This document shows positions 1 to 64,000 of a stretch of DNA of 64,000 nt, piece after piece. Each line of letters begins with the position of its first letter. Position 1 is the first letter of the stretch. A model generated the notes under the pieces. That model did no database searches, was not told where the DNA came from, and saw only the letters and a list, made by a program, of their open reading frames with translations. Source of the stretch: Thermoanaerobacter kivui (GTDB lineage: Bacteria; Bacillota; Thermoanaerobacteria; Thermoanaerobacterales; Thermoanaerobacteraceae); NCBI RefSeq assembly GCF_000763575.1, contig NZ_CP009170.1, positions 1,739,501-1,803,500 on the forward strand. Reading direction: 5' to 3'. A program made the position numbers and the translations under genes.

Positions 1-870
1 ATTGGGATGTATTTGAACTTTATCTTTATATTTTTCTACATAATCTCCAGTAACACTAATCACATCATATTGGCCTGCATCAAAATTTTGTGCCACAGTA
101 TTCATGTCCTTTATCATATCAAAATCTATTTCATCCAATTTAACATTATCCTTATCCCAATATTTATCATTTTTCACTAATACAATGTTTTGTTCATGAT
201 TCCATTCTTTTAATATAAAAGGTCCGCTGTATACAAGGGTATCTGGAGTTGTTGCCAGTTTGTCTCCCACTTTTTCTACAAAAGATTTTTCGAGTGGAAA
301 ATATGTTACAAAAGCTGTCAAACTTAAAAAATACGGGGTGGGCGCCTCTAAATCCACTTGCAGTGTTTTATCATCTAATGCCTTTACACCTACTTCATCA
401 GCGGTGACTTTTCCCGCATTATATTTTTCAGCATTTTTAATAGGGAACATTATGTAAGCATAATCTGAAGCGGTTTTTGGGTCTAACGCTCTCTTCCAAG
501 AATATTCAAAATCATATGCTGTTATAGGATTGCCATCACTCCAATAAATATTATCTTTTAAATAAAAGGTATAATGTAAGCCATCTTCTGATATTTTCCA
601 ATCTTTAGCTAAACCTGAACCTTTTTGGGGTTTTTCGTCTGGTCCAAGTCTTACTAAACCTTCAAGCACAGCATTAAGCACCTGGAATGAAACCCCATCT
701 GTTGTCGTTTGAGGATCTAAACGAGGAGGTTCTTCACCAAGATTCAACCTTAAAACTTGTTTTTTATCTTCCTGATTTGCACTGTTTTGTTGTGTTTTAG
801 AACTGCATCCTGATAAAGCAACAGATAAAAGAAAAATAAACACCATCAAATAAACAGTAACTTTCCGCAT
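1..870 (-). CDS. Oligopeptide ABC transporter substrate-binding lipoprotein (partial, runs off left edge)
   Basis: This is the N-terminal 290 codons of a family-5 extracellular solute-binding protein (OppA/DppE type), which captures peptides outside the membrane for an ABC importer. The start MRKVTVYLMVFIFLLS is followed by a lipobox ending LSGC, so it is a lipid-anchored exported protein. Typical family segments follow: LNLGEEPPRLDPQTT near the mature N-terminus, then YYTFYLKDN-like and YWSDGNPITAYDFEYSWKR segments. I chose the ATG at 870 over the in-frame ATG at 876, because a G-rich ribosome binding site abuts 876 and is correctly spaced for 870. A good promoter lies upstream. The C-terminal half and any permease genes are outside the window. 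Confidence 0.9.
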   Translation of the reverse strand, partial: MRKVTVYLMVFIFLLSVALSGCSSKTQQNSANQEDKKQVLRLNLGEEPPRLDPQTTTDGVSFQVLNAVLEGLVRLGPDEKPQKGSGLAKDWKISEDGLHYTFYLKDNIYWSDGNPITAYDFEYSWKRALDPKTASDYAYIMFPIKNAEKYNAGKVTADEVGVKALDDKTLQVDLEAPTPYFLSLTAFVTYFPLEKSFVEKVGDKLATTPDTLVYSGPFILKEWNHEQNIVLVKNDKYWDKDNVKLDEIDFDMIKDMNTVAQNFDAGQYDVISVTGDYVEKYKDKVQIHPN

Positions 871-904
871 AAGCATTCCCCCATTTCTTATATTGACAAG
901 AGAA

Positions 905-933
905 ATTGTACCACTGAAAGTTTCTTCTTTCAA
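905..933 (-). promoter_or_regulatory. Sigma-A type promoter for the peptide-binding lipoprotein gene
   Basis: On the minus strand, TTGAAA (928-933) and TACAAT (905-910) are separated by 17 bases, about 35 bases upstream of the start codon. The -35 end overlaps a short inverted repeat (CTTTC-gtt-GAAAG), which could be an operator. Confidence 0.7.
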
Positions 934-1014
934 CGAAAGGAATTTTATCTTTTCTTTAAATTTTTTAATAAATATTTAAAGTTATAAATCACAGCTAAAC
1001 TTATTTCAAAACCC

Positions 1015-1043
1015 TTCCGAAATAATGTGTGAAAATGTATAAT
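1015..1043 (+). promoter_or_regulatory. Promoter for the FtsA-like gene
   Basis: A perfect TATAAT (1038-1043) is preceded at 17 bases by a weak -35 element TTCCGA (1015-1020). A GGGGG ribosome binding site sits 7 bases before the ATG at 1078. Confidence 0.6.
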
Positions 1044-1077
1044 AATTATAAACAATAAAATTTTTGGGGGTTACACA

Positions 1078-2832
1078 ATGAACAGCAATGATATCATCTT
1101 TGCCCTTGACATTGGCACAAGGGTAGTAGTTGGAATAGTAGGTGTTGGAAACAACGGCAAATTCAGTGTACTTGCTGTCGAACAAATGGAACATGAAAAT
1201 AGGGTGATGTTTGACGGACAAGTTCATGATATAGATAAAGTTGCTAATGTCATTGTGAAAATAAAAGAAAAACTTGAAAATTCTTTGAACATAAAATTAA
1301 GAGAAGTATGCATTGCTGCAGCAGGAAGGTCTTTAAAAACTCAACTTGCAAGAGCAGAAAAAAATATTGAAGAAGAACATGAAATAACAATAGAAGATAT
1401 AAATAATTTAGAATTAGAAGCTCTTGAAATCGCACAAAATGCCGTCATCTCTCAATCAGGACTTACAAAATACCATACTGTTGGCTACACAGTCTCTAAT
1501 TATTACTTAAATGGTTTGCCTATCACTAATTTAAAAGGGCATAAAGGACATGAAATAGCAGTTGAAATTTTGGCAACTTTTTTGCCTTATGACGTTGTTG
1601 AAGGTCTTTATGCTGCAGTAAAAAACGCAGGCCTTGAAGTTTCTTACATCACGTTAGAACCTATTGCAGCAATAAATGTCGCCATAAAGCCTGAAATCCG
1701 AATGTTAAATATCGCTCTTGTCGATATAGGTGCTGGTACTTCTGATATCGCTATATCAAAAGAAGGAAATATAATCGCATATTCTATGGTGCCTTATGCA
1801 GGAGACGAAATCACAGAAAGCATTGCTACCCATTACCTTACTGATTTTAATACTGCTGAGAAAATAAAAAAGAGCACAAAAAGCGAAATAAAATTTAAAG
1901 ATATCCTCAATATAGAACATAAAGTAACAAGAGATGAAGTTGTTGAAGTTATCATGCCTCAAATCAAAACATTAGCCCAAAAAATATGCGATGAAATTGT
2001 AAAATACAACGGCAAAAGCCCATCGGCAGTTTTTTTAGTGGGTGGAAGCAGTAATCTTCCCCATTTACCTGAAGAAATAGCTTCAATATTAAAGCTTCCT
2101 GTAAACAGAGTCTCTGTAAGAGACGCCAAATCGATAGAAGTTTTAGAGTACAAAGGTAAAAAATTAAAGGGACCTGAAAGTATCACTCCTATAGGAATTG
2201 GGTACTCTGCAATGATAAATAAAAGAAAAGATTTTATAAAAGTATTTGTAGAAAATGAACCTGTCAAAATTTTTAACATAAAAAACCCCAATGTAATGGA
2301 CATACTCCTCACCATAAACTATGACCCAAAAAGTTTAATTGCACAAAAAGGTAAAGACTTAACCTTCACCCTCAACGGAAAAAGTATTACAATAAAAGGA
2401 AAAGACGGTACACCATCTCAAATATACGTAAATAACGCATTGGCAAATTTAAAAACTCCTGTAAAAGAGGGAGATAAAATTACAATCATAAAAGGAATAA
2501 AAGGAGAAGATGCATCTTTGACTGCGAGAGAATTGCTTAAACAGCAAAAAGGTGGTATAATTTATGTAAACAACAAGAGGGTAAATTTAGACTATGAGAT
2601 AAACGACGGCGATGAAGTAGTAATAAAAGAAGGAATGCCCAGCTTTACAGTTACAGTAAACGGTAAAGAAGTTACTTTAAAAGGGAAAGAAGAATATCTT
2701 TTTGTAGATATATTCAATTTTGTAGATTTAAAAATTGAAAACAACAAAGTACCCGAAATGAAACTCAATGGAAAACGGGCCTCTTATACTGATGTATTAA
2801 AGCCGGGAGACAATATTGAAATTGAAATATAA
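1078..2832 (+). CDS. FtsA-like actin-fold ATPase with C-terminal beta-grasp-like repeats
   Basis: 584 residues. The N-terminal part is an FtsA/PilM-family actin fold. It has phosphate-1 FALDIGTRV (residues 8-16), the SHS2-type insert region around residues 75-170, phosphate-2 DIGAGTSD (about 215) and an adenosine loop FLVGGSSN (about 319). It probably binds ATP and polymerises or scaffolds at the membrane, as FtsA does for FtsZ. The gene is not in a division cluster and the protein lacks a clear C-terminal amphipathic membrane helix. Instead, residues about 385-584 contain three similar units, each ending in a turn such as VKEGDKITI, INDGDEVVI or LKPGDNIEI. This pattern resembles ThiS/TGS-type beta-grasp folds. 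Its exact role is unknown. It is a single gene with its own promoter and terminator. Confidence 0.85.
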   Translation: MNSNDIIFALDIGTRVVVGIVGVGNNGKFSVLAVEQMEHENRVMFDGQVHDIDKVANVIVKIKEKLENSLNIKLREVCIAAAGRSLKTQLARAEKNIEEEHEITIEDINNLELEALEIAQNAVISQSGLTKYHTVGYTVSNYYLNGLPITNLKGHKGHEIAVEILATFLPYDVVEGLYAAVKNAGLEVSYITLEPIAAINVAIKPEIRMLNIALVDIGAGTSDIAISKEGNIIAYSMVPYAGDEITESIATHYLTDFNTAEKIKKSTKSEIKFKDILNIEHKVTRDEVVEVIMPQIKTLAQKICDEIVKYNGKSPSAVFLVGGSSNLPHLPEEIASILKLPVNRVSVRDAKSIEVLEYKGKKLKGPESITPIGIGYSAMINKRKDFIKVFVENEPVKIFNIKNPNVMDILLTINYDPKSLIAQKGKDLTFTLNGKSITIKGKDGTPSQIYVNNALANLKTPVKEGDKITIIKGIKGEDASLTARELLKQQKGGIIYVNNKRVNLDYEINDGDEVVIKEGMPSFTVTVNGKEVTLKGKEEYLFVDIFNFVDLKIENNKVPEMKLNGKRASYTDVLKPGDNIEIEI

Positions 2833-2860
2833 GAGTGCGAAAAAGCACTCTTTAGTTTGT
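2832..2860 (+). terminator. Rho-independent terminator after the FtsA-like gene
   Basis: A 7-bp stem AGAGTGC/GCACTCT with a 6-base A-rich loop is followed by a T-rich tract. It starts at the stop codon. Confidence 0.8.
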
Positions 2861-3160
2861 TGACAAACCTTTATATTACAAATAAAGTCTTCTGCTTTTA
2901 TGCTTAGGTGCAGGCTCCCGTATCTAAGTCGTGTCTATGGCTTCCTTTGGGCAGCTTCCGAATTCGCTTTCTTTCTCCCATGAAAGGCAATTTATCTTTC
3001 GAGTTGAATATAAATCTTTCAAGTTAGTACACGTTTTAAGACTGCTTATGGGAAGCTGCTTTTCCAAAACTTCACCAAAACACACTTAAGATACTCCCGC
3101 GATGCAACCTTGCGCATAAAAGCGGAGACTTTTTAAAAAAGACTTTGTTTACAAGCTGAC
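2854..3160. repeat. Long imperfect palindromic repeat, expanded member of an intergenic family
   Basis: The two halves of this 307 bp gap are imperfect inverted copies of each other. The outer ends are AGTTTGTTGACAAA and, reversed, CAGCTTGTAAACAAA. Further in, TCTTCTGCTTTTATGC (left) matches GCATAAAAGCGGAGA (right), then CTCCCGTATCT matches AGATACTCCCG-type sequence, then GCAGCTTCC matches GGAAGCTGC. Related copies lie at 31082-31127 (ends only) and 53740-53815 (one half). I see no coding potential. It may be a non-autonomous MITE-like element or a conserved structured transcript end. Confidence 0.7.
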
Positions 3161-3172
3161 TCTTTATCTTTT

Positions 3173-4156
3173 TTAACTTGCTGTATTTGCACATATCGTT
3201 TTACTGGTGCTGTTTGACCATTTTCCGCATTTATCTCCCCATCTGGAGATTACTTCATCACCCTGTATAAATTCTACAACCTCACAGCGATTGGGACAAT
3301 CTGTACATTCAAAACCCACAGCGCGGTATTTAAAATCACTGACTTCAAACCCTTTAAAAGAGGTATATCCCTTCTCTTTTACAGCCTCTTTTGCAAGTAT
3401 CGCTGCTCCAATAGCCCCCATTACTCCATAATGCTCAGGCACATAAACCTTCATGCCTAATGCTTTTTCAAACGCTGCTTTAATTCCTTTATTCGCCGCC
3501 ACACCGCCTTGAAAAACAATTGGCTCTCTTATGTCCTTTCCTTTTCCTACATTGTTTAAGTAATTTCGTACAAGAGCCTCACACAAGCCGCTAATTATGT
3601 CAGGCAGTGAATAGCCCATTTGTTGTTTGTGAATCATATCAGATTCCGCAAAAACGCTACATCTTCCCGCAATTCTCACAGGACTTTTAGACTGTAAAGC
3701 TATATCTCCAAACTCCTCTATGGGTATATTTAGCCTATAAGCTTGTTGGTCAAGAAAAGAGCCAGTTCCTGCTGCACACACTGTGTTCATCGCAAAATCT
3801 ACTACAACCCCATCTCTTAAAATTATGATTTTTGAATCCTGCCCTCCAATTTCTATTACAGTTCGAACATCCTTTATTACATTAGAAGCTGCTATTGCAT
3901 GAGCTGTAATTTCGTTTTTAACAATATCCGCTCCCACCATTAAACCTGTCAATTGCCTTGCACTTCCTGTCGTACCTATTCCTTTTATGACAATATCTCC
4001 CATTTTATTTTTTATTTCTTTTAAAGCATTTTGTACTGCTTTGATGGGCTGCCCTTGTGTCCTTATGTAAACAGATTCTATTACTTTATTATTTTCATCT
4101 ATAACAGCTATATTGGTGCTTACAGAGCCTACATCTATTCCCATATATCCTTGCAT
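3173..4156 (-). CDS. Acyl-CoA dehydratase-type activase (HgdC/BcrAD ATPase family)
   Basis: 327 residues. Activases of this family use ATP hydrolysis and a subunit-bridging [4Fe-4S] cluster to inject an electron into 2-hydroxyacyl-CoA dehydratases or benzoyl-CoA reductase-like partners. It begins MGIDVGSVSTNIAVID and contains GIGTTGSARQL and EIGGQDSKII of the ASKHA fold. Two likely cluster cysteines occur in NTVCAAGTGSF and IAGRCSVFAESD. The C-terminus carries an extra cysteine tail, ECTDCPNRCEVVE then WGDKCGKW, which could bind another cluster or zinc. No dehydratase gene is adjacent: a palindromic repeat follows. GGAGG lies 7 bases before the ATG. The substrate partner cannot be inferred. 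Confidence 0.85.
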   Translation of the reverse strand: MQGYMGIDVGSVSTNIAVIDENNKVIESVYIRTQGQPIKAVQNALKEIKNKMGDIVIKGIGTTGSARQLTGLMVGADIVKNEITAHAIAASNVIKDVRTVIEIGGQDSKIIILRDGVVVDFAMNTVCAAGTGSFLDQQAYRLNIPIEEFGDIALQSKSPVRIAGRCSVFAESDMIHKQQMGYSLPDIISGLCEALVRNYLNNVGKGKDIREPIVFQGGVAANKGIKAAFEKALGMKVYVPEHYGVMGAIGAAILAKEAVKEKGYTSFKGFEVSDFKYRAVGFECTDCPNRCEVVEFIQGDEVISRWGDKCGKWSNSTSKTICANTAS

Positions 4157-4287
4157 ATTACAACCTCCAATTGTTGATTTATTTTACATTTTTGCCTTCA
4201 AAATCATTTTTTATACCTTTTTAATCAGCGAATAAATTGCATCAAGAAGCAAAAACTACATTCAGAATAAAAGCGGGGGCGAGAATT

Positions 4288-5820
4288 ATGAAAAAAAATG
4301 TCCACATTCTTATTTTGTCAATTTCCATTTTCGTAAATATATTCTTTGCATATATCTTTTTATCAAATACAAAAACAAATTCTAACTTCAATTTTTCCAT
4401 CATTTTTACTATAGCTGTAATCGCTATAAGCTATTTGTTACTTAAAAACAGATTTTCTGAGCTTATGCCTGTAAATTACAATAACACAGTAGAACTAAAA
4501 GAAGACCCTAATAGTCGCAAAACCAACATTACCTTCAAAGATGTAGCAGGATTAGACGAAGTTATTGACGAATTAAAAGTAATAATTGACTTTATGACAA
4601 ACACAGAAAAATACAATAAAATGGGAGCAAAAATCCCCAAAGGTATTCTGTTTTACGGTCCTCCTGGCACAGGGAAAACCTTGCTCGCTACAGCATTAGC
4701 AGGTGAAACAAATTCGACGTTTATAAGTGCGTCAGGTTCAGAATTTGTGGAAAAATACGTCGGAGTAGGTGCCAGTCGCATAAGAGCTCTATTCGCAAAA
4801 GCCAAAAAAAGTGCTCCCAGCATCATCTTTATAGATGAAATAGATGCTGTTGGCACAAAGAGAAATACAGACAATAATTCAGAAAAAGACCAAACGTTAA
4901 ATCAGCTATTAGTGGAAATGGACGGATTTAACAGCAATGAAGGGATTATAGTGATAGGAGCCACAAATAGGCTTGACATGCTGGACGAAGCTTTATTAAG
5001 ACCGGGACGATTTGACAGAACAATACACATTGGAAATCCTAACATGAAGGCAAGATTAGAAATACTAAAAGTACATACGCGAAATAAACCCCTCGACGAA
5101 AGCGTCTCTTTAAGCGAGCTTGCCAGAAAAACCCACGGCATGACAGGAGCCCATTTAGCCACCATGTGTAACGAAGCAGCAATACTTGCTGTTATGAGAA
5201 ACAAAAACAAAATTGGAAAAGAAGAATTTGACGAAGCACTAGAAAGGGTAATTGCAGGCCTTAAAAAGAAATATCCATCCGTTTTAGAAAAAGAACGAAC
5301 AATTGCCGCATATCACGAAGCAGGACATGCGCTTATAGGAAAAATTTTAAATGTAAATACCGTTGAAAAAATCTCAATTGTCCCAAGGGGACAAACATTA
5401 GGATATGTTTTAAACTTCCCAAAAGACGATTCTTTCTTACTCACAAAGACTGAATTAAAAAACAAAATCATCATGCTGTTAGGTGGAAGAGCTGCAGAAG
5501 AAATAATATTCAACGAAATATCAACAGGAGCAGAAAATGACTTAAAAGAAGCGACAAAAATTGCTTACCAAATGGTGTGCAATTACGGAATGAGTGAATT
5601 AGGAAACAGAGTTTTTGATATACACATGCTGAAATCCACAGAAATAATAGATAAAGAAGTTAACAAAATTATAAATAATTGTTATGTATCCGCAAAAAAA
5701 ATACTCATGGAAAATAAACATAAAATTACTCTCATTGCTGAAAGGCTTTTAGCGAAGGAAATCATCACAAAAGAAGAATTAGAATCACTATTAGAAGAAG
5801 AAAACAAATTATGCGTATAG
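4288..5820 (+). CDS. ftsH: FtsH-family membrane AAA+ zinc metalloprotease (short paralogue)
   Basis: 510 residues from the ATG at 4288. I chose this over the upstream ATG at 4237 because GGGGGCGAG is properly spaced before 4288 and the N-terminal TM helix begins there. Two TM helices (about 5-25 and 34-52) are separated by only about 10 residues, so the usual 70-residue extracytoplasmic domain is missing. The AAA domain has GPPGTGKT (about 124), the pore loop [10 protein letters not shown], Walker [10 protein letters not shown] and the second region of homology. The protease domain has HEAGH (about 343-347) and the third zinc ligand in GAENDLKEA (about 418). It should degrade membrane and cytosolic proteins. 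It is probably a second FtsH copy; the canonical one is not in this window. Confidence 0.9.
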
Positions 5821-6518
5821 CAAAAAGTCCTATTTAAACTGGTCTTTTTGCTATTTTTTATTATATAAGCAATAAAAGATATAGCTAAAATTGATAAAGT
5901 AGCATTTCTTAAAGTTAAAAATACTGCATCCTGAAAAAATTCTAAAGGAAACATTTGTATTAACCTATCTTTAGCAACATCTAATTGCCACAAATCATTG
6001 TCAAAAAACATAAGGTGAAAATCAGTAAACCACTTATCAAAATCAATTAACATTGCCAAAGCAAACAATCCCAAAAAAACGTATATACCTATTAAACCTC
6101 TTAATATATAGTCTGAAACTTTATAAAGTGATTTTGTTAAAAGAAAATATATAAACAACAAAATAAAAATCACCATTGAAAAGTCTTTTACCAAAAAGCC
6201 TATATGAAATAAATTTTTCACATCTTCCATATGGGCTAATTCCTTATCATTAAACATTCTTTGATAGCTGCCAGAAATTTTCATTTCAATATCCAAGGTT
6301 TTTTCTTTCCCTTTTAAATAATTTTGCATTGTTGTAATAACTTTTAAAAGGTCATCCATGTCCATACCTGTTATCACTGCTATTTTGTTCTTATCAAATT
6401 CGGCTTTGTAAAAATTAATGTCAAAAGCCACATGCTGTAAACTTGTAAGAAGTATGAATAAAAAAAGAGATACAATCATGCAAAATATTAAAATAGCATC
6501 AAAAACTTTTTTGACCAT
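5682..6518 (-). CDS. Lit/DUF1461-type integral membrane protein (possible lipoprotein intramolecular transacylase)
   Basis: 278 residues as an open frame. The first about 225 match the TIGR01906/DUF1461 pattern: an N-terminal TM helix, an extracytoplasmic stretch, then three TM helices. Histidine-containing motifs AHMEDVKNLF and DFHLMFFDNDLW correspond to those of Lit enzymes, which migrate an acyl chain from diacylglyceryl-cysteine to make lyso-form lipoproteins. The start is only 2 bases past the stop of the upstream helical-protein gene, so it is the last gene of the Hsp70/beta-CASP operon. The frame then continues about 45 residues past the family's usual end, through a terminator hairpin and antisense to the ftsH-like 3' end. 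That tail looks non-native. Function is inferred from family, not shown here. Confidence 0.75.
   Translation of the reverse strand: MVKKVFDAILIFCMIVSLFLFILLTSLQHVAFDINFYKAEFDKNKIAVITGMDMDDLLKVITTMQNYLKGKEKTLDIEMKISGSYQRMFNDKELAHMEDVKNLFHIGFLVKDFSMVIFILLFIYFLLTKSLYKVSDYILRGLIGIYVFLGLFALAMLIDFDKWFTDFHLMFFDNDLWQLDVAKDRLIQMFPLEFFQDAVFLTLRNATLSILAISFIAYIIKNSKKTSLNRTFCYTHNLFSSSNSDSNSSFVMISFAKSLSAMRVILCLFSMSIFFADT
5820..5862. terminator. Terminator hairpin between convergent ftsH-like and lit-like genes
   Basis: GCAAAAAG-TCC pairs with GG-T-CTTTTTGC (5820-5851) and is followed on the plus strand by a T-rich stretch. It ends the ftsH-like transcript. On the minus strand it lies inside the open frame of the opposing lit-like gene. 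Confidence 0.7.
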
Positions 6519-6520
6519 AT

Positions 6521-8017
6521 TTAAATAACACCTTGTGCATTTTTTATTATAGATTCATAAAATTTTTTTTGATTTTTTAAATCCTTATAAAGTTCCATTC
6601 GCTTTTTGACAGTTTGCATAAAAGACGCCTTTTTGTTTTCCGAATTGTCAAACTCAAGAGAATTTCTTACATAATTTAAAATTTCTTTTTCAAAATTCTC
6701 TGGAACAGGAATTATACCCATAAGCCTTTTCATTCTCGCTTTTCTATAATCATTTTTCATATTTCTTGAGATGGCTTCAATCAGAGAAATGATATTTTTT
6801 ATCTCACCTCTGACAATACTCATATCTATGGGTTCTTCTTCTATTTCTCCCTTTTCAAGAACAATTTCACTCGCATCATTTATCAAATTTTCATACTCCG
6901 AAAGCTCTTCAATATCTGTCAATATCCCTTCATCCACAATTTCCATAATATCTAAGTTAGAATAATCTACCTCTCCTAAAAGAACATTGTATCTATAAAG
7001 CTCAAAATACCAATTAGAAATCACATTATCACATTTTTTAGTCCTGCTTTCTACTTCTTTATAGTTCAAAGAAACTTTTGTCAATTCACTATAAAAATCC
7101 ATAAATTCTGCAATAAAAGGTTCTTCTTTAATCGCCTCTTTAAATTTAACTTGCGACAAGAATATTATCAACAACCTATTTATAATTTTCAAAACAGAAA
7201 AAGAAATTTCCCTCAAGTTTTGCACAATTTTTATCAATTCTATACTTTCTTTTAAATAAGCATCCACTTTTTCTTTTGACATGTTTTTGAAATCCAATGA
7301 CTGTAAATATTCAATTCTTTCAGCAATACCAGGAAATATCTCCCCGTATCCCTCTATTAACTTGCCATAAAAATTTTCCTCAATATCTATAACACTCTCC
7401 AACAGGGATTCATAACTTGAATAGTTTCTCTCTAATCCTTTGGTTAAATACTCGTAAAAGCGCTTTTTAGACATAGCAAAAGGTATACTAGATATTATTT
7501 CTTGAATCCTTTCTTCTTTTTCCTCTTCTACTTCATTTATAAATTCTTGTACACTTTTGTAAAACTCTTCTTCATCTATAGAGTCTGCCACAAAAAAATC
7601 TCTCGCCTTGTCATTTATAACATCATTTACATACCTCGATTCCACATAATACCCATAAAGGACATCGATAATGCTTTCAAAGTACTCTTTGTACCCTTTA
7701 ATTTCATTTTCTATGTTATTTTTTATTTTTACCTCCATATCACTGTAATATTTTGCATTATTTACCAAAGATTTAATGGCTTCTAAAATTTTTTCTGCTT
7801 TTTTATCAATATATTTTAAGGAATTTAGAATAGTTTTTCTTTTAAACAATACGTGGTACAAATAAGTAGTTTCATTAAAAAGCTCTAAAATAGTAATTAT
7901 CAGCACTATATCTTTCTGTTTTTTAAGCACTTTTTTTAAAAATTGAGAAACCTCTAATGGATTTTTCTTGACTTTTTTCAATTGTTCTCTTAAAACTCTC
8001 ACTTCATCCGGCTGCAT
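6521..8017 (-). CDS. Large all-helical protein of unknown function in the Hsp70/beta-CASP operon
   Basis: 498 residues, rich in Lys, Glu, Ile and Leu, with no TM segment, signal peptide or cysteine cluster. I recognise no family. Heptad-like patterning in several blocks (residues about 1-60, 90-140, 160-185 and 430-490) suggests long helices or coiled coils, and the middle contains acidic stretches such as EVEEEKEERIQEI. It starts MQPDEVRVLREQLKK after a clear GAGGTG-type ribosome binding site. It lies 15 bases after the upstream coiled-coil gene and 3 bases before the Lit-like gene, so it is translated from the same mRNA. A scaffold or adaptor role is a guess from composition and context only. 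Confidence 0.75.
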   Translation of the reverse strand: MQPDEVRVLREQLKKVKKNPLEVSQFLKKVLKKQKDIVLIITILELFNETTYLYHVLFKRKTILNSLKYIDKKAEKILEAIKSLVNNAKYYSDMEVKIKNNIENEIKGYKEYFESIIDVLYGYYVESRYVNDVINDKARDFFVADSIDEEEFYKSVQEFINEVEEEKEERIQEIISSIPFAMSKKRFYEYLTKGLERNYSSYESLLESVIDIEENFYGKLIEGYGEIFPGIAERIEYLQSLDFKNMSKEKVDAYLKESIELIKIVQNLREISFSVLKIINRLLIIFLSQVKFKEAIKEEPFIAEFMDFYSELTKVSLNYKEVESRTKKCDNVISNWYFELYRYNVLLGEVDYSNLDIMEIVDEGILTDIEELSEYENLINDASEIVLEKGEIEEEPIDMSIVRGEIKNIISLIEAISRNMKNDYRKARMKRLMGIIPVPENFEKEILNYVRNSLEFDNSENKKASFMQTVKKRMELYKDLKNQKKFYESIIKNAQGVI

Positions 8018-8032
8018 CGTTACACCTCTCAG

Positions 8033-8482
8033 TCAGTTATTTTTTAGCATTTCCGATAGGTCCTCCAGCAAAGAATAGTCTTTATACTTCTCAAGGCTCA
8101 CAGCAGCTTGTTCTGTCATCGCCTTGGATGCATTGTCAAACAAAAAACCTATCTTTTGAGCTACTTCCTGTAAAATTTCTTTTACTTCAAAAAGACTATT
8201 TTTAAAATCTACATTTTGTTGTCGTACATCCAATAACAGTTTATTAATTGATAATCTCAAATTCTCTGAATTTCTGTCTTTTGCAAGATTATTTTCAACT
8301 ATTTTAGCTATTCTCTTATCAAACTCTATTCCAATCCTCTCTAATCTCTCTTCCAACATTTCCTTTTCTTTTTTCAGTTGGGCGATTTGGTTTTTGTAAC
8401 TTAAAATTTCCTTCTTTTGTTCATTAATTTTTTGTGTCAACTTTTCTATCTCCATTATATTCTTTTTTTCTTCCTTAATCAA
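8033..8482 (-). CDS. Small coiled-coil protein in the Hsp70/beta-CASP operon
   Basis: 149 residues. Residues about 8-60 form a strong predicted coiled coil (QKINEQKKEILSYKNQIA, then EKEMLEERLERIG), followed by a shorter helical C-terminal domain. The chosen start is TTG at 8482, which overlaps the end of the upstream gene and has AGGA about 5 bases before it. The first ATG (8455) would have a poorly spaced site. A long-helix protein next to an Hsp70 invites comparison with GrpE nucleotide-exchange factors, but I see no GrpE signature and do not claim it. Function unknown. Confidence 0.7.
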   Translation of the reverse strand: MIKEEKKNIMEIEKLTQKINEQKKEILSYKNQIAQLKKEKEMLEERLERIGIEFDKRIAKIVENNLAKDRNSENLRLSINKLLLDVRQQNVDFKNSLFEVKEILQEVAQKIGFLFDNASKAMTEQAAVSLEKYKDYSLLEDLSEMLKNN

Positions 8483-9011
8483 TTTTTCCTGTAATTTTTT
8501 TTATTTCTTTTAACAGTTTTTTATTAACTTTCTTTAATTTTTCAGCAGTTTCTTCTCCTCCCGAAGATTCAAGTATATCCGGTACCTGTTCATTTGTACA
8601 TTTTTTCTCAATCATTTCTAAAACATTATCTATTATAGATATCGTACCTTCATCATTTAAGAGTAAAATACCTGAAAAAACAACTTCTGGCGCATACAAA
8701 TTCAAAAGCTCATGTACTTTTTTATCTAATTCTTCAAAAGTCAAATTTTCTATTTGGTTTATTATGTCTTTATAAATCTTTTTCCACTCCTCTACAAAAC
8801 TTTTACTATCTACATTTCCTTTTATAATTTCCTCTCTCAAAATAGGTATTATCTTCTTAGGCGGACAGGCACTTTTTATTAATCGAAAACCTGCCAACTT
8901 TTTTTGCAATTTTGTATCTCTCTTAAAAGGCTTTATCAATACCTCATAGGGAAGAGTAGATAAAAAAATTTCTATGCATCTTTTTTCATCAACACCTTTT
9001 ATGTTAAACAT
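8475..9011 (-). CDS. Helical protein of unknown function in the Hsp70/beta-CASP operon
   Basis: 178 residues, soluble, mostly helical, with a lysine-rich C-terminus (EKLKKVNKKLLKEIKK). The N-terminal part reads MFNIKGVDEKRCIEIFLS and then FRLIKSACPPKKIIPILRE; I do not recognise it as a known family. Its 3' end overlaps the coiled-coil gene by 8 bases and its start lies 12 bases after the HEAT-repeat gene. This argues for translational coupling and joint function with its neighbours. Confidence 0.7.
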   Translation of the reverse strand: MFNIKGVDEKRCIEIFLSTLPYEVLIKPFKRDTKLQKKLAGFRLIKSACPPKKIIPILREEIIKGNVDSKSFVEEWKKIYKDIINQIENLTFEELDKKVHELLNLYAPEVVFSGILLLNDEGTISIIDNVLEMIEKKCTNEQVPDILESSGGEETAEKLKKVNKKLLKEIKKITGKID

Positions 9012-9023
9012 AATTTCACCTTC

Positions 9024-10601
9024 TTACATGCGAATAAGTTTATCCACATCTTTATAATTTTCTTCAATAATCTTTTGAGCTAAATATCTAATCCTTGCAC
9101 TGTCGCTTTCAGCAGCATCTCTAAATATCTTTTCATCTATTACATTTTTCAATGCCTTAGCATGTTTCCCCAACATCTTGTAAATCAAATACTGTATCTC
9201 CTCTTTTGTGGTGTTTCTCAATTTCCACACCAGTTCTTTCGCCATTTCTTCATCAAGATTTGTATCTATTATTTTCAATGTATTAACACAAGCATAACCA
9301 TCGTCATTTTTAATAATATACTTGATACCATCTATTATCTGACTGTTTATGTCATTTATTTTAAGCCCCCTCAACCTTTTTATTTCTTTTATGGCATTTA
9401 CCACATCTTCATTGCTTAGCCCAGGTTTTACAATATAGTAAAATAAATTGCTTAGATATTTTATCTCTCCCAGCTGCACCAGAGCTGAATAAGCATTTAT
9501 ACACAAAGAACTATTTTGTATAAATTGCTTTATAACTGACTTTGTCTCAAAAGCTTGTATATTTGCCAAAGAAGTGATTGCGCAGGCTTTTACTTCATTT
9601 GGTTGATTTTCATCCTTTAAAATCTCTAATAAAAGATTTATACACCTCTCATCTTTGCTATATCCAAGCCCAATAATTACATTAGCTTTGTTTTTTATCT
9701 GAGGGTCATAATAGGCTTTGAGTAAGTAATCTGTCGCAACACTTGTTCTCATCTTTCCCAAAGTTATTGCAGCTTTTTGGCTGTACCTTTCATCATACAA
9801 TAAACTCGCCATATTTTCAACAGCCTCTTCTTTTAAGCGCGCTATCACATTTGAATAAACAATATTCAAGCTTTTATTTTCGTTATCCAAATATCTCTCT
9901 ATAACCTGTTTTACAGCATTATCTCCTAATTGGATAAGTTTCATCAATATCCTAAAAGCAATGCCTCTTTCTTTACTGTTAAATCCGTTAAGGGAATTTA
10001 CCATTTCTAATATCGGAGTTATTGCCCTTAGTTCTCCCAAATCAATAAGTGCCTCTGCAGCTATTTCCTTCAAATTGTCATCTTCAAGAAGTAAAACAAG
10101 CTGGTCATAAGCGTTAACCTCTTTAATTTCCCTAAGCGTGTGCACAACTAACCTTATTTGGTCTTCCCAGTGCCATTCTTCTAAGATAGTTATAAGTGCT
10201 TTGCGGGCTTCTAAACTATTATTTGAAATATTTTTTAATATCCTCACCATGCATTTAAATATTTCATCCTGTTTAAGGTCTAATCCTTTTGTACTGTATA
10301 CAATCATTTCTATAGGATTCTGCCCTTCAGATAAAATATTTTTACCTAACTCAATAATGTCTTTTTCTAAAGAACCTAATAAAGATTCATCAGTAAAATT
10401 TATCCTTTGAATTTTTCCTCCAATAATTTTTGCATTAATCTCGTTAATATAATAGTTAAACAAATCTTTTTTAAAAGGCTTTTCTTTTCTCTTCACCCTT
10501 TTTGCTCCAAGATACTCCATTCCATCGTCAATCACCTCTTTAGATATATTCATAAAAGAATCCTTGTTCTCCAAAAGAAGAGCTTTCCAATCAATACCCA
10601 T
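9024..10601 (-). CDS. HEAT/armadillo-like repeat protein
   Basis: 525 residues from the ATG at 10601 (MGIDWKALLLENKDSF). I prefer this start to an in-frame one at 10667 that lies deep inside the Hsp70 gene, because GGGAG is 8 bases before 10601 and the start overlaps the Hsp70 stop by 11 bases. Residues about 120-400 show repeating two-helix units with the PBS/HEAT-lyase look: LVLLLEDDNLKEIAAEALI, then LGELRAITPILEMV, then KAAITLGKMRTSVATDYLL, then KACAITSLANIQAFETKS. Such solenoids usually serve as protein-binding platforms. It is translationally coupled to the Hsp70, so it is a plausible cochaperone or client adaptor for it. Confidence 0.8.
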   Translation of the reverse strand: MGIDWKALLLENKDSFMNISKEVIDDGMEYLGAKRVKRKEKPFKKDLFNYYINEINAKIIGGKIQRINFTDESLLGSLEKDIIELGKNILSEGQNPIEMIVYSTKGLDLKQDEIFKCMVRILKNISNNSLEARKALITILEEWHWEDQIRLVVHTLREIKEVNAYDQLVLLLEDDNLKEIAAEALIDLGELRAITPILEMVNSLNGFNSKERGIAFRILMKLIQLGDNAVKQVIERYLDNENKSLNIVYSNVIARLKEEAVENMASLLYDERYSQKAAITLGKMRTSVATDYLLKAYYDPQIKNKANVIIGLGYSKDERCINLLLEILKDENQPNEVKACAITSLANIQAFETKSVIKQFIQNSSLCINAYSALVQLGEIKYLSNLFYYIVKPGLSNEDVVNAIKEIKRLRGLKINDINSQIIDGIKYIIKNDDGYACVNTLKIIDTNLDEEMAKELVWKLRNTTKEEIQYLIYKMLGKHAKALKNVIDEKIFRDAAESDSARIRYLAQKIIEENYKDVDKLIRM

Positions 10602-12183
10602 GCCCCTCACTCCCTTCGCCAATGACCACTTGAAGTTTTTGCTCCATACAACCTGATACCCATGCACTCAACGTCAAAATTCTGTTTCTATCAAAATTTA
10701 CTTTTAAAGAAATGGGAGTACCGGGTTTTATTACGTTTAGAAAAGACAATTGAACGCTTTTTAAACGCTTCATTTTGGGGTCCCACAAACTCTTTCCAGA
10801 AAAAATATCCAATCTCATACCCGTAGCATTGCTTACTTTTAAGATTCCATCGTAAACTTTTTCAAAAGGCGCTCTTGTCCCTTGAGAAACAATTAAAAAA
10901 GGCAGACCATTTTTAATGTCGATATAAATGTTAGAAGCAACAACAGGGTCTATTTTAAGGTTATCATTGCTTTTGCCCAGCTTCTCATTTAAATAATGGT
11001 AAATAGCAGCTCCCCGAGCCACAGAATATATGGGATGTAAGCTTATCAAGGATTTTTTCATAAACAGCTTCTCTATTGCTTGCTGTATAGGTTGATAAGT
11101 CCCCATTCCGCCTGCTAAAAATACATCATCAATATCATAAACAGTTAAATTGGCTTTATTTAGAGTATCTAGTATAGGATCTATTACATTATCCCGCAAA
11201 TTACCATCCTTAGTAATTAAAGGTTTTATACATTCTTCATACTCTTTTTTTGATATTTTAAATCGATAAGGTTTACCATTTATAAAATCCTCCAATATAC
11301 TTTCATATATCGCTTCTTCCTCTTTTTTTGTTGAAAAAAATATTCGCGCTTTTTCCATCTCATAAACCATCCTATTATAGACCCGTCTTTTTTCATTTTC
11401 ATCCTCAAATAAATTTTCAAACGTTTCACTCATTTCTTTCGCATATTTTTCTAAAAGATATATACTTCCCATTAAATCGAAATTTACTCCTCCTACAAGG
11501 GTGTGAGACGATATAGCAATTTCCTCCATAATAAAGTCTTTGTCATTTATTTGTACATTCAAGACGGATACATCACAAGTACCACCTCCCAAGTCAAATA
11601 CCAGCATTTTTCTGAGGCGTGAAAAATCAAGCCTTCTCTTGCTTTGAGGTAACTTTCTTTCAGTATTGATAAAATCCAGCAAGGCTGCTGTCGGTTCAGA
11701 GATAAAATAGGTCTCTCTGTCGTCAAACCCCGCCATCTTTGCAGCATTTTTTGTTGCCTGAATTTGATCGTGATTAAAAGAAGCAGGAACTGTTATCACC
11801 GCGCTTGTAATTTCTTTTCCCATCTTCCTTTCTAAATTCATTTTAACTTCTTTTAGTATTAAAGCCGCAACATCTTCTGGCGAAAACTTTTGTTCATCGA
11901 TTTCCCAAAAATATTCAGGAATTCCAATATAGTTTTTGCTGTTATAAATAACTCTGTCTGGTTCTCTAATTTTCATAGCTTTTGCAATTTTACCAAGATA
12001 TTTATTACCGGACTTATCTATATACAAACAAGAAGGTAATAATTTTTCATAAATGTATTCATAATCCTCAGTAAATTGTCCAATATCCACTACTCGCGGT
12101 AGCAGTTCTTCATCTTTTAAAAACTCTAACACCGCTGCAACCGTATTTGTAGTACCTAAATCTATTCCCACATATAGCTTCAT
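10591..12183 (-). CDS. Hsp70-family (DnaK-like) protein lacking the C-terminal lid
   Basis: 530 residues, versus about 610 for DnaK. A complete nucleotide-binding domain is visible: GIDLGTTNT (6-14), AVITVPASFNHDQ, SEPTAALLDF, phosphate-2 DLGGGTCDVSV (about 197-207) and FLAGGMGTYQPI. A beta-rich substrate-binding region follows (GLPFLIVSQGTRAPF, then LDIFSGKSLWDP, as in DnaK's beta sandwich). The protein stops where the helical lid would begin, and no EEVD-like or flexible tail is present. It is therefore a specialised Hsp70, not the housekeeping DnaK, and no dnaJ or grpE is nearby. It starts 11 bases after the beta-CASP gene and overlaps the HEAT-repeat gene. Confidence 0.88.
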   Translation of the reverse strand: MKLYVGIDLGTTNTVAAVLEFLKDEELLPRVVDIGQFTEDYEYIYEKLLPSCLYIDKSGNKYLGKIAKAMKIREPDRVIYNSKNYIGIPEYFWEIDEQKFSPEDVAALILKEVKMNLERKMGKEITSAVITVPASFNHDQIQATKNAAKMAGFDDRETYFISEPTAALLDFINTERKLPQSKRRLDFSRLRKMLVFDLGGGTCDVSVLNVQINDKDFIMEEIAISSHTLVGGVNFDLMGSIYLLEKYAKEMSETFENLFEDENEKRRVYNRMVYEMEKARIFFSTKKEEEAIYESILEDFINGKPYRFKISKKEYEECIKPLITKDGNLRDNVIDPILDTLNKANLTVYDIDDVFLAGGMGTYQPIQQAIEKLFMKKSLISLHPIYSVARGAAIYHYLNEKLGKSNDNLKIDPVVASNIYIDIKNGLPFLIVSQGTRAPFEKVYDGILKVSNATGMRLDIFSGKSLWDPKMKRLKSVQLSFLNVIKPGTPISLKVNFDRNRILTLSAWVSGCMEQKLQVVIGEGSEGHGY

Positions 12184-12194
12184 AAAATCCCCCC

Positions 12195-14147
12195 TTACAA
12201 ACTTACCGTCTCTCCATCTTGGGGTACATAAACTTTTAGACCTTCAATGCCATTTAAAATTTTTTCAATATTCATTTGTCCTTTTCCTCTATATCCCCTA
12301 TGAACAACAAAAACAGCAGAAGGAGCTAACTTAATGACAATTTCCAAAATATCTATCATATTACCATGATTTAATACTCCAATGTGATAATTTTTTAGTC
12401 CTGTAAATTCTCTATTATTAAAATCAAGATTTAAAATACAACCTTTATCAAAATTTTGCATTTCAGTAGCATATAAAAAAGATGTACTCCCTTCTTTTAA
12501 GTCATTAGAACTGGCAATCACTAAACAATTGCCTAAAGCTACTTCCTTTTTTATAAATTCTTTTCTCGTAGCATATAAAGTATTGTCTGCTACATTTAAT
12601 ACGCCGTTACTGTATAGGTTTCCGACAAAAGCCTCATATAATTTACTAAAGTGCGCCACATCTCCGTCCACATACACGTTAAAGGGAATATAAAAAAAAT
12701 TTTTCCTAAGAAGCATCAACAAATCTTGTCCCTTTCCTATTGCATAGACTGGCAAAAGAACTTTTTCTTCTTCATCTATCAATTGTTTTATAGAAAGCAG
12801 CAAAAGTCTGTCCTGCAAATACTTATTTTGAATCCCAAAGTTATTGCTATACCCATAAGTTGCCTCTGTTATGAGGATATCCACTTTTAAATCTTTTGGA
12901 AGTTTAAGTCCTCTATTGGTCTCTACATCTTTTAAAGTAAAGTCTCCAGTATAAAATACTTTCACACCTTCGATATCAATATATACAGCCATCGCACCCA
13001 ACATGTGTCCTGCAGGAATAAGTTTTACTTTTATCCGTTTACCTTTGATGATAAAAAAACTTTCTTCTTCATTTACAAAGTGCACAATATTTTCTTTGTC
13101 ATCTAAATTTTCCTCTGTTATTTCTAAATCCGGCTTTTTATAACCTCTAAAAAAAATTTCTTTCAAAATTTGTTCTATGGGTTTTGACATAATAATTGGA
13201 CAATTTAAACCTTTTTTAAGTAATTCAACAATTCCGCCAGAGTGGTCTAAGTGACTATGAGTTATGATCACTAAATCAATCTCTTTAACGCTTATAGGTA
13301 AATTTTCAATAGAATTATAATATAAAGTCTTATCTTTAATTAAAGCTCCCGCATCCAACAGTATATTTACTCCCTCATAGGATACCAAATAAGAACTAGC
13401 ACCAACGTTTCCTCCTCCCCAACAGAAAAATTTAAACCCCCTAATATTATTGGCAGAGACTTTGCTTTTTTTGTAATACACATTCACTAAATTAAATTTT
13501 TCGGGAAACAATCTATAAAACTTGGCATTTTGTAACTCACATTCACTTATAAGTCCATATTCAAGTTTTAATCTAAATACGTATAAATCCAGAGGATTTA
13601 ACTTATAAGCTTCGTCCAGCTCTTCACGCCATTTTAATTCACCTTCTTTTTTGTATATCTCTGCTATAAGCCCATGTATTTTAGCCAATAAAAAATTATC
13701 TTCTATTTCTTTCTCCATATATAATAATTCTTCCAAAATTTCAAAAGTCCTTCTTTTATTTTTAAAAGAAAGTGACAGCAGATAAAATTTTATCCAAGGA
13801 TCTTCTCCATTGAAGTTCATCAATGCATCAAAAAGGCCTTTCACTTCTAAAGACCTTTCTATCATGTCTAAAAGAAGTACATTTTTTATAAATAATGGTA
13901 AATTATGTTGATCCACTTCTAAATCGGTATACAAATCAAAAAAATGCTCTTTTGCTTCTTCAATAATTCCAAGATACACTTCAATAATTATTTGCCATAA
14001 TATTAAATATTTGTATAATTTCTCATCAAGGCCTTTTGTTAAGCTTTTTTGTTGAAAAACATACCAATAGGCTTTTAAGTATTCCTCCTTTCTAATAAAT
14101 TTCTCAATATTGTTATCGTATACATTGTAAATATTTAAAAATGCCGT
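12195..14147 (-). CDS. Metallo-beta-lactamase/beta-CASP hydrolase with N-terminal helical repeats; unusual start
   Basis: The MBL core has ITHSHLDHSGG (zinc HxHxDH), AGHMLGAMAV, YTGDFTLKD, the beta-CASP segment LLPVYAIGKGQDLL and late histidines in NHGNM and VVHRGYRGKGQ. This is the layout of CPSF/RNase J-like nucleases, so RNA cleavage or processing is the likely activity. The N-terminal about 230 residues are helical and TPR-like. The first conventional start is GTG at 13979, which has no ribosome binding site. The frame stays open and protein-like for 56 further codons to an ACG at 14147, 9 bases after a perfect AGGAGG at 14157-14162. I extend the gene there. Either ACG initiates or the natural ATG was mutated. 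It is the first gene of the six-gene operon. Confidence 0.8.
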   Translation of the reverse strand, partial: TAFLNIYNVYDNNIEKFIRKEEYLKAYWYVFQQKSLTKGLDEKLYKYLILWQIIIEVYLGIIEEAKEHFFDLYTDLEVDQHNLPLFIKNVLLLDMIERSLEVKGLFDALMNFNGEDPWIKFYLLSLSFKNKRRTFEILEELLYMEKEIEDNFLLAKIHGLIAEIYKKEGELKWREELDEAYKLNPLDLYVFRLKLEYGLISECELQNAKFYRLFPEKFNLVNVYYKKSKVSANNIRGFKFFCWGGGNVGASSYLVSYEGVNILLDAGALIKDKTLYYNSIENLPISVKEIDLVIITHSHLDHSGGIVELLKKGLNCPIIMSKPIEQILKEIFFRGYKKPDLEITEENLDDKENIVHFVNEEESFFIIKGKRIKVKLIPAGHMLGAMAVYIDIEGVKVFYTGDFTLKDVETNRGLKLPKDLKVDILITEATYGYSNNFGIQNKYLQDRLLLLSIKQLIDEEEKVLLPVYAIGKGQDLLMLLRKNFFYIPFNVYVDGDVAHFSKLYEAFVGNLYSNGVLNVADNTLYATRKEFIKKEVALGNCLVIASSNDLKEGSTSFLYATEMQNFDKGCILNLDFNNREFTGLKNYHIGVLNHGNMIDILEIVIKLAPSAVFVVHRGYRGKGQMNIEKILNGIEGLKVYVPQDGETVSL

Positions 14148-14198
14148 AACCCATCACCTCCTATGATTCTATTTTAATACCTTTTGAGTAAAAATTCT

Positions 14199-14235
14199 AC
14201 ACAAAAAATAAGTCTGGTTTTTGGCCAGACTTATT
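14199..14235 (-). terminator. Rho-independent terminator downstream of the 43-residue gene
   Basis: A perfect 11-bp stem AATAAGTCTGG/CCAGACTTATT (14207-14235) is followed on the minus strand by TTTTTTGTG. It separates the small gene from the beta-CASP operon promoter region. Confidence 0.85.
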
Positions 14236-14270
14236 AAAATGCACCTTTAGTTGAGGGAGCAGTTGAAGCG

Positions 14271-14423
<153 letters not shown>

Positions 14424-14479
14424 TTACGCAAATAATATGCCAAAAAACTCTTCAGTAAAATGAGTAAAAAAAATGTTAT

Positions 14480-15502
14480 TTAATTAACATTTTCATTTTT
14501 CTTCACAACAAGAAAAAATCCTACTGCTGAAATCATCAAATATACATAATAAGTAAAAAATCTCCATATTCCTACAAAGACCCCTAACAAACTTCGAGGC
14601 AGTATATTTGAAAAAATTGTCGCAAATCCAATTTCCACCACTCCAGAACCACTGGGAATAAAGCTATAAGCTAAAATATCGTAAAATATCAGCTGTCTTG
14701 CAATTACCGATAATAAATTGAAATGAATATTTATAGCTACAAGCAAAATAGGTGCAATACTGTAAAAAAGCGTCCAAAAAGCTATTGCGTAAAATAACTG
14801 TGAAAAAAATAGTTTATAACTGGAAGGTACCATGAAAAGGTCATTAAAATTTTTATGATAAAACACTATTTCTTCTTTTGTTCTCACAAAGTATTTTTCA
14901 AACTTTGGTTTTTTAAAAAAAGATATATCAGCTATTTTATCCACAATTCCAATAACAAAACGTGGCCTTAGTATTATGTACACCAATATCAGTAACAAAA
15001 CTATCAATACTATACTCACTAATATAGCAAAATAGGAAAGAACAGGTCCCAATTCTAACTGATTTCTAAAGAAAATGAGGAGTATAGGCGGTACAGTGCC
15101 AAAAAAAATTCCAGAAAATAAAAGTTTCGCAGTAAAAACCATAAGACTTTTATTAGGAGATACATTCTTTTTGTTAAGCAAATATATGGTAAGTGGTAAA
15201 ACTCCTGACCCAAAAGGAGTTATATAACTTATAAAAAATGTCGCCAGATTAAATTTAAAAAGATAATTAAATGGAAGATTTTCCCCCAAAGCATCAAGCA
15301 AACTCTTTATTCTCAGGGTATCCACGATTAAGCTTAAAATAACTATAACAAGAATTACGACAATATACACTGGATGAATCTTAAGAGCATCTTTTACCCC
15401 TTCAAACCCTGAAAGTTTCATTAACAATAAAATTGAACCAGCGCTTAATGTAAAAGCTAACACCATCATATATAAATTTTTCTTTTCCAGCACACTGCCC
15501 AA
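14480..15502 (-). CDS. YbhN/UPF0104-family (lysylphosphatidylglycerol synthase TM-like) integral membrane protein
   Basis: 340 residues with about eight TM helices and the family's conserved feature SYITPFGSGVLPLTIYLL in the first half, then SFIPSGSGVVEIGFA near the end. Both are the glycine-serine re-entrant motifs of the LPG_synthase_TM flippase fold. Unlike MprF it has no cytosolic synthase domain, so it is probably a lipid flippase-like transporter of unknown substrate. The start is TTG at 15502, with GGGGG 7-8 bases upstream. It follows the PdaA-type gene after a hairpin. Confidence 0.85.
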   Translation of the reverse strand: MGSVLEKKNLYMMVLAFTLSAGSILLLMKLSGFEGVKDALKIHPVYIVVILVIVILSLIVDTLRIKSLLDALGENLPFNYLFKFNLATFFISYITPFGSGVLPLTIYLLNKKNVSPNKSLMVFTAKLLFSGIFFGTVPPILLIFFRNQLELGPVLSYFAILVSIVLIVLLLILVYIILRPRFVIGIVDKIADISFFKKPKFEKYFVRTKEEIVFYHKNFNDLFMVPSSYKLFFSQLFYAIAFWTLFYSIAPILLVAINIHFNLLSVIARQLIFYDILAYSFIPSGSGVVEIGFATIFSNILPRSLLGVFVGIWRFFTYYVYLMISAVGFFLVVKKNENVN

Positions 15503-15522
15503 AATAATTCCCCCAATTTAAT

Positions 15523-15552
15523 TTTGCGATGTAGTAAAACCTACATCGCAAA
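15523..15552 (-). terminator. Hairpin between pdaA-like and YbhN-like genes
   Basis: A 12-bp perfect stem TTTGCGATGTAG/CTACATCGCAAA with a 6-base loop. Only a weak T-rich stretch follows, so it may terminate partially and let some transcripts enter the YbhN-like gene. Confidence 0.6.
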
Positions 15553-15557
15553 GTCAA

Positions 15558-16475
15558 TTATTTTATGTCGTCAAGGGTTTTAAACTCATACCCTTCAGCT
15601 TTAATACCTTTAATTATCCTGTCAAGAGCCAAAGCGTTGTCTTTTGAAACTGCATGAAGAAGTATAACAGCCCCTGGATGAATTCTTTTCATCACTGTAT
15701 TATAGCTCTCTTCAGGGCCACCAGGAAGAGGCTGCCAATCAGCCATAGCAAGGCTCCAGAAAACTGTCCTATATCCTAATGACTTTGTAAGGTAAAGAGT
15801 CCTTTCACTGTATTCTCCTTTAGGAGGCCTAAAATATCGCATTTCTTTTCCTGTAAGCTCACTAAACATGTCTCCTAACTTTGTTATCTCTTCTTTCACC
15901 TTTTCGTCAGGCATAGTAGGCAAACTTGGATGATTTACAGTGTGGTTTCCCACTATATGGCCTTCCTTTACCATTCTTTTGACCAAATCAGCTTGCTGCT
16001 TTATATAAGGTCCTGTTACAAAAAAAGCAGCTTTTACGTTATTTTCCTTCAATATATCCAATATTTTAGGAGTATAGCCATTTTCATAGCCTTCGTCAAA
16101 GGTCAAATATACTACTTTTTTACTGGTATCTCCAACAAAAATTGCATCATACTTTTTGATGAGGCTCATAGCTAGAGGTGTTATTTCTGGAGTCTGATGG
16201 TTTGGCAAAAACCTCATTCCCCAGCTGTACAAAGTGTTGTCAAGATTTTCCGTATTTATATAAATAGTGTCATTGACAGTATTTGAAACCTTATCTTTTG
16301 CTTCATCTTTTAAAACTGCTGAATCTTTTTTTGTTTCAACTGAGGGTTTTTGTAAAACTTCGTTTTGCGCTTTCTGTTCCCTCGCTTTTGTTACATTCTT
16401 TTTAGAAATTCCGCAAGAAACTATCGAAAAAGAAAGCAATGTGATAATAAATATTGAAAATATTTTTTTGACCAT
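15558..16475 (-). CDS. PdaA-type polysaccharide deacetylase lipoprotein
   Basis: 305 residues. An N-terminal signal sequence with lipobox IVSC predicts lipid anchoring at Cys21, then a lysine- and glutamate-rich linker. The NodB domain (about 130-300) has the metal-binding motif VYLTFDEGYENGY, the histidine pair in GNHTVNHPSL, and RYFRPPKGEYSERT. The DEGY form, rather than DDGP, together with LLHAVSKDNA fits the delta-lactam-biosynthetic de-N-acetylase (PdaA) subgroup. These deacetylate N-acetylmuramic acid in spore cortex peptidoglycan outside the membrane. It could also be a vegetative wall deacetylase. Confidence 0.88.
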   Translation of the reverse strand: MVKKIFSIFIITLLSFSIVSCGISKKNVTKAREQKAQNEVLQKPSVETKKDSAVLKDEAKDKVSNTVNDTIYINTENLDNTLYSWGMRFLPNHQTPEITPLAMSLIKKYDAIFVGDTSKKVVYLTFDEGYENGYTPKILDILKENNVKAAFFVTGPYIKQQADLVKRMVKEGHIVGNHTVNHPSLPTMPDEKVKEEITKLGDMFSELTGKEMRYFRPPKGEYSERTLYLTKSLGYRTVFWSLAMADWQPLPGGPEESYNTVMKRIHPGAVILLHAVSKDNALALDRIIKGIKAEGYEFKTLDDIK

Positions 16476-16545
16476 TGCTATACCTCATTTCTTTTGTGTA
16501 TATTACATTTTTATTTTTTTCGTTATTCAATATAATATTCTACTT

Positions 16546-17106
16546 TTATTTGGAAGCGTCATTGTATATTTCACAGACAGTACCTCTGCAGGGGCAAAAT
16601 CTGCATAAGGCAAATGAAGGTTTTATCTCTGGAAAATAATTTCCTTGTTTCATCTTTTTCATTTTATCTACAAGATTTAAAAGTTCTTTTTTCAAATATT
16701 TTTTATTGTATACCTCAAACATAGTGTTTCTATAAACTATTCTCCCTCTTCTTACTTTCTTGTTATACACATCTTCTATTATCAAGAAATACGCCACCAG
16801 CTGCATAACATCTTTATAATAAGGAGAATCATCAGCTTCACTGCTTTTTAACTCTATTGGAACAAGTTCTTCTCCCAACTGATAAATATAATCAGGTTTT
16901 CCAGATAAACCATATTTATCCGATTTTAATAGTTTCCCATATGTAACGCCTTTTTCTTTAACTTCTTGTTGCTTGTCTATGTATATTATTTTGCCACCGC
17001 GAAACCCAATACTTCTCCTCATCTTCTTATAAGGTGGTCTTTTTTCAATAATAGCTTGAATAAGTAAATACACCACAAAAAATAAAAAAATTACATTAAG
17101 AATCAT
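16546..17106 (-). CDS. Cas4/RecB-like PD-(D/E)XK nuclease, membrane-anchored C-terminal half
   Basis: 186 residues. A TM helix occupies residues 1-20. The nuclease core has an acid in GKPDY (Asp72), the catalytic pair Glu85/Lys87 in VPIELKSSE and a Q-x-x-x-Y motif in MQLVAYFL. The C-terminus carries cysteines at 168, 171, 173 and 178 (LCRFCPCRGTVC), matching the three-cysteine end of Cas4/Dna2 Fe-S nucleases. The fourth, N-terminal cysteine is on the neighbouring protein, whose stop codon overlaps this start by 4 bases. The two thus appear to make one Fe-S exonuclease tethered to the membrane. No cas genes or CRISPR array are nearby. Confidence 0.8.
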   Translation of the reverse strand: MILNVIFLFFVVYLLIQAIIEKRPPYKKMRRSIGFRGGKIIYIDKQQEVKEKGVTYGKLLKSDKYGLSGKPDYIYQLGEELVPIELKSSEADDSPYYKDVMQLVAYFLIIEDVYNKKVRRGRIVYRNTMFEVYNKKYLKKELLNLVDKMKKMKQGNYFPEIKPSFALCRFCPCRGTVCEIYNDASK

Positions 17107-17375
17107 TTTAAAACCCTCATAATCGCAATTATTATTAAAATAGCTATAAGAGCAAAAATAATTACATACTTTCTGTACTTTAATTTTACAATATCCTTAT
17201 AATACTTTTCGTGGTATTCCATTCCTTTTTTAAAATTGCTAAACTGGAAGTCTAAACTTTCATGGCTTCTTAAACTATTAATATACTCTATTCCATATTT
17301 TTTTATGTAATACCACTGATATGGACAATAAGCAAATTGATTTATTTCAGTTGCAGAAATATATTTATCTTTCAT
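17103..17375 (-). CDS. Cas4-like N-terminal cysteine domain with C-terminal membrane anchor
   Basis: 90 residues from the ATG at 17375, with AGGGTG 6 bases before it; an in-frame GTG at 17384 overlaps that site. Residues 1-30 read ISATEINQFAYCPYQWYY, the N-terminal Fe-S cysteine motif of Cas4/Dna2-like nucleases, here Cys17. A TM helix (about 71-88) ends the protein. It lacks the nuclease core, which is encoded by the next gene with a 4-base overlap. Together the two carry the complete set of four cysteines and the catalytic residues. Confidence 0.75.
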   Translation of the reverse strand: MKDKYISATEINQFAYCPYQWYYIKKYGIEYINSLRSHESLDFQFSNFKKGMEYHEKYYKDIVKLKYRKYVIIFALIAILIIIAIMRVLK

Positions 17376-17417
17376 ATATAACACCCTAAATAACGCAATT
17401 TTACAAAATTTATTATA

Positions 17418-17451
17418 CCATATAAAAAAAACGGGTTAAAGCCCGTTTTTT
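17418..17451 (-). terminator. Terminator of the kdp operon
   Basis: A 10-bp stem AAAAAACGGG/CCCGTTTTTT with a 6-base loop and a T-run on the minus strand, just after the kdpD-like stop. Confidence 0.85.
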
Positions 17452-17453
17452 AA

Positions 17454-18581
17454 TCATCCTCTTGGATCAGCCACAACAAGAACATCTATGAATTTAGTAC
17501 CTTTCATTATTCTTCTAACAATAGATCCCCTTATTATTTCATCAATTCTCCTTCTCACAGACTGCCCTACTACAATTTGAGTAATGGCATTTTCCTCTGC
17601 AAATTTTATTATAGCTTTAGCAGGGTCATTGGACTTCACCATAAAAAATTTCGCTTCCAATTTATTGCACAGCATAGTGATTTCGTCAAGTTTTTTAAGC
17701 TTTTTATGGTCTCTCAAGTCATCCTCATTGTAAACATGTAGGACAAATAGGTCTGCTTTGAGCATTTTTGCCAGCCTGTAACCTCTCCGTATCAAATACT
17801 CTGCATTAAATCTCAAATTCACACAAACTAATATTTTTTCCTGTGCTCCTTTTAATCCTATAACATTTTTTCTATTTTTATACTCAATAAGCCTATCATC
17901 AACTTCATTAGCCACTTCTCTTAATGTGAGTTCTCTTAAAGCTGAAAGGTTGCCAATTCTAAAAAAGTTATTGAGTGCAGTCTCAATCTTATCAGGGCTA
18001 TAAATTTTCCCGTTTTTGAGCCTCTCTATTAAAGTCTCTGGAGAAACATCTACCACTTCAACCTCGTCACTTATCTCCAAAAGCTTGTCTGGGATGGTTT
18101 CCCTTACTTTGACATTTGTCATTCTGTTTACATAGTCATTAAGGCTTTCAAAATGCTGTATATTAACAGCTGTCATAACACTTATTCCGTTGTCGATAAG
18201 CTCTAAAACATCTTGATACCTTTTTTCATTTTTAGAACCAGGAGCATTGGTATGGGCTAATTCATCTACCACCACAACCTGTGGCTTCCTTTTTAAAATA
18301 GCCTCCAAATCCATTTCCTTAATAATTACACCTTTGTAATTTATTTCCTTTAAAGGAATAATCTCAAGATCACCTATCTGCTCCTCAGTGTCTTTTCTTC
18401 CGTATGTCTCTACAAAACCTATCACAACGTCTATACCCCTTGATTTCATCTCATTAGCATCCCTTAACATGTGATAGGTTTTACCCACACCGGGAGCAGC
18501 CCCAATGTATATCTTCAATCTTCCTTTTTTAGCTCTTTCGATCTCTCTCAAAAAATAATCGGGGGACTTCTTCTCCATCAT
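17454..18581 (-). CDS. kdpD: Kinase-less KdpD (KdpD and universal-stress domains only)
   Basis: 375 residues, versus about 890 for full-length KdpD. Residues 1-220 are the KdpD domain with Walker A GAAPGVGKT (27-35) and VVVDELAHTNAPGS. Residues about 245-375 form a UspA-like domain, ending VGQSVRRRIDEIIRGSIV. There are no TM helices, GAF domain or histidine kinase, and no kdpE is nearby. It is the last gene of the operon, 6 bases after kdpC. In some Firmicutes the KdpD Usp domain binds cyclic di-AMP, so this protein may sense nucleotide or potassium state and act directly on the pump or elsewhere. That role is inference. Confidence 0.88.
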   Translation of the reverse strand: MMEKKSPDYFLREIERAKKGRLKIYIGAAPGVGKTYHMLRDANEMKSRGIDVVIGFVETYGRKDTEEQIGDLEIIPLKEINYKGVIIKEMDLEAILKRKPQVVVVDELAHTNAPGSKNEKRYQDVLELIDNGISVMTAVNIQHFESLNDYVNRMTNVKVRETIPDKLLEISDEVEVVDVSPETLIERLKNGKIYSPDKIETALNNFFRIGNLSALRELTLREVANEVDDRLIEYKNRKNVIGLKGAQEKILVCVNLRFNAEYLIRRGYRLAKMLKADLFVLHVYNEDDLRDHKKLKKLDEITMLCNKLEAKFFMVKSNDPAKAIIKFAEENAITQIVVGQSVRRRIDEIIRGSIVRRIMKGTKFIDVLVVADPRG

Positions 18582-18587
18582 ATAGCC

Positions 18588-19166
18588 TCACTTTTTAGTA
18601 CGCTTAATTTCTTCCAAAAGACTCAAGTTTAGCTTCAACACGTTGATACGAGGTTCTCCGAAAATACCTAAGAATCTCCCTTCAACGTTTTTGTCTACCA
18701 GTTTCTTTACAACCTCTTCTGGTAAGTGATTTGCTGCCGCGACTCTTTTGACTTGCAAGTAAGCAGCCTCCGGTGAAATATGCGGGTCTAAACCAGATCC
18801 AGAGGATGTAACTATGTCTGCAGGTATGTCACTTCTTTTTACCCCAGGATTTTTCTTCAAAAACTCTTCAATGTTTTTTTCAACCTCTTCCTTGAACTTA
18901 GGATTAGAGAGAGCATAATTAGTACCACCCGAAGATTCAGCATTGTAATCTACAACAGAAGGTCTGCCCATAAACCACCTTGAATCGGTAAATTTCTGAC
19001 CAATGAGTTCTGAACCAACTGGTTTACCGTCTAACATAATTATACTACCATTTGCCTGATAAGGAAATAATAAATTTGCAATTGCTGTCATTACAAAAGG
19101 ATACACAAGCCCCAGCAAAACCATCAAGACAAATACAAATTTGATTGCTTTTTTTAATTCATTCAT
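18588..19166 (-). CDS. kdpC: Potassium-transporting ATPase subunit KdpC
   Basis: 192 residues. KdpC is the single-span subunit that assists KdpB catalysis and ATP binding in the KdpFABC potassium pump. An N-terminal TM helix (about 8-32) is followed by family signatures YQANGSIIMLDGKPVGSELI, then DSRWFMGRPS, SGSGLDPHISPEAA and VDKNVEGRFLGIFGEP. It sits between kdpB and kdpD with short spacers. Confidence 0.95.
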   Translation of the reverse strand: MNELKKAIKFVFVLMVLLGLVYPFVMTAIANLLFPYQANGSIIMLDGKPVGSELIGQKFTDSRWFMGRPSVVDYNAESSGGTNYALSNPKFKEEVEKNIEEFLKKNPGVKRSDIPADIVTSSGSGLDPHISPEAAYLQVKRVAAANHLPEEVVKKLVDKNVEGRFLGIFGEPRINVLKLNLSLLEEIKRTKK

Positions 19167-19181
19167 AGCAAATCCTCCATA

Positions 19182-21221
19182 TTAAAATATCAAAGATATT
19201 ATCATGTCTATCAGTTTTATGCCTACAAAAGGCGCAATCAAACCACCTAAGCCATAAATAAGCAAATTCCTGGTCAATAAGGCATTAGCACTCATAGGCT
19301 TATATTTTACTCCCCTCATGGCGATAGGAATCAAAACTGGTATTATTATGGCATTGAATATTAAGGCAGATAATATGGCATTCGTTGGAGAAGAAAGTTT
19401 CATTATATCTAGCACCCTTATAGATGGCAGTGTTCCTGATATAATAGCAGGAAGTATTGCAAAATACTTCGCCACATCATTGGCAATACTAAAAGTAGTC
19501 AATGCTCCTCTTGTCATAAGAAGCTGTTTCCCAATTGCCACAACCTCTATAATTTTTGTAGGGTCTGAGTCTAAATCCACCATATTTGCAGCTTCTTTTG
19601 CAGCCATTGTACCGCTATTCATAGCAAGTCCAACATCTGCCTGAGCAAGTGCAGGCGCATCATTTGTACCATCCCCTGTCATGGCAACTAGTCGCCCTAA
19701 TGCCTGTTCTTTTTTAATGACATTTATCTTATCCTCCGGCTTGCTCTCTGCAATAAATTCGTCAACACCAGCTTCCTCTGCAATAGTCTTAGCTGTCAAA
19801 GGATTATCTCCTGTTATCATAATAGTTTTAATTCCCATTGCCCTAAGCTGTTTAAAACGCTCTTTCATGCCGGGTTTTATAGTATCTTTAAGGTATATCA
19901 CCCCTAATACTTCGTTGTTTTTTACTACGATAAGAGGAGTACCACCTAACAGAGATATCCTTTCAACTACTTCCTGTAAATCTTCAGGAATTTCCCCACC
20001 CTTAGACTCTACATACTCTTTTATTTTGTCATAAGACCCTTTTCTTACAATAGTGCCATCTTTTAAATTTAAACCGCTCATCCTTGTTTCAGCAGTAAAC
20101 TCAACAACTTCTGCTCCTTCTAAAATATCATCCTCTGCTTTTGCCCCCATTTTCTTGGCAAGGTCTACTATTGACCTTCCTTCAGGAGTCAAGTCTTTCA
20201 ATGAAGAAATGAGGGCATAGTAAGTGACCTCCTCTTTTTTATGTCCACCTACTGGTATAAAGTCAGCAGCCAATCTGTTTCCAAAAGTGATTGTACCTGT
20301 CTTATCTAATAGCATTGTATCGATGTCGCCAGCAGCTTCCACTGCTTTTCCTGACATAGCAATTACATTAAAGCGTGTAACTCTATCCATACCTGCAATG
20401 CCTATCGCAGAAAGAAGACCTCCAATTGTAGTTGGTATTAAGCAAACTAACAAAGCAATCAATGTAGTAGCACTTATTCTTACATGGACAAATTTAGCCA
20501 TTGGGTATAGGGTCATAACAACAATTATAAAAATTATTGTCAAACTCACTAAAACAGTAGTCAAAGCAATTTCATTAGGAGATTTCTGCCTTTTGGCTCC
20601 TTCTACCATTTTTATCATTCTGTCTAAAAAAGATTCCCCTTCGTCAACAGTAACTTGGACTTTAATGCTATCGCTTATTACCTTTGTCCCACCAGTAACC
20701 GAGCTAAAATCACCACCAGCTTCTTTTATAACTGGTGCAGATTCACCTGTTATTGCAGACTCATCAATTGCAGCAAGCCCTTCTATTATTTCTCCATCAG
20801 CCGGAATTATATCTCCTGCCTCACAAAGCACTATATCCCCTTTTTTAAGCTCAGAGGACTTAACCATTTTTATGCTTCCATCACTTTTAATGAGTTTTGC
20901 CATAGTCTCTTTTTTTGTCTTTTTAAGGGTATCTGCTTGAGCTTTCCCTCTTCCTTCTGCCAGTGCTTCTGCAAAATTAGCAAAAAGCACTGTTACAAAC
21001 AATATAAAAGTGATTAAAGCGTTATATCCCACTTCGTCGTAAGTACTTCCAAAATAAGTAGGAAATATTGTAGCCAACAGTGTAATAAACATACCTACCT
21101 CTACCACAAACATCACAGGATTTTTATACATTTTAAGAGGATTAAGTTTCAAAAAAGAGTTTTTGATAGCACCTAATACAATTTCTCTACTCATCGTTTT
21201 TATTTCTTTTTTTCTTTTCAT
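19182..21221 (-). CDS. kdpB: Potassium-transporting P-type ATPase subunit KdpB
   Basis: 679 residues. This is the ATP-hydrolysing subunit of the high-affinity K+ pump. It has the phosphorylation motif [13 protein letters not shown], the actuator loop [12 protein letters not shown], the hinge [18 protein letters not shown] and multiple TM helices. A GGAGG site precedes the ATG. The gene starts 15 bases after kdpA. Complete and unremarkable in length. Confidence 0.97.
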
Positions 21222-21236
21222 AAAGCGTTACCTCCA

Positions 21237-22922
21237 TTACGTCATGCTCAAAAACTCAGAAATAGGTCCTAATATTATCGCTGGGAAGAAAGTAAGAGCT
21301 CCTACAATTACAACAATCGCTATAAAAATTGCTCCAAACAAAGCATTGTCTGTTCTAAAAGTACCTGGCGATGGCGGTGCAGGAATTTTCTCCGCCATAG
21401 AACCTGCAACAGCTAACATAAGAATAATGGTTATATATCTTCCAAAGAACATAACTAAACCTGTCATTATATTCATAAACACAGTGTTTCCTATAAATCC
21501 TGCAAATTCAGAACCATTATTTGCCGCCGCAGAAGAAAACTCATATAACACTTGCGTAAGTCCATGGTACAGTGGATTCGTTACAGAAGAAGCTCCCACT
21601 TTTAGCATCACTGTCAAAGCAGATGAAAAAAGTATCAAAAAAGGGTGAACCAATATTGCAAGGGCTATAAGTTTTATCTCTTTAGTTTCAATTTTTCTTC
21701 CTAAATATTCTGGAGTTCTTCCTACCATAAGCCCTGTCAAAAATACCGTCAATATTGTATACATTATTATATTCTGAAGTCCTGCTCCATCTCCTCCAAA
21801 AATGGTATTTAACATCATGAGGATAAGCGGCACTGCTCCTCCTAAAGGTGTATAAGAATCGTGCATGCTGTCAACAGAACCTGTTGTAAAAGCAGTAGTC
21901 ACAGTCGCAAATAGTGAAGATTGTGAGACTCCAAAGCGAACTTCTTTTCCTTCATAATTTCCATAAGGCGTACCATCAATATGTAATTTCGAATAAGCCA
22001 CTCCTGGATGACTTTCCGCATAAACTGCTCCAACAGCCAAAAGAATAAAAATCACAAACAAGGAAATGTATAATACCAAAGCGTGTTTTTTATTGTTTAT
22101 CATTAACCCATAAGTGTAAATTAAAGATGCAGGTAAAAGCATCATAAGAAGCATCTCAATCATATTGGTAAGCCAAGTAGGATTTTCAAATGGGTGAGAA
22201 GAATTCGCCTCAAAAAATCCACCGCCATTTGTTCCTAAGTGTTTAATTGACTCTAATACAGCTACGGGACCTGTTATAATAGTTTGCTTACCACCTTCTA
22301 ATGTATCCACAACTACTTTCCCAGCAAAAGTTTGAGGAACTCCTTGCCATACTAATATAAGAGTGACAATTGCAGAGATAGGAAGCAGAAGCCTTACTAC
22401 TACTCTTACAAAATCTGCATAAAAATTTCCCAATCCATCTGTTTTTCTGCTAAGTCCTCTCATTATAGCTGCTGCAGTCGCTAACCCTGAAGCCGCAGAA
22501 GTAAACATCAAAAATACTATTACGATCATTTGGCTTAAAAAAGTTACGCCATTTTCCCCAGCATAGTGTTGAATGTTTGTATTTGTCGTAAAGCTTATTG
22601 CCGTGTTAAAAGCAAGAGAAGACTCCATGTTTTTAACTCCAGTAGGATTTAAAGGCAAAAATCTTTGTATTCGCAATATAATATACCCAATTATCATCAT
22701 TACCGTATTAACAAGCAAAAAGGACAATGCATATTTTTTCCAGCTTATTTCTTCTTCTGCATTGATCCCTGAAAGTTTATATATAAAATTTTCTACAGGT
22801 AAAAAAACTTTGTCCAATTTCATCGGTTTATACTCAAATATTTTGTACATATAAGTCCCAACTGGTTTAGTTAAAAGAACTACAACCAATATCATAGTAA
22901 AAAGTTCTATATTCGAATACAT
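21237..22922 (-). CDS. kdpA: Potassium-transporting ATPase subunit KdpA
   Basis: 561 residues. KdpA is the channel-like subunit that selects and passes K+. It has about ten TM helices and the repeated filter segments typical of the superfamily: FTTNTNIQHYAGE, LGTNGGGFFEANSSHPFENP, TTAFTTGSVDSMHDS and SSAAANNGSEFAGF. It begins MYSNIELFTMILVVVLL and follows kdpF by 13 bases. Confidence 0.97.
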   Translation of the reverse strand: MYSNIELFTMILVVVLLTKPVGTYMYKIFEYKPMKLDKVFLPVENFIYKLSGINAEEEISWKKYALSFLLVNTVMMIIGYIILRIQRFLPLNPTGVKNMESSLAFNTAISFTTNTNIQHYAGENGVTFLSQMIVIVFLMFTSAASGLATAAAIMRGLSRKTDGLGNFYADFVRVVVRLLLPISAIVTLILVWQGVPQTFAGKVVVDTLEGGKQTIITGPVAVLESIKHLGTNGGGFFEANSSHPFENPTWLTNMIEMLLMMLLPASLIYTYGLMINNKKHALVLYISLFVIFILLAVGAVYAESHPGVAYSKLHIDGTPYGNYEGKEVRFGVSQSSLFATVTTAFTTGSVDSMHDSYTPLGGAVPLILMMLNTIFGGDGAGLQNIIMYTILTVFLTGLMVGRTPEYLGRKIETKEIKLIALAILVHPFLILFSSALTVMLKVGASSVTNPLYHGLTQVLYEFSSAAANNGSEFAGFIGNTVFMNIMTGLVMFFGRYITIILMLAVAGSMAEKIPAPPSPGTFRTDNALFGAIFIAIVVIVGALTFFPAIILGPISEFLSMT

Positions 22923-22935
22923 GAACTTTCCTCCC

Positions 22936-23013
22936 TTAAAACTCTTCTGGATGTATTAGTGCATAAAATAAATAAATGAGCAAAAGAAAAAAAACCCCAT
23001 ATAATAATGCCAA
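22936..23013 (-). CDS. kdpF: KdpF small membrane subunit
   Basis: 25 residues starting at TTG (23013), with AGGGG about 10 bases before it. One TM helix (LLYGVFFLLLIYLFYALI) ends with HPEEF, matching the usual KdpF C-terminal signature. KdpF stabilises the KdpABC complex. It lies directly before kdpA and starts 2 bases past the stop of another tiny ORF. Confidence 0.8.
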   Translation of the reverse strand: MALLYGVFFLLLIYLFYALIHPEEF

Positions 23014-23015
23014 TT

Positions 23016-23129
23016 TTAATACACCCCTGCTTCATAAGTGTTAGTCTCCATCAAATTACAACACCATTTAATTATGCCTTTGACAATGTAATACAACACC
23101 ATAAACCCTGCAATTATGACAAAATCCAT
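23016..23129 (-). CDS. 37-residue putative membrane peptide at the head of the kdp operon
   Basis: It reads MDFVIIAGFMVLYYIVKGII then KWCCNLMETNTYEAGVY: a single TM helix and a short tail with a Cys pair. GAGGTG lies 9 bases before the ATG. It is the first ORF after the kdp attenuator and its stop is 2 bases before the kdpF start. I recognise no family; it may be an extra pump subunit or an upstream ORF coupling kdpF translation. Confidence 0.55.
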   Translation of the reverse strand: MDFVIIAGFMVLYYIVKGIIKWCCNLMETNTYEAGVY

Positions 23130-23175
23130 ATCCTTTTTCACCTCTTATTATTATCGTTTTTTTTAAAAAAATATT

Positions 23176-23243
23176 AAACAAAAAGCCCGCACTCTTTCTT
23201 TATGAGGCGGACTACATGACAACACTTTTACATATTGTCATGT
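23176..23243 (-). promoter_or_regulatory. Attenuator leader of the kdp operon (two tandem hairpins, second a terminator)
   Basis: Downstream of the kdp promoter there is a 9-bp perfect hairpin ACATGACAA/TTGTCATGT (23214-23243). One base later comes GTCCGC/GCGGGC (23185-23212) followed by TTTTTGTTT on the minus strand. This terminator precedes the first kdp ORF by about 50 bases, so expression should depend on readthrough. I looked for the cyclic di-AMP (ydaO) aptamer signature and did not find it. The effector is unknown. Confidence 0.6.
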
Positions 23244-23276
23244 CTTCCATCATTTTTGTTAACTTATTTACTATTT

Positions 23277-23304
23277 ATTGTACCATATATATTATATTAT
23301 TCAA
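23277..23304 (-). promoter_or_regulatory. kdp operon promoter with upstream palindromes
   Basis: On the minus strand, TTGAAT (23299-23304) and TACAAT (23277-23282) are separated by 16 bases. Just upstream lie AAACC-tcaaaaa-GGTTT (23311-23327) and a perfect 16-base palindrome TTTAAAAGCTTTTAAA (23325-23340), possible operator sites. Confidence 0.65.
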
Positions 23305-23361
23305 CCTAATAAACCTCAAAAAGGTTTAAAAGCTTTTAAATGCTCTTTTATGCAAAGAAAT

Positions 23362-23416
23362 GCGATGTAAAGCGTTACAAACCTCATATGCTATTTAATC
23401 TATCACTTTACATCGC
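23362..23416 (-). terminator. Inverted repeat after the sugar-nucleotide pyrophosphorylase gene
   Basis: GCGATGTAAAG (23362-23372) and CTTTACATCGC (23406-23416) form an 11-bp stem with a 33-base loop, in the gap after the stop at 23489. It is probably a weak transcription end. The stem shares GCGATGTA with the hairpin at 15523. Confidence 0.45.
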
Positions 23417-23488
23417 TTTCCAATTGTTTTTAACTTTTTTAACTTCACAATTTGTTAATAAAAAGACTTGAAAAATCCTCCAATCTTT

Positions 23489-25846
23489 TTATTTTTCATC
23501 TTCACTATTTAAAATATTTCGCACTTCTTTTTCATACTGCGAGAAAAGTTGGTAAGCTTTTTCCATTGTAGGTGCTTCAACATAAATATTACAGGCTGGT
23601 AATTCGCTATCTGGTAACACCAACACCCACGAGTCTCCATGGTTAAATTTTAAACCATCTACAAACTCTGTTACTTTTTCGTCAGCTTTTTCAAAAAGCA
23701 TTCTAATTATTTTTCCTTTATCTTTCCACTCACACTTTATGCTTTTATTTATTTTATATCTTAAAGGAAATTTATCTTTTATATAGGAAAGTTTTGTTCT
23801 CGTTTCATCTAAATAGTCTAAAAGCTTTAAAAAGAAACTTAAGCCGTCAAAACTTAAACTGAACTGTGAAACCCTGTCTTTTATTACTCCTTCTGTTTCT
23901 ATAATCTTTTTCATTCTGTCTTTGTGGGAAATCTTGCTTTTTAAAGGTTCGATGCTAAATTCTTTTGCAAATTCCGTCAAAAAATTAGAACTGTTAAAGG
24001 GAATAACAAAGCTTTTAACTCCCTCTTTTTCTGCAAGTAGCATTCTCATATAGTAAAGCTCGTCATCATCAAATTCTCTTCCTTTTTCATCATAAAGTCT
24101 TATTTGCTCTCCATTTTTAGAAAATATAAGCCCTACATCATAGTCTTTCTCTGTTATGTTAAAAAATTTACTTTTACCTATTCCTTCTAATATTTGCTTT
24201 GTTTCTTCATTATATGGTTTAACTTTAATTTTTAAATAATCTTTTCTTTGGCTAAAAAGATTATCAATATAATCCTGTTGAACAGAAATCTTTTTAAGGT
24301 CTTTTAGATTTTCACGGCTAATCCTCTTAATATCGTAAATTTTTAGCTTATTCTCTATCTTTTTCTCCGCATTTCTGTCAATATCACATCCGTTTTTATC
24401 CATAAACAAAACTCTCAATTTATCAGGCTCTTCTGTTTCTACATAGACTCCTCCTTCTAACTTGTTCTTTCTTATACCATACCTTATAGCTGGCAAAAAA
24501 GCGTAATCGGCATACAGAACGTCGCAACCCGAAGATAAAAGTCCGTAAGAAATTAAATTGCTTACAAACTTTGAAACAAAGTCCCCGTCATGTCCCACAA
24601 TTATATTGCCTGTAAAGACATTGCCAAAAGCTTCTCCAACCTCCACCGCCATCTCTGGAGTTATATCATAGTTGAAGACACCTTTTATCCCTCTTTCGCC
24701 AAAAAACAATTGTTTTTTGCCATTTCCCCATACAATGTCTTTTATGACAACAAATCCCTCTTCAACGGTTTTATCAGGCCATACCTTTACATCAGGCTTT
24801 ATCTCGGAGAAAGCCCTTAAATTGCAGTTTTCCCCTATTACACTATTTTCAAAAATCCGTACATTATTAAAAATAGTCACATTTTTGCACACCACACATC
24901 CTCTAAGTTCAGAGTTTTGACCAACAATCACATCATCCCACAATATGCTGTTTTTTAATGTACTTCCCTGTTTGATGTGATTGCTTCTCCCCACAATTAC
25001 ATTTGGACCTACAACCGTATTTTCTTCAATTACAGAATTATCTCCGATTATCACCGGAGGTATAATTATAGCATTAGGAGAGATTTTTACATTTTCCCCC
25101 ATCATTATTCCTTCTTTTAGTAGAATTTCTTTATAGCCTAAATCTACAGCTCCTTTTAAGATGTCAAAATGGCTGCTTATATATTGTGCTGTGTTGCCTA
25201 TGTCACACCAATACCCCTCTGTAATGTATCCATACATTGGTATATTATTTTGTAGCAAATAAGGGAATAAATCTTTACTGAAATCAAAAGACTTGCCCTG
25301 AGGAATAAACTCCAATATTTCCGGCTCAATGATATAAATTCCGGTATTTACTGTGTCACTGAATACTTCTCCCCACGAAGGTTTCTCTAAAAATTTTTTT
25401 ATGCGTCCTTTTTCGTCAATAATGACAACTCCGTATTCCAATGGCACATCAACTTTTGTTAAGATGAGAGTAACTTTTGCACCATTTCTTTTGTGGAATT
25501 CATAAACTTCTTTTACATTTACATCCGTTATGACATCTCCACTCATCACAATAAAAGTGTCATTCAAAAAATCCTTAGCATTTTTAACACTGCCCGCCGT
25601 CCCTAATGGTTTATCTTCTATATAAAATTTTATTTTACTGCCGTATTCTTGTTCCACATATTCTTTTATTTTGTGAGGCAAATAAAAGAGTGTAATAGCT
25701 ATATCTTTCACGTTATATTTGTATAAATGTTCTATTATGTGTTTTATTGCTGGTTGTCCTGCAACAGGGACCATGGGTTTAGGAATCCCTGCTGTTAAAG
25801 GTCTTAGTCTACTTCCTTCTCCACCTGCCATGATTATCCCTTTCAT
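23489..25846 (-). CDS. Sugar-1-phosphate nucleotidyltransferase fused to a degenerate phosphomannomutase-like domain
   Basis: 785 residues. Residues 1-235 are a nucleotidyltransferase with GGEGSRLRPLT, GTAGSVKNAK and MSGDVITD. Residues 250-360 are left-handed beta-helix hexapeptide repeats. Residues about 375-785 follow the alpha-D-phosphohexomutase fold, but key residues are absent: the catalytic TASHNP motif is replaced by VETEEPDKL, and the DGDADR metal loop reads DVGLIFSKNG. The first part should make GDP-mannose or a similar NDP-sugar for wall or glycan synthesis. The mutase part is probably structural or regulatory. AGAGGTGG precedes the ATG. Confidence 0.88.
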   Translation of the reverse strand: MKGIIMAGGEGSRLRPLTAGIPKPMVPVAGQPAIKHIIEHLYKYNVKDIAITLFYLPHKIKEYVEQEYGSKIKFYIEDKPLGTAGSVKNAKDFLNDTFIVMSGDVITDVNVKEVYEFHKRNGAKVTLILTKVDVPLEYGVVIIDEKGRIKKFLEKPSWGEVFSDTVNTGIYIIEPEILEFIPQGKSFDFSKDLFPYLLQNNIPMYGYITEGYWCDIGNTAQYISSHFDILKGAVDLGYKEILLKEGIMMGENVKISPNAIIIPPVIIGDNSVIEENTVVGPNVIVGRSNHIKQGSTLKNSILWDDVIVGQNSELRGCVVCKNVTIFNNVRIFENSVIGENCNLRAFSEIKPDVKVWPDKTVEEGFVVIKDIVWGNGKKQLFFGERGIKGVFNYDITPEMAVEVGEAFGNVFTGNIIVGHDGDFVSKFVSNLISYGLLSSGCDVLYADYAFLPAIRYGIRKNKLEGGVYVETEEPDKLRVLFMDKNGCDIDRNAEKKIENKLKIYDIKRISRENLKDLKKISVQQDYIDNLFSQRKDYLKIKVKPYNEETKQILEGIGKSKFFNITEKDYDVGLIFSKNGEQIRLYDEKGREFDDDELYYMRMLLAEKEGVKSFVIPFNSSNFLTEFAKEFSIEPLKSKISHKDRMKKIIETEGVIKDRVSQFSLSFDGLSFFLKLLDYLDETRTKLSYIKDKFPLRYKINKSIKCEWKDKGKIIRMLFEKADEKVTEFVDGLKFNHGDSWVLVLPDSELPACNIYVEAPTMEKAYQLFSQYEKEVRNILNSEDEK

Positions 25847-25972
25847 TTAACCACCTCTAAAAGCATTATTCAACACTAATTGTTATTATCTTTTATTCCG
25901 GCAAAATTATTCATTTTAAAATACACAAAACATAAAATTGAAATGTAAAAAACATTTATCGGAGGCAGTAAA

Positions 25973-26914
25973 ATGTTAGTATCTTTGATATATTTTGCAG
26001 CCGGAATTGGAGTTTTTATTTGGGGAATTATCACTTTGACAAAAGGACTAAACATTTTTTCTCAACGAAAAATTACACATTTTATCAAGACTTTTGCTGG
26101 TAGTTTGCCGAAATCAATAATAATTGGATTCTTCATAACCCTTATAATACAAAGTAGCAGCATGATATCTGTAATTGCAGTAACCATGGCAGGTGCCAAG
26201 CTTTTAAACCTTAAAAGTGCAGCAGGGATAATAATAGGCTCAAACATAGGTACTACTATAGCTGTACAGCTTTACGCTTTTAATTTGTTTAAAATAGCAC
26301 CTTATGCAGTTTTTGTAGGTTCTATACTTTACTTTCAAAACTACAATATAAAATTAAAATTTGCGGGAAACATAATCTTGGGATTTGGGTTAATATTTTA
26401 TGGTCTAAAAATAATGGAATTAGCAGCAGTACCCCTTAAAAAATTTTCTAATTTCAACTTATTAAGTAACAACATTTCAAATCCTTTTTGGGGAATTTTT
26501 ATTGGCATAATCACTGCTCTAATCATGCAATCCAGCAATATAGGGATAGCAACATTGCAAATTTTAACTGCTTCTCATCTGATAACTTTATCAACTGCAT
26601 TACCTATAATATACGGCTTAAATATAGGAACTTGTTCTGAAGCTATAATATTGAGCTTAGCCTCCAACAAAGAAGGTAAAAAAATTGCCCTTTTCAATAT
26701 CTTTTTCAATATAATAGGCGCAATAGTGTTTTTGCCGTTGACAGACTATTTTGCTGAATTTCTAAAGTTTTTGTCTCCTAATAATGCTGCCAGGCAGGTA
26801 GCAAATGCCCACACTTTTTTCAACCTTTTTTCTGCTATTTTGATAATACCTTTTTTACCCCAGGTATTTTTTATGATTGAAAGGATAGTAGACAATAAAA
26901 AAAATGCAAAATAG
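25973..26914 (+). CDS. Na+/phosphate cotransporter family protein (NptA-like, without PhoU domain)
   Basis: 313 residues, all membrane. Two inverted halves carry the family's signature: IIQSSSMISVIAVTMAGA with NIGTTIAV in the first, and IMQSSNIGIATL with NIGTCSEAI in the second. Both mark a PF02690 sodium-phosphate transporter. Longer members have a C-terminal PhoU-like domain, absent here. It sits alone on the plus strand with GGAGG 7 bases before the ATG and a strong terminator after it. Phosphate is the usual substrate; other anions are possible. Confidence 0.88.
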   Translation: MLVSLIYFAAGIGVFIWGIITLTKGLNIFSQRKITHFIKTFAGSLPKSIIIGFFITLIIQSSSMISVIAVTMAGAKLLNLKSAAGIIIGSNIGTTIAVQLYAFNLFKIAPYAVFVGSILYFQNYNIKLKFAGNIILGFGLIFYGLKIMELAAVPLKKFSNFNLLSNNISNPFWGIFIGIITALIMQSSNIGIATLQILTASHLITLSTALPIIYGLNIGTCSEAIILSLASNKEGKKIALFNIFFNIIGAIVFLPLTDYFAEFLKFLSPNNAARQVANAHTFFNLFSAILIIPFLPQVFFMIERIVDNKKNAK

Positions 26915-26930
26915 TTTAATAGAATATTGA

Positions 26931-26980
26931 GCATAAAAGAGAGGAAAAAACTTTAAAAAGCTTTTTCCTCTCCTTTATGC
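26931..26980. terminator. Bidirectional terminator between the Na/Pi transporter gene and glyA
   Basis: A long stem, GCATAAA-a-GAGAGGAAAAA against TTTTTCCTCTC-c-TTTATGC, serves both convergent genes, with A/T runs within the stem. Confidence 0.85.
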
Positions 26981-26984
26981 AAAA

Positions 26985-28217
26985 TCATTCATACAAAGGA
27001 TATTTCTTTAATAGATTTGCCACTCTTTCTCTTGCTTTCTCTTTATAATTCTCATCTTTTATGACGTTGACTATTATATCTGCAATCTCAACCATATCTT
27101 CTGTATTCATACCTCTTGTGGTTACGGCAGGAGTTCCAAGCCTTACACCAGAGGTAACATTTGGTCCAAGTGGGTCAAATGGTATGGCGTTTTTATTGCA
27201 TGTGATATTTACATCATCTAACCTTCTCTCTAATTCTTTGCCTGTAATACTAATATTTCTCAAATCTAACAGCATCAAGTGATTGTCAGTTCCACCTGAT
27301 ACTAAGTTTATTCCTCTTTCCATCAAAGCATTTGCCAATGCTTTTGCATTTTCAACGACCCTCTTTTGATACTCCTTGAATTCATCAGAAAGAGCCTCTT
27401 TAAAGCAAACTGCCTTTGCCGCTATTATGTGCATCAAAGGCCCACCTTGTGTTCCCGGAAAAAGAGCCTTGTCTATCGCCTTTGCGTGTTCTTCTTTACA
27501 GAGAATAGCTCCTCCTCTCGGTCCCCTCAGTGTCTTATGAGTTGTAGTTGTCACCACATCTGCGTAAGGAACTGGATTTGGATGAAGGCCTGCTGCCACA
27601 AGACCGGCTATATGTGCCATATCTACCATAAGATACGCCCCAACACTGTCGGCAATTTCTCTAAATTTCTTAAAATCAATTATTCGCGGATAAGCACTGG
27701 CACCAGCAACAATCAATTTAGGTTTATGTTCTTTTGCAAGCCTTTCTACCTCGTCATAATCTATATATCCAGTATCTTCTCTTACACCATAAGATACAAA
27801 ATTGTAAATTTGCCCTGAAAAATTCACTTTACTTCCATGGGTGAGATGTCCACCATGTGCCAGATTCATACCCAAAACGGTATCCCCAGGATTTATAAGT
27901 GCAAAATATGCAGCCATATTTGCTTGGGCACCAGAATGAGGCTGCACGTTTGCGTGTTCGGCGCCAAATAACTTTTTAAGCCTCTCCCTCGCAAGCTCTT
28001 CCGCCATATCCACGTATTCACAGCCGCCGTAATACCTTTTGCCAGGATATCCTTCAGCATATTTATTTGTAAGTGGCGTCCCCATTGCTTCCATTACCGC
28101 CTTGCTTACAAAATTTTCGGAAGCTATAAGCTCAATCTTATTTCTTTGCCTCATAAGTTCTTTCTCAATTACGACTGCAATTTCTGGGTCAGTTTTTCTG
28201 ATAATCTCAAGGTCCAT
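26985..28217 (-). CDS. glyA: Serine hydroxymethyltransferase
   Basis: 410 residues. This PLP enzyme interconverts serine and glycine with tetrahydrofolate, feeding one-carbon metabolism. Signatures are [37 protein letters not shown] and the PLP lysine in [15 protein letters not shown] start at the ATG at 28217 ([12 protein letters not shown]), because GGGGG is 7 bases upstream and the family begins there. An upstream in-frame start at 28295 would overlap the promoter. Confidence 0.97.
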
Positions 28218-28251
28218 AACTTTACCCCCTACATTTTCTTTTTCTACTACT

Positions 28252-28280
28252 ATTATAATTTTTTTGTATACTACATTCAA
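28252..28280 (-). promoter_or_regulatory. glyA promoter
   Basis: On the minus strand, TTGAAT (28275-28280) and a perfect TATAAT (28252-28257) are 17 bases apart. Confidence 0.75.
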
Positions 28281-28315
28281 CAAAAAGTCTCTCAAAATTA
28301 TGCTGCCAGTAACAA

Positions 28316-28382
28316 AAATTTAACACAAATTTAACAAATTTAACGAAAATTTAACTTTAAAAATCGCAAATTTGACTATAAT
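28316..28382 (+). promoter_or_regulatory. Four phased AAATTTAAC direct repeats upstream of a -10 element (Pho-box-like)
   Basis: AAATTTAAC occurs at 28316, 28327, 28336 and 28347, a spacing of 11, 9 and 11 bases. The embedded TTAACA-type repeats with about 5-base gaps resemble PhoP boxes of Bacillus. They end 21 bases before TATAAT (28377-28382), where an activator replacing the -35 contact would bind. They could instead serve the divergent glyA promoter. No gene for a response regulator is in the window. Confidence 0.45.
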
Positions 28383-28442
28383 AATAAATTGAGCTCCCTT
28401 AAAAGTACCCCCTATCCCTTGTAATTTTTTTTAAATTAACTC

Positions 28443-28471
28443 TTGATTTTTATCTAAAAGGAATGTATAAT
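28443..28471 (+). promoter_or_regulatory. Sigma-A promoter of a candidate small RNA
   Basis: TTGATT (28443-28448) and TATAAT (28466-28471) are separated by 17 bases, directed toward a terminator 43 bases downstream with no plausible ORF between. Confidence 0.65.
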
Positions 28472-28478
28472 GTATACT

Positions 28479-28547
28479 TGGTCAAAACAATGACTCCCCC
28501 TTTAACATATACAAGCCCTTGGAATATCCCAGGGCTCTTTTTGTTTT
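28479..28547 (+). ncRNA. Candidate small RNA, about 70 nt, with C-rich unpaired segment and terminator
   Basis: From the predicted start near 28479 the transcript has a small hairpin (GTCA/TGAC), a single-stranded C-rich stretch ACTCCCCCTTTAAC, and a terminator AGCCCT-tGG/CC-AGGGCT (28514-28536) ending in CTTTTTGTTTT. C-rich loops of this kind pair with ribosome binding sites in known Firmicute regulators such as RsaE. If transcribed from the upstream Pho-box-like promoter, the RNA would be about 160 nt and gain more C-rich motifs. It ends against the 3' end of the dipeptidase gene. Confidence 0.5.
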
Positions 28548-29481
28548 ACACTAAAATTTTTTTGATAAGATTTTCAAAATTTTTGTGAGAAATCTTATCA
28601 ATCTGTTCTTGAGTATATCCTCTTTTTTTTAATCCTTCCAAAATTAGAGGAAAATAAGATATATCACTTAGTCCTTCAGGAGTGCTACTAATTCCATCAA
28701 AGTCAGACCCAAAACCAATATAATCTTCTCCTACTAATTCACATATATGGTCTATATGATTCAAAACATCTTCTATTGTAGCTTTTCCATCCTCCCTTAA
28801 AAATTGCGGTGCAAAATTTATTCCTATAACTCCACCTTTTTGTGCTATAGCCTTTATCTGCTCGTCTGTCAAATTCCTTTTATGAGGGCACAATGCCTTG
28901 CAATCAGAGTGAGAAGCTATAATTGGCTTTTTGCTTATATCAATTACATCCCAAAATCCTTTTTCGTTAAGATGAGATACATCTACAATCATTCCTAGTC
29001 TATTCATTTCTCTTACAACTTCTTCTCCCAAAGAGGTAAGCCCTCCTTCCTCCACACCTTCTACTCCATCTCCCAAGTCATTCCTCAAACTCCAAGTCAA
29101 AGTAAGAGCTCTGACCCCAAGTCTGTAAAACATCCTAAGAAGCGCAATCTCCCCTTCTAAAGCCTCTCCTCCTTCTATAGAAAGTAATGCACCAATTTTT
29201 CCCTCTTCCTTGGCTTTATCTATGTCTTCTCCCTTTAATATTAACTTAAATTTACCTGTCTTTTCAATTATTTCATACATCTTGTCAATCATTTTTAAAA
29301 CCATTGTTGCAGCATTTTTTCTCATATGTTTTGGAACTCCAAATGCAGCAAATACTTGTAGATGTACTTGCCCTTCAATCATTCGCGGCAAGTCCACATG
29401 CCCTTCCAAACCCCTTTTAGTAAAATCTGTATCTTTTTCTACCAATCTGTAAAGAGTATCGCAGTGAAAATCTACAAACAT
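28546..29481 (-). CDS. Membrane dipeptidase, peptidase family M19
   Basis: 311 residues. A renal-dipeptidase-like zinc enzyme hydrolysing dipeptides, often including D-residues. Metal ligands are visible in DFHCDTLY (His6, Asp8), SIEGGEAL, DVSHLNEKG and ASHSDCKAL, and DYIGFGSDFDGI is conserved near the end. Bacterial members usually lack a signal peptide, as here. GGGAGGTG precedes the ATG. It is a single gene with its own promoter. Confidence 0.93.
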   Translation of the reverse strand: MFVDFHCDTLYRLVEKDTDFTKRGLEGHVDLPRMIEGQVHLQVFAAFGVPKHMRKNAATMVLKMIDKMYEIIEKTGKFKLILKGEDIDKAKEEGKIGALLSIEGGEALEGEIALLRMFYRLGVRALTLTWSLRNDLGDGVEGVEEGGLTSLGEEVVREMNRLGMIVDVSHLNEKGFWDVIDISKKPIIASHSDCKALCPHKRNLTDEQIKAIAQKGGVIGINFAPQFLREDGKATIEDVLNHIDHICELVGEDYIGFGSDFDGISSTPEGLSDISYFPLILEGLKKRGYTQEQIDKISHKNFENLIKKILV

Positions 29482-29518
29482 TTTTACACCTCCCTTTTGA
29501 CTTATACTTCATAATATG

Positions 29519-29546
29519 ATTTTAGCATATACAAAATATTTTTCAA
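29519..29546 (-). promoter_or_regulatory. Promoter of the M19 dipeptidase gene
   Basis: On the minus strand, TTGAAA (29541-29546) and TAAAAT (29519-29524) are 16 bases apart, 38 bases before the start codon. Confidence 0.6.
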
Positions 29547-29639
29547 AATTTTAAATCCATTAATTAAAAATTAATTATTATGTAATAAATTGTTCATAAA
29601 TATATGATACAATGGTGACGTGAATGGAGGTAAAATAAC

Positions 29640-31046
29640 ATGAGGAAAAAACGGGTCATTTATTTTGCTTTGTTTAGCGCTCTTTTAATCGGAATATCTT
29701 ATATGATGAATTGGGAAATGGCTATCGCAAACTTTACTGAAAAAACTACACTGCCGACTTTTGATGACCCAGGACAAAGAATTCTGATAATAGTTCCTCA
29801 TCCCGATGATGAAACTTTAGGAATGGCTGGAGTTATTCAAAGAGCCGTAGAACTTAAAAGACCAATTAAAGTTGTAATAGTAACAAGCGGTGAAAGTTAC
29901 AAAAAAGCTGCAATGGTTTTTAGTGGAAAAACTAATCCTACCCCTAAGGACTTTTATCGCTTTGGGCTTGCAAGACAGCAAGAAAGTATTGCCGCCATGA
30001 GAGTATTCGGACTTCCCAGAAAAGATTTGATTTTTTTAGGATTTGCTGACGGCAGCACGAGATTTTTGTGGAGCCAATGCTGGGATAACAATCATCCAAG
30101 AGTAAGTGGTGGAATTCATGTTGCATATGCTCCATACGATACAGTATATAAGCCTGGCATCCCTTATACAGGGCAAAATTTAGTAAATATTCTTACTGAA
30201 ATCATAAAAGATTTTAAGCCAACAGATATATATTATCCTTTGGCAGATGATATACATCCTGACCACTGGGCAGTAAGTAATTTCGTGCGATATACCATTA
30301 CAGCTATGAATTTAAATGTGAGAGAACACATGTTTTTAGTTCACCATCCTCAGTGGCCTGTGCCTTGGATGGCAGAAAAAAACAGACCATTGTTGCCTCC
30401 TGTGGATATGCAAGACAGCAACTCAGAGTGGCAAGCATTTGATTTAACTCAAAAAGAAATAGACCTAAAACAGGTGGCTATAAAACAATACAGGACACAA
30501 ACAGAAGTGATGGAACCATTTTTAATGGCTTTTGTGAGGAAAAACGAATTATTTGGTACAAAGCCAATTATAAACATACCTGCTGTTGAGTCAAAACCTG
30601 ATTTGTTAAGTAAAGTTCTTTCTCATACTCTTTTAAAAGTCTACACAGGCGGAATGCTAAATGAAGAGTTATACAGAAGCGCAGCCCTCACACGGTTAGG
30701 AGCTTTTTACTATGATAATCATCTATATATTGGTTTACAGTCAGCAAAGCCTATATCAAAAAAAGTAATATATCACATTGAAATGAGACTATTTTACAAA
30801 GACAACGACATAAAGCGTGTAGATTTAGGACTTGTCAACGGAAAAATATATCAATACAGAAGAGCAGAAAATGCGCTTACAGATGTATTGGTATCAAAAC
30901 CTGTAATTGATGGAAATAAAATATGGTTAGAATTAAAAATACCTCATGTTGACAACTTGAAATGCATATTTATGGGGGCAGATTCTATATACAGAAACAG
31001 GCTCATTGATAAAATCCCCTGGAATATGTATCAAATAAGCCAATAA
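29640..31046 (+). CDS. PIG-L (LmbE-like) deacetylase with extra C-terminal domain
   Basis: 468 residues. An N-terminal hydrophobic segment (about 5-22) suggests export or a membrane anchor. The PIG-L domain (about 45-270) has the zinc motif HPDDE (54-58), RQQESIAAMRVFG and a second ligand in DDIHPDHWAVSN. These enzymes deacetylate N-acetylglucosaminyl groups. The last about 150 residues form a separate beta-rich-looking domain I do not recognise, possibly substrate- or wall-binding. GGAGG lies 9 bases before the ATG and TACAAT (29608-29613) is a likely -10. The substrate is unknown. Confidence 0.87.
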   Translation: MRKKRVIYFALFSALLIGISYMMNWEMAIANFTEKTTLPTFDDPGQRILIIVPHPDDETLGMAGVIQRAVELKRPIKVVIVTSGESYKKAAMVFSGKTNPTPKDFYRFGLARQQESIAAMRVFGLPRKDLIFLGFADGSTRFLWSQCWDNNHPRVSGGIHVAYAPYDTVYKPGIPYTGQNLVNILTEIIKDFKPTDIYYPLADDIHPDHWAVSNFVRYTITAMNLNVREHMFLVHHPQWPVPWMAEKNRPLLPPVDMQDSNSEWQAFDLTQKEIDLKQVAIKQYRTQTEVMEPFLMAFVRKNELFGTKPIINIPAVESKPDLLSKVLSHTLLKVYTGGMLNEELYRSAALTRLGAFYYDNHLYIGLQSAKPISKKVIYHIEMRLFYKDNDIKRVDLGLVNGKIYQYRRAENALTDVLVSKPVIDGNKIWLELKIPHVDNLKCIFMGADSIYRNRLIDKIPWNMYQISQ

Positions 31047-31054
31047 CATAGAAA

Positions 31055-31081
31055 AAGCGGCGATATCATTTTAAACCGCTT
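31055..31081 (+). terminator. Hairpin after the PIG-L gene
   Basis: A stem AAGCGG/CCGCTT with a 15-base loop just after the stop codon, with a weak T-rich tail that leads into the small repeat. Confidence 0.5.
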
Positions 31082-31127
31082 CAGTTTGTTGACAAGCCTT
31101 TTTAATTAGACTTTGTCTACAGTCTGA
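31082..31127. repeat. Minimal member of the palindromic repeat family
   Basis: CAGTTTGTTGACAAGCC at the left and GACTTTGTCTACAGTCTG at the right are inverted copies (shared core CAGnnTGTnGACAA). They match the ends of the 307 bp repeat at 2854 with its interior missing. Confidence 0.65.
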
Positions 31128-31162
31128 AAAGAGAAAGCCTTTAACGGTTTTCTCTTTTCAGA
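31123..31162. terminator. Bidirectional terminator at the end of the histidine operon
   Basis: A 14-bp perfect stem TCTGAAAAGAGAAA/TTTCTCTTTTCAGA lies directly against the hisIE stop codon. Confidence 0.8.
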
Positions 31163-31828
31163 TTATTTCTCCCTTTTGTTCTTTTGATGCTCTTCTTTAA
31201 ATTCATTAGGTTTATAATACCTTCTTCCCAATTCCTTATATATGTCCTCAAGTTGCATGTCCTTTTGAACTAACATAACAATTAAATGATAAATTAAATC
31301 TGATATTTCATAAATTATCTCTTCTTTGGAATCATTTTTAACAGCTAAAACCACTTCTGTACTTTCTTCTCCAATCTTTTTCAATATCTTATCTATGCCC
31401 TTTTCAAACAAATAATTAGTGTAAGACCCTTCAACAGGTTTTTCTTTTCTTTCTTTTACTCGCTCATATAGCTTACCCAATATATTAGCATCATAAGCCT
31501 CTTGATGCTCTAAAAAGCTCCTATAAAAACAGCTTATGTTTCCTGTATGGCATGCTGGACCCGTTGGTTCTACTTGAATTAACAAAGCATCTCCATCACA
31601 GTCATAAAATATGCTTTTTATCTTTTGAATATTTCCCGAAGTTTCCCCTTTGTGCCAAATCTCATTTCTACTTCTGCTAAAAAAATATGTCTCTTTCTTT
31701 TCCAAGCTTAATTTTAAACTTTCCTCATTCATATACGCTAACATTAGCACTTGTTTTGTGTTGTAGTCTTGCACAATTACAGGAATAAGACCTCTTTCAT
31801 CAAACTTTAATTTCTCTATATCAATCAT
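31163..31828 (-). CDS. hisI: Bifunctional phosphoribosyl-AMP cyclohydrolase / phosphoribosyl-ATP pyrophosphatase
   Basis: 221 residues, a HisI-HisE fusion. The cyclohydrolase part (1-115) has [18 protein letters not shown], the metal site DCDGDALL and zinc motif [12 protein letters not shown]. The pyrophosphatase part (about 120-221) has [15 protein letters not shown]. It carries out steps 2 and 3 of histidine biosynthesis in the cytosol. It is the last gene of the operon, 22 bases after hisF. Confidence 0.97.
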
Positions 31829-31850
31829 TCTCTACATCCTTTCGATAAAT

Positions 31851-32612
31851 TTAAATTCTCACTGGTATACCCTCTTCTTTTAAATATTTTTTAACTTCTT
31901 TTATTTCCAACTCCCTGTAATGAAACACAGAAGCCGCTAACGCAGCATCAGCTTTGCCTTCAGTAAAAACCTCTTTAAAATGCTCTTTCTTTCCTGCACC
32001 TCCAGAAGCTATAACAGGAATATTTACAGCCTCGCTTATCCTCCTTGTAAGTTCTATATCATACCCATCTTTAGTACCGTCTTTGTCCATACTTGTAAGA
32101 AGTATTTCTCCTGCTCCTAAAGACTCTACTTTTTTAGCCCACTCAACAGCATCAAGTCCTGTGTTTACCCTTCCGCCATTTATATACACATCAAAGCCCG
32201 AGCCATCACTTCGCCTCTTGGCATCAATTGCTACGACCACACATTGGCTTCCAAAACGCACAGCGGCCTGACAAATAAGGGTTGGTTGTTTCACAGCTTG
32301 GGTATTTATTGAAACCTTATCAGCCCCTGCTCTTAGAATATCTTTTATATCGTCAAGGTCTGAAATTCCACCACCAACAGTTAAAGGAATAAATACTTTT
32401 TCAGAAGTCCTTTTTACAACTTCTATCATTATTTTTCGTTTTTCATAAGAAGCAGTAATGTCCAAAAATACAAGCTCATCTGCTCCTAATTCATTGTACT
32501 CTGATGCTATCTGGACAGGGTCTCCCGCATCTTTTAAATTTAAAAAGTTAACTCCTTTTACTACCCTTCCGTCTTTCACATCTAAACAAGGAATTATTCT
32601 TTTTGCAAGCAT
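31851..32612 (-). CDS. hisF: Imidazole glycerol phosphate synthase cyclase subunit HisF
   Basis: 253 residues, (beta/alpha)8 barrel. Catalytic aspartates are visible in [12 protein letters not shown] and [11 protein letters not shown]. With HisH it converts PRFAR and ammonia to imidazole glycerol phosphate and AICAR. Canonical length, close to hisA (5-base gap). Confidence 0.97.
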
Positions 32613-32617
32613 TTATA

Positions 32618-33319
32618 TTACCTCCAAAGAGTTTCTAGATTTATTTTCCCAGTATAAAGGGCTTTTCCAATTATCGCACCATATGCTCCCATCTCTTTAA
32701 GCTTTTTTAAATCCTCAATTGAGGATATACCTCCTGATGCTATCACTTGAACACCTGTTTTTAAAATATTTTCTAAAGCTTTAAAATTTGGTCCATTAAG
32801 AGTTCCATCCTTAGAAATATCAGTGAAAATTATCGTTTTTACTCCTATTTCTTTCATTTTTTTAGCTAACTCAACATCTTTTATTTTAGTCTTTTCAAGC
32901 CATCCACTTACGGCAACTTCTCCATTCTTTGAATCTATACCTACTATCGTCCTTTCTCCGTAATTGAAAAGGGAATAAAGAAGAAGGTCGTTGTCATATA
33001 TTGCCGCTGAACCTAAAATTACATACTTAACACCTACAGAAAAAAGATAATCGATAGTTTCTCTATTCCTTATTCCTCCACCTACTTCTATCTCGGCTTT
33101 ACAGTTTTTTATAATCTGTTCGATGACCTTGCCATTTACCAAATGACCTTGTTTTGCCCCATCTAAATCTACCACATGAATTCTCTTTGCTCCTAATTCC
33201 TCCCACATTTTTGCTACGTCAACGGGATTTTCATAATAAACCTCTTTGGTATTAAAATCTCCTTTTGTAAGCCTTACACATTTTTCTTCCATAATATCAA
33301 TTGCAGGTATTAAAACCAT
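32618..33319 (-). CDS. hisA: ProFAR isomerase HisA
   Basis: 233 residues, (beta/alpha)8 barrel related to HisF. Signatures are [34 protein letters not shown] and [10 protein letters not shown]. It isomerises the aminoaldose ProFAR to the aminoketose PRFAR. Its start overlaps the hisH end by 10 bases. Confidence 0.96.
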
Positions 33320-33921
33320 TTTGCCATCTCTCCAAAATTCTTTAAAATTTTAAGTCCCACTTTTCCGCTCTTCTCAGGATGAAATTGACAAGAAAAAACA
33401 TTGTCTTTAATTATAACTGCAGGAATCTGAACACCATAATCAGTCACTGCATACACATATTTCTCTTCATTGTTGGCTACATAATAAGAATGAACAAAAT
33501 ACGCATAATCTCCATTCTCCACTCCTTTAAGAAGTGAAGTTTCCCTTTTTATTTCAAGACTATTCCATCCCATGTGAGGAATTTTGTTATGCTTTGGAAG
33601 TTCTATTACTTGCCCTTTAAAAATCTTAAAGCCCTCAGTTTCCTTTATCTCAAAGCCTTTTTCAAATAAAAGCTGCATCCCCAAACATATCCCAAGAAAC
33701 AACTTACCTTTGTCGATTTGTCTTTTTATCTCCTCTAACATGCCTGTTTTAATGAGAGTATCCATCGCATCAGGGAAAGCGCCCACTCCAGGAAGAACTA
33801 ATGCATGAGCCTCTTTCACCGAGTCTACATCTTTTATAATTTTTGCCTCATAGCCTACGTATTCAAATGCCTTTTCTACACTTCTTAAATTTCCCATTCC
33901 ATAGTCAATAATCCCTATCAA
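33310..33921 (-). CDS. hisH: Imidazole glycerol phosphate synthase glutamine amidotransferase HisH
   Basis: 203 residues. A class I glutaminase with the triad visible: nucleophile Cys in FLGICLGMQLLFE, His and Glu in CQFHPEKSG. GMGNLRSVEKAFE is the family start. It supplies ammonia to HisF. Confidence 0.97.
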   Translation of the reverse strand: MIGIIDYGMGNLRSVEKAFEYVGYEAKIIKDVDSVKEAHALVLPGVGAFPDAMDTLIKTGMLEEIKRQIDKGKLFLGICLGMQLLFEKGFEIKETEGFKIFKGQVIELPKHNKIPHMGWNSLEIKRETSLLKGVENGDYAYFVHSYYVANNEEKYVYAVTDYGVQIPAVIIKDNVFSCQFHPEKSGKVGLKILKNFGEMAKWF

Positions 33922-33983
33922 TTTTTCACCGCCTCACTTAAGTTACGTGTAAAGTATATGCAATTCTCGCTTAAACCATATTT

Positions 33984-34568
33984 TTATAAAATCCCTTTAG
34001 TAGAAGGTATCCCTTCTACCTTTTCATCTATCTTTAGCGCTTCATCAAGAGCCCTCCCCAGTGCTTTAAAAGTTGCCTCTATAATGTGATGACTGTTACT
34101 GCCGTGCAAAAGCTCCACATGCAGTGTAATGCCAAAGTTGTAAGCAAAAGCTCTCAAAAATTCCTCCACATTTTCCGTTTCAAAATTTCCAACTCTTTCA
34201 GCTTTTAAAGGCAAATCACAGTATAAAAAAGGCCTTCCACTTATGTCTACAGAAACTCTCACTAAGGCTTCGTCCATGGGTACATAAAAAGTACTAAACC
34301 TCTTAATAGATTTTTTATCGCCGGCAGCCTTTAAAAAAGCATTACCCAATACAATACCTACGTCTTCAACAGTATGATGAGTGTCTACCTCTAAATCTCC
34401 CTTTGCCACCACTTTTAAATCAAAAAGTCCATGCCTGGCAAATAAAGAAAGCATGTGGTCAAAAAAACCTATTCCTGTAGCTATGTCATAATTTCCTTTT
34501 CCGTCAATATTAAGTTCAACGTATATATCCGTCTCTCTAGTTTTTCTTTTAACTTCCGCCTTCCTCAT
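33984..34568 (-). CDS. hisB: Imidazoleglycerol-phosphate dehydratase HisB
   Basis: 194 residues, the dehydratase alone, without the N-terminal phosphatase found in Escherichia coli. Metal-binding repeats DTHHTVEDVGIVLG and GSNSHHIIEATFKALGRAL are present. A 62-base gap separates it from hisH; its start overlaps the hisC stop by 4 bases. Confidence 0.97.
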   Translation of the reverse strand: MRKAEVKRKTRETDIYVELNIDGKGNYDIATGIGFFDHMLSLFARHGLFDLKVVAKGDLEVDTHHTVEDVGIVLGNAFLKAAGDKKSIKRFSTFYVPMDEALVRVSVDISGRPFLYCDLPLKAERVGNFETENVEEFLRAFAYNFGITLHVELLHGSNSHHIIEATFKALGRALDEALKIDEKVEGIPSTKGIL

Positions 34569-35620
34569 AGCAATAACTCCTTTAACCCATTTATTAAATA
34601 ATCATTAGCCTCGCAACTACTCACTGTTATCCTTAAAGCTCCTTCAAGCCCTTCTACCTTTGAAAAATCCCTCACCAAAATTCCTCGTTCTAAAAGTCCT
34701 TTGTACACATAATCTGCATCTTTAAATTTTACCAATATAAAATTCGTTTTTGAGGGATAAACTTTAACGCCAGGAATTTTGCCTAGCTCTTTTATAAGAC
34801 GCTCTCTTTCTTCTAAAATGTAGTTAATTCTTTCTTTTAAAACATCTGTCCTTAAAACCTTCAAAGCTATTACTTGAGATAAAGAGTTAATGTTATAAGG
34901 TGATTTCACAAGGTTTAAATACTTTAAAATATTCTCGTTAGCCACAGCATATCCCACTCTCAAACCGGCAAGCCCAAAAGCCTTAGATAAGGTTCTTAAA
35001 ACAATCAAGTTTTCAAATTCATTTATAGCATCTACAATTGTATTACCATAAAACTCAAAATAAGCTTCGTCAACAACTACAATTCCATTGCTCTTTTGTA
35101 TTATTTTAATTATATCTTCTCTTTCTATAACACTTCCTGTTGGATTATTAGGGTTGCACAAAAACACTAATTTAGGCTGATATTTTTCTATAACTTTAAT
35201 AAAACTATCAACATCGTAATTATAATCTTCTCTCAACCTTACAGGTATTTCGACTGCTCCCGCGATTTTGCTGTATACACTGTACATAGCAAAAGAAGGA
35301 TGAGGATATGCTACCACATCACCTTTGTTTATGAAAGCCAGCATAATAAGGTGGATTATCTCATCCGAGCCATTTCCCACAAATATGTTTGTAGGCACTA
35401 CTCCACAATATCGTGCCAATTCTTCTTTTAACTTTTCTGCAGTAGGGTCTGGATATACATTTACTTGGGAATATTTTACAATCTCTTGAATATTTTTTAT
35501 CACTTCTTCAGGAAGTTCAAAAGGCGTTTCATTTGCATCCATCTTATATCTGTAGGGAATACTGTGCACTTCATAATTTTTAAATCCTTTAATTTCTTCT
35601 CTCACCAAATTCTCAATCAT
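34565..35620 (-). CDS. hisC: Histidinol-phosphate aminotransferase HisC
   Basis: 351 residues. A PLP aminotransferase with the lysine in RTLSKAFGLAGLRVGY, NPNNPTGSVI, and VVVDEAYFEFYG. It converts imidazole acetol phosphate to histidinol phosphate using glutamate. It is coupled by a 4-base overlap to hisB and begins 1 base after hisD. Confidence 0.96.
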   Translation of the reverse strand: MIENLVREEIKGFKNYEVHSIPYRYKMDANETPFELPEEVIKNIQEIVKYSQVNVYPDPTAEKLKEELARYCGVVPTNIFVGNGSDEIIHLIMLAFINKGDVVAYPHPSFAMYSVYSKIAGAVEIPVRLREDYNYDVDSFIKVIEKYQPKLVFLCNPNNPTGSVIEREDIIKIIQKSNGIVVVDEAYFEFYGNTIVDAINEFENLIVLRTLSKAFGLAGLRVGYAVANENILKYLNLVKSPYNINSLSQVIALKVLRTDVLKERINYILEERERLIKELGKIPGVKVYPSKTNFILVKFKDADYVYKGLLERGILVRDFSKVEGLEGALRITVSSCEANDYLINGLKELLL

Positions 35621-35621
35621 T

Positions 35622-36905
35622 TTAAAACCTCACTTTTATAGAATTAGCATGAGCGGTAAGCCCTTCTGAATTTGCTAAAGTGATTACATCCTCTTTTACC
35701 TCTCTCAAAGAATCTTTAGAATAATAGAGAATATTCATCTTTTTGATAAAGTCCGTCACAGAAAGAGGCGAGAAAAACCTTGCTGTTCCACTAGTAGGAA
35801 GTACATGGTTAGGGCCAGCAAGGTAGTCCCCTAAGGGTTCTGGAGAATATTCTCCCACAAAGACTGCTCCTGCATTCTTGATTTCACCAATTATTTCAAA
35901 GGCATTGGAAATGTTAAGCTCTAAATGCTCTGGAGCTATGTCGTTTGCAATACCAATTGCTTCTTGTAAATCATTTACAACAATTATCGCGCCAAAATTT
36001 TTCAAAGACTTTTCAATTATTTCTTTCCTTTCAAGATATTCCATTTGCCTTTCAATTTCTATTTTTACTTGTTGCGCAACCTCCAAAGATGTGGTTACAA
36101 GTATTGAAGATGCCATTACATCATGTTCCGCCTGTGACAATAGATCCGCCGCCACATATTTAGGATTAGCAGTTTCGTCAGCTATAACTAAAACTTCACT
36201 GGGACCTGCCACCATATCAATATCCACATGTCCATAAAGAGCTCTTTTAGCCATTGCGACAAAAATATTTCCCGGGCCAACTATTTTATCCACCTTAGGT
36301 ATTGACTCTGTACCAAAGGCCAAGGCTGCAACAGCCTGTGCGCCTCCAACTTTATATATTTCATTTATACCTATCCTGTCTGCAGCCACCAATACGTAAG
36401 GGTTTATACCCTTTTTGCTAGCTGGTGAAACCATCACTATCCTTTCAACCCCTGCAACTTTAGCAGGTATTCCATTCATCAAAACTGAAGAAGGATATGC
36501 AGCAGTTCCCCCTGGAACATAAATGCCAACTTGAGAAAGAGGTCTTATTATCTGCCCATAAACTATACCTTCTTTAAAATCCATCCAAGTAGACTGTTTT
36601 TGCTTTTCATGAAATTCTGTTATGTTTTTGATAGCTTTGTCAATCGCTTTTAAAAATTCTCCTTCCACTTCTTTATAAGCATTTTTTATTTCCTCTTTCG
36701 TAACTTTTACAGTACTTTTGTCAAGATTTATTCCGTCAAACATGTAAGTATACTCAAACAAAGCTTTGTCTTTTCTCTCTCTTACGTTTGAAATTATTTC
36801 TTCCACTTTTTTTGCTATTTCTTTATTCTCTAATTTACTTCTGTTGTGAAGCTTTTGCAAAATGCCATTGTCAATTCCCTTTCGAAAATCAAATATCTCA
36901 ATCAT
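35622..36905 (-). CDS. hisD: Histidinol dehydrogenase HisD
   Basis: 427 residues from the ATG at 36905 (MIEIFDFRKG), chosen because AGGAGG is 6 bases upstream. A frame opening at 36932 would start inside hisG without a site. Signatures are GGTAAYPSSVLMNGIPAKVAG in part, GPGNIFVAMAKR, GPSEVLVIADE, LSQAEHD, APEHLEL and PNHVLPTSGTAR. It is a zinc enzyme performing the last two NAD-dependent oxidations to histidine. Confidence 0.97.
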   Translation of the reverse strand: MIEIFDFRKGIDNGILQKLHNRSKLENKEIAKKVEEIISNVRERKDKALFEYTYMFDGINLDKSTVKVTKEEIKNAYKEVEGEFLKAIDKAIKNITEFHEKQKQSTWMDFKEGIVYGQIIRPLSQVGIYVPGGTAAYPSSVLMNGIPAKVAGVERIVMVSPASKKGINPYVLVAADRIGINEIYKVGGAQAVAALAFGTESIPKVDKIVGPGNIFVAMAKRALYGHVDIDMVAGPSEVLVIADETANPKYVAADLLSQAEHDVMASSILVTTSLEVAQQVKIEIERQMEYLERKEIIEKSLKNFGAIIVVNDLQEAIGIANDIAPEHLELNISNAFEIIGEIKNAGAVFVGEYSPEPLGDYLAGPNHVLPTSGTARFFSPLSVTDFIKKMNILYYSKDSLREVKEDVITLANSEGLTAHANSIKVRF

Positions 36906-37548
36906 TTTTGACCTCCTTAAAAGTTTCCACAACCTCTTTTAATTTTATAATTATCTCTTTTATTCTCTGGCTTTTTGTTTTAAGACTGGCTTTATTCACT
37001 ATCAATCTCGCACTGGAAGGAAAAATTTCTTCAATGACTATAAGACCATTTTCTCTTAAAGTATTACCTGTCTCTACAATGTCTACAATTACCTCTGACA
37101 ACCCCACAATAGGAGCAAGCTCCACAGAACCATTCAGCTTAATTATTTCTACATTTTCTCCCTTTTGCCTGAAAAATTCTTCTGCAATATTGGGAAACTT
37201 TGTTGCAACTCTTTTATTAGTAAGAAAACTGTCCTTTGCCTCTTTAGGCCCCGCAACCACCATTTTACAAAAACCAAATTTTAAATCTAAAACTTCATAG
37301 CAATCTTTTTTTTGTTCTAAGAGAATATCTTTTCCACAAATCCCCAAATCAGCTGCCCCGTGTTCTACATATGTGGGCACATCCATTGGCTTTACCAACA
37401 TAAACTTCATAGAATTTTTTTGGTCATTCACCACAAGTTTTCGAGAAATATCTTTTAAAACATTCTCAGCAATTGCTGCCTTTTCAAACAAAGTTATAGC
37501 ACTATCTGCCATTCTGCCCTTTGGCAAAGCGATAGAGATATTTTCCAT
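36898..37548 (-). CDS. hisG: ATP phosphoribosyltransferase, short catalytic form HisG
   Basis: 216 residues, the short type without the C-terminal regulatory domain, so it needs HisZ. Signatures are ALPKGRMADSAI, EHGAADLGICGKD, and IVDIVETGNTLRENGL. It starts the pathway by joining ATP and PRPP. It overlaps hisD by 8 bases and follows hisZ by 1 base. Confidence 0.97.
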   Translation of the reverse strand: MENISIALPKGRMADSAITLFEKAAIAENVLKDISRKLVVNDQKNSMKFMLVKPMDVPTYVEHGAADLGICGKDILLEQKKDCYEVLDLKFGFCKMVVAGPKEAKDSFLTNKRVATKFPNIAEEFFRQKGENVEIIKLNGSVELAPIVGLSEVIVDIVETGNTLRENGLIVIEEIFPSSARLIVNKASLKTKSQRIKEIIIKLKEVVETFKEVKND

Positions 37549-37549
37549 G

Positions 37550-38692
37550 TTATTCCCCCATATCTATAATTTCGTCAAAGCTATTTTCATCAACATGCTT
37601 CGCTTTTTCATAACTATACATCTCTACAATTTTTCCCTCATCTCTTAAGAAAGTAGCTTTCTTGTAAGCATTACTTCTTAAGTTTTCCTTGTATTTTATT
37701 AAAACTCTCCAGGATTTATCAACAATATCTTTTTTCTGTTTTTGAAGTGCCAGCATTGACCTTTCCACACTTATAGCAAAACCTGTCGCTGGAATGTGCT
37801 CTCCAAAAATTCCCAAAAGGCCATCATACCTTCCTCCGGTACATATAGCATAACCAATCCCTTTAACAAAACACCTGAATATGATACCAGTATAATAATT
37901 AAGATTTTGCACCATTCCTAAGTCAAAACTTATATACTCTTCCATACCAAAATCTTTTAATATTCTATATACTCTTTCAAGGTAATCTATCGTTTCACCT
38001 AGTTTAGGAGTATCATAAAGCTCTTTTGCTCTTTTAAGCACTTCTTCGCCACCAAATAAAAGAGGAAGTTCACTTAAAAACTTTGCTTTTTTGCCCCTAA
38101 TTCCTTTATCATTTATGAATTCTTCTATCGCAGATTGATTTTTCTGTTGCAAAAACTCTCTTAAAAGGTTTATTTCTTCATTTTGTAGCTCTAAATCTTC
38201 CACTACTCTTTTAAAAAATTCCACCTGTCCCACATCCACTTTAAAGTCCTCTATTCCAATACTTTTTAAAGCCTCTATCGCAACTGTTATTATCTCTGCA
38301 TCAGATTCTTCATGATTTGTACCTATAAGTTCAATCCCTGCCTGAGTAAATTCTCTCATTTTTCCTACCTGAGGGTCATCATAGCGATAGACATTAGCGA
38401 CATAGCATAACTTAAGTGGGAAACTACCTTTTAACTTTGTAGACACAATTCTCGCTATTTGAGTAGTCACATCTGGCCTTAAAGCTAATATATTTCCCTT
38501 TTTATCGAAAAACCTGTACAAATTGTTTTCATCAAACAAAACAGAAAAATTATCGCTATATTCAAAAGTAGGAGGCATTATCTCTTGATAGCCAAATTTT
38601 ATAAAAACCTCTCTAAACTTTTCTTCTATTTTGCGCTTAACTCTATATTCTTCCGGCAAAAAATCTTGTACACCATCAGGCAAATATATCAT
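37550..38692 (-). CDS. hisZ: ATP phosphoribosyltransferase regulatory subunit HisZ
   Basis: 380 residues from the ATG at 38692 (MIYLPDGVQDFLPEEY), with GGGGTG 5-6 bases upstream; an in-frame TTG at 38707 is less likely. HisZ is a histidyl-tRNA synthetase paralogue: motif-2-like LRPDVTTQIARIV and GGRYDGLLGIFG are visible, but the anticodon domain is missing. It confers histidine feedback on HisG. It is the first gene of the operon. Confidence 0.95.
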   Translation of the reverse strand: MIYLPDGVQDFLPEEYRVKRKIEEKFREVFIKFGYQEIMPPTFEYSDNFSVLFDENNLYRFFDKKGNILALRPDVTTQIARIVSTKLKGSFPLKLCYVANVYRYDDPQVGKMREFTQAGIELIGTNHEESDAEIITVAIEALKSIGIEDFKVDVGQVEFFKRVVEDLELQNEEINLLREFLQQKNQSAIEEFINDKGIRGKKAKFLSELPLLFGGEEVLKRAKELYDTPKLGETIDYLERVYRILKDFGMEEYISFDLGMVQNLNYYTGIIFRCFVKGIGYAICTGGRYDGLLGIFGEHIPATGFAISVERSMLALQKQKKDIVDKSWRVLIKYKENLRSNAYKKATFLRDEGKIVEMYSYEKAKHVDENSFDEIIDMGE

Positions 38693-38755
38693 TAAAACAC
38701 CCCACAATTTACTCTGTCTTTGTAACGTGATAAAGTAATAAACTGTATCTCTTTT

Positions 38756-38784
38756 ATTGTATCCTAATTTTCAATGTATGTCAA
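38756..38784 (-). promoter_or_regulatory. Strong promoter of the histidine operon
   Basis: On the minus strand, consensus TTGACA (38779-38784) and TACAAT (38756-38761) are separated by 17 bases, giving a leader of about 55 bases. I see no T-box or leader peptide rich in histidine codons. Confidence 0.85.
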
Positions 38785-39039
38785 GCATAGACAAATAGGC
38801 AGAAACGTACTGAATATTATCCTGCTTACATTGTAAATCCACGCGCAAAATCAAAAAAGTGAAATTTTACATTATTTGAAGAAAACTTAAGGTTGTTGTG
38901 GTATAATTAAATGTAAAAGGAGTTAAATGGTTAAATGTGAGTAATGTATTTGCTGTTAGATGAAAAAGGTGTGGATGTTTTGGCAATTTACATAAGAGGA
39001 ATAAAAGCTTTTAATCTAATTTGAAAGAAGGTGTTAAAT
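38785..39039 (+). other. Gap between the his promoter and the Uma2 gene
   Basis: A plus-strand extended -10 element TGgTATAAT lies at 38899-38907 and can drive the Uma2 gene. From about 38937 to 39020 there is sequence with a GTG start and a stop after a few codons; it may be a decayed gene start, but I cannot identify it. Confidence 0.4.
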
Positions 39040-39606
39040 ATGCCTTTGCCAAAAGAAATATATACTTATGCAGATTATATAGCGTGGCCAGACAATGAAA
39101 GAATAGAACTGATTGATGGCCAAATTTACTTGATGATTTCCCCTTCAAGAACTCATCAAAGGATCTTGGGACAGCTTTTCTACCAATTCTTTGATTATCT
39201 CAAAGATAAATCGTGTGAAGTATATATGGCACCTTTTGATGTAAGGTTTCCTGACGGAAATGAGAAGGACGAGAAAGATATAAAGACTGTAGTTCAGCCT
39301 GATATAGTTGTTGTGTGTGATGAATCCAAGCTTGATGAGAAGGGATGTACGGGAGCTCCTGATTTGATAATCGAAATTATTTCGCCTTCAACAGCGCAGA
39401 AAGATAAACTCCACAAGTTTAACTTGTATGAAAAGTATGGTGTGAAAGAATATTGGATAGTAGAACCCGAAAACAAAATCCTAAGTGTGTTTATTTTACA
39501 GGATAATGAAAGATATGGACGACCCAACATATATACACAAGATGATAAAGTTAAAGTTTCTATTTTTGAAGATCTTGTAATTGATTTAAAAACAGTACTA
39601 ATATGA
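39040..39606 (+). CDS. Uma2-family (DUF820) PD-(D/E)XK endonuclease-like protein
   Basis: 188 residues from the ATG at 39040, with GAAGGTG 6 bases before it. The Uma2 fold has an N-terminal block (ERIELIDGQIYLMISPS), a core acid in VVQPDIVVVCD, the catalytic-looking LIIEIISPSTAQKDKLHK and KYGVKEYWIVEPE. The family is common in cyanobacteria and thermophiles, usually in many copies. Its biological role is unsettled, though transposon-derived nuclease activity is suspected. It sits in a patch with toxin-antitoxin remnants. Confidence 0.85.
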   Translation: MPLPKEIYTYADYIAWPDNERIELIDGQIYLMISPSRTHQRILGQLFYQFFDYLKDKSCEVYMAPFDVRFPDGNEKDEKDIKTVVQPDIVVVCDESKLDEKGCTGAPDLIIEIISPSTAQKDKLHKFNLYEKYGVKEYWIVEPENKILSVFILQDNERYGRPNIYTQDDKVKVSIFEDLVIDLKTVLI

Positions 39607-39613
39607 ATAGAAA

Positions 39614-39642
39614 CTGATACTGTAGAAAATTTTGTGTAAACT
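39614..39642. mobile_element. Possible terminal inverted repeat of an IS256-like element (remnant)
   Basis: GATACTGTAGAAAATTTTGT followed by GTAAACTGAATTCC resembles the ends of IS256-family elements as I recall them. No transposase or second end is visible, so this is only a tentative remnant. Confidence 0.25.
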
Positions 39643-39749
39643 GAATTCCTTTTTTCTTTAACATTTCTTCCGGAACTAAAAATGTTACAGTTGCTACTCC
39701 TGCAAGCGTTGATGGATAAAAGGGAGAGTTTAATAAAGAGGTGTTTTTT

Positions 39750-40097
39750 ATGATAGAAGCTACTGAATTATTAAAGTATTCCTTAGAAGATGAGCTAAAG
39801 AGGATAACGAATATTATTATTGAAAAGTGCAATCCAGAGAGGATAATACTTTTCGGGTCAATGGCTAATGGTACTGCTAAGGAATGGAGCGATATTGACT
39901 TAGTCGTGATAATGAATACGGATTTAAGATTTGCTGATAGAACTTTATATTTAATGAGACTTACCCATCCTAGAGTAGGAGTTGATTTTTTAGTATATAC
40001 ACCAGAAGAAGAAGAGTTGTTTAAGAAGAATAGAAACCTATTTTATACCGAAGAGGTACTCAAGAAGGGGGTCTTATTGTATGACAGAAGTTCATAA
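39750..40097 (+). CDS. MNT-domain nucleotidyltransferase (MntA-like antitoxin)
   Basis: 115 residues from the ATG at 39750 (AAAGAGGTG 6 bases upstream). The minimal nucleotidyltransferase core RIILFGSMANGTAKEWSDID has the GS and D-x-D residues; a further Asp lies in GVDFLVYT. In MntA-HepT pairs such proteins neutralise a HEPN RNase by AMPylation. Here the following HEPN gene overlaps by 17 bases but is broken, leaving the antitoxin without a partner. Confidence 0.88.
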   Translation: MIEATELLKYSLEDELKRITNIIIEKCNPERIILFGSMANGTAKEWSDIDLVVIMNTDLRFADRTLYLMRLTHPRVGVDFLVYTPEEEELFKKNRNLFYTEEVLKKGVLLYDRSS

Positions 40098-40470
40098 ATA
40101 TAGTCAGTGGTTAGATTATGCTAATGACGATTTGAAGGCAGCAAAAGAACTGTTAAAAACTGATTTGCATAATATTAGCTGTAGAAAAAGCTTTAAAAGC
40201 CTATTTGGCTTTTAATAATGTAAATCCTCCTCAAGTCCACAATTTGATCACTTTGTTAGAATTGTGTATAAACTTGGACAAAGAATTTGAAATTTGAGAG
40301 ATGATATGGAATTTTTAGACTCCTATTATATTCCAACAAGATATCCAAGTGCTCCTATTGGCTATTTACCTGGTGGCAAACCTAATAAAGATAATGCTAC
40401 CAAGGCATTTGAAAAAGCTGAAAATTCTGTGAAATATCTAATTAAACTTATAGAAGATAAGAAAAAGTGA
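40081..40470 (+). pseudogene. HEPN-domain (HepT-like) toxin gene, frameshifted twice
   Basis: The first 36 codons (MTEVHKYSQWLDYANDDLKA onward) are in frame. Then the conserved FHAQQ segment is missing between LHNISC and AVEKALKAYLAF, and the frame shifts, giving a stop at 40213. The rest resumes in another frame: NVNPPQVHNLITLLELC, then, after a second one-base lesion near 40290, DSYYIPTRYPSAPIGY and an end at 40470. The first lesion fits recombination between two AGCTGT repeats. Confidence 0.8.
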
Positions 40471-40595
40471 TCGTCTTCCTCAGCTTAGTGTAATAAATGG
40501 AATGAACCCATAAAAAGCAAACAAAGTTTTGCTAAAGTTACACAAAGCTCTTGCCATTACTAATATAATTGTAGTATCATCATTATCCAGTCGTA

Positions 40596-40742
40596 ATGGT
40601 AGTTGGCTCCAAACCTAAAAATGATTTATTGAAGTCCATTGAAGAAGAAATTATACCCGTTTATGCTATTGGAGATTGTGTCAAGCCTAGAAAATTTATA
40701 GATGCCATTCACGAAGGTTTTCGCATAGCATATAATTTGTAA
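40596..40742 (+). pseudogene. C-terminal fragment of an old-yellow-enzyme-type NADH:flavin oxidoreductase
   Basis: Only the last about 48 codons remain: VMVVGSKPKNDLLKS, then VYAIGDCVKPRKFIDAIHEG and FRIAYNL. This is the usual end of FadH/enoate-reductase-like flavoproteins (NAD-binding AIGD segment). The preceding stretch (40471-40595) holds nothing I can identify. Confidence 0.65.
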
Positions 40743-40805
40743 TTTTAAAAATTACATTAAATACTCCTACAACGCACTTTGCATTTAAAAGCTTAGTATA
40801 AATCT

Positions 40806-40843
40806 AAGGCAGAAACATGCAGTTTCTGCCTTTTATAATTTTT
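40806..40843 (+). terminator. Terminator hairpin between the degraded patch and the Gld-like operon
   Basis: AAGGCAGAAAC/GTTTCTGCCTT (11 bp, 5-base loop) is followed on the plus strand by a T-rich tail. It may also end the opposing Gld-like operon. Confidence 0.75.
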
Positions 40844-41744
40844 ACTTAATAAGTTTATCAAGACTATCTTGCAGATTTTTTATGTCTTTCGAAGTTACAT
40901 ATTGTCCTATGCAATGTCCATTAACAAGCACATATTTATTTTCTGTATCTCTTTTAGCAAAGCTTATTTTTTCTACTTTGTCCTTGCCATACACATCAAA
41001 AGCAAAAGGTGTTTCTCCCTGTGAAATATTTTTTCCTTCATCTAATCCACTAATTTGAAGTAATACTATTCCGTCTAAGAGATTGTCCACATAATCAGCT
41101 TTAATAGCTTTCCCATCAATTTGCCAGTTATCTTTTTCACCTTTTTGTATTTGATACTCTTTTCCATCTTGGTAGAAAACTAATTTAGTTATTTCATTCT
41201 TTGGAATAGACACCACAAATTTTTCCATATATTTATATACGTAATCATCTGTCAGAAAGAAATTCTCTAAAGAAGAAGCATTGACTCTGTAAATTTTATC
41301 TCCATCAGTTTTTGCATAATAACCCTCTTGGTAATTTTCTTTTACAGGAGATTTATTTCCTATAAAAAGTGAATAGCTTTTTCCATTTTTTAAAGATACT
41401 TTTATCGCATAAGAAGGTTTGTCAAGGCCATAAGTGGATAAATCACCTTCTAATGTTCTATCAAAAGTGAGAGATGTCAAGCTGTCTAATAATTCATCAA
41501 CATAAATGCTATCTGCTTTGTAATCAATAGGTTCTTTTATAAACCATGTATCGCCCTCTTTTTTAAAATCAATTAAAGTTTTCCCTTTTTTTTCTATTTT
41601 TAAAGAATTTACATCGTTATTTTTGAAGGTAAAAATTTTGTTGTCTTCTTTAACAGGTTTATTGGTTTTACTTTCATAAAAATAGTAGCCAAAAAGAACA
41701 GCGAATATTACCAGCAAAACAATAGTGGTTTTAAAAATCTTCAT
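40842..41744 (-). CDS. DUF4340-family membrane-anchored protein of the Gld-like ABC system
   Basis: 300 residues. One N-terminal TM helix (IFKTTIVLLVIFAVLFGYYF) anchors a long extracytoplasmic domain with DUF4340-like repeats: IKEPIDYKADSIYVDELLDS-like segments, DRTLEGDLSTYGLDKPSY, then LFIGNKSPV and WQIDGKAIKADYVDNLLDG. Function is unknown; the family is almost always next to a GldG-type auxiliary protein. Its start overlaps that gene's stop by 4 bases. Confidence 0.82.
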   Translation of the reverse strand: MKIFKTTIVLLVIFAVLFGYYFYESKTNKPVKEDNKIFTFKNNDVNSLKIEKKGKTLIDFKKEGDTWFIKEPIDYKADSIYVDELLDSLTSLTFDRTLEGDLSTYGLDKPSYAIKVSLKNGKSYSLFIGNKSPVKENYQEGYYAKTDGDKIYRVNASSLENFFLTDDYVYKYMEKFVVSIPKNEITKLVFYQDGKEYQIQKGEKDNWQIDGKAIKADYVDNLLDGIVLLQISGLDEGKNISQGETPFAFDVYGKDKVEKISFAKRDTENKYVLVNGHCIGQYVTSKDIKNLQDSLDKLIK

Positions 41745-43129
41745 AATGTCTTCCTCCTATACCACATGTATCCTCCAATTATCCACATTACCAGTGGAAT
41801 AGTTACAACTGTGGTATAAAAGAGTATAGCAGCTTGTTTGCCGGTCAGGAAAATCTGATTAAACTCAAGGGATTTAGGACGTATAGAAATCTGTGTTGTC
41901 TTATCCGCTAACCAGTTAGCACTGTTCATTAAAAAGTCTCTATTAGCTTCCAATGTAATTATTTTATCAGTAAACATCATGCTACTTCCAATAGCTACAA
42001 TCTTCATTCCTGTCTTTGAATCGGATATAGCTAAGCCTAAGCTTAAAGGACCTTTGATATCACCTTTTTGAAAATTAGCATCTTTTGAGTTAAAATCGGT
42101 TTTACCCCAAGCTTTATCACTGGTTGAAAGCAATTGCTCTATAGTTATATTTTCTGTTGGTTTATCAGGATAAGAAATACTTCTTGACATTGGCATTACA
42201 ACGTACAAGTTTGATAAATCCAATTTATTAGTTATAGTATGAAATTTGTACTGAGGAACTGGAGAAAGCGGGTCCATAAAATAATTCCTTCCTGGATCTA
42301 CTACAACGTCATTGTCAAATTTTACACCCCAAGTAGACAAAAGCTCATTTACAGATTTTTGAGTCAAAGGCCCATATTCTGCCCCCATTGCAATGATTGC
42401 TTTTCCGCCTTTGTCAAAGTATTCTTTTAAAGCAGCTATTTCCTTGTCAGAAAAGTCTCTTCTTGGGTTAGCAATAACTAATAAGTCTGTATTTTTTGGT
42501 ATTCCTCCTGCCTGTCCTATATTTAAATCTTCTACATTATATCCTTCTCCTCTCAAAGCGTTTTTAAAAGTCACCAAATAGTCAATGCTGTTTAATTCAT
42601 CATGTCCTTGAAGAATATACGCATTTAATTTTTTAGGTTGTGTAACATCAATTATAGCCTGTGTAAACTGTTCTTCTCCATTAAAAGTAGCAGTATTAGG
42701 CTGGCTACCCATGCCAAAAATATCATAAGAATTTACTATCTGTCTTTTTTCATTAGCACCACTTCCTGCAATAAAAAGCACTGTGTCATAATCCGTAATT
42801 CCATATCTTTGAGCAATTGCCGGTTCTTTATCTGGGTCTACAAAATGGACAATTATTCTCTTTGAAACATTTCTATATTGGTCTAACAAGCTTTTTACCA
42901 TATCTTTTGAAGTAGTACCCTCTTTGAAAAAGGCATAAACTGTAACATCTGTTTTGAGGTTTTTCAAAACCTGCTTTGTCTGGTCAGAAAGGGTATATTG
43001 CTTGTTTTTAGTCAAATCCCACTTGATAGGCTTTTGCGTAACTATGACATTTGCCAATATTAAAATAGCCAGTAAAAGAGCTGTCATTATAAAAGCATTA
43101 GTCCCGTACTTTAGCCTTATATTATTCAT
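41741..43129 (-). CDS. GldG-type ABC transporter auxiliary protein
   Basis: 462 residues from the ATG at 43129 (GGAGG 7 bases upstream); an earlier in-frame start at 43150 overlaps the permease gene. An N-terminal TM (about 12-30) and a C-terminal TM (about 435-455) flank an extracytoplasmic domain of the ABC_transp_aux type: WDLTKNKQYTLSDQT, then VDPDKEPAIAQRYGI and QGHDELNSIDYL. It belongs with the ABC-2 permease and ATPase below. In Bacteroidetes GldG is needed for gliding. In Firmicutes the role is unknown. Confidence 0.85.
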   Translation of the reverse strand: MNNIRLKYGTNAFIMTALLLAILILANVIVTQKPIKWDLTKNKQYTLSDQTKQVLKNLKTDVTVYAFFKEGTTSKDMVKSLLDQYRNVSKRIIVHFVDPDKEPAIAQRYGITDYDTVLFIAGSGANEKRQIVNSYDIFGMGSQPNTATFNGEEQFTQAIIDVTQPKKLNAYILQGHDELNSIDYLVTFKNALRGEGYNVEDLNIGQAGGIPKNTDLLVIANPRRDFSDKEIAALKEYFDKGGKAIIAMGAEYGPLTQKSVNELLSTWGVKFDNDVVVDPGRNYFMDPLSPVPQYKFHTITNKLDLSNLYVVMPMSRSISYPDKPTENITIEQLLSTSDKAWGKTDFNSKDANFQKGDIKGPLSLGLAISDSKTGMKIVAIGSSMMFTDKIITLEANRDFLMNSANWLADKTTQISIRPKSLEFNQIFLTGKQAAILFYTTVVTIPLVMWIIGGYMWYRRKTL

Positions 43130-43140
43130 CTTTTCTCCTC

Positions 43141-43848
43141 CTAACTCCAACGTCTTTTGTCTACAACACGAATTGTCAAGAAAATAAAGAATATAATTAC
43201 ACTTATGAAAAAGACTACATCACTTAAATTCACTAATCCATTTAGGAAATTATTCAACCTGTCAAAGAAAGACAGATTCTGAAAAATAGTTTTTGCTTTT
43301 CCACTAAACACGTCTCCTAGCCAACTAATCAACCAAAACACAAGAATTAAAGCAAATCCAATTACTCCAGCTATCATTTGATTTTCTGTAAGGGAAGAAG
43401 CAAAAAGGCCTATTGATATAAAAGTCGCTCCTATTAGAAACACTCCAATATAACCTGCTATGATAGAGCCCATATCTGGTGAAGAATACAATTTAAGATA
43501 AATGGGGTATAAAAAAGTTATTACAAGTGCTACTAAATACACAAACACTGCGGAAAAAAATTTGCCAATAACAATATCAGTAACTGTAACAGGTGACGTG
43601 AGTAAAAGTTGATCTGTCCCTGTCTTCATGTCCTCTGAGATAAGCCTCATTGTCAAAATAGGACTTATAAACATAAAAACAGTGACCATACTGCTTAAGA
43701 TTGGACTCAATACAGCATAATGGGTAGATAACACAAATGTTGAAAAAAAGTATCCAGATATCAAAAGATAAAATCCTAACAACACATAGGCAGTGGGCGA
43801 AAAGAAATAACCTTTAAGCTCCCTCTTTAATATTTCCCACATTTTCAT
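43141..43848 (-). CDS. ABC-2 type permease (GldF-like)
   Basis: 235 residues with six TM helices. It begins MKMWEILKRELKGYFFSPTAYVL in outline and has the ABC-2 hallmark TMRLISEDMKTGTDQLLLTSPV in its first third. It overlaps the ATPase gene by 35 bases, indicating coupled translation. It forms the membrane channel of a putative exporter. Confidence 0.88.
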   Translation of the reverse strand: MKMWEILKRELKGYFFSPTAYVLLGFYLLISGYFFSTFVLSTHYAVLSPILSSMVTVFMFISPILTMRLISEDMKTGTDQLLLTSPVTVTDIVIGKFFSAVFVYLVALVITFLYPIYLKLYSSPDMGSIIAGYIGVFLIGATFISIGLFASSLTENQMIAGVIGFALILVFWLISWLGDVFSGKAKTIFQNLSFFDRLNNFLNGLVNLSDVVFFISVIIFFIFLTIRVVDKRRWS

Positions 43849-44791
43849 CGTAGCTTTCCTCCTCTGTTGTAAGTTCTAAGAATACTTCTTCAAGACTGTA
43901 ACTTAGCATTTTAAGTTCTAATATTGGGAAGGCTTTTTTGGCAAAAGCAAAAAACATATCTTTTCGAATATCTTTATCAGCAGAAGATTCCACTGTCAAC
44001 TTTATCGTATTATCTGAATCAACTTCTGCTTCTACATTAGTTACTCCTTCAATCTCTTTTACACTATTTACTACTTCTTCATAAGGCCCTTCCACTTTTA
44101 TAAAATATCTCCTTGAATTTTGCAATGCAGTTGATAAATTCTCTGTCTTATCTATTGCAACAATTTTCCCTTTATTTATTATAATAACTCTGTCACACAC
44201 CATACTAACTTCTGGCAATATATGAGTGCTTAAAATTATTGTATGCTTTTTCCCTAACTCTTTTATAATATCTCTTATTTCTTTAATTTGCTTAGGGTCA
44301 AGACCTACTGTCGGCTCATCTAATACCAAAACATCAGGGTCTCCTATGATTGCTTGTGCAAGTCCAACCCTTTGTTTATAACCTTTAGACAAGTTTTTTA
44401 TAAGCCTTTTTCTCACATCAGTCAAACCAACTTCATGTATAATTCGTTCAACATCTTCTCTTCTCTTTTTTGGAGGAACACCTTTTATACCTCCCACAAA
44501 ATGGAGATATGCCTCTACGGTCATATCTAAATACAAAGGAGGTACCTCTGGTAAATAACCAATATGTTTCTTTGCCTCTATCGGTTGTTCAACAATATCA
44601 TATCCTGCAATTTTTATAGTACCGCTGGTGGGAGGCATATATCCTGTTATCATTTTCATAGTGGTAGTTTTACCGGCACCATTGGGCCCCAAAAAACCAA
44701 CTATTTCTCCTTTATCGACAGAAAAGCTTATGTTATCTACTGCTTTACGAGTACCATAAACTTTTGTTACGTTTTTTAGCTCTATCATCAT
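43814..44791 (-). CDS. ABC transporter ATP-binding protein (GldA-like)
   Basis: 325 residues. The nucleotide-binding domain has Walker A GPNGAGKTTTMKM, the signature LSKGYKQRVGLAQAI, Walker B VLVLDEPTVGLDP and the H-loop ILSTHILPEV. About 90 residues follow the core and probably interact with the permease. It is the first gene of the four-gene Gld-like operon. The start is ATG at 44791; the next codon is also ATG. Confidence 0.93.
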   Translation of the reverse strand: MMIELKNVTKVYGTRKAVDNISFSVDKGEIVGFLGPNGAGKTTTMKMITGYMPPTSGTIKIAGYDIVEQPIEAKKHIGYLPEVPPLYLDMTVEAYLHFVGGIKGVPPKKRREDVERIIHEVGLTDVRKRLIKNLSKGYKQRVGLAQAIIGDPDVLVLDEPTVGLDPKQIKEIRDIIKELGKKHTIILSTHILPEVSMVCDRVIIINKGKIVAIDKTENLSTALQNSRRYFIKVEGPYEEVVNSVKEIEGVTNVEAEVDSDNTIKLTVESSADKDIRKDMFFAFAKKAFPILELKMLSYSLEEVFLELTTEEESYDENVGNIKEGA

Positions 44792-44826
44792 AGCCGTCTC
44801 AACCCTCCATTTTACATAGTATGGAA

Positions 44827-44836
44827 ATTATATCAC
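44827..44836 (-). promoter_or_regulatory. Extended -10 promoter of the Gld-like operon
   Basis: TGaTATAAT on the minus strand (TATAAT at 44827-44832) about 35 bases before the ATPase start; no good -35 is seen. Confidence 0.5.
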
Positions 44837-44902
44837 AAAATTATTAAAAATTTGTGTACAAATTGTTAAGCATTAGTTAAGATTGTAACTTAAAGCAAAA
44901 TG

Positions 44903-44944
44903 ATAATAAGAAACTATGACAAAAGTCGTCATAGCTTCTTATTA
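44903..44944 (-). terminator. Terminator of the glucan synthase gene
   Basis: A long stem, AATAAGAA-a-CTATGAC against GTCATAG-c-TTCTTATT, begins at the stop codon on the minus strand. Confidence 0.75.
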
Positions 44945-47900
44945 TCCCATTACCACTAAAACCTGATGACTATTTCCCTTCTTTGTTAAATCAATAGTCT
45001 TATCTGTGACAAGCTCTCCATCTATATATACTTCTTTTACACCTTTGTTAACACCATTAGGATTTCTTATATCTATTAGATATTTCATATCTTTATATTT
45101 ATATTCTATCACATATTTATCCCAATTTTTTGGTATACAAGGGTCTATTATAAGTTTTTCTCCGTATTTTTTCAAACCCAAGAGGTTCTCAATTGCTATC
45201 CTGTACATCCAACCTGCCGCACCTGTATACCATGTCCAACCTCCTCTTCCTACATGGGGTTCTACTGCATACACATCTGCTGCCATGACATAGGGTTCTA
45301 CTTTGTACTTCATGCACTCAATAGGGGTTCTGGTGTGATTTATAGGATTTATCATGTTGTAAAGTTGCCATGCTTTATCTCCTTCTCCAAGCTCCGCAAA
45401 AGCTAGTATTACCCATGCTGCCGCATGAGTATATTGACCGCCATTTTCTCTAACTCCTGGAACATATCCTTTTATATACCCCGGATTCAAATCCCCGTTG
45501 TCAAATGGGGGCGCTAAAAGCTTTATTATCCCTTCTTCTTCGTTGACCAAATAATTTACAACGGCCTTCATTGCCTCTTTAGCTCTAATATCTTTTGCGG
45601 CTTTAGATATCACAGACCAAGACTGTGATATAGAGTCAATTTTGCATTCTAAATTGTCTACAGAGCCTAAAGGTGTCCCATCATCAAAGTAAGCCCTTCT
45701 GTACCAACTGCCATCCCATGCATTTTCTTCTATGGCTTTTATTAATTTATTAGCTATTTCTTGATACTTTTTTGCATGTTCTTCATCCTTTTTAGTTTGA
45801 CATATGGGCGAAAACTTTTGAAGAATAGTGTACAAAAACCATCCTAACCATACACTTTCTCCCTTTCCTTTGTTTCCTACCTTATTCATTCCGTCATTCC
45901 AGTCACCAGACCCCATCAAAGGCAACCCATGTTCTCCAAATTTTAATGAATAGTCTATAGCTTTTAGGCAGTGTTCATACACTGTGCCTTTTGTTTCAGA
46001 TAAGTGAGGTGTGGAATATCTTTCCTCTTCTTCCTCCTTCAATGGCAAATCTTCTAAGTAATTTACTTCTATGTCCAATATAGACCAATCTCCTGTCTTT
46101 TCTATATAGTCAGCTGTTACGTAAGGAAGCCATAACAAGTCATCAGAAAACTTTGTTCTTATTCCTTTATTTACTATAGGGTGCCACCAATGTTGGACGT
46201 CTCCTTCTACAAACTGGTGCTGGCAAGCATTGACTATTTGATTTTTTGTAAATTCTGGCTCTAGATATACCATATTCATAGCATCCTGCAATTGGTCTCT
46301 AAAACCATAAGCTCCTCCCGATTGATAAAAAGCTGACCTTGCCCACAATCTACACGCAATTGTTTGATAAGGCAGCCATCCATTTACAAGTAAATCCATT
46401 GACTTGTCAGGAGTTTTAATCTGTATCCTTTCTAAAAGGTCCTTCCAAAATTCTTTTGCTTTTTCTAATTCAGTCTGAGAATTTTCCACACTTGTATATT
46501 TTGAAACAATCCTTTTTACTTCCTCTAAGCTTGTACCATGTCCTAATAGAAGTATTAGCTGCTTTTCTTCCCCAGGTTTTATATTTACTTGAAATTGTAT
46601 TGAACCACAAGGGTCCAGACCTATACCTCCATTGTTTGATAAACTCTCATAACTTAAAGCCTGTGGGAAACTCAAGCTTCCTGTTACTCCTATAAACTCT
46701 ACTCTGTCTCCCGTAAAAAATGATATTCTCTCTGACGCTGCCAAAAAAGCGATTCTTCCAGGGAAGTCGTCATTGTACATATTTCTTATGAGCAAAGCAT
46801 CGATTTCTTTGTTGTACTCTGTAAAAATATATGGTGCTGTAAACTGGTCTGTAACCCCCAGTACTGGCCTTATATAATAAGTTACAGTAATTTTTCTTTG
46901 CTCTTGTGACAAGTTCTTAATATTGAGAATACTTATTTTTACTGAATCTTCTATTGGAACAAATTCTGTCAGTTGCTGCCTTAAACCACAGCACACACTT
47001 TCAAAAGAAGTATATCCAAATCCATGTTTTACATAGTGAACTTTTGCCTTCCCTTTGGGCAAAGGCGTAACTGTCCACACCTCACCTGTTTCATCATCTC
47101 TTAAATAAACCACTTCACCATGAGGGTCTAACACAGGGTCGTTGTACCAAGGAGTCAATTTATACTCTCTGCTGTTTTCCGCCCAAGTATACCCTGCTCC
47201 TGTCTCTGATATTTGAAAGCCAAAGTAAGGATTTGAAATGACGTTTATCCAGGGAGCAGGAGTGCTTTTGCCTTCCCACCTTATTACATATTCTTTTCCG
47301 TCATTTCTAAAACCTCCAAGGCCATTGTAGTACTCTAAAGGTATATCTTCTACTTTGGGGTCTTCAAAATTCTGGCCTTTTTTACTCCAATTTTTTTCCG
47401 AAAGGACGTTTTTCTGTTCTTTAAAAATTATTTGTTCGTATATTGACTCATTTTTGCCTTCAAACTTCAAAGTAGCGGCGGTATTTAACAAATAAATATC
47501 TTCTTCTTTTAAATTGTTTTCTTGAAGCAAATACATTCCACCGTATTTGCCAAACACATCGTAAGAAAAGCTGGCAGATATAATCTCTTTTATTCTGTCA
47601 TTTAGTGGCTGTATATAACCGCCTTTATCTTTATTTAAAATTACAAGGTCAACATTTACCCCTTTCATTTTCCAATATTCATAGGCTTTCAAAAACCATT
47701 TTACCATGTCTACTTCTTCTATTTTCTCTATTTCAACCAGCACAATAGGTATGTCTCCCGATATTCCATATGACCATAAACCGGATTGACCTTTGGTATT
47801 TTTTATAATTAAACTTTCTCTTAGCTTTCGCTGAGGACTGATATACAAAAGATGTGACAACATCTTTTGTAATAAACCCAATTCCCGTGGTTTCAAATTG

Positions 47901-50900
47901 AGGTAATCCAGTTCTACTCTACTTCTCGTCCATGCCATCTCAAAAGCTCTTTCAACAGCATTTTCATCCTTATACTTTCCAGCGATTTTTACAGCTTCTT
48001 CGCGGCTTTGTGTCAATGCTGATACATACACTACTTTTGCTGTTTCTCCTGGCATTACCTTTATTCTCTTTCTTAAACTTACAATCGGGTCAAGAACAGC
48101 CCCTTGGGTATTGGATAGAGGTTGGTCTACCTCCAAAGCAATTGGTTTTTTTAAACTTCTTCCTCTTCCTATGAACTTTGACCTGTCTGTTTCAAATTGA
48201 GTATCTCCTATAATCTCTGCATTTAAAACTGCTACTTTATGGACTGCCCATATTTTATCTTCGTTTTGTTCTCTCGGTCTTCTGCAAACCAAAATGGCAT
48301 CTTCTTCTTTTAAAAACTCAGTCTTTACAAAGAGCTTATTAAACGCCGGATGTGCTACATCAGTTGGCAAATCTGTCAAGCTTATTTCACCAAAACTTGT
48401 AACTTCCAGTATTCGCGGATGTTTGCTGTGATTCTTTAAAGTCACCCTCCTTATTTCTACATTGTCTTCTGGCGAAACTATCACCTCCATATGTGTGTCT
48501 ACATTGCCTACCCTTTTAAAGTACTCTGCTTTATCTGCAGAAAAAACTACTCTGTAATTTTTGTCTTTTTCATAAAAAGGAGCATAAGTGGCAGACCATA
48601 CAGTATTGGAGTTTATATTTTGAACGAATATAAAGGTGCCGTAGTCTTGTGCTACATCGTTCCTCCATCTCGTCAAGAAAATACCTCTGTCATTTTTGCT
48701 ATAACCTGTGCCTCTTTCTGTAAGCATCACAAAATGCTTACCACTGGACAAAACATGGACTTCTGGCAGTCCGCTTTTGGATTCTCCCAATACCCTTACA
48801 AAATCTCCTTCTTCTTTGCGAATCTTTTCAATCTTTCTGGCTTCTTCTCTTTCTTCACGTGTAATATCCAGATACATAGGCATTTTTTCTTGAAGTAGTA
48901 TTTCCGCAGCTTTTATCATTGGGTCTTTGTGAAATCTTTTTTGCATTATATTGTCATTTATAAAATTGTTCAAGGCTATAAAAGTCATTCCTTGGTGATG
49001 TGCCATAAAACTTTTGACTATCGCATTCTTTCTACCAAAAGGAACTCTTTCGGGTGTGTAGTCTATCGCCTCATAAAAACCGTATTTCCCTTCCATCCCT
49101 TCTTTTTTAAGAAATTTTATGTTTTCTAGCACGCCTTCCGCATCCACGCCAATTGCCAGCAAAGACCCATAAGGTGCTACAACTTTATCGTGAGATAATC
49201 CCCTTTTAAGCCCTAAACTTGGAATTCCAAAGGCTTTGTATTGGTAATTTAAATTTATGTCAAAGGCGTAAAATCCAGACTCCGATATACCCCACGGCAT
49301 ATCAAATTTTTTGCCATAATTTTTTTGCACTTTTACAGCAAAAGCGTATGTCTCATCGAGTAAAGAATTGTCATAATTTCGCATTATCAAAAGAGGCATA
49401 AAGTATTCGAACATCGTCCCTGACCAAGACACCAACCCTTTATACCTGTTTTCAACTGTAAGCATGCGTCCCAATTTAAACCAGTGCCTTTTGTCAACTT
49501 CCCTCTTTGCAATTGCGATAAAACTTGCCTGTCTCGCTTCTGATGCCAATAAGTCATAATAAGATTTTGTAAGCTTTTCCTCCTCTACATTGTATCCTAT
49601 AGAGAAAAGCTGCCTCTTTTCATCGTACAAATACCTAAATTTTGTATCTTCTACAAGTTTCTCAATTGTAGCTTTTATATTTGTAATTTTTTTAGATAAT
49701 TCTTCAATATTCTCTATAGCCATCAGAATTTTATCTTTTTGTCTCTTTAACAAATTCTCTTTTTCCTCTGAATCTTCATCAAAAGTTTTCTCTAACTCTA
49801 AAAGGTAATCATTGTATATCTTTTGTAATTCCTTAGGAGAAGTATATTCTTCAAAAATCTCTTTATATTTTCTAAAAAGTTCATGTTCTTTTCCATCCTC
49901 TTCAAATTCCAACCACACCAAAAAATCTTTCATTTCCTTTTTAAAAGGTTCAATTATCTTATTTAACCTTTTTGCATTCTCTTCTCTATCTTTCAATCCC
50001 TCTATTTTTTCATAAATTTTATCTAATAACATTTTCCAATTGGATGGCATCAATGTATTTTTACTTAAAGTATCTTCAAAATTTTCGTTTAAAATCTCAT
50101 CCAATTCCAGCACTTTGACAGTATCTTTCAAACCTCTCGCTAATTCAATGTCCACAAGAGGTTTACTTAAAAAATCTTCCATCGCTTCTTTCACTGTTAT
50201 TAAATAGCCCACTAAATTTCCGCTGTCCACTGTAGAAACGTAATAGGGTTTTAGAGGCTCTAATGTCCTTGTGTTGTACCAATTGTACAAATGGCCGTTC
50301 CATTTATCCATCTTTTCTATTGTGGCAAGAGTCTTTTCAATCCTTTCAAGCATCTCTGTTGTAGTAATATATCCCAAATCTCTTGCTCCAACTACAGAAA
50401 CAAGGTAAAGCCCTATATTCGTAGGAGAAGTTCTTTCAGCAATTCCATTGGGAGGGTCCTCCTGAAAATTGTCAGGTGGCAAATAATTTTGGCTCTCTAC
50501 CACAAAGTCTTCAAAAAATCTCCACGTTTTTCTCGCTATTAAACGTAGTTTTTCCATGTCCTCCTGCAAAACAGCTTTTACTTTTTTATCAATTGGCTTA
50601 CTTATATAAAAAGCAATGTAGCAAGAAACTGCCCAGAGGAAAAACAGCAAAATAGCCCATATTAAACTTTGGGGCTTAAAATACATAGCTAATACGACTA
50701 CTGCCAATCCTTCCAACAAAGATACCCACATTCTTTTAAAAAAGCTTGCAAAATCGTTTTTTAAGCGTTTTTCCATGTCAGCAGCTGTAACCCATTCCAA
50801 CAGATTTTTTCGAGTTATGTATAACCTTACAATTGTTCTAACTATTGCATCTGCCATTATATAAGCTTGATAAGGCAAGAATATGAAATTTAGTAACGAT

Positions 50901-53605
50901 TGGTAAAAAGCAGCTTTGACACCTTGTATCACAGCTTTGTGCCTTTTTTCCCAATAGCGTCTAAATTGGCCTTTAAAAATTCTATCAACCAAAACAGGTA
51001 TGAGAGGGAAAAACACAGTCAAAGCTGCAAGTAACAACCACAAAAATCCACTTCCTGGCAAAATGCTAAATCCTAGAAATATCATCAACATCAAAGCAAC
51101 TGTCACAAGACTTCTCCTTAAATTGTCAAAAATCTTCCATTTCGTTACCACAGAAAGCGGATTTTTGATGACTTCTCCTCTCCTATTTTTTATCTTATAA
51201 TTCAAGTAAGGAAGTAATTGCCAGTCGCCTCTCACCCATCTGTGTAATCTCATAATATATGAATTGTATTTTGCAGGATAGCCATCAATCAATTCTATAT
51301 CAGTAACAAGCCCCGTTCTTACAAAAGACCCTTCTAAAAGGTCATGGCTTAAAATAGAATTATCAGGTATGGTATCTTTTAATAGCTCCCTAAATACGTC
51401 TACGTCATATATTCCTTTTCCTGTGTATATACCTTCTCCAAACAAATCTTGGTACACATCTGATACTGCTGTAGTATAAGGGTCAATTCCACCCTGCCCA
51501 CCAAAAATACGGGAAAAGAGGGTGGCATTTGCGCTTTCTATGTCAATACTTATTCTCGGTTGCAAAAGGCCATATCCTTCTACTACTATCCCACAATCTT
51601 TATCAATTACAGCTTTGTTCAAGGGATGAAGCATCGTTCCGACAAGTTTTTTAGCAGCATCAATAGGCAAATTAGTATCTGCATCCAAAGTTATCACATA
51701 TTTTATTTTTAACTTAGCCACATCTCCACTAACCACGTAAAAACTTGTATCATTGCTTCCTCTTAAAAGCTCGTTAAATTCAACAAGAGCTCCTCTTTTC
51801 CGCTCCCATCCCATCCAACTTTTTTGCATTTCGTTGTATTGTCTTTTCCTATGGAAATAATAGAATATTTCCTCTCCATCTTTGGTGTATTTTTTATTTA
51901 ACTTTTTAACTTCAGTCAGCGCACAATTTACAATTTTTTCATCTTCTGAAAGTTCTTCAAAAGGCGCGTCTTTAAAATCTCCTAATAAAGCAAAATACAA
52001 ATTTTTTTCTTTATTCGCATGATAATACACTTCAAGACTTTCAATTAATTCTTTAGTCCTCTTTTCATCCGTCAAAAGCGAAGGAATTACCACCATTGTC
52101 GCTGCATCCTCAGGTATGCCATCTTTTAATTCAATTTTCGGCAGTACCACAGGTTTAAAAACGTGCATCAAAATCCAATTTACAAGCTGTACTGCTATTT
52201 CACTGAAAGGGATTAAAAGGATTGCTGCCGAAACAATCAGAAGCCACAAATTTCTATTTAAACTCCACAAGTATTTTATCGCGAAAATTTCACCTAACAA
52301 TATACTTACTAAAATTAAAGCTATGTAGAAAACATCCGGATACCTTTTTAGAACTTTAGCTATATTTCTTACACTTTTAGTCTTGTTGTTTATTTTATTT
52401 TCAAGAATACTTCTTCCCTTACCTATGAGGTAAAATCCGACATGGTTTATGTACCCTAACTTACCCTCTTCCTCCGTTACTTCTTTGGCACATTCTATAG
52501 CCTTTTTGGCCACATATGTCTCTGAAGTATTGTAAGTTTTTGCTATTTTCTCTATTTCATGCCTGTAATAATCCCTCGACTCAAAATCCATCATAGGATA
52601 TGTACCATCAGGGTCTTGCCTTAAAATTTGCTCGACTGGACTCAAACTTTCAAATATCTGTGCCCAATCAAGAGAAGAAACAGTTTTTAAACTAACAATA
52701 GCATTGCCTATGGAAATCTGCCTCTTTGCTTGCATTTGATGGGACCTTTCCGTCACATCTGCAATATTGGTATCATATTCCATTAAAATTTTATCTATAT
52801 ACTGTATTACATTAGTTGAACTGTCCCCTTCTTTTCTAAGTCTGTTTACCAAATGCTCAATAAACTGAAGAGGAAATCTATCTGCAACATTGATGTTTTC
52901 CCTAATCAGTTTTTTTATTTCTTCATATTTCATTTCTTTTTCTAAAAGCAAATTCAATATACTATCTGCTTTTTCCCTTTGTCTGCGAGCATCCACAATT
53001 TTTTCGCAAATTCTTTTTATCTTTTCAATCAAAGCAATACGTATCATAAGGCTTAAAGCCCACAGCTCCGAGCTGGAAAGCAAAGCCTTTGTCTGATATG
53101 CTTTTATAAAGTTGATTATAGTTTTTTCATCAATTTTGCCGTCAGAATGGAGCACTAATTCAAAGGCTATGGCATATATCCTTGGATATCCTCTAAGTAA
53201 ACCATTTTTAAGCCCTGGAAGTCCGGAATAATAACTCTTTGACAAGCTTTTTCTTATTTCTTTAACTTGCTCTTCAATTATATAAAAATTGTCCAATAAC
53301 CACTCTTCTTCTTGGAAAATATAGACATTTTCTTTCAAATCACTATTCAAACTTCTATAAACTGATTTAATGTAATTGTAATTTCTGTTCATTCTGGGAA
53401 TAAGCAAATATGACAATTTGGTTCTTTTCATGATGTTGTGATTTTGTGCTATTTCCGCTGCATGTTTTTCCATTTCTTCAGAATTTAAAATGACATCATT
53501 AAAATCTCTCACCATGTCTTCTCTATTTAATCTATAGTTTTTTGAAATATGTACTAAAAATGCTAATAGTAAAAGCAAAGTTAAAACTAACACCCCATAG
53601 AACAA
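44942..53605 (-). CDS. Giant cyclic beta-1,2-glucan synthase (NdvB/Cgs-like)
   Basis: 2,887 residues, the normal size for this family. N-terminal TM helix, then an elongated helical region. TM pairs near 430-480 flank a GT84 glycosyltransferase domain with TLDADTNLPID (about 638) and the HRWVRGDWQ motif (about 792). More TM helices lie near 840-900 and 985-1040. A glycoamylase-like cyclisation region follows (about 1060-1610; GH189, which I recall being defined from Thermoanaerobacter italicus). A GH94 phosphorylase-like domain ends the protein (RDQLQDAMN; GSGDWNDGMN near 2568). It should polymerise UDP-glucose into beta-1,2-glucan, trim it and close the ring. The start is TTG at 53605 with GGAG 11 bases upstream. 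Single-gene transcript. Confidence 0.93.
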   Translation of the reverse strand: MFYGVLVLTLLLLLAFLVHISKNYRLNREDMVRDFNDVILNSEEMEKHAAEIAQNHNIMKRTKLSYLLIPRMNRNYNYIKSVYRSLNSDLKENVYIFQEEEWLLDNFYIIEEQVKEIRKSLSKSYYSGLPGLKNGLLRGYPRIYAIAFELVLHSDGKIDEKTIINFIKAYQTKALLSSSELWALSLMIRIALIEKIKRICEKIVDARRQREKADSILNLLLEKEMKYEEIKKLIRENINVADRFPLQFIEHLVNRLRKEGDSSTNVIQYIDKILMEYDTNIADVTERSHQMQAKRQISIGNAIVSLKTVSSLDWAQIFESLSPVEQILRQDPDGTYPMMDFESRDYYRHEIEKIAKTYNTSETYVAKKAIECAKEVTEEEGKLGYINHVGFYLIGKGRSILENKINNKTKSVRNIAKVLKRYPDVFYIALILVSILLGEIFAIKYLWSLNRNLWLLIVSAAILLIPFSEIAVQLVNWILMHVFKPVVLPKIELKDGIPEDAATMVVIPSLLTDEKRTKELIESLEVYYHANKEKNLYFALLGDFKDAPFEELSEDEKIVNCALTEVKKLNKKYTKDGEEIFYYFHRKRQYNEMQKSWMGWERKRGALVEFNELLRGSNDTSFYVVSGDVAKLKIKYVITLDADTNLPIDAAKKLVGTMLHPLNKAVIDKDCGIVVEGYGLLQPRISIDIESANATLFSRIFGGQGGIDPYTTAVSDVYQDLFGEGIYTGKGIYDVDVFRELLKDTIPDNSILSHDLLEGSFVRTGLVTDIELIDGYPAKYNSYIMRLHRWVRGDWQLLPYLNYKIKNRRGEVIKNPLSVVTKWKIFDNLRRSLVTVALMLMIFLGFSILPGSGFLWLLLAALTVFFPLIPVLVDRIFKGQFRRYWEKRHKAVIQGVKAAFYQSLLNFIFLPYQAYIMADAIVRTIVRLYITRKNLLEWVTAADMEKRLKNDFASFFKRMWVSLLEGLAVVVLAMYFKPQSLIWAILLFFLWAVSCYIAFYISKPIDKKVKAVLQEDMEKLRLIARKTWRFFEDFVVESQNYLPPDNFQEDPPNGIAERTSPTNIGLYLVSVVGARDLGYITTTEMLERIEKTLATIEKMDKWNGHLYNWYNTRTLEPLKPYYVSTVDSGNLVGYLITVKEAMEDFLSKPLVDIELARGLKDTVKVLELDEILNENFEDTLSKNTLMPSNWKMLLDKIYEKIEGLKDREENAKRLNKIIEPFKKEMKDFLVWLEFEEDGKEHELFRKYKEIFEEYTSPKELQKIYNDYLLELEKTFDEDSEEKENLLKRQKDKILMAIENIEELSKKITNIKATIEKLVEDTKFRYLYDEKRQLFSIGYNVEEEKLTKSYYDLLASEARQASFIAIAKREVDKRHWFKLGRMLTVENRYKGLVSWSGTMFEYFMPLLIMRNYDNSLLDETYAFAVKVQKNYGKKFDMPWGISESGFYAFDINLNYQYKAFGIPSLGLKRGLSHDKVVAPYGSLLAIGVDAEGVLENIKFLKKEGMEGKYGFYEAIDYTPERVPFGRKNAIVKSFMAHHQGMTFIALNNFINDNIMQKRFHKDPMIKAAEILLQEKMPMYLDITREEREEARKIEKIRKEEGDFVRVLGESKSGLPEVHVLSSGKHFVMLTERGTGYSKNDRGIFLTRWRNDVAQDYGTFIFVQNINSNTVWSATYAPFYEKDKNYRVVFSADKAEYFKRVGNVDTHMEVIVSPEDNVEIRRVTLKNHSKHPRILEVTSFGEISLTDLPTDVAHPAFNKLFVKTEFLKEEDAILVCRRPREQNEDKIWAVHKVAVLNAEIIGDTQFETDRSKFIGRGRSLKKPIALEVDQPLSNTQGAVLDPIVSLRKRIKVMPGETAKVVYVSALTQSREEAVKIAGKYKDENAVERAFEMAWTRSRVELDYLNLKPRELGLLQKMLSHLLYISPQRKLRESLIIKNTKGQSGLWSYGISGDIPIVLVEIEKIEEVDMVKWFLKAYEYWKMKGVNVDLVILNKDKGGYIQPLNDRIKEIISASFSYDVFGKYGGMYLLQENNLKEEDIYLLNTAATLKFEGKNESIYEQIIFKEQKNVLSEKNWSKKGQNFEDPKVEDIPLEYYNGLGGFRNDGKEYVIRWEGKSTPAPWINVISNPYFGFQISETGAGYTWAENSREYKLTPWYNDPVLDPHGEVVYLRDDETGEVWTVTPLPKGKAKVHYVKHGFGYTSFESVCCGLRQQLTEFVPIEDSVKISILNIKNLSQEQRKITVTYYIRPVLGVTDQFTAPYIFTEYNKEIDALLIRNMYNDDFPGRIAFLAASERISFFTGDRVEFIGVTGSLSFPQALSYESLSNNGGIGLDPCGSIQFQVNIKPGEEKQLILLLGHGTSLEEVKRIVSKYTSVENSQTELEKAKEFWKDLLERIQIKTPDKSMDLLVNGWLPYQTIACRLWARSAFYQSGGAYGFRDQLQDAMNMVYLEPEFTKNQIVNACQHQFVEGDVQHWWHPIVNKGIRTKFSDDLLWLPYVTADYIEKTGDWSILDIEVNYLEDLPLKEEEEERYSTPHLSETKGTVYEHCLKAIDYSLKFGEHGLPLMGSGDWNDGMNKVGNKGKGESVWLGWFLYTILQKFSPICQTKKDEEHAKKYQEIANKLIKAIEENAWDGSWYRRAYFDDGTPLGSVDNLECKIDSISQSWSVISKAAKDIRAKEAMKAVVNYLVNEEEGIIKLLAPPFDNGDLNPGYIKGYVPGVRENGGQYTHAAAWVILAFAELGEGDKAWQLYNMINPINHTRTPIECMKYKVEPYVMAADVYAVEPHVGRGGWTWYTGAAGWMYRIAIENLLGLKKYGEKLIIDPCIPKNWDKYVIEYKYKDMKYLIDIRNPNGVNKGVKEVYIDGELVTDKTIDLTKKGNSHQVLVVMG

Positions 53606-53628
53606 GGCAAGGTCAACTCCTTCTCCAC

Positions 53629-53689
53629 TGCAATTTTATGCTAAAAATATTATTCCCCGAAAATTGAGATTTTAAAGCATAAAATTGCA
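53629..53689 (-). promoter_or_regulatory. Perfect 13-bp leader hairpin upstream of the glucan synthase
   Basis: TGCAATTTTATGC and GCATAAAATTGCA flank a 35-base loop, 24 bases before the TTG start. Since it lies in the 5' leader it may affect transcript stability or translation. No T-run follows, so it is not an obvious terminator. Confidence 0.5.
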
Positions 53690-53711
53690 CAAAGAAGGAG
53701 GGCTTTATATA

Positions 53712-53738
53712 GATAATAAAAAACCTGCGCAAGCAGGT
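53712..53738 (-). terminator. Terminator of corA
   Basis: ACCTGC/GCAGGT with a 4-base loop followed by TTTTTTATTATC on the minus strand. Confidence 0.8.
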
Positions 53739-53739
53739 C

Positions 53740-53815
53740 CAGTATGTAGATAAAGTCATTTTTAATAAGTCCCCGCTTTTATGCGCAAAGTGCATTGCGT
53801 GAGTATCTTACTTTT
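53740..53815. repeat. Half-copy of the palindromic repeat family
   Basis: CAGTATGTAGATAAAGTC, then CCCGCTTTTATGCGCAA and GCGTGAGTATCTTA match one arm of the 307 bp repeat at 2854-3160. It sits between the corA stop and the corA terminator, inside the transcript's 3' end. Confidence 0.65.
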
Positions 53816-54775
53816 TTACAACCATTTTTTCTTTTTAAAATACAAAATCTCCCATAAAGCGATAAGCCCCATAAAAGCTAATGTCACAAAATATCCATAC
53901 TCTGTGTTGAGTTCAGGCATATTTTTAAAGTTCATTCCATAAATACCAGTGATAAGAGTAAGTGGCATCATTATTGTAGTTATAATAGTAAGAGTCTTCA
54001 TGATCTCATTCATCCTGTTCGATATGGAAGACATATAAAGGTCAAGAGTACCCGTAAGTAGGTCATAATAAGTATCTATAAGGTCAAATAAACGCATAAT
54101 ATGGTCATAGATATCCATAAAATAAAGTCGATTTTCTTCTTTAATGAGTGTAAAATCATGCCTTAAAAAAGTATTTAAAATTTCTCTTTGAGCTGTTATT
54201 ATTTTTCTTAGTTTTAGCATGTTCTTTTTTAATGTAAATATTTTATTGTAAACCACATTATCATCTTTTTTAAAAATTCCTTCTTCAATTTCATCAATTT
54301 TTTCTCCTATTTCATCTACTACTGGAAAATAATCATCTATAACTCCATCCATAATGCTGTAAAGCAAAAAATCTATTCCTCTTTCAAAGATATTAGTTGT
54401 AACTGTAGCTTTCTTGTAAATAACATCTATCAATTCCATTTTACTCCAATGTACTGTTACAACATAAGTCTTTGAAACGAAAATAAAAATTTCAGAATTT
54501 ATAAATTCTTTTTCTAATTTCCGTCCCTTAAAAACATTCATCACTATAAAATAATAATTTTGATAGTCTTCTATTTTGGAACGTTGTTTTCTATGAAGGC
54601 AATCTTCAATAGTAAGTGGATGAAATCTAAAACTTTCACTTAATATTTTTATTTCAAAATCATTAGGATTTTCTAAATCAACCCATAAAAGGTTTTTGTT
54701 GTTAATTTTTTCTGAAATTATATTAGGTTCAATATCGACAATTTCCCCCTGCGAATAAGATAAACACCTAATCAT
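53816..54775 (-). CDS. corA: CorA-family magnesium/divalent cation channel
   Basis: 319 residues. A large cytosolic N-terminal domain is followed by two C-terminal TM helices, with the filter motif YGMNF at the end of the first (LITGIYGMNFKNMPE). CorA pentamers admit Mg2+, Co2+ or Ni2+. The start MIRCLSYSQGEI is immediately downstream of the rRNA methyltransferase stop, so the two are probably cotranscribed. Confidence 0.95.
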   Translation of the reverse strand: MIRCLSYSQGEIVDIEPNIISEKINNKNLLWVDLENPNDFEIKILSESFRFHPLTIEDCLHRKQRSKIEDYQNYYFIVMNVFKGRKLEKEFINSEIFIFVSKTYVVTVHWSKMELIDVIYKKATVTTNIFERGIDFLLYSIMDGVIDDYFPVVDEIGEKIDEIEEGIFKKDDNVVYNKIFTLKKNMLKLRKIITAQREILNTFLRHDFTLIKEENRLYFMDIYDHIMRLFDLIDTYYDLLTGTLDLYMSSISNRMNEIMKTLTIITTIMMPLTLITGIYGMNFKNMPELNTEYGYFVTLAFMGLIALWEILYFKKKKWL

Positions 54776-54776
54776 T

Positions 54777-56159
54777 TTATTCCTCCCAAATCTTGATATT
54801 TCTCAACCATTTAGGGTAATAATTTTTAACTATCCCTTTTGCTACCCTGCCCCATCCAGCAGGAAATCCCTCTGCGGTGAAAAAAATCCATCCATCTTCC
54901 ATGTCCAATTCAAAAGTTTCGCCATTGAAATACTTTTCTTTATATTCTTTTGTCAATTCTAAATGCCTTTGTGCCTCATGCGTTTTTATCCCCATTGCTA
55001 GCCAGTGAGAAGGTTCAAACCTATTTTTTTTAAGCTCTCCTAACTGCCAACCATATCTATACACTTTTATATTACCTAAATATGGTAAATCCTCTGATAC
55101 ATGATACACAAAGTTATTGTAAATCTCAAGATTAAGAACTCCTAAATCTAAATTAAGATATTTATTGGCAAAGTCGTAAAACAGCTCTAATCCTTTTTTG
55201 TTGTTACTATTCTTTCTTTTTGTGAATTTATAATCTTCGTTATCACTATCTTTTTTTCTTAATTTTGCGATAAAATGTCCCTCTCCTTTAAGTTTGTGAG
55301 GCCATAACCTTATGCATTTGCTTAAATCTTCTGGACCTTCTACCCATTCAGGATGTCCTTTGTCGAAGTATTTGCACACTTCACTTTCCTCAACTTCAAA
55401 TTCCAGATGTTCTTCTAAAAATTTTTTTATAACTCCTTCGTTTTCTTCAGGTGAAAAAGTGCAAGTAGAATAGACTAAAATGCCGCCAGGCTTCAATAAC
55501 GGCGCCACATTTCTAAGTATATTTTTTTGTATTATAGAGCAGCTCATGACATTATTTAAAGACCATATCTTCCTTGCCGTAGGGTCTTTCCTAAACATTC
55601 CCTCTCCTGAGCAAGGAGCATCAACCAAAATCTTATCAAAATACCCCTTAAATGCGGAAGCCAATTTTTCAGGACTTTCGTTTGTTATCACAATATTTCT
55701 TATTCCCATTCTCTCTATATTTTCCACCAGCGCTTTTATCCTTTTGTTGTCTATTTCATTCGCCACAATAATTCCCTTATCGCCAATTTTTGTAGCTATG
55801 TGAGTAGTCTTCCCGCCCGGCGCTGCACTTACATCGAGAATTTTTTCTCCTGGCTTAGGGTCTAATACCTCCACAACTGCCATCGCTGTAGGCTCTTGAA
55901 TGTAGTAAAGTCCTAAAATATGGTACAAATGGTTGCCCGCCTTTTCTTCTTTATCATAATAAAACCCAGTTGGGCACCAAGGAATTGGGGTTATCTCAAA
56001 AGGAACAATTTTTTTAAACTCTTCTACACCGATTTTTAATGTATTCACTCTTAAGCCTTTTTGAGACTTTTTGTCGTATTCCTTTAAAAAATCTTCATAC
56101 TCTTCTTTAAGTAATTGCTCCATTCTCTTCAAAAACTCTTCTTTTACTGTAATTTTCAT
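54777..56159 (-). CDS. RsmF/YebU-like 16S rRNA m5C methyltransferase
   Basis: 460 residues. The NOL1/NOP2/Sun-type methyltransferase core has DVSAAPGGKTTH (SAM binding), LVDAPCSGEGMFRKDP (catalytic motif IV cysteine) and YSTCTFSPEENE (motif VI cysteine). The C-terminal about 150 residues match the RsmF N-terminal-like and PUA-like region (FFTAEGFPAGWGRVAKG). It should methylate a cytosine of 16S rRNA near the decoding centre. It lies 1 base upstream of corA. Confidence 0.9.
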   Translation of the reverse strand: MKITVKEEFLKRMEQLLKEEYEDFLKEYDKKSQKGLRVNTLKIGVEEFKKIVPFEITPIPWCPTGFYYDKEEKAGNHLYHILGLYYIQEPTAMAVVEVLDPKPGEKILDVSAAPGGKTTHIATKIGDKGIIVANEIDNKRIKALVENIERMGIRNIVITNESPEKLASAFKGYFDKILVDAPCSGEGMFRKDPTARKIWSLNNVMSCSIIQKNILRNVAPLLKPGGILVYSTCTFSPEENEGVIKKFLEEHLEFEVEESEVCKYFDKGHPEWVEGPEDLSKCIRLWPHKLKGEGHFIAKLRKKDSDNEDYKFTKRKNSNNKKGLELFYDFANKYLNLDLGVLNLEIYNNFVYHVSEDLPYLGNIKVYRYGWQLGELKKNRFEPSHWLAMGIKTHEAQRHLELTKEYKEKYFNGETFELDMEDGWIFFTAEGFPAGWGRVAKGIVKNYYPKWLRNIKIWEE

Positions 56160-56196
56160 CTTATTACTACCCCTATCTTATTGATTGAATAATATA

Positions 56197-56403
56197 CTGA
56201 CATTTTGCACAGTTCGCTCCTGGGATATCGCAGGCTAAACTAGCGCTCGATCTCGAACTCCAGCGGGGTTTCCGGGCACAATCGGCCTCCTTGCCTCAGG
56301 TGCCCGCCTCCGCCCTCCATGGCTCCGGCCCCGCTTCCGTTCTTCAGTCTCGCTAAGTTTAGCTTCTGCTCTATCAAGTCGCTTTACTTTTGCAAAATGT
56401 CAG
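56197..56403. repeat. 207 bp GC-rich palindromic element with 13-bp terminal inverted repeats
   Basis: The ends CTGACATTTTGCA and TGCAAAATGTCAG are perfect inverted repeats. Nested inside are GCTAAACT-AGCG/CGCTAAGTTTAGC, GAAC..AGCGGGG/CCCCGCT..GTTC and CGGGCAC/GTGCCCG, so the whole can fold as one long hairpin. Its interior is far richer in G and C than the surrounding DNA. No ORF is evident. The flanks share ATATA, a possible target duplication, though the area is AT-rich. It may be a MITE-like element or a structured RNA. Confidence 0.75.
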
Positions 56404-56422
56404 ATATATATAAAATTGACAA

Positions 56423-57102
56423 CTAATCTTTTAGATTACTAATAACTTTCCCATTATTTTCAGCTGATAATAATATTTTATCCAAAATAACCTGGTCTTT
56501 GTAGGCTTCCTCAAAAGTGGGTGTCTCACTAAATACAATTTTATCCTCTACAATATTTGTAAAAAAGTTTATGAGACTTGCCATGTGTAAATCTACCATC
56601 CATCCAAGAGAATATTTTTCTTGGGGATATATTAACTGTACATATTTAGTAAATTTACTTTCTTTATCATAATCACCAATTATTTTCATATTCTCTTGCT
56701 TTTTATATAATACAGCATATCGAGGATGTTTTGTAGATATTTTTATTGAGCCCTTTGTACCGTATATTTCAAATCGAGTCTCCTCCTCAAGGTCAGGAGA
56801 TATCCGGGAAGCTTCAATGCTTCCCCATCTATCACTTTCATCGCCTGTTCATAATGAAGGTAATTAGGGGTACATATGTCGACAGCATCAAGGTCACCAT
56901 CTTCCAACATTTCTTCAATACTTTTTACACCTTTTTCAAAAAAATGTGGTATATCTTCTATGTTATTCTTGTACACAGGTCCAAGTTTCACTTCAAAAGG
57001 AAGGTTTTTAAATAATAAAGGCATTGAAAAACAAGCTATAGAATGGATTGTCCCAATAAACCCAAGCCCTACAAAACCAAGTTTTATTTCTTTTTTTGCC
57101 AT
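56423..57102 (-). pseudogene. Gfo/Idh/MocA-family oxidoreductase, internally deleted and frameshifted
   Basis: The N-terminus (MAKKEIKLGFVGLGFIGTIH, Rossmann dinucleotide site, then DLDAVDICTPNYLHYEQAMK) breaks off at KVID. In another frame the sequence resumes at the C-terminal domain: GSIEASRISPDLEEETRFEI, YGTKGSIKIS, and finally SETPTFEEAYKDQVIL. Roughly 150 codons that should contain the catalytic middle are missing. A ribosome binding site and an extended -10 (TATAAT at 57148-57153) remain upstream. Confidence 0.85.
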
Positions 57103-57166
57103 TAAAATCACCTCTTTTTAAAATTCCGATATAAAAGGTATATTTTAATTATAACATTAATGGCAC

Positions 57167-57205
57167 ATAAAAAAGAACAGTCCCATTTTAAAATCGACTG
57201 TTCTT
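57167..57205 (-). terminator. Terminator of the hom-metY-metX operon
   Basis: AAGAACAGTC/GACTGTTCTT (10 bp) followed by TTTTTT on the minus strand, just after metX. Confidence 0.85.
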
Positions 57206-57212
57206 AGTGAAA

Positions 57213-58313
57213 TTATACACATACCATTTCTTTATCGTATGTCTCTTCTAAAAAACCTAAAATGATCGGTCCAATCTTATCTATATCTACCAAAAAAGAG
57301 TCATGACCTTGCATTGAAGATATTTCCTCAAATCTGCCGCATCCTCCTGTAGCATTGAGTTTTTTGATAAAGTCTTTCATGTATTTGGATGGAAATATCA
57401 TATCTGTATCTATGCCTATCATTAGTATTTCCGCTTTAATCCTCTTAAGTGCCATCTTCAAGGAGCCGTAAGGCTTTGTAATATCATGTTCATTCATAGC
57501 CCACAAAATATATAAATACGAATTTGCATCAAATCTGTTTATAAAAGATAGCCCATGATAGTTGAGGTAATTTTCCACTTCAAAGTTGTTTTCATCTCTT
57601 AATCTGTCAAATCTATGGTCAAATAGGTCACCACTTTTGTATGTTATCATCCCAAGCATTCTGGCAGTACTTAAGCCTTTATCAGGTTTATGTGGTTTAT
57701 CATAGTAATCACCGCCGTAGAAATAGGGGTCATTGAGTATACATTGGATTCCTACATGATTATATGCAATATTGAGAGGAGTGAGTTTATAATCAGCAGC
57801 TATGACTATCGCTTTATCCACTAAATCCGGGTATGTCACTGCCCACTCTAAAGCTTGCATTCCTCCCATAGAGCCCCCTATAACCGCTTTTATGCGATCT
57901 ATGCCGACATAATCTAAGAGAAGTTTTTGCACTTTTACCATGTCTCTTATGTTAATCTTTGGAAATCCCAAACCGTAAGGTTTCCCTGTCTTAGGGTCTA
58001 TAGAAGAAGGACCTGTCGTTCCATAACAACTGCCAAGAAAGTTAGAGCATATGACAAAATATTTGTTTGTATCAATATATTTACCTGGCCCAATTAAAGG
58101 GTCCCACCAGCCCACGTTATTTTTCCCAGGATGCACACCTGCTGCATGGGCACTACCACTTAATGCGTGTTCCACAAGTATCACGTTATTTTTTTCTTTA
58201 TTTAATTTTCCATAAGTTTCATAAACAATAGTAAGTTCATCAAAGCTATATCCACTTTCTGTAGTGAATATATTTTTCCCTTTTAGTGTAACCTTTTTTT
58301 CCTCAACTATCAT
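57213..58313 (-). CDS. metX: Homoserine O-acetyltransferase MetX
   Basis: 366 residues. An alpha/beta-hydrolase enzyme using acetyl-CoA to activate homoserine for methionine synthesis. It has the nucleophile Ser in VIGGSMGGMQALEW, HALSGSAHAAG near the start, an Asp in IGIDTDMIFPS and the His in GHDSFLVD. It is the last gene of the SAM-controlled operon, 20 bases after metY. Confidence 0.96.
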   Translation of the reverse strand: MIVEEKKVTLKGKNIFTTESGYSFDELTIVYETYGKLNKEKNNVILVEHALSGSAHAAGVHPGKNNVGWWDPLIGPGKYIDTNKYFVICSNFLGSCYGTTGPSSIDPKTGKPYGLGFPKINIRDMVKVQKLLLDYVGIDRIKAVIGGSMGGMQALEWAVTYPDLVDKAIVIAADYKLTPLNIAYNHVGIQCILNDPYFYGGDYYDKPHKPDKGLSTARMLGMITYKSGDLFDHRFDRLRDENNFEVENYLNYHGLSFINRFDANSYLYILWAMNEHDITKPYGSLKMALKRIKAEILMIGIDTDMIFPSKYMKDFIKKLNATGGCGRFEEISSMQGHDSFLVDIDKIGPIILGFLEETYDKEMVCV

Positions 58314-58333
58314 CTACATCAACCTTTCCTTAT

Positions 58334-59638
<1,305 letters not shown>

Positions 59639-60931
59639 TCAAATTACCTCTACCAAATCTTCAAACTCTTTTAATTGTCCCTCATCTATATCTTCCTGTA
59701 GCACTTTATAAATTGCTTTTATTTCTGCAATTTTTTCATCCTTTATTTTTTTTACAAATGCATTAATATTTGCTTTTACTCTAATTACAGCTACAAAAAT
59801 ATCATTTTCATATGAAGACTCCAAAATTAAAGCTCCTTCTCTCTTAAAGAAATTTAAAATTTCTTGTAGATTCAAAATATCTCCTTTGTGCATTTTAAAT
59901 CTTATATAAAATGTATCTGTGAAGCTGCCTTCAGAAACTGGAAGAAACTTTGCTACATTATTACCTTTAATGTTGTAATTTAATAGTACATCAAGTAAAT
60001 CTGCTACAACAGCATCCCCAGTAGGAAGTTCTCCTGCTCCTCTTCCTACAAAGACGTATTCTCCAAAACTATCTCCTTTCAATATAATTGCATTATTTAC
60101 ATCGCTTACTTTTGATAAAATATTGCTTTCTTCCACTACTACCGGTTCTACTCCTGCAAAAATGTTATCTTTGACTTTTTTCCCCCACGCAAGTAATTTT
60201 ATTTTATACCCCCATTTGGCGATATAGTTTATGTCTTCTTTTGTAATCCCATCAATTCCACTTCTCGTTATAGAATTTACTGGCACATTTACATTGAATA
60301 CTTTGCGCATGAGAATAATCAGTTTATACAGTGAATCAAAACCCTTTACATCATAATCGGGATTTAATTCCGCATACCCTAATTCTTGGGCTTCAATAAG
60401 CGCTTCTTCATAGCTTTTCCCCTTGGTGGACATTTGCGTAAGAATATAGTTAGTCGTGCCATTTATTATTCCACCTACAAAATCAATTTCATCCGTTATT
60501 TTTAATCTATCGATTTGATGAAGTATAGGTATAGCTCCTCCAACGCTTGCCTCGCATTTTAAAAATACTCCATTTTTTTCCGCTATTTCATTTAAATCCT
60601 CTCCATGTTTGGCTATTAACTCTTTATTTGCAGTTATAACATGTTTACCTTCAGACAAAGCTTCCTTCACATATTCATAAGCTGGATGAACGCCTCCAAT
60701 TGCTTCAATGACTATTTTTATCTCTTTATCTTTTAAAATTTCTTCAGCATTCTGTGTAAGAAGTCCTTGCACATTTACTTTTCTTGGTTTGTTGAGATTT
60801 TTAATAAGTATCCCTTTTATTTCAGGATAAAACCCAGTGCTCTCTTTTATATGACCTCCTCTTGAAGTTATCAATCTATATACTCCTGTTCCTACTGTTC
60901 CAAGTCCCAATAACCCGATTTTTACTGTCAT
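59639..60931 (-). CDS. hom: Homoserine dehydrogenase
   Basis: 430 residues. NAD(P)-dependent reduction of aspartate semialdehyde to homoserine. Nucleotide site GLLGLGTVGTGVYRLI, substrate motif GGIINGTTNYILTQM and EAQELGYAELNPDYDVKG in part are visible. The last about 85 residues look like an ACT regulatory domain. It is the first gene behind the SAM-I riboswitch, so here it is devoted to methionine supply. GGGAGGTG precedes the ATG. Confidence 0.95.
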   Translation of the reverse strand: MTVKIGLLGLGTVGTGVYRLITSRGGHIKESTGFYPEIKGILIKNLNKPRKVNVQGLLTQNAEEILKDKEIKIVIEAIGGVHPAYEYVKEALSEGKHVITANKELIAKHGEDLNEIAEKNGVFLKCEASVGGAIPILHQIDRLKITDEIDFVGGIINGTTNYILTQMSTKGKSYEEALIEAQELGYAELNPDYDVKGFDSLYKLIILMRKVFNVNVPVNSITRSGIDGITKEDINYIAKWGYKIKLLAWGKKVKDNIFAGVEPVVVEESNILSKVSDVNNAIILKGDSFGEYVFVGRGAGELPTGDAVVADLLDVLLNYNIKGNNVAKFLPVSEGSFTDTFYIRFKMHKGDILNLQEILNFFKREGALILESSYENDIFVAVIRVKANINAFVKKIKDEKIAEIKAIYKVLQEDIDEGQLKEFEDLVEVI

Positions 60932-60952
60932 GTTACACCTCCCGATAAATTT

Positions 60953-61112
60953 TTAGGCCCTCTTCAAAATGAGAAGAGGGCCTAATAATCCGCCACTCCT
61001 CTCATCTCTCAGGTTAGATAACCTAACCTGCAGGATTTGGCACCAGACGCATATAAATGCCGGTTGCCGGGTTTCATCGGGCCAGTCCCTCCACCACTCT
61101 TGATAAGAGGTT
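60953..61112 (-). promoter_or_regulatory. SAM-I riboswitch controlling hom-metY-metX
   Basis: On the minus strand the S-box core is clear: CTTATCAAGAG-TGGTGGAGGGAC, GATGAAACCCGGCAACC, GGTGCCAAATCCTGCAG and TGAGAGATGAGAG (60997-61110). A 13-bp hairpin TTAGGCCCTCTTC/GAAGAGGGCCTAA (60953-60985) follows as the expression platform. High SAM should favour this terminator and shut the operon off. Confidence 0.95.
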
Positions 61113-61148
61113 TGTGTGTAATATATTCAATTTTGCACGTTGTAATTT

Positions 61149-61177
61149 ATGTTATCACTTTGAAACTATAAAGTCAA
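61149..61177 (-). promoter_or_regulatory. Promoter of the SAM-regulated operon
   Basis: On the minus strand, TTGACT (61172-61177) and TAACAT (61149-61154) are 17 bases apart, about 40 bases before the aptamer. Confidence 0.6.
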
Positions 61178-61237
61178 GAATTTTTTTTACTCTTTCTTAA
61201 ATTTTTTCAAATTTTAATATACACCGATTTTTTTTAG

Positions 61238-61246
61238 TGGTATAAT
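61238..61246 (+). promoter_or_regulatory. Extended -10 promoter of thiC
   Basis: TGgTATAAT (TATAAT 61241-61246) about 45 bases before the TPP aptamer; the -35 region is AT-rich and weak. Confidence 0.55.
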
Positions 61247-61292
61247 AGTATTGCAATATTTATACCCTATCGATTATAAAAATTTAATATTT

Positions 61293-61412
61293 GCCACATG
61301 GGGTGCCGGCGTAACCGGCTGAGAAAAAGGTGTTGCCTTTTAACCCATCGAACCTGTTAGGTTAGTACCTGCGTAGGGATGTGGTCATCTGCCATGGCTA
61401 TAATCCCCATGG
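61293..61412 (+). promoter_or_regulatory. TPP (thi-box) riboswitch controlling thiC
   Basis: The aptamer 61293-61384 has GGGGTGCC, GGCTGAGA, ACCCATCGAACCTG, then GTACCTGCGTAGGGATGTGG. After it, CCCCATGG (61405-61412) can pair either with CATGGGG of the P1 stem (61297-61303) or with CCATGG (61392-61397). The second hairpin is followed by TTTATTTATTTTT. This looks like a transcription attenuator in which bound TPP frees the terminator. Confidence 0.93.
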
Positions 61413-61439
61413 TTTATTTATTTTTAAGGAGGTTTTGTT

Positions 61440-62738
61440 ATGACACAATTGGAATATGCCCTTTCAGGCATTGTCACAAAAGAGATGAAAATAGTCGCAG
61501 AGTATGAAGGAGTGGACGAAGAATTTATTTTAGAAGGAGTTAAAAAAGGAGAAATAGTAATACCATCAAACATCAACCACAAAAACCTCATTCCCAAAGG
61601 CATAGGAAGGGGTTTATCGACAAAAGTAAATGCCAACATAGGAACCTCTGATGCATATCCCGAAATTGACAAAGAAATTGAAAAATTAAATGTTGCTGTA
61701 AAAGCTGGAGCAGATGCGGTAATGGATTTAAGCACAGGCGGCGACATTAATCAATCTCGTAGAAAAATACTTGAAAATTCCCCTGTACCTGTAGGTACTG
61801 TTCCCATGTATCAAGCAGCTGTTGAATCCATGTACAAATACGGCAGCATCGTTGCCATGCCTGAAGAATTTATTTTTGAAGTCATAGAACAACAGGCGGA
61901 AGATGGTGTAGACTTTATAACAGTCCACTGTGGTCTAACATTTGAATCATTGAAAAAGCTTAAAGACAACGGCCGAGTGATGGATGTAGTAAGTCGCGGC
62001 GGCTCCTTTACAATCGGCTGGATGCTCTACAATGACAAAGAAAATCCCTTGTATGAGCATTTTGACAGACTTCTTGATATTGCCAAAAAATATGACATAA
62101 CTTTAAGTTTAGGAGATGGACTGCGTCCCGGTTGTCTCGAAGATGCTACAGATAGCGCACAAATACAAGAGCTCATCATCCTTGGTGAACTTGTCAAAAG
62201 GGCTCGCGAAACAGGAGTCCAAGTAATGGTAGAGGGACCTGGGCATGTGCCAATTGACCAAATTGAAGCAAATGTAAAACTTCAAAAACAGCTTTGTCAC
62301 AACGCCCCTTTTTACGTACTCGGTCCTATTGTAACCGATATCGCCCCCGGTTACGACCACATAACCGCGGCAATTGGCGGTGCAGTTGCAGCAGCTGCCG
62401 GTGCAGATTTCCTTTGCTATGTCACACCTGCAGAACATCTCGGACTTCCCGATATGGAAGATGTCAAAGAAGGAGTTATTGCAGCAAAAATTGCTGCCCA
62501 TGCTGCAGATATCGCAAAAGGTGTAAAAGGCGCTAAAGAAAAAGATTTGACTATGGCTAAAGCAAGAAAAGCTTTAGACTGGGATGAGCAAATAAAGCTT
62601 TCTATAGACCCTGATAAAGCTTTTAAATATCGCATCAATAAAAACGTATCTACAGCCAAAACTTGCAGCATGTGTGGAAAATTCTGCGCCATGAAAATTG
62701 TCAGCGAATACCTTGGAACCCCACCTATGACTTGTTAG
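61440..62738 (+). CDS. thiC: Phosphomethylpyrimidine synthase ThiC
   Basis: 432 residues. A radical SAM enzyme that rearranges 5-aminoimidazole ribotide to the HMP-phosphate pyrimidine of thiamine. The C-terminal cluster motif [11 protein letters not shown] is intact; [31 protein letters not shown] and [11 protein letters not shown] are characteristic. It lacks the extra N-terminal domain of longer proteobacterial forms, as usual for Clostridia. AGGAGG lies 7 bases before the ATG. Other thi genes are not adjacent. Confidence 0.97.
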
Positions 62739-62744
62739 TATAAC

Positions 62745-62935
62745 TGACATACTTACATTGTTACGACTGTATTTGTAATAATGGGTATCGGGTGGTCTGT
62801 AAGTAGATTTCTCCTTCTTAACGTTGTCTTCAGCATTAGCTTTTTTAGGTTTAATAAAAGGCACAGTTTCGTAAATTACCCCCTTGTATTCGCCCCGAAC
62901 TCCTGTTAAACTATCATAATAGTTTACAAGATAAC
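62745..62935 (-). pseudogene. C-terminal remnant of an integrase-core (rve-type) transposase
   Basis: A minus-strand frame reads YYDSLTGVRGEYKGVIYET, VPFIKPKKANAEDNVKKEK and STYRPPDTHYYKYSR. The Y-K-G-V-I-Y-E-T-V then S-T-Y-x-P-P-x-x-H order resembles the end of DDE integrase-type IS transposases. No upstream catalytic part is present. The rest of the gap to 63082 is AT-rich, with nothing else recognised. Confidence 0.4.
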
Positions 62936-63082
62936 ATTATCACAAAATAAACACATGAGTGTTTTTTGAAATTTCTTGAATTTAAATTTTTAACCGTGTA
63001 ATTTTTTCAATCAAAAAAGGAATTGTTCGGAAAGTCACATAAGAAATCACAAATAAATGCAATTATAACAATATCTATTAAA

Positions 63083-63121
63083 ATACAAAACTCCAAAAGA
63101 TAAAAATTATCTTTTGGAGTT
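63083..63121 (-). terminator. Terminator of the moaC-MOSC operon
   Basis: A 15-bp perfect stem AACTCCAAAAGATAA/TTATCTTTTGGAGTT with a 3-base loop and a T-rich tail on the minus strand. Confidence 0.85.
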
Positions 63122-63129
63122 CCACAATT

Positions 63130-63570
63130 TTATTCATTTATAACTATAATCTCATCTCCGGGTTTTATGAACCCACTTTTTAACACCCTCGCAAATATCC
63201 CTTCCATCGGCAGTATACAATCACCCGTAATTTTCCTGATCTCACAAGCTTCGTGACATTTTTTCCCTATTTGAGAGATTTCAAGAATAACCTCTTCTCC
63301 TATTTTAAGTTTTGTCCCTACCGGCAAAGTGTGAAGTTCAATTCCTTCCGTTGTTATATTTTCTGCAAATTTTCCTGCAGCCAAATCCCAAATGCCTTTT
63401 GCTTTCATCTTTTCTATACTCTCCTCTGCAAGAAGACTGACCTGCCTGTGTCCCCTTCCAGCATGAGCATCTCCTTCAAGCCCGTGGTTTTCTCTAAAAT
63501 ATCCCTTTTCTATAGGCTTTTTTACAGTTCCTTTCTTTTTGCTAATATTAACTGACACCACCTTTGCCAT
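63130..63570 (-). CDS. MOSC-domain protein
   Basis: 146 residues. MOSC domains handle sulfur or molybdenum cofactor intermediates; this small stand-alone form is typical next to moa/mog genes. It has NHGLEGDAHAGRGHRQVSLL, KFAENITTEGIEL and the conserved cysteine in GKKCHEACEI. It starts 2 bases after the moaC stop, which supports a role in molybdenum or tungsten cofactor maturation. Confidence 0.9.
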   Translation of the reverse strand: MAKVVSVNISKKKGTVKKPIEKGYFRENHGLEGDAHAGRGHRQVSLLAEESIEKMKAKGIWDLAAGKFAENITTEGIELHTLPVGTKLKIGEEVILEISQIGKKCHEACEIRKITGDCILPMEGIFARVLKSGFIKPGDEIIVINE

Positions 63571-63572
63571 TA

Positions 63573-64000
63573 TTAAACCTCCCTTTCATAAAGGCCTGAT
63601 TTTCCACCACTTTTTTTCACAAGCATTATTTCGCTTATAACCATGTCTCTATCTATTGCTTTACACATATCATAAATCGTAAGAGCTGCAACCGTAACTG
63701 CAGTCAATGCCTCCATCTCAACCCCTGTTTGTCCAACAGTTTTAACTACTGCTTTAATGTCAATCTTTGAATTCTCAAAATCCAAATTAAAACTAATATC
63801 ACATCCGGTTATCATGATAGGATGACACATCGGAATCATATGAGATGTATTTTTCGCAGCCATAATACCTGCAACCTGTGCAACAGCTAGGACATCTCCT
63901 TTTTTAATAGTTCCTTCATGTATTCTTCTTAAAGTTTCATTTTTCATATAAATACTTCCTATTGCAACAGCTTCTCTTTTTGTCTCAGCTTTCTCGCTAA
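63573..64000 (-). CDS. moaC: Cyclic pyranopterin monophosphate synthase MoaC (partial, runs off right edge)
   Basis: 142 codons are visible. MoaC finishes cPMP, the first intermediate of molybdenum cofactor synthesis. [33 protein letters not shown] and [20 protein letters not shown] are signatures. An internal Met at 63947 is not the start: the frame continues upstream as [19 protein letters not shown], matching the conserved MoaC N-terminal region, to the window's end. Only the first about 15-20 residues are missing. Confidence 0.95.

Follow-up and report, generated by a model that had tools for sequence, protein, structure and literature searches.

A 207-bp palindromic block in the genome of Thermoanaerobacter kivui encodes a structured RNA on its minus strand, and this RNA is dispersed; both statements are well supported. 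We consider it probable that the block belongs to a transposon-dispersed group of RNAs related to TwoAYGGAY that would bind or titrate CsrA, the binding and the expression being predictions. The block lies at 56197-56403 of a 64,000-nt stretch of the chromosome (contig NZ_CP009170.1), called the window below; all positions without a genome, record or locus label refer to it.

The block and its genes

An earlier note, made from the letters of the window alone, described the block as a GC-rich palindromic island in AT-rich DNA, with perfect 13-bp terminal inverted repeats and no ORF, next to a gene disabled by an internal deletion. All of these features hold. The GC content is ∼56% in the block and 27–33% in its immediate flanks, its 13-nt terminal arms (56197-56209 and 56391-56403) are 100% complementary, and there is no ORF of at least 60 aa inside it. 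Folded as RNA, the block reaches −88.7 kcal/mol, compared with −56 ± 4.7 kcal/mol for shuffled sequences (z −6.95; 0 out of 200 shuffles equal it). The fold, the arms, a covariance model match and comparison with other elements mark the whole element as a long hairpin RNA unit, with the minus strand as RNA strand; its terminal stem has the 5′ arm at 56391-56403 and the 3′ arm at 56197-56209. Its head consists of hairpin 1 (GCC-AUGGAG-GGC, 56312-56323, loop at 56315-56320) and hairpin 2 (GGC-AAGGAG-GCC, 56284-56295, loop at 56287-56292), both on the minus strand and each with GGA in its loop; the two GGA loops are ∼28 nt apart.

The RNA sits between two minus-strand genes, ∼38 bp ahead of a 460-aa ORF (54777-56159, minus strand, from the ORF list), which we take to be a SAM-dependent rRNA methyltransferase (RsmF-like). 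Upstream of the RNA is a pseudogene of a Gfo/Idh-type oxidoreductase (56423-57111, minus strand, from the ORF list and relatives): ∼455 bp are missing as compared with nine relatives, whose longer versions have this stretch between the two halves of the gene. A scan for promoters and terminators near the 56197-56403 copy returned chance level only, and the promoter result counts against the explanation that we favour. Elsewhere in the window there is a single ORF of 2887 aa (44942-53605, minus strand) that presumably encodes a cyclic beta-glucan synthase/glycosyltransferase 36 type protein.

A conserved RNA structure on the minus strand

We aligned 20 cores, all from outside Thermoanaerobacter (one of them an RF01731 member), and built on them a covariance model, R1, with 122 positions. 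R1 has only one match in the 64-kb window, at 56360-56237 on the minus strand (118.1 bits, E 3e-32, positions 1–122 out of 122), and this full-length match delimits the conserved core (56237-56360). Both sides have changed in 20 out of the 37 consensus pairs of the 20-core alignment, and 98% of its pairing cells are compatible with pairing, against 84.3 ± 0.8% in shuffles and 24–48% when the partner is slid. Among 26 full-length elements across genera, 29 out of 43 pairs covary. Such strong compensatory change among copies, together with the R1 match, bears out the suggestion of a structured RNA in the earlier note.

The loops are conserved as well: the GGA of hairpin 2 is retained in 82 out of 83 distinct cores and that of hairpin 1 in 77, its loss in the other six being a point against our favoured explanation. 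41 copies from seven distant genomes all have GGA in hairpin 2, and 35 of them have it in hairpin 1; in distant copies the loop GGA persists even where the stems are AT-rich. The loop consensus over the 83 distinct cores and the distant copies is ANGGAN, closed by a C-G pair, with the N positions free. In 82 out of the 83 cores the minus strand folds with better energy than the plus strand. We also tried the asymmetry between G-U and A-C as a strand test, which gave only 46 to 28 on the pairs common to the structures of both strands; since this test is weak and the copies are related, our strand call is based on fold energy and loops.

Outside the core, an outer zone is common to the elements (AGCGAGCGACUUGA..GAGCGG, with CCUGCGAGG..GGAGCGAGCG on the opposite arm), and each element terminates in a stem of about 13 bp that varies freely in sequence between genomes. 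As the terminal stem, the outer zone and the covarying pairs recur across elements, the 207 bp including the 13-bp repeats are the canonical RNA unit. Several copies (L003, L010, L011, L012, L021 and L023) have an extra hairpin of ∼72 bp (CCCGGCACTCAA..TTGAGTGCCGGG; e.g. G000:C1:1676252-1676323) at one fixed spot of the outer arm, and its loop occurs in at least three sequence versions; the same insert is found in L003 and L021 in opposite orientation.

Relationship to TwoAYGGAY

TwoAYGGAY is family RF01731 (clan CL00106) of Rfam and was described by Weinberg et al. (2010; PMC2864571). No Rfam model matches the block itself: the RF01731 model (cutoff 43 bits) gives no match to it even at E 5–10, and nearly all other copies likewise go unreported by this model. 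Two relatives, however, do match it: an element of Pelotomaculum (L173) scores 65 bits, above the cutoff, and the single-copy element of Thermoanaerobacterium scores 42.7 bits, just below the cutoff, with the whole model covered. A match to a described RNA family, which the earlier note had named as grounds for giving up its proposal, thus exists for relatives of the block copy but not for that copy.

Like TwoAYGGAY, the block has a long basal stem that bears a head of two hairpins with GGA in their loops. Its loops AUGGAG and AAGGAG are at the right places, with GGA kept but not all of the Y positions, and the consensus of its group is ANGGAN, not AYGGAY. Three further traits, namely a conserved outer stem, a high copy number and carriage by transposons, set the RNA apart from TwoAYGGAY as portrayed in the text consulted. 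The RNA of the block is homologous to TwoAYGGAY.

Copies and distribution

A DNA search of the whole T. kivui genome (G000; 2,397,824 bp) gave 25 matches when fragments and the block itself are counted (76–89% identity for the others), and R1 has 26 matches in the genome; these copy counts derive from searches of the genome. All nine other Thermoanaerobacter genomes have copies too. R1 was positive in 85 out of 399 sampled genomes of the phylum (59 genera), many of them with at least eight copies, and a pattern scan of the GTDB collection found hosts in Thermoanaerobacter, Thermoanaerobacterium, Desulfovirgula, Desulfofundulus and Pelotomaculum. Thermoanaerobacterium genomes with the RNA have one copy each, in one syntenic place (presumably flanked by genes for an S41 peptidase and a glycerate kinase). 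The phage and viral collections gave no match to the element, and the plasmid search gave a single one, in an unannotated 'Klebsiella' record (NZ_CP061968.1, 19591-19711; L094, L202). We set the latter aside: it is a Clostridia-type copy with sequence mirrored on both sides of the core, and is likely a misassembly (fold-back) or a contaminant.

Could the element be a purely selfish palindromic DNA repeat, a MITE core whose hairpin acts as DNA (cruciform or single-stranded) and has no function as RNA? The paired changes would then be made by template switching between the arms, a process that could in any case have produced part of the compensatory change. The long palindrome, the high copy number and the use of at least two transposon carrier types agree with such an origin, and so does the inversion of the core relative to its flanks at orthologous sites, as palindromes do, seen in Thermoanaerobacter (L089 versus L090) and between Thermoanaerobacterium species (L073 versus L075). 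But template switching would erase internal mismatches and loops, whereas the loops have kept ANGGAN and conservation between genera extends to unpaired stretches; moreover, the GGA loops and the stabler fold are confined to one strand, and one syntenic copy per genome has been kept in Thermoanaerobacterium. We regard this explanation as unlikely.

Copies are mostly found at the 3′ ends of genes. A cis-acting RNA of 3′- or 5′-UTRs that stabilises, insulates or terminates the transcripts of its neighbours, with GGA loops serving other contacts than CsrA (e.g. with the ribosome or an RNase), would fit this location, the shared strand of RNA and upstream gene in 15 out of 22 cases, the position of the block between two minus-strand genes shortly before the methyltransferase ORF, and the type listed for TwoAYGGAY in Rfam (cis-reg). 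However, the 3′-end location follows from the preference of IS1182 for terminator hairpins (see below), the orientation bias of 15 to 7 is weak, the flanking genes differ between copies, and duplicated hairpins of terminator-like form enclose most copies, which makes a cis-acting role quite unlikely in our judgement.

Two other contexts were observed: an R1 element that falls inside a T-box leader match in L246 (G305:C2:36150-37000; match at 139–683, 68.5 bits), as if inserted, and a selenocysteine tRNA (75 bits; L003, 1748-1838) ∼85 bp from an ISLre2-type copy.

Transposon carriers

About 20 out of the 26 copies in the T. kivui genome are flanked by CAGnnTGTnnACAAA-type ends. These are the ends of a 1566-bp element that is present in five copies in the genome and encodes an IS1182-family transposase (NF033551, 496 bits). 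Most IS1182-type insertions, and three out of the five IS copies (L046-L050), are found between direct copies of a hairpin of 19–30 bp, and the hairpins duplicated in this way typically resemble transcription terminators. The resident element targets stem-loops like IS1272 of the same family, but IS1272 replaces its target hairpin, whereas the resident element duplicates it; such a duplication corresponds to outcome 6b in the stem-loop model put forward for IS1272 (PMC5678879). The IS copy at 1.8416 Mb of the genome is in the same place as an IS1182-type gene reported at the start of 'duplication 1' of T. kivui, and both IS1182 and ISLre2 elements were reported active in laboratory T. kivui (PMC12056078). 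A second palindromic element, distinct from the first but with the same IS1182-type ends, is found in tandem in L005 (∼1220-1420; G000:C1:2380834-2381030), in the arrangement terminator-element-terminator-element-terminator.

GTGTGTCAAAA..TAGGTGA ends enclose other copies, and a pattern search identified these ends as those of an ISLre2 element (NF033529, 324 bits); an IS256-like assignment of this second carrier was discarded, the transposase being ISLre2. 9-bp duplications of the ISLre2 type were found for both the MITEs (e.g. CTAATTAAA at L066) and the IS itself (e.g. GTCTCTTCA in L267). A third type of ends (TATCCCCAGTTT; TATCCCC ends), with duplications of 9–11 bp, surrounds the same RNA in genome G219.

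With 26 R1 matches in the genome, the element shows the dispersed, non-coding copies of a MITE. ERIC, Correia and bcr1 are bacterial palindromic MITEs, which are short and non-coding and have many intergenic copies. The copies described here resemble them in all of these respects, but differ in that one RNA core is common to different transposon ends and has undergone compensatory evolution throughout the phylum. On our favoured reading, the RNA has spread chiefly on board small non-autonomous transposons, to which IS1182-family and ISLre2-family ends give mobility if, as we suppose, the transposases act in trans on the RNA-carrying MITEs. It is also conceivable, if very unlikely, that the RNA serves the transposons, by recruiting CsrA or another host factor, or by guiding transposition. 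Carriage of the same core by unrelated MITEs (IS1182-type, ISLre2-type and those with TATCCCC ends) would be explained, but the autonomous IS1182 and ISLre2 elements that we read are not among the R1 matches, and single copies without such ends were seen in Thermoanaerobacterium.

Recent arrival of the block copy

The block copy arrived recently, as in nine out of nine relatives of the genus the site is empty (GATTGAATAATATA(C/T)TGACAACTAATC or some version of it) or the stretch is missing. The order at the occupied site is GAATAATATA, the 207 bp, ATATATATAAAA and TTGACAAC: the gain over the empty site amounts to the 207 bp plus the 12 bp of ATATATATAAAA. The left junction, TTGATTGAATAATATA (56179-56196), is identical in the empty sites; the 12 extra bases at the right junction (56404-56415) are absent from them. 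The relatives could have reached the same empty sequence through a deletion between short repeats, but that deletion would need to be common to every one of them.

The earlier note took the block for a non-autonomous mobile element, possibly a structured RNA at the same time, on account of its terminal repeats and a possible ATATA duplication. Mobility is borne out by the 26 copies and the empty sites and, with the covariation, so is the dual nature; the proposed signs of transposition fare less well. The 13-bp repeats form the RNA's terminal stem, a part of freely varying sequence between genomes, and are not ends of the transposase type; in other copies the transposon ends are located outside this stem. 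ATATA does occur on both sides, but the setting is AT-rich and seven further bases are unexplained, so that there is no clean target duplication. We found no IS1182 or ISLre2 ends around the block copy: the autonomous partner with the same ends that the note envisaged exists for most other copies, but not for this one. This lack of transposon ends and of a clean duplication is a weak point of the favoured explanation. ISLre2-family ends and 9-bp duplications match the MITEs around some copies, whereas the block copy retains only ∼18 bp of inner similarity on one side: 17 out of 18 bases of TGAATAATAT[AG]CTGACA are common to the empty site/left junction and two ISLre2-type MITE copies (L066 and L090). 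This left junction suggests that homology-assisted recombination from an ISLre2-type copy may have brought in the block.

Probable link to CsrA

The T. kivui genome encodes CsrA (PF02599, E 3e-21). CsrA was detected in 80 out of 85 genomes with the RNA and in 205 out of the 314 that lack the RNA (Fisher p 1e-8, odds ratio 8.5). Two points weaken this association: it is uncorrected for phylogeny, and CsrA went undetected in five genomes with the RNA. SELEX yielded RUACARGGAUGU as the CsrA site, its GGA lying in the loop of a hairpin (PMC4347634), and the C-G-closed ANGGAN loop fits it, with the caveat that purine-rich stems often contain GGA too. CsrA binding had been proposed for TwoAYGGAY by Gardner and Eldai (PMC4333381), whose passage on the motif offers no test. 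We found nothing relevant in the literature on CsrA with MITEs or on small RNAs in Thermoanaerobacter.

Two features of CsrA-sequestering small RNAs are present: the block has at least two GGA-in-loop sites, and its host has CsrA. It is similar to CsrB/CsrC and RsmX/Y/Z in its paired sites with GGA in hairpin loops and in the presence of CsrA in the genome, but it has two loops on one rigid rod and many dispersed copies, and its expression and CsrA binding are predictions. The chances of a CsrA role are about even to somewhat better. The minus-strand RNA would be a rod-like hairpin of ∼207 nt whose two-hairpin head presents GGA in C-G-closed ANGGAN loops, a pair that one CsrA dimer may bind. 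The intergenic 3′ copies could be transcribed from their own promoter or by read-through, and jointly they may act as a CsrA sink or tag transcripts for CsrA.

Implications

TwoAYGGAY has so far been an orphan RNA motif with an untested proposal of CsrA binding. What is new here is the scale, the carriage by several transposon families and the link to CsrA, not a wholly new kind of RNA: a small Rfam family becomes a widespread multi-copy RNA with strong covariation, a distribution tied to CsrA and movement with transposons. Tentatively, and with rather less than even confidence, we propose a phylum-wide mobile regulatory RNA, in which CsrA-binding genes of a TwoAYGGAY superfamily multiply on MITEs of unrelated transposon families and transposition sets the dose of a CsrA sponge in the genome. 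T. kivui is a genetically tractable acetogen, in which a direct test is possible. If the RNA does bind CsrA, transposons would alter the free pool of a global regulator through copy number.
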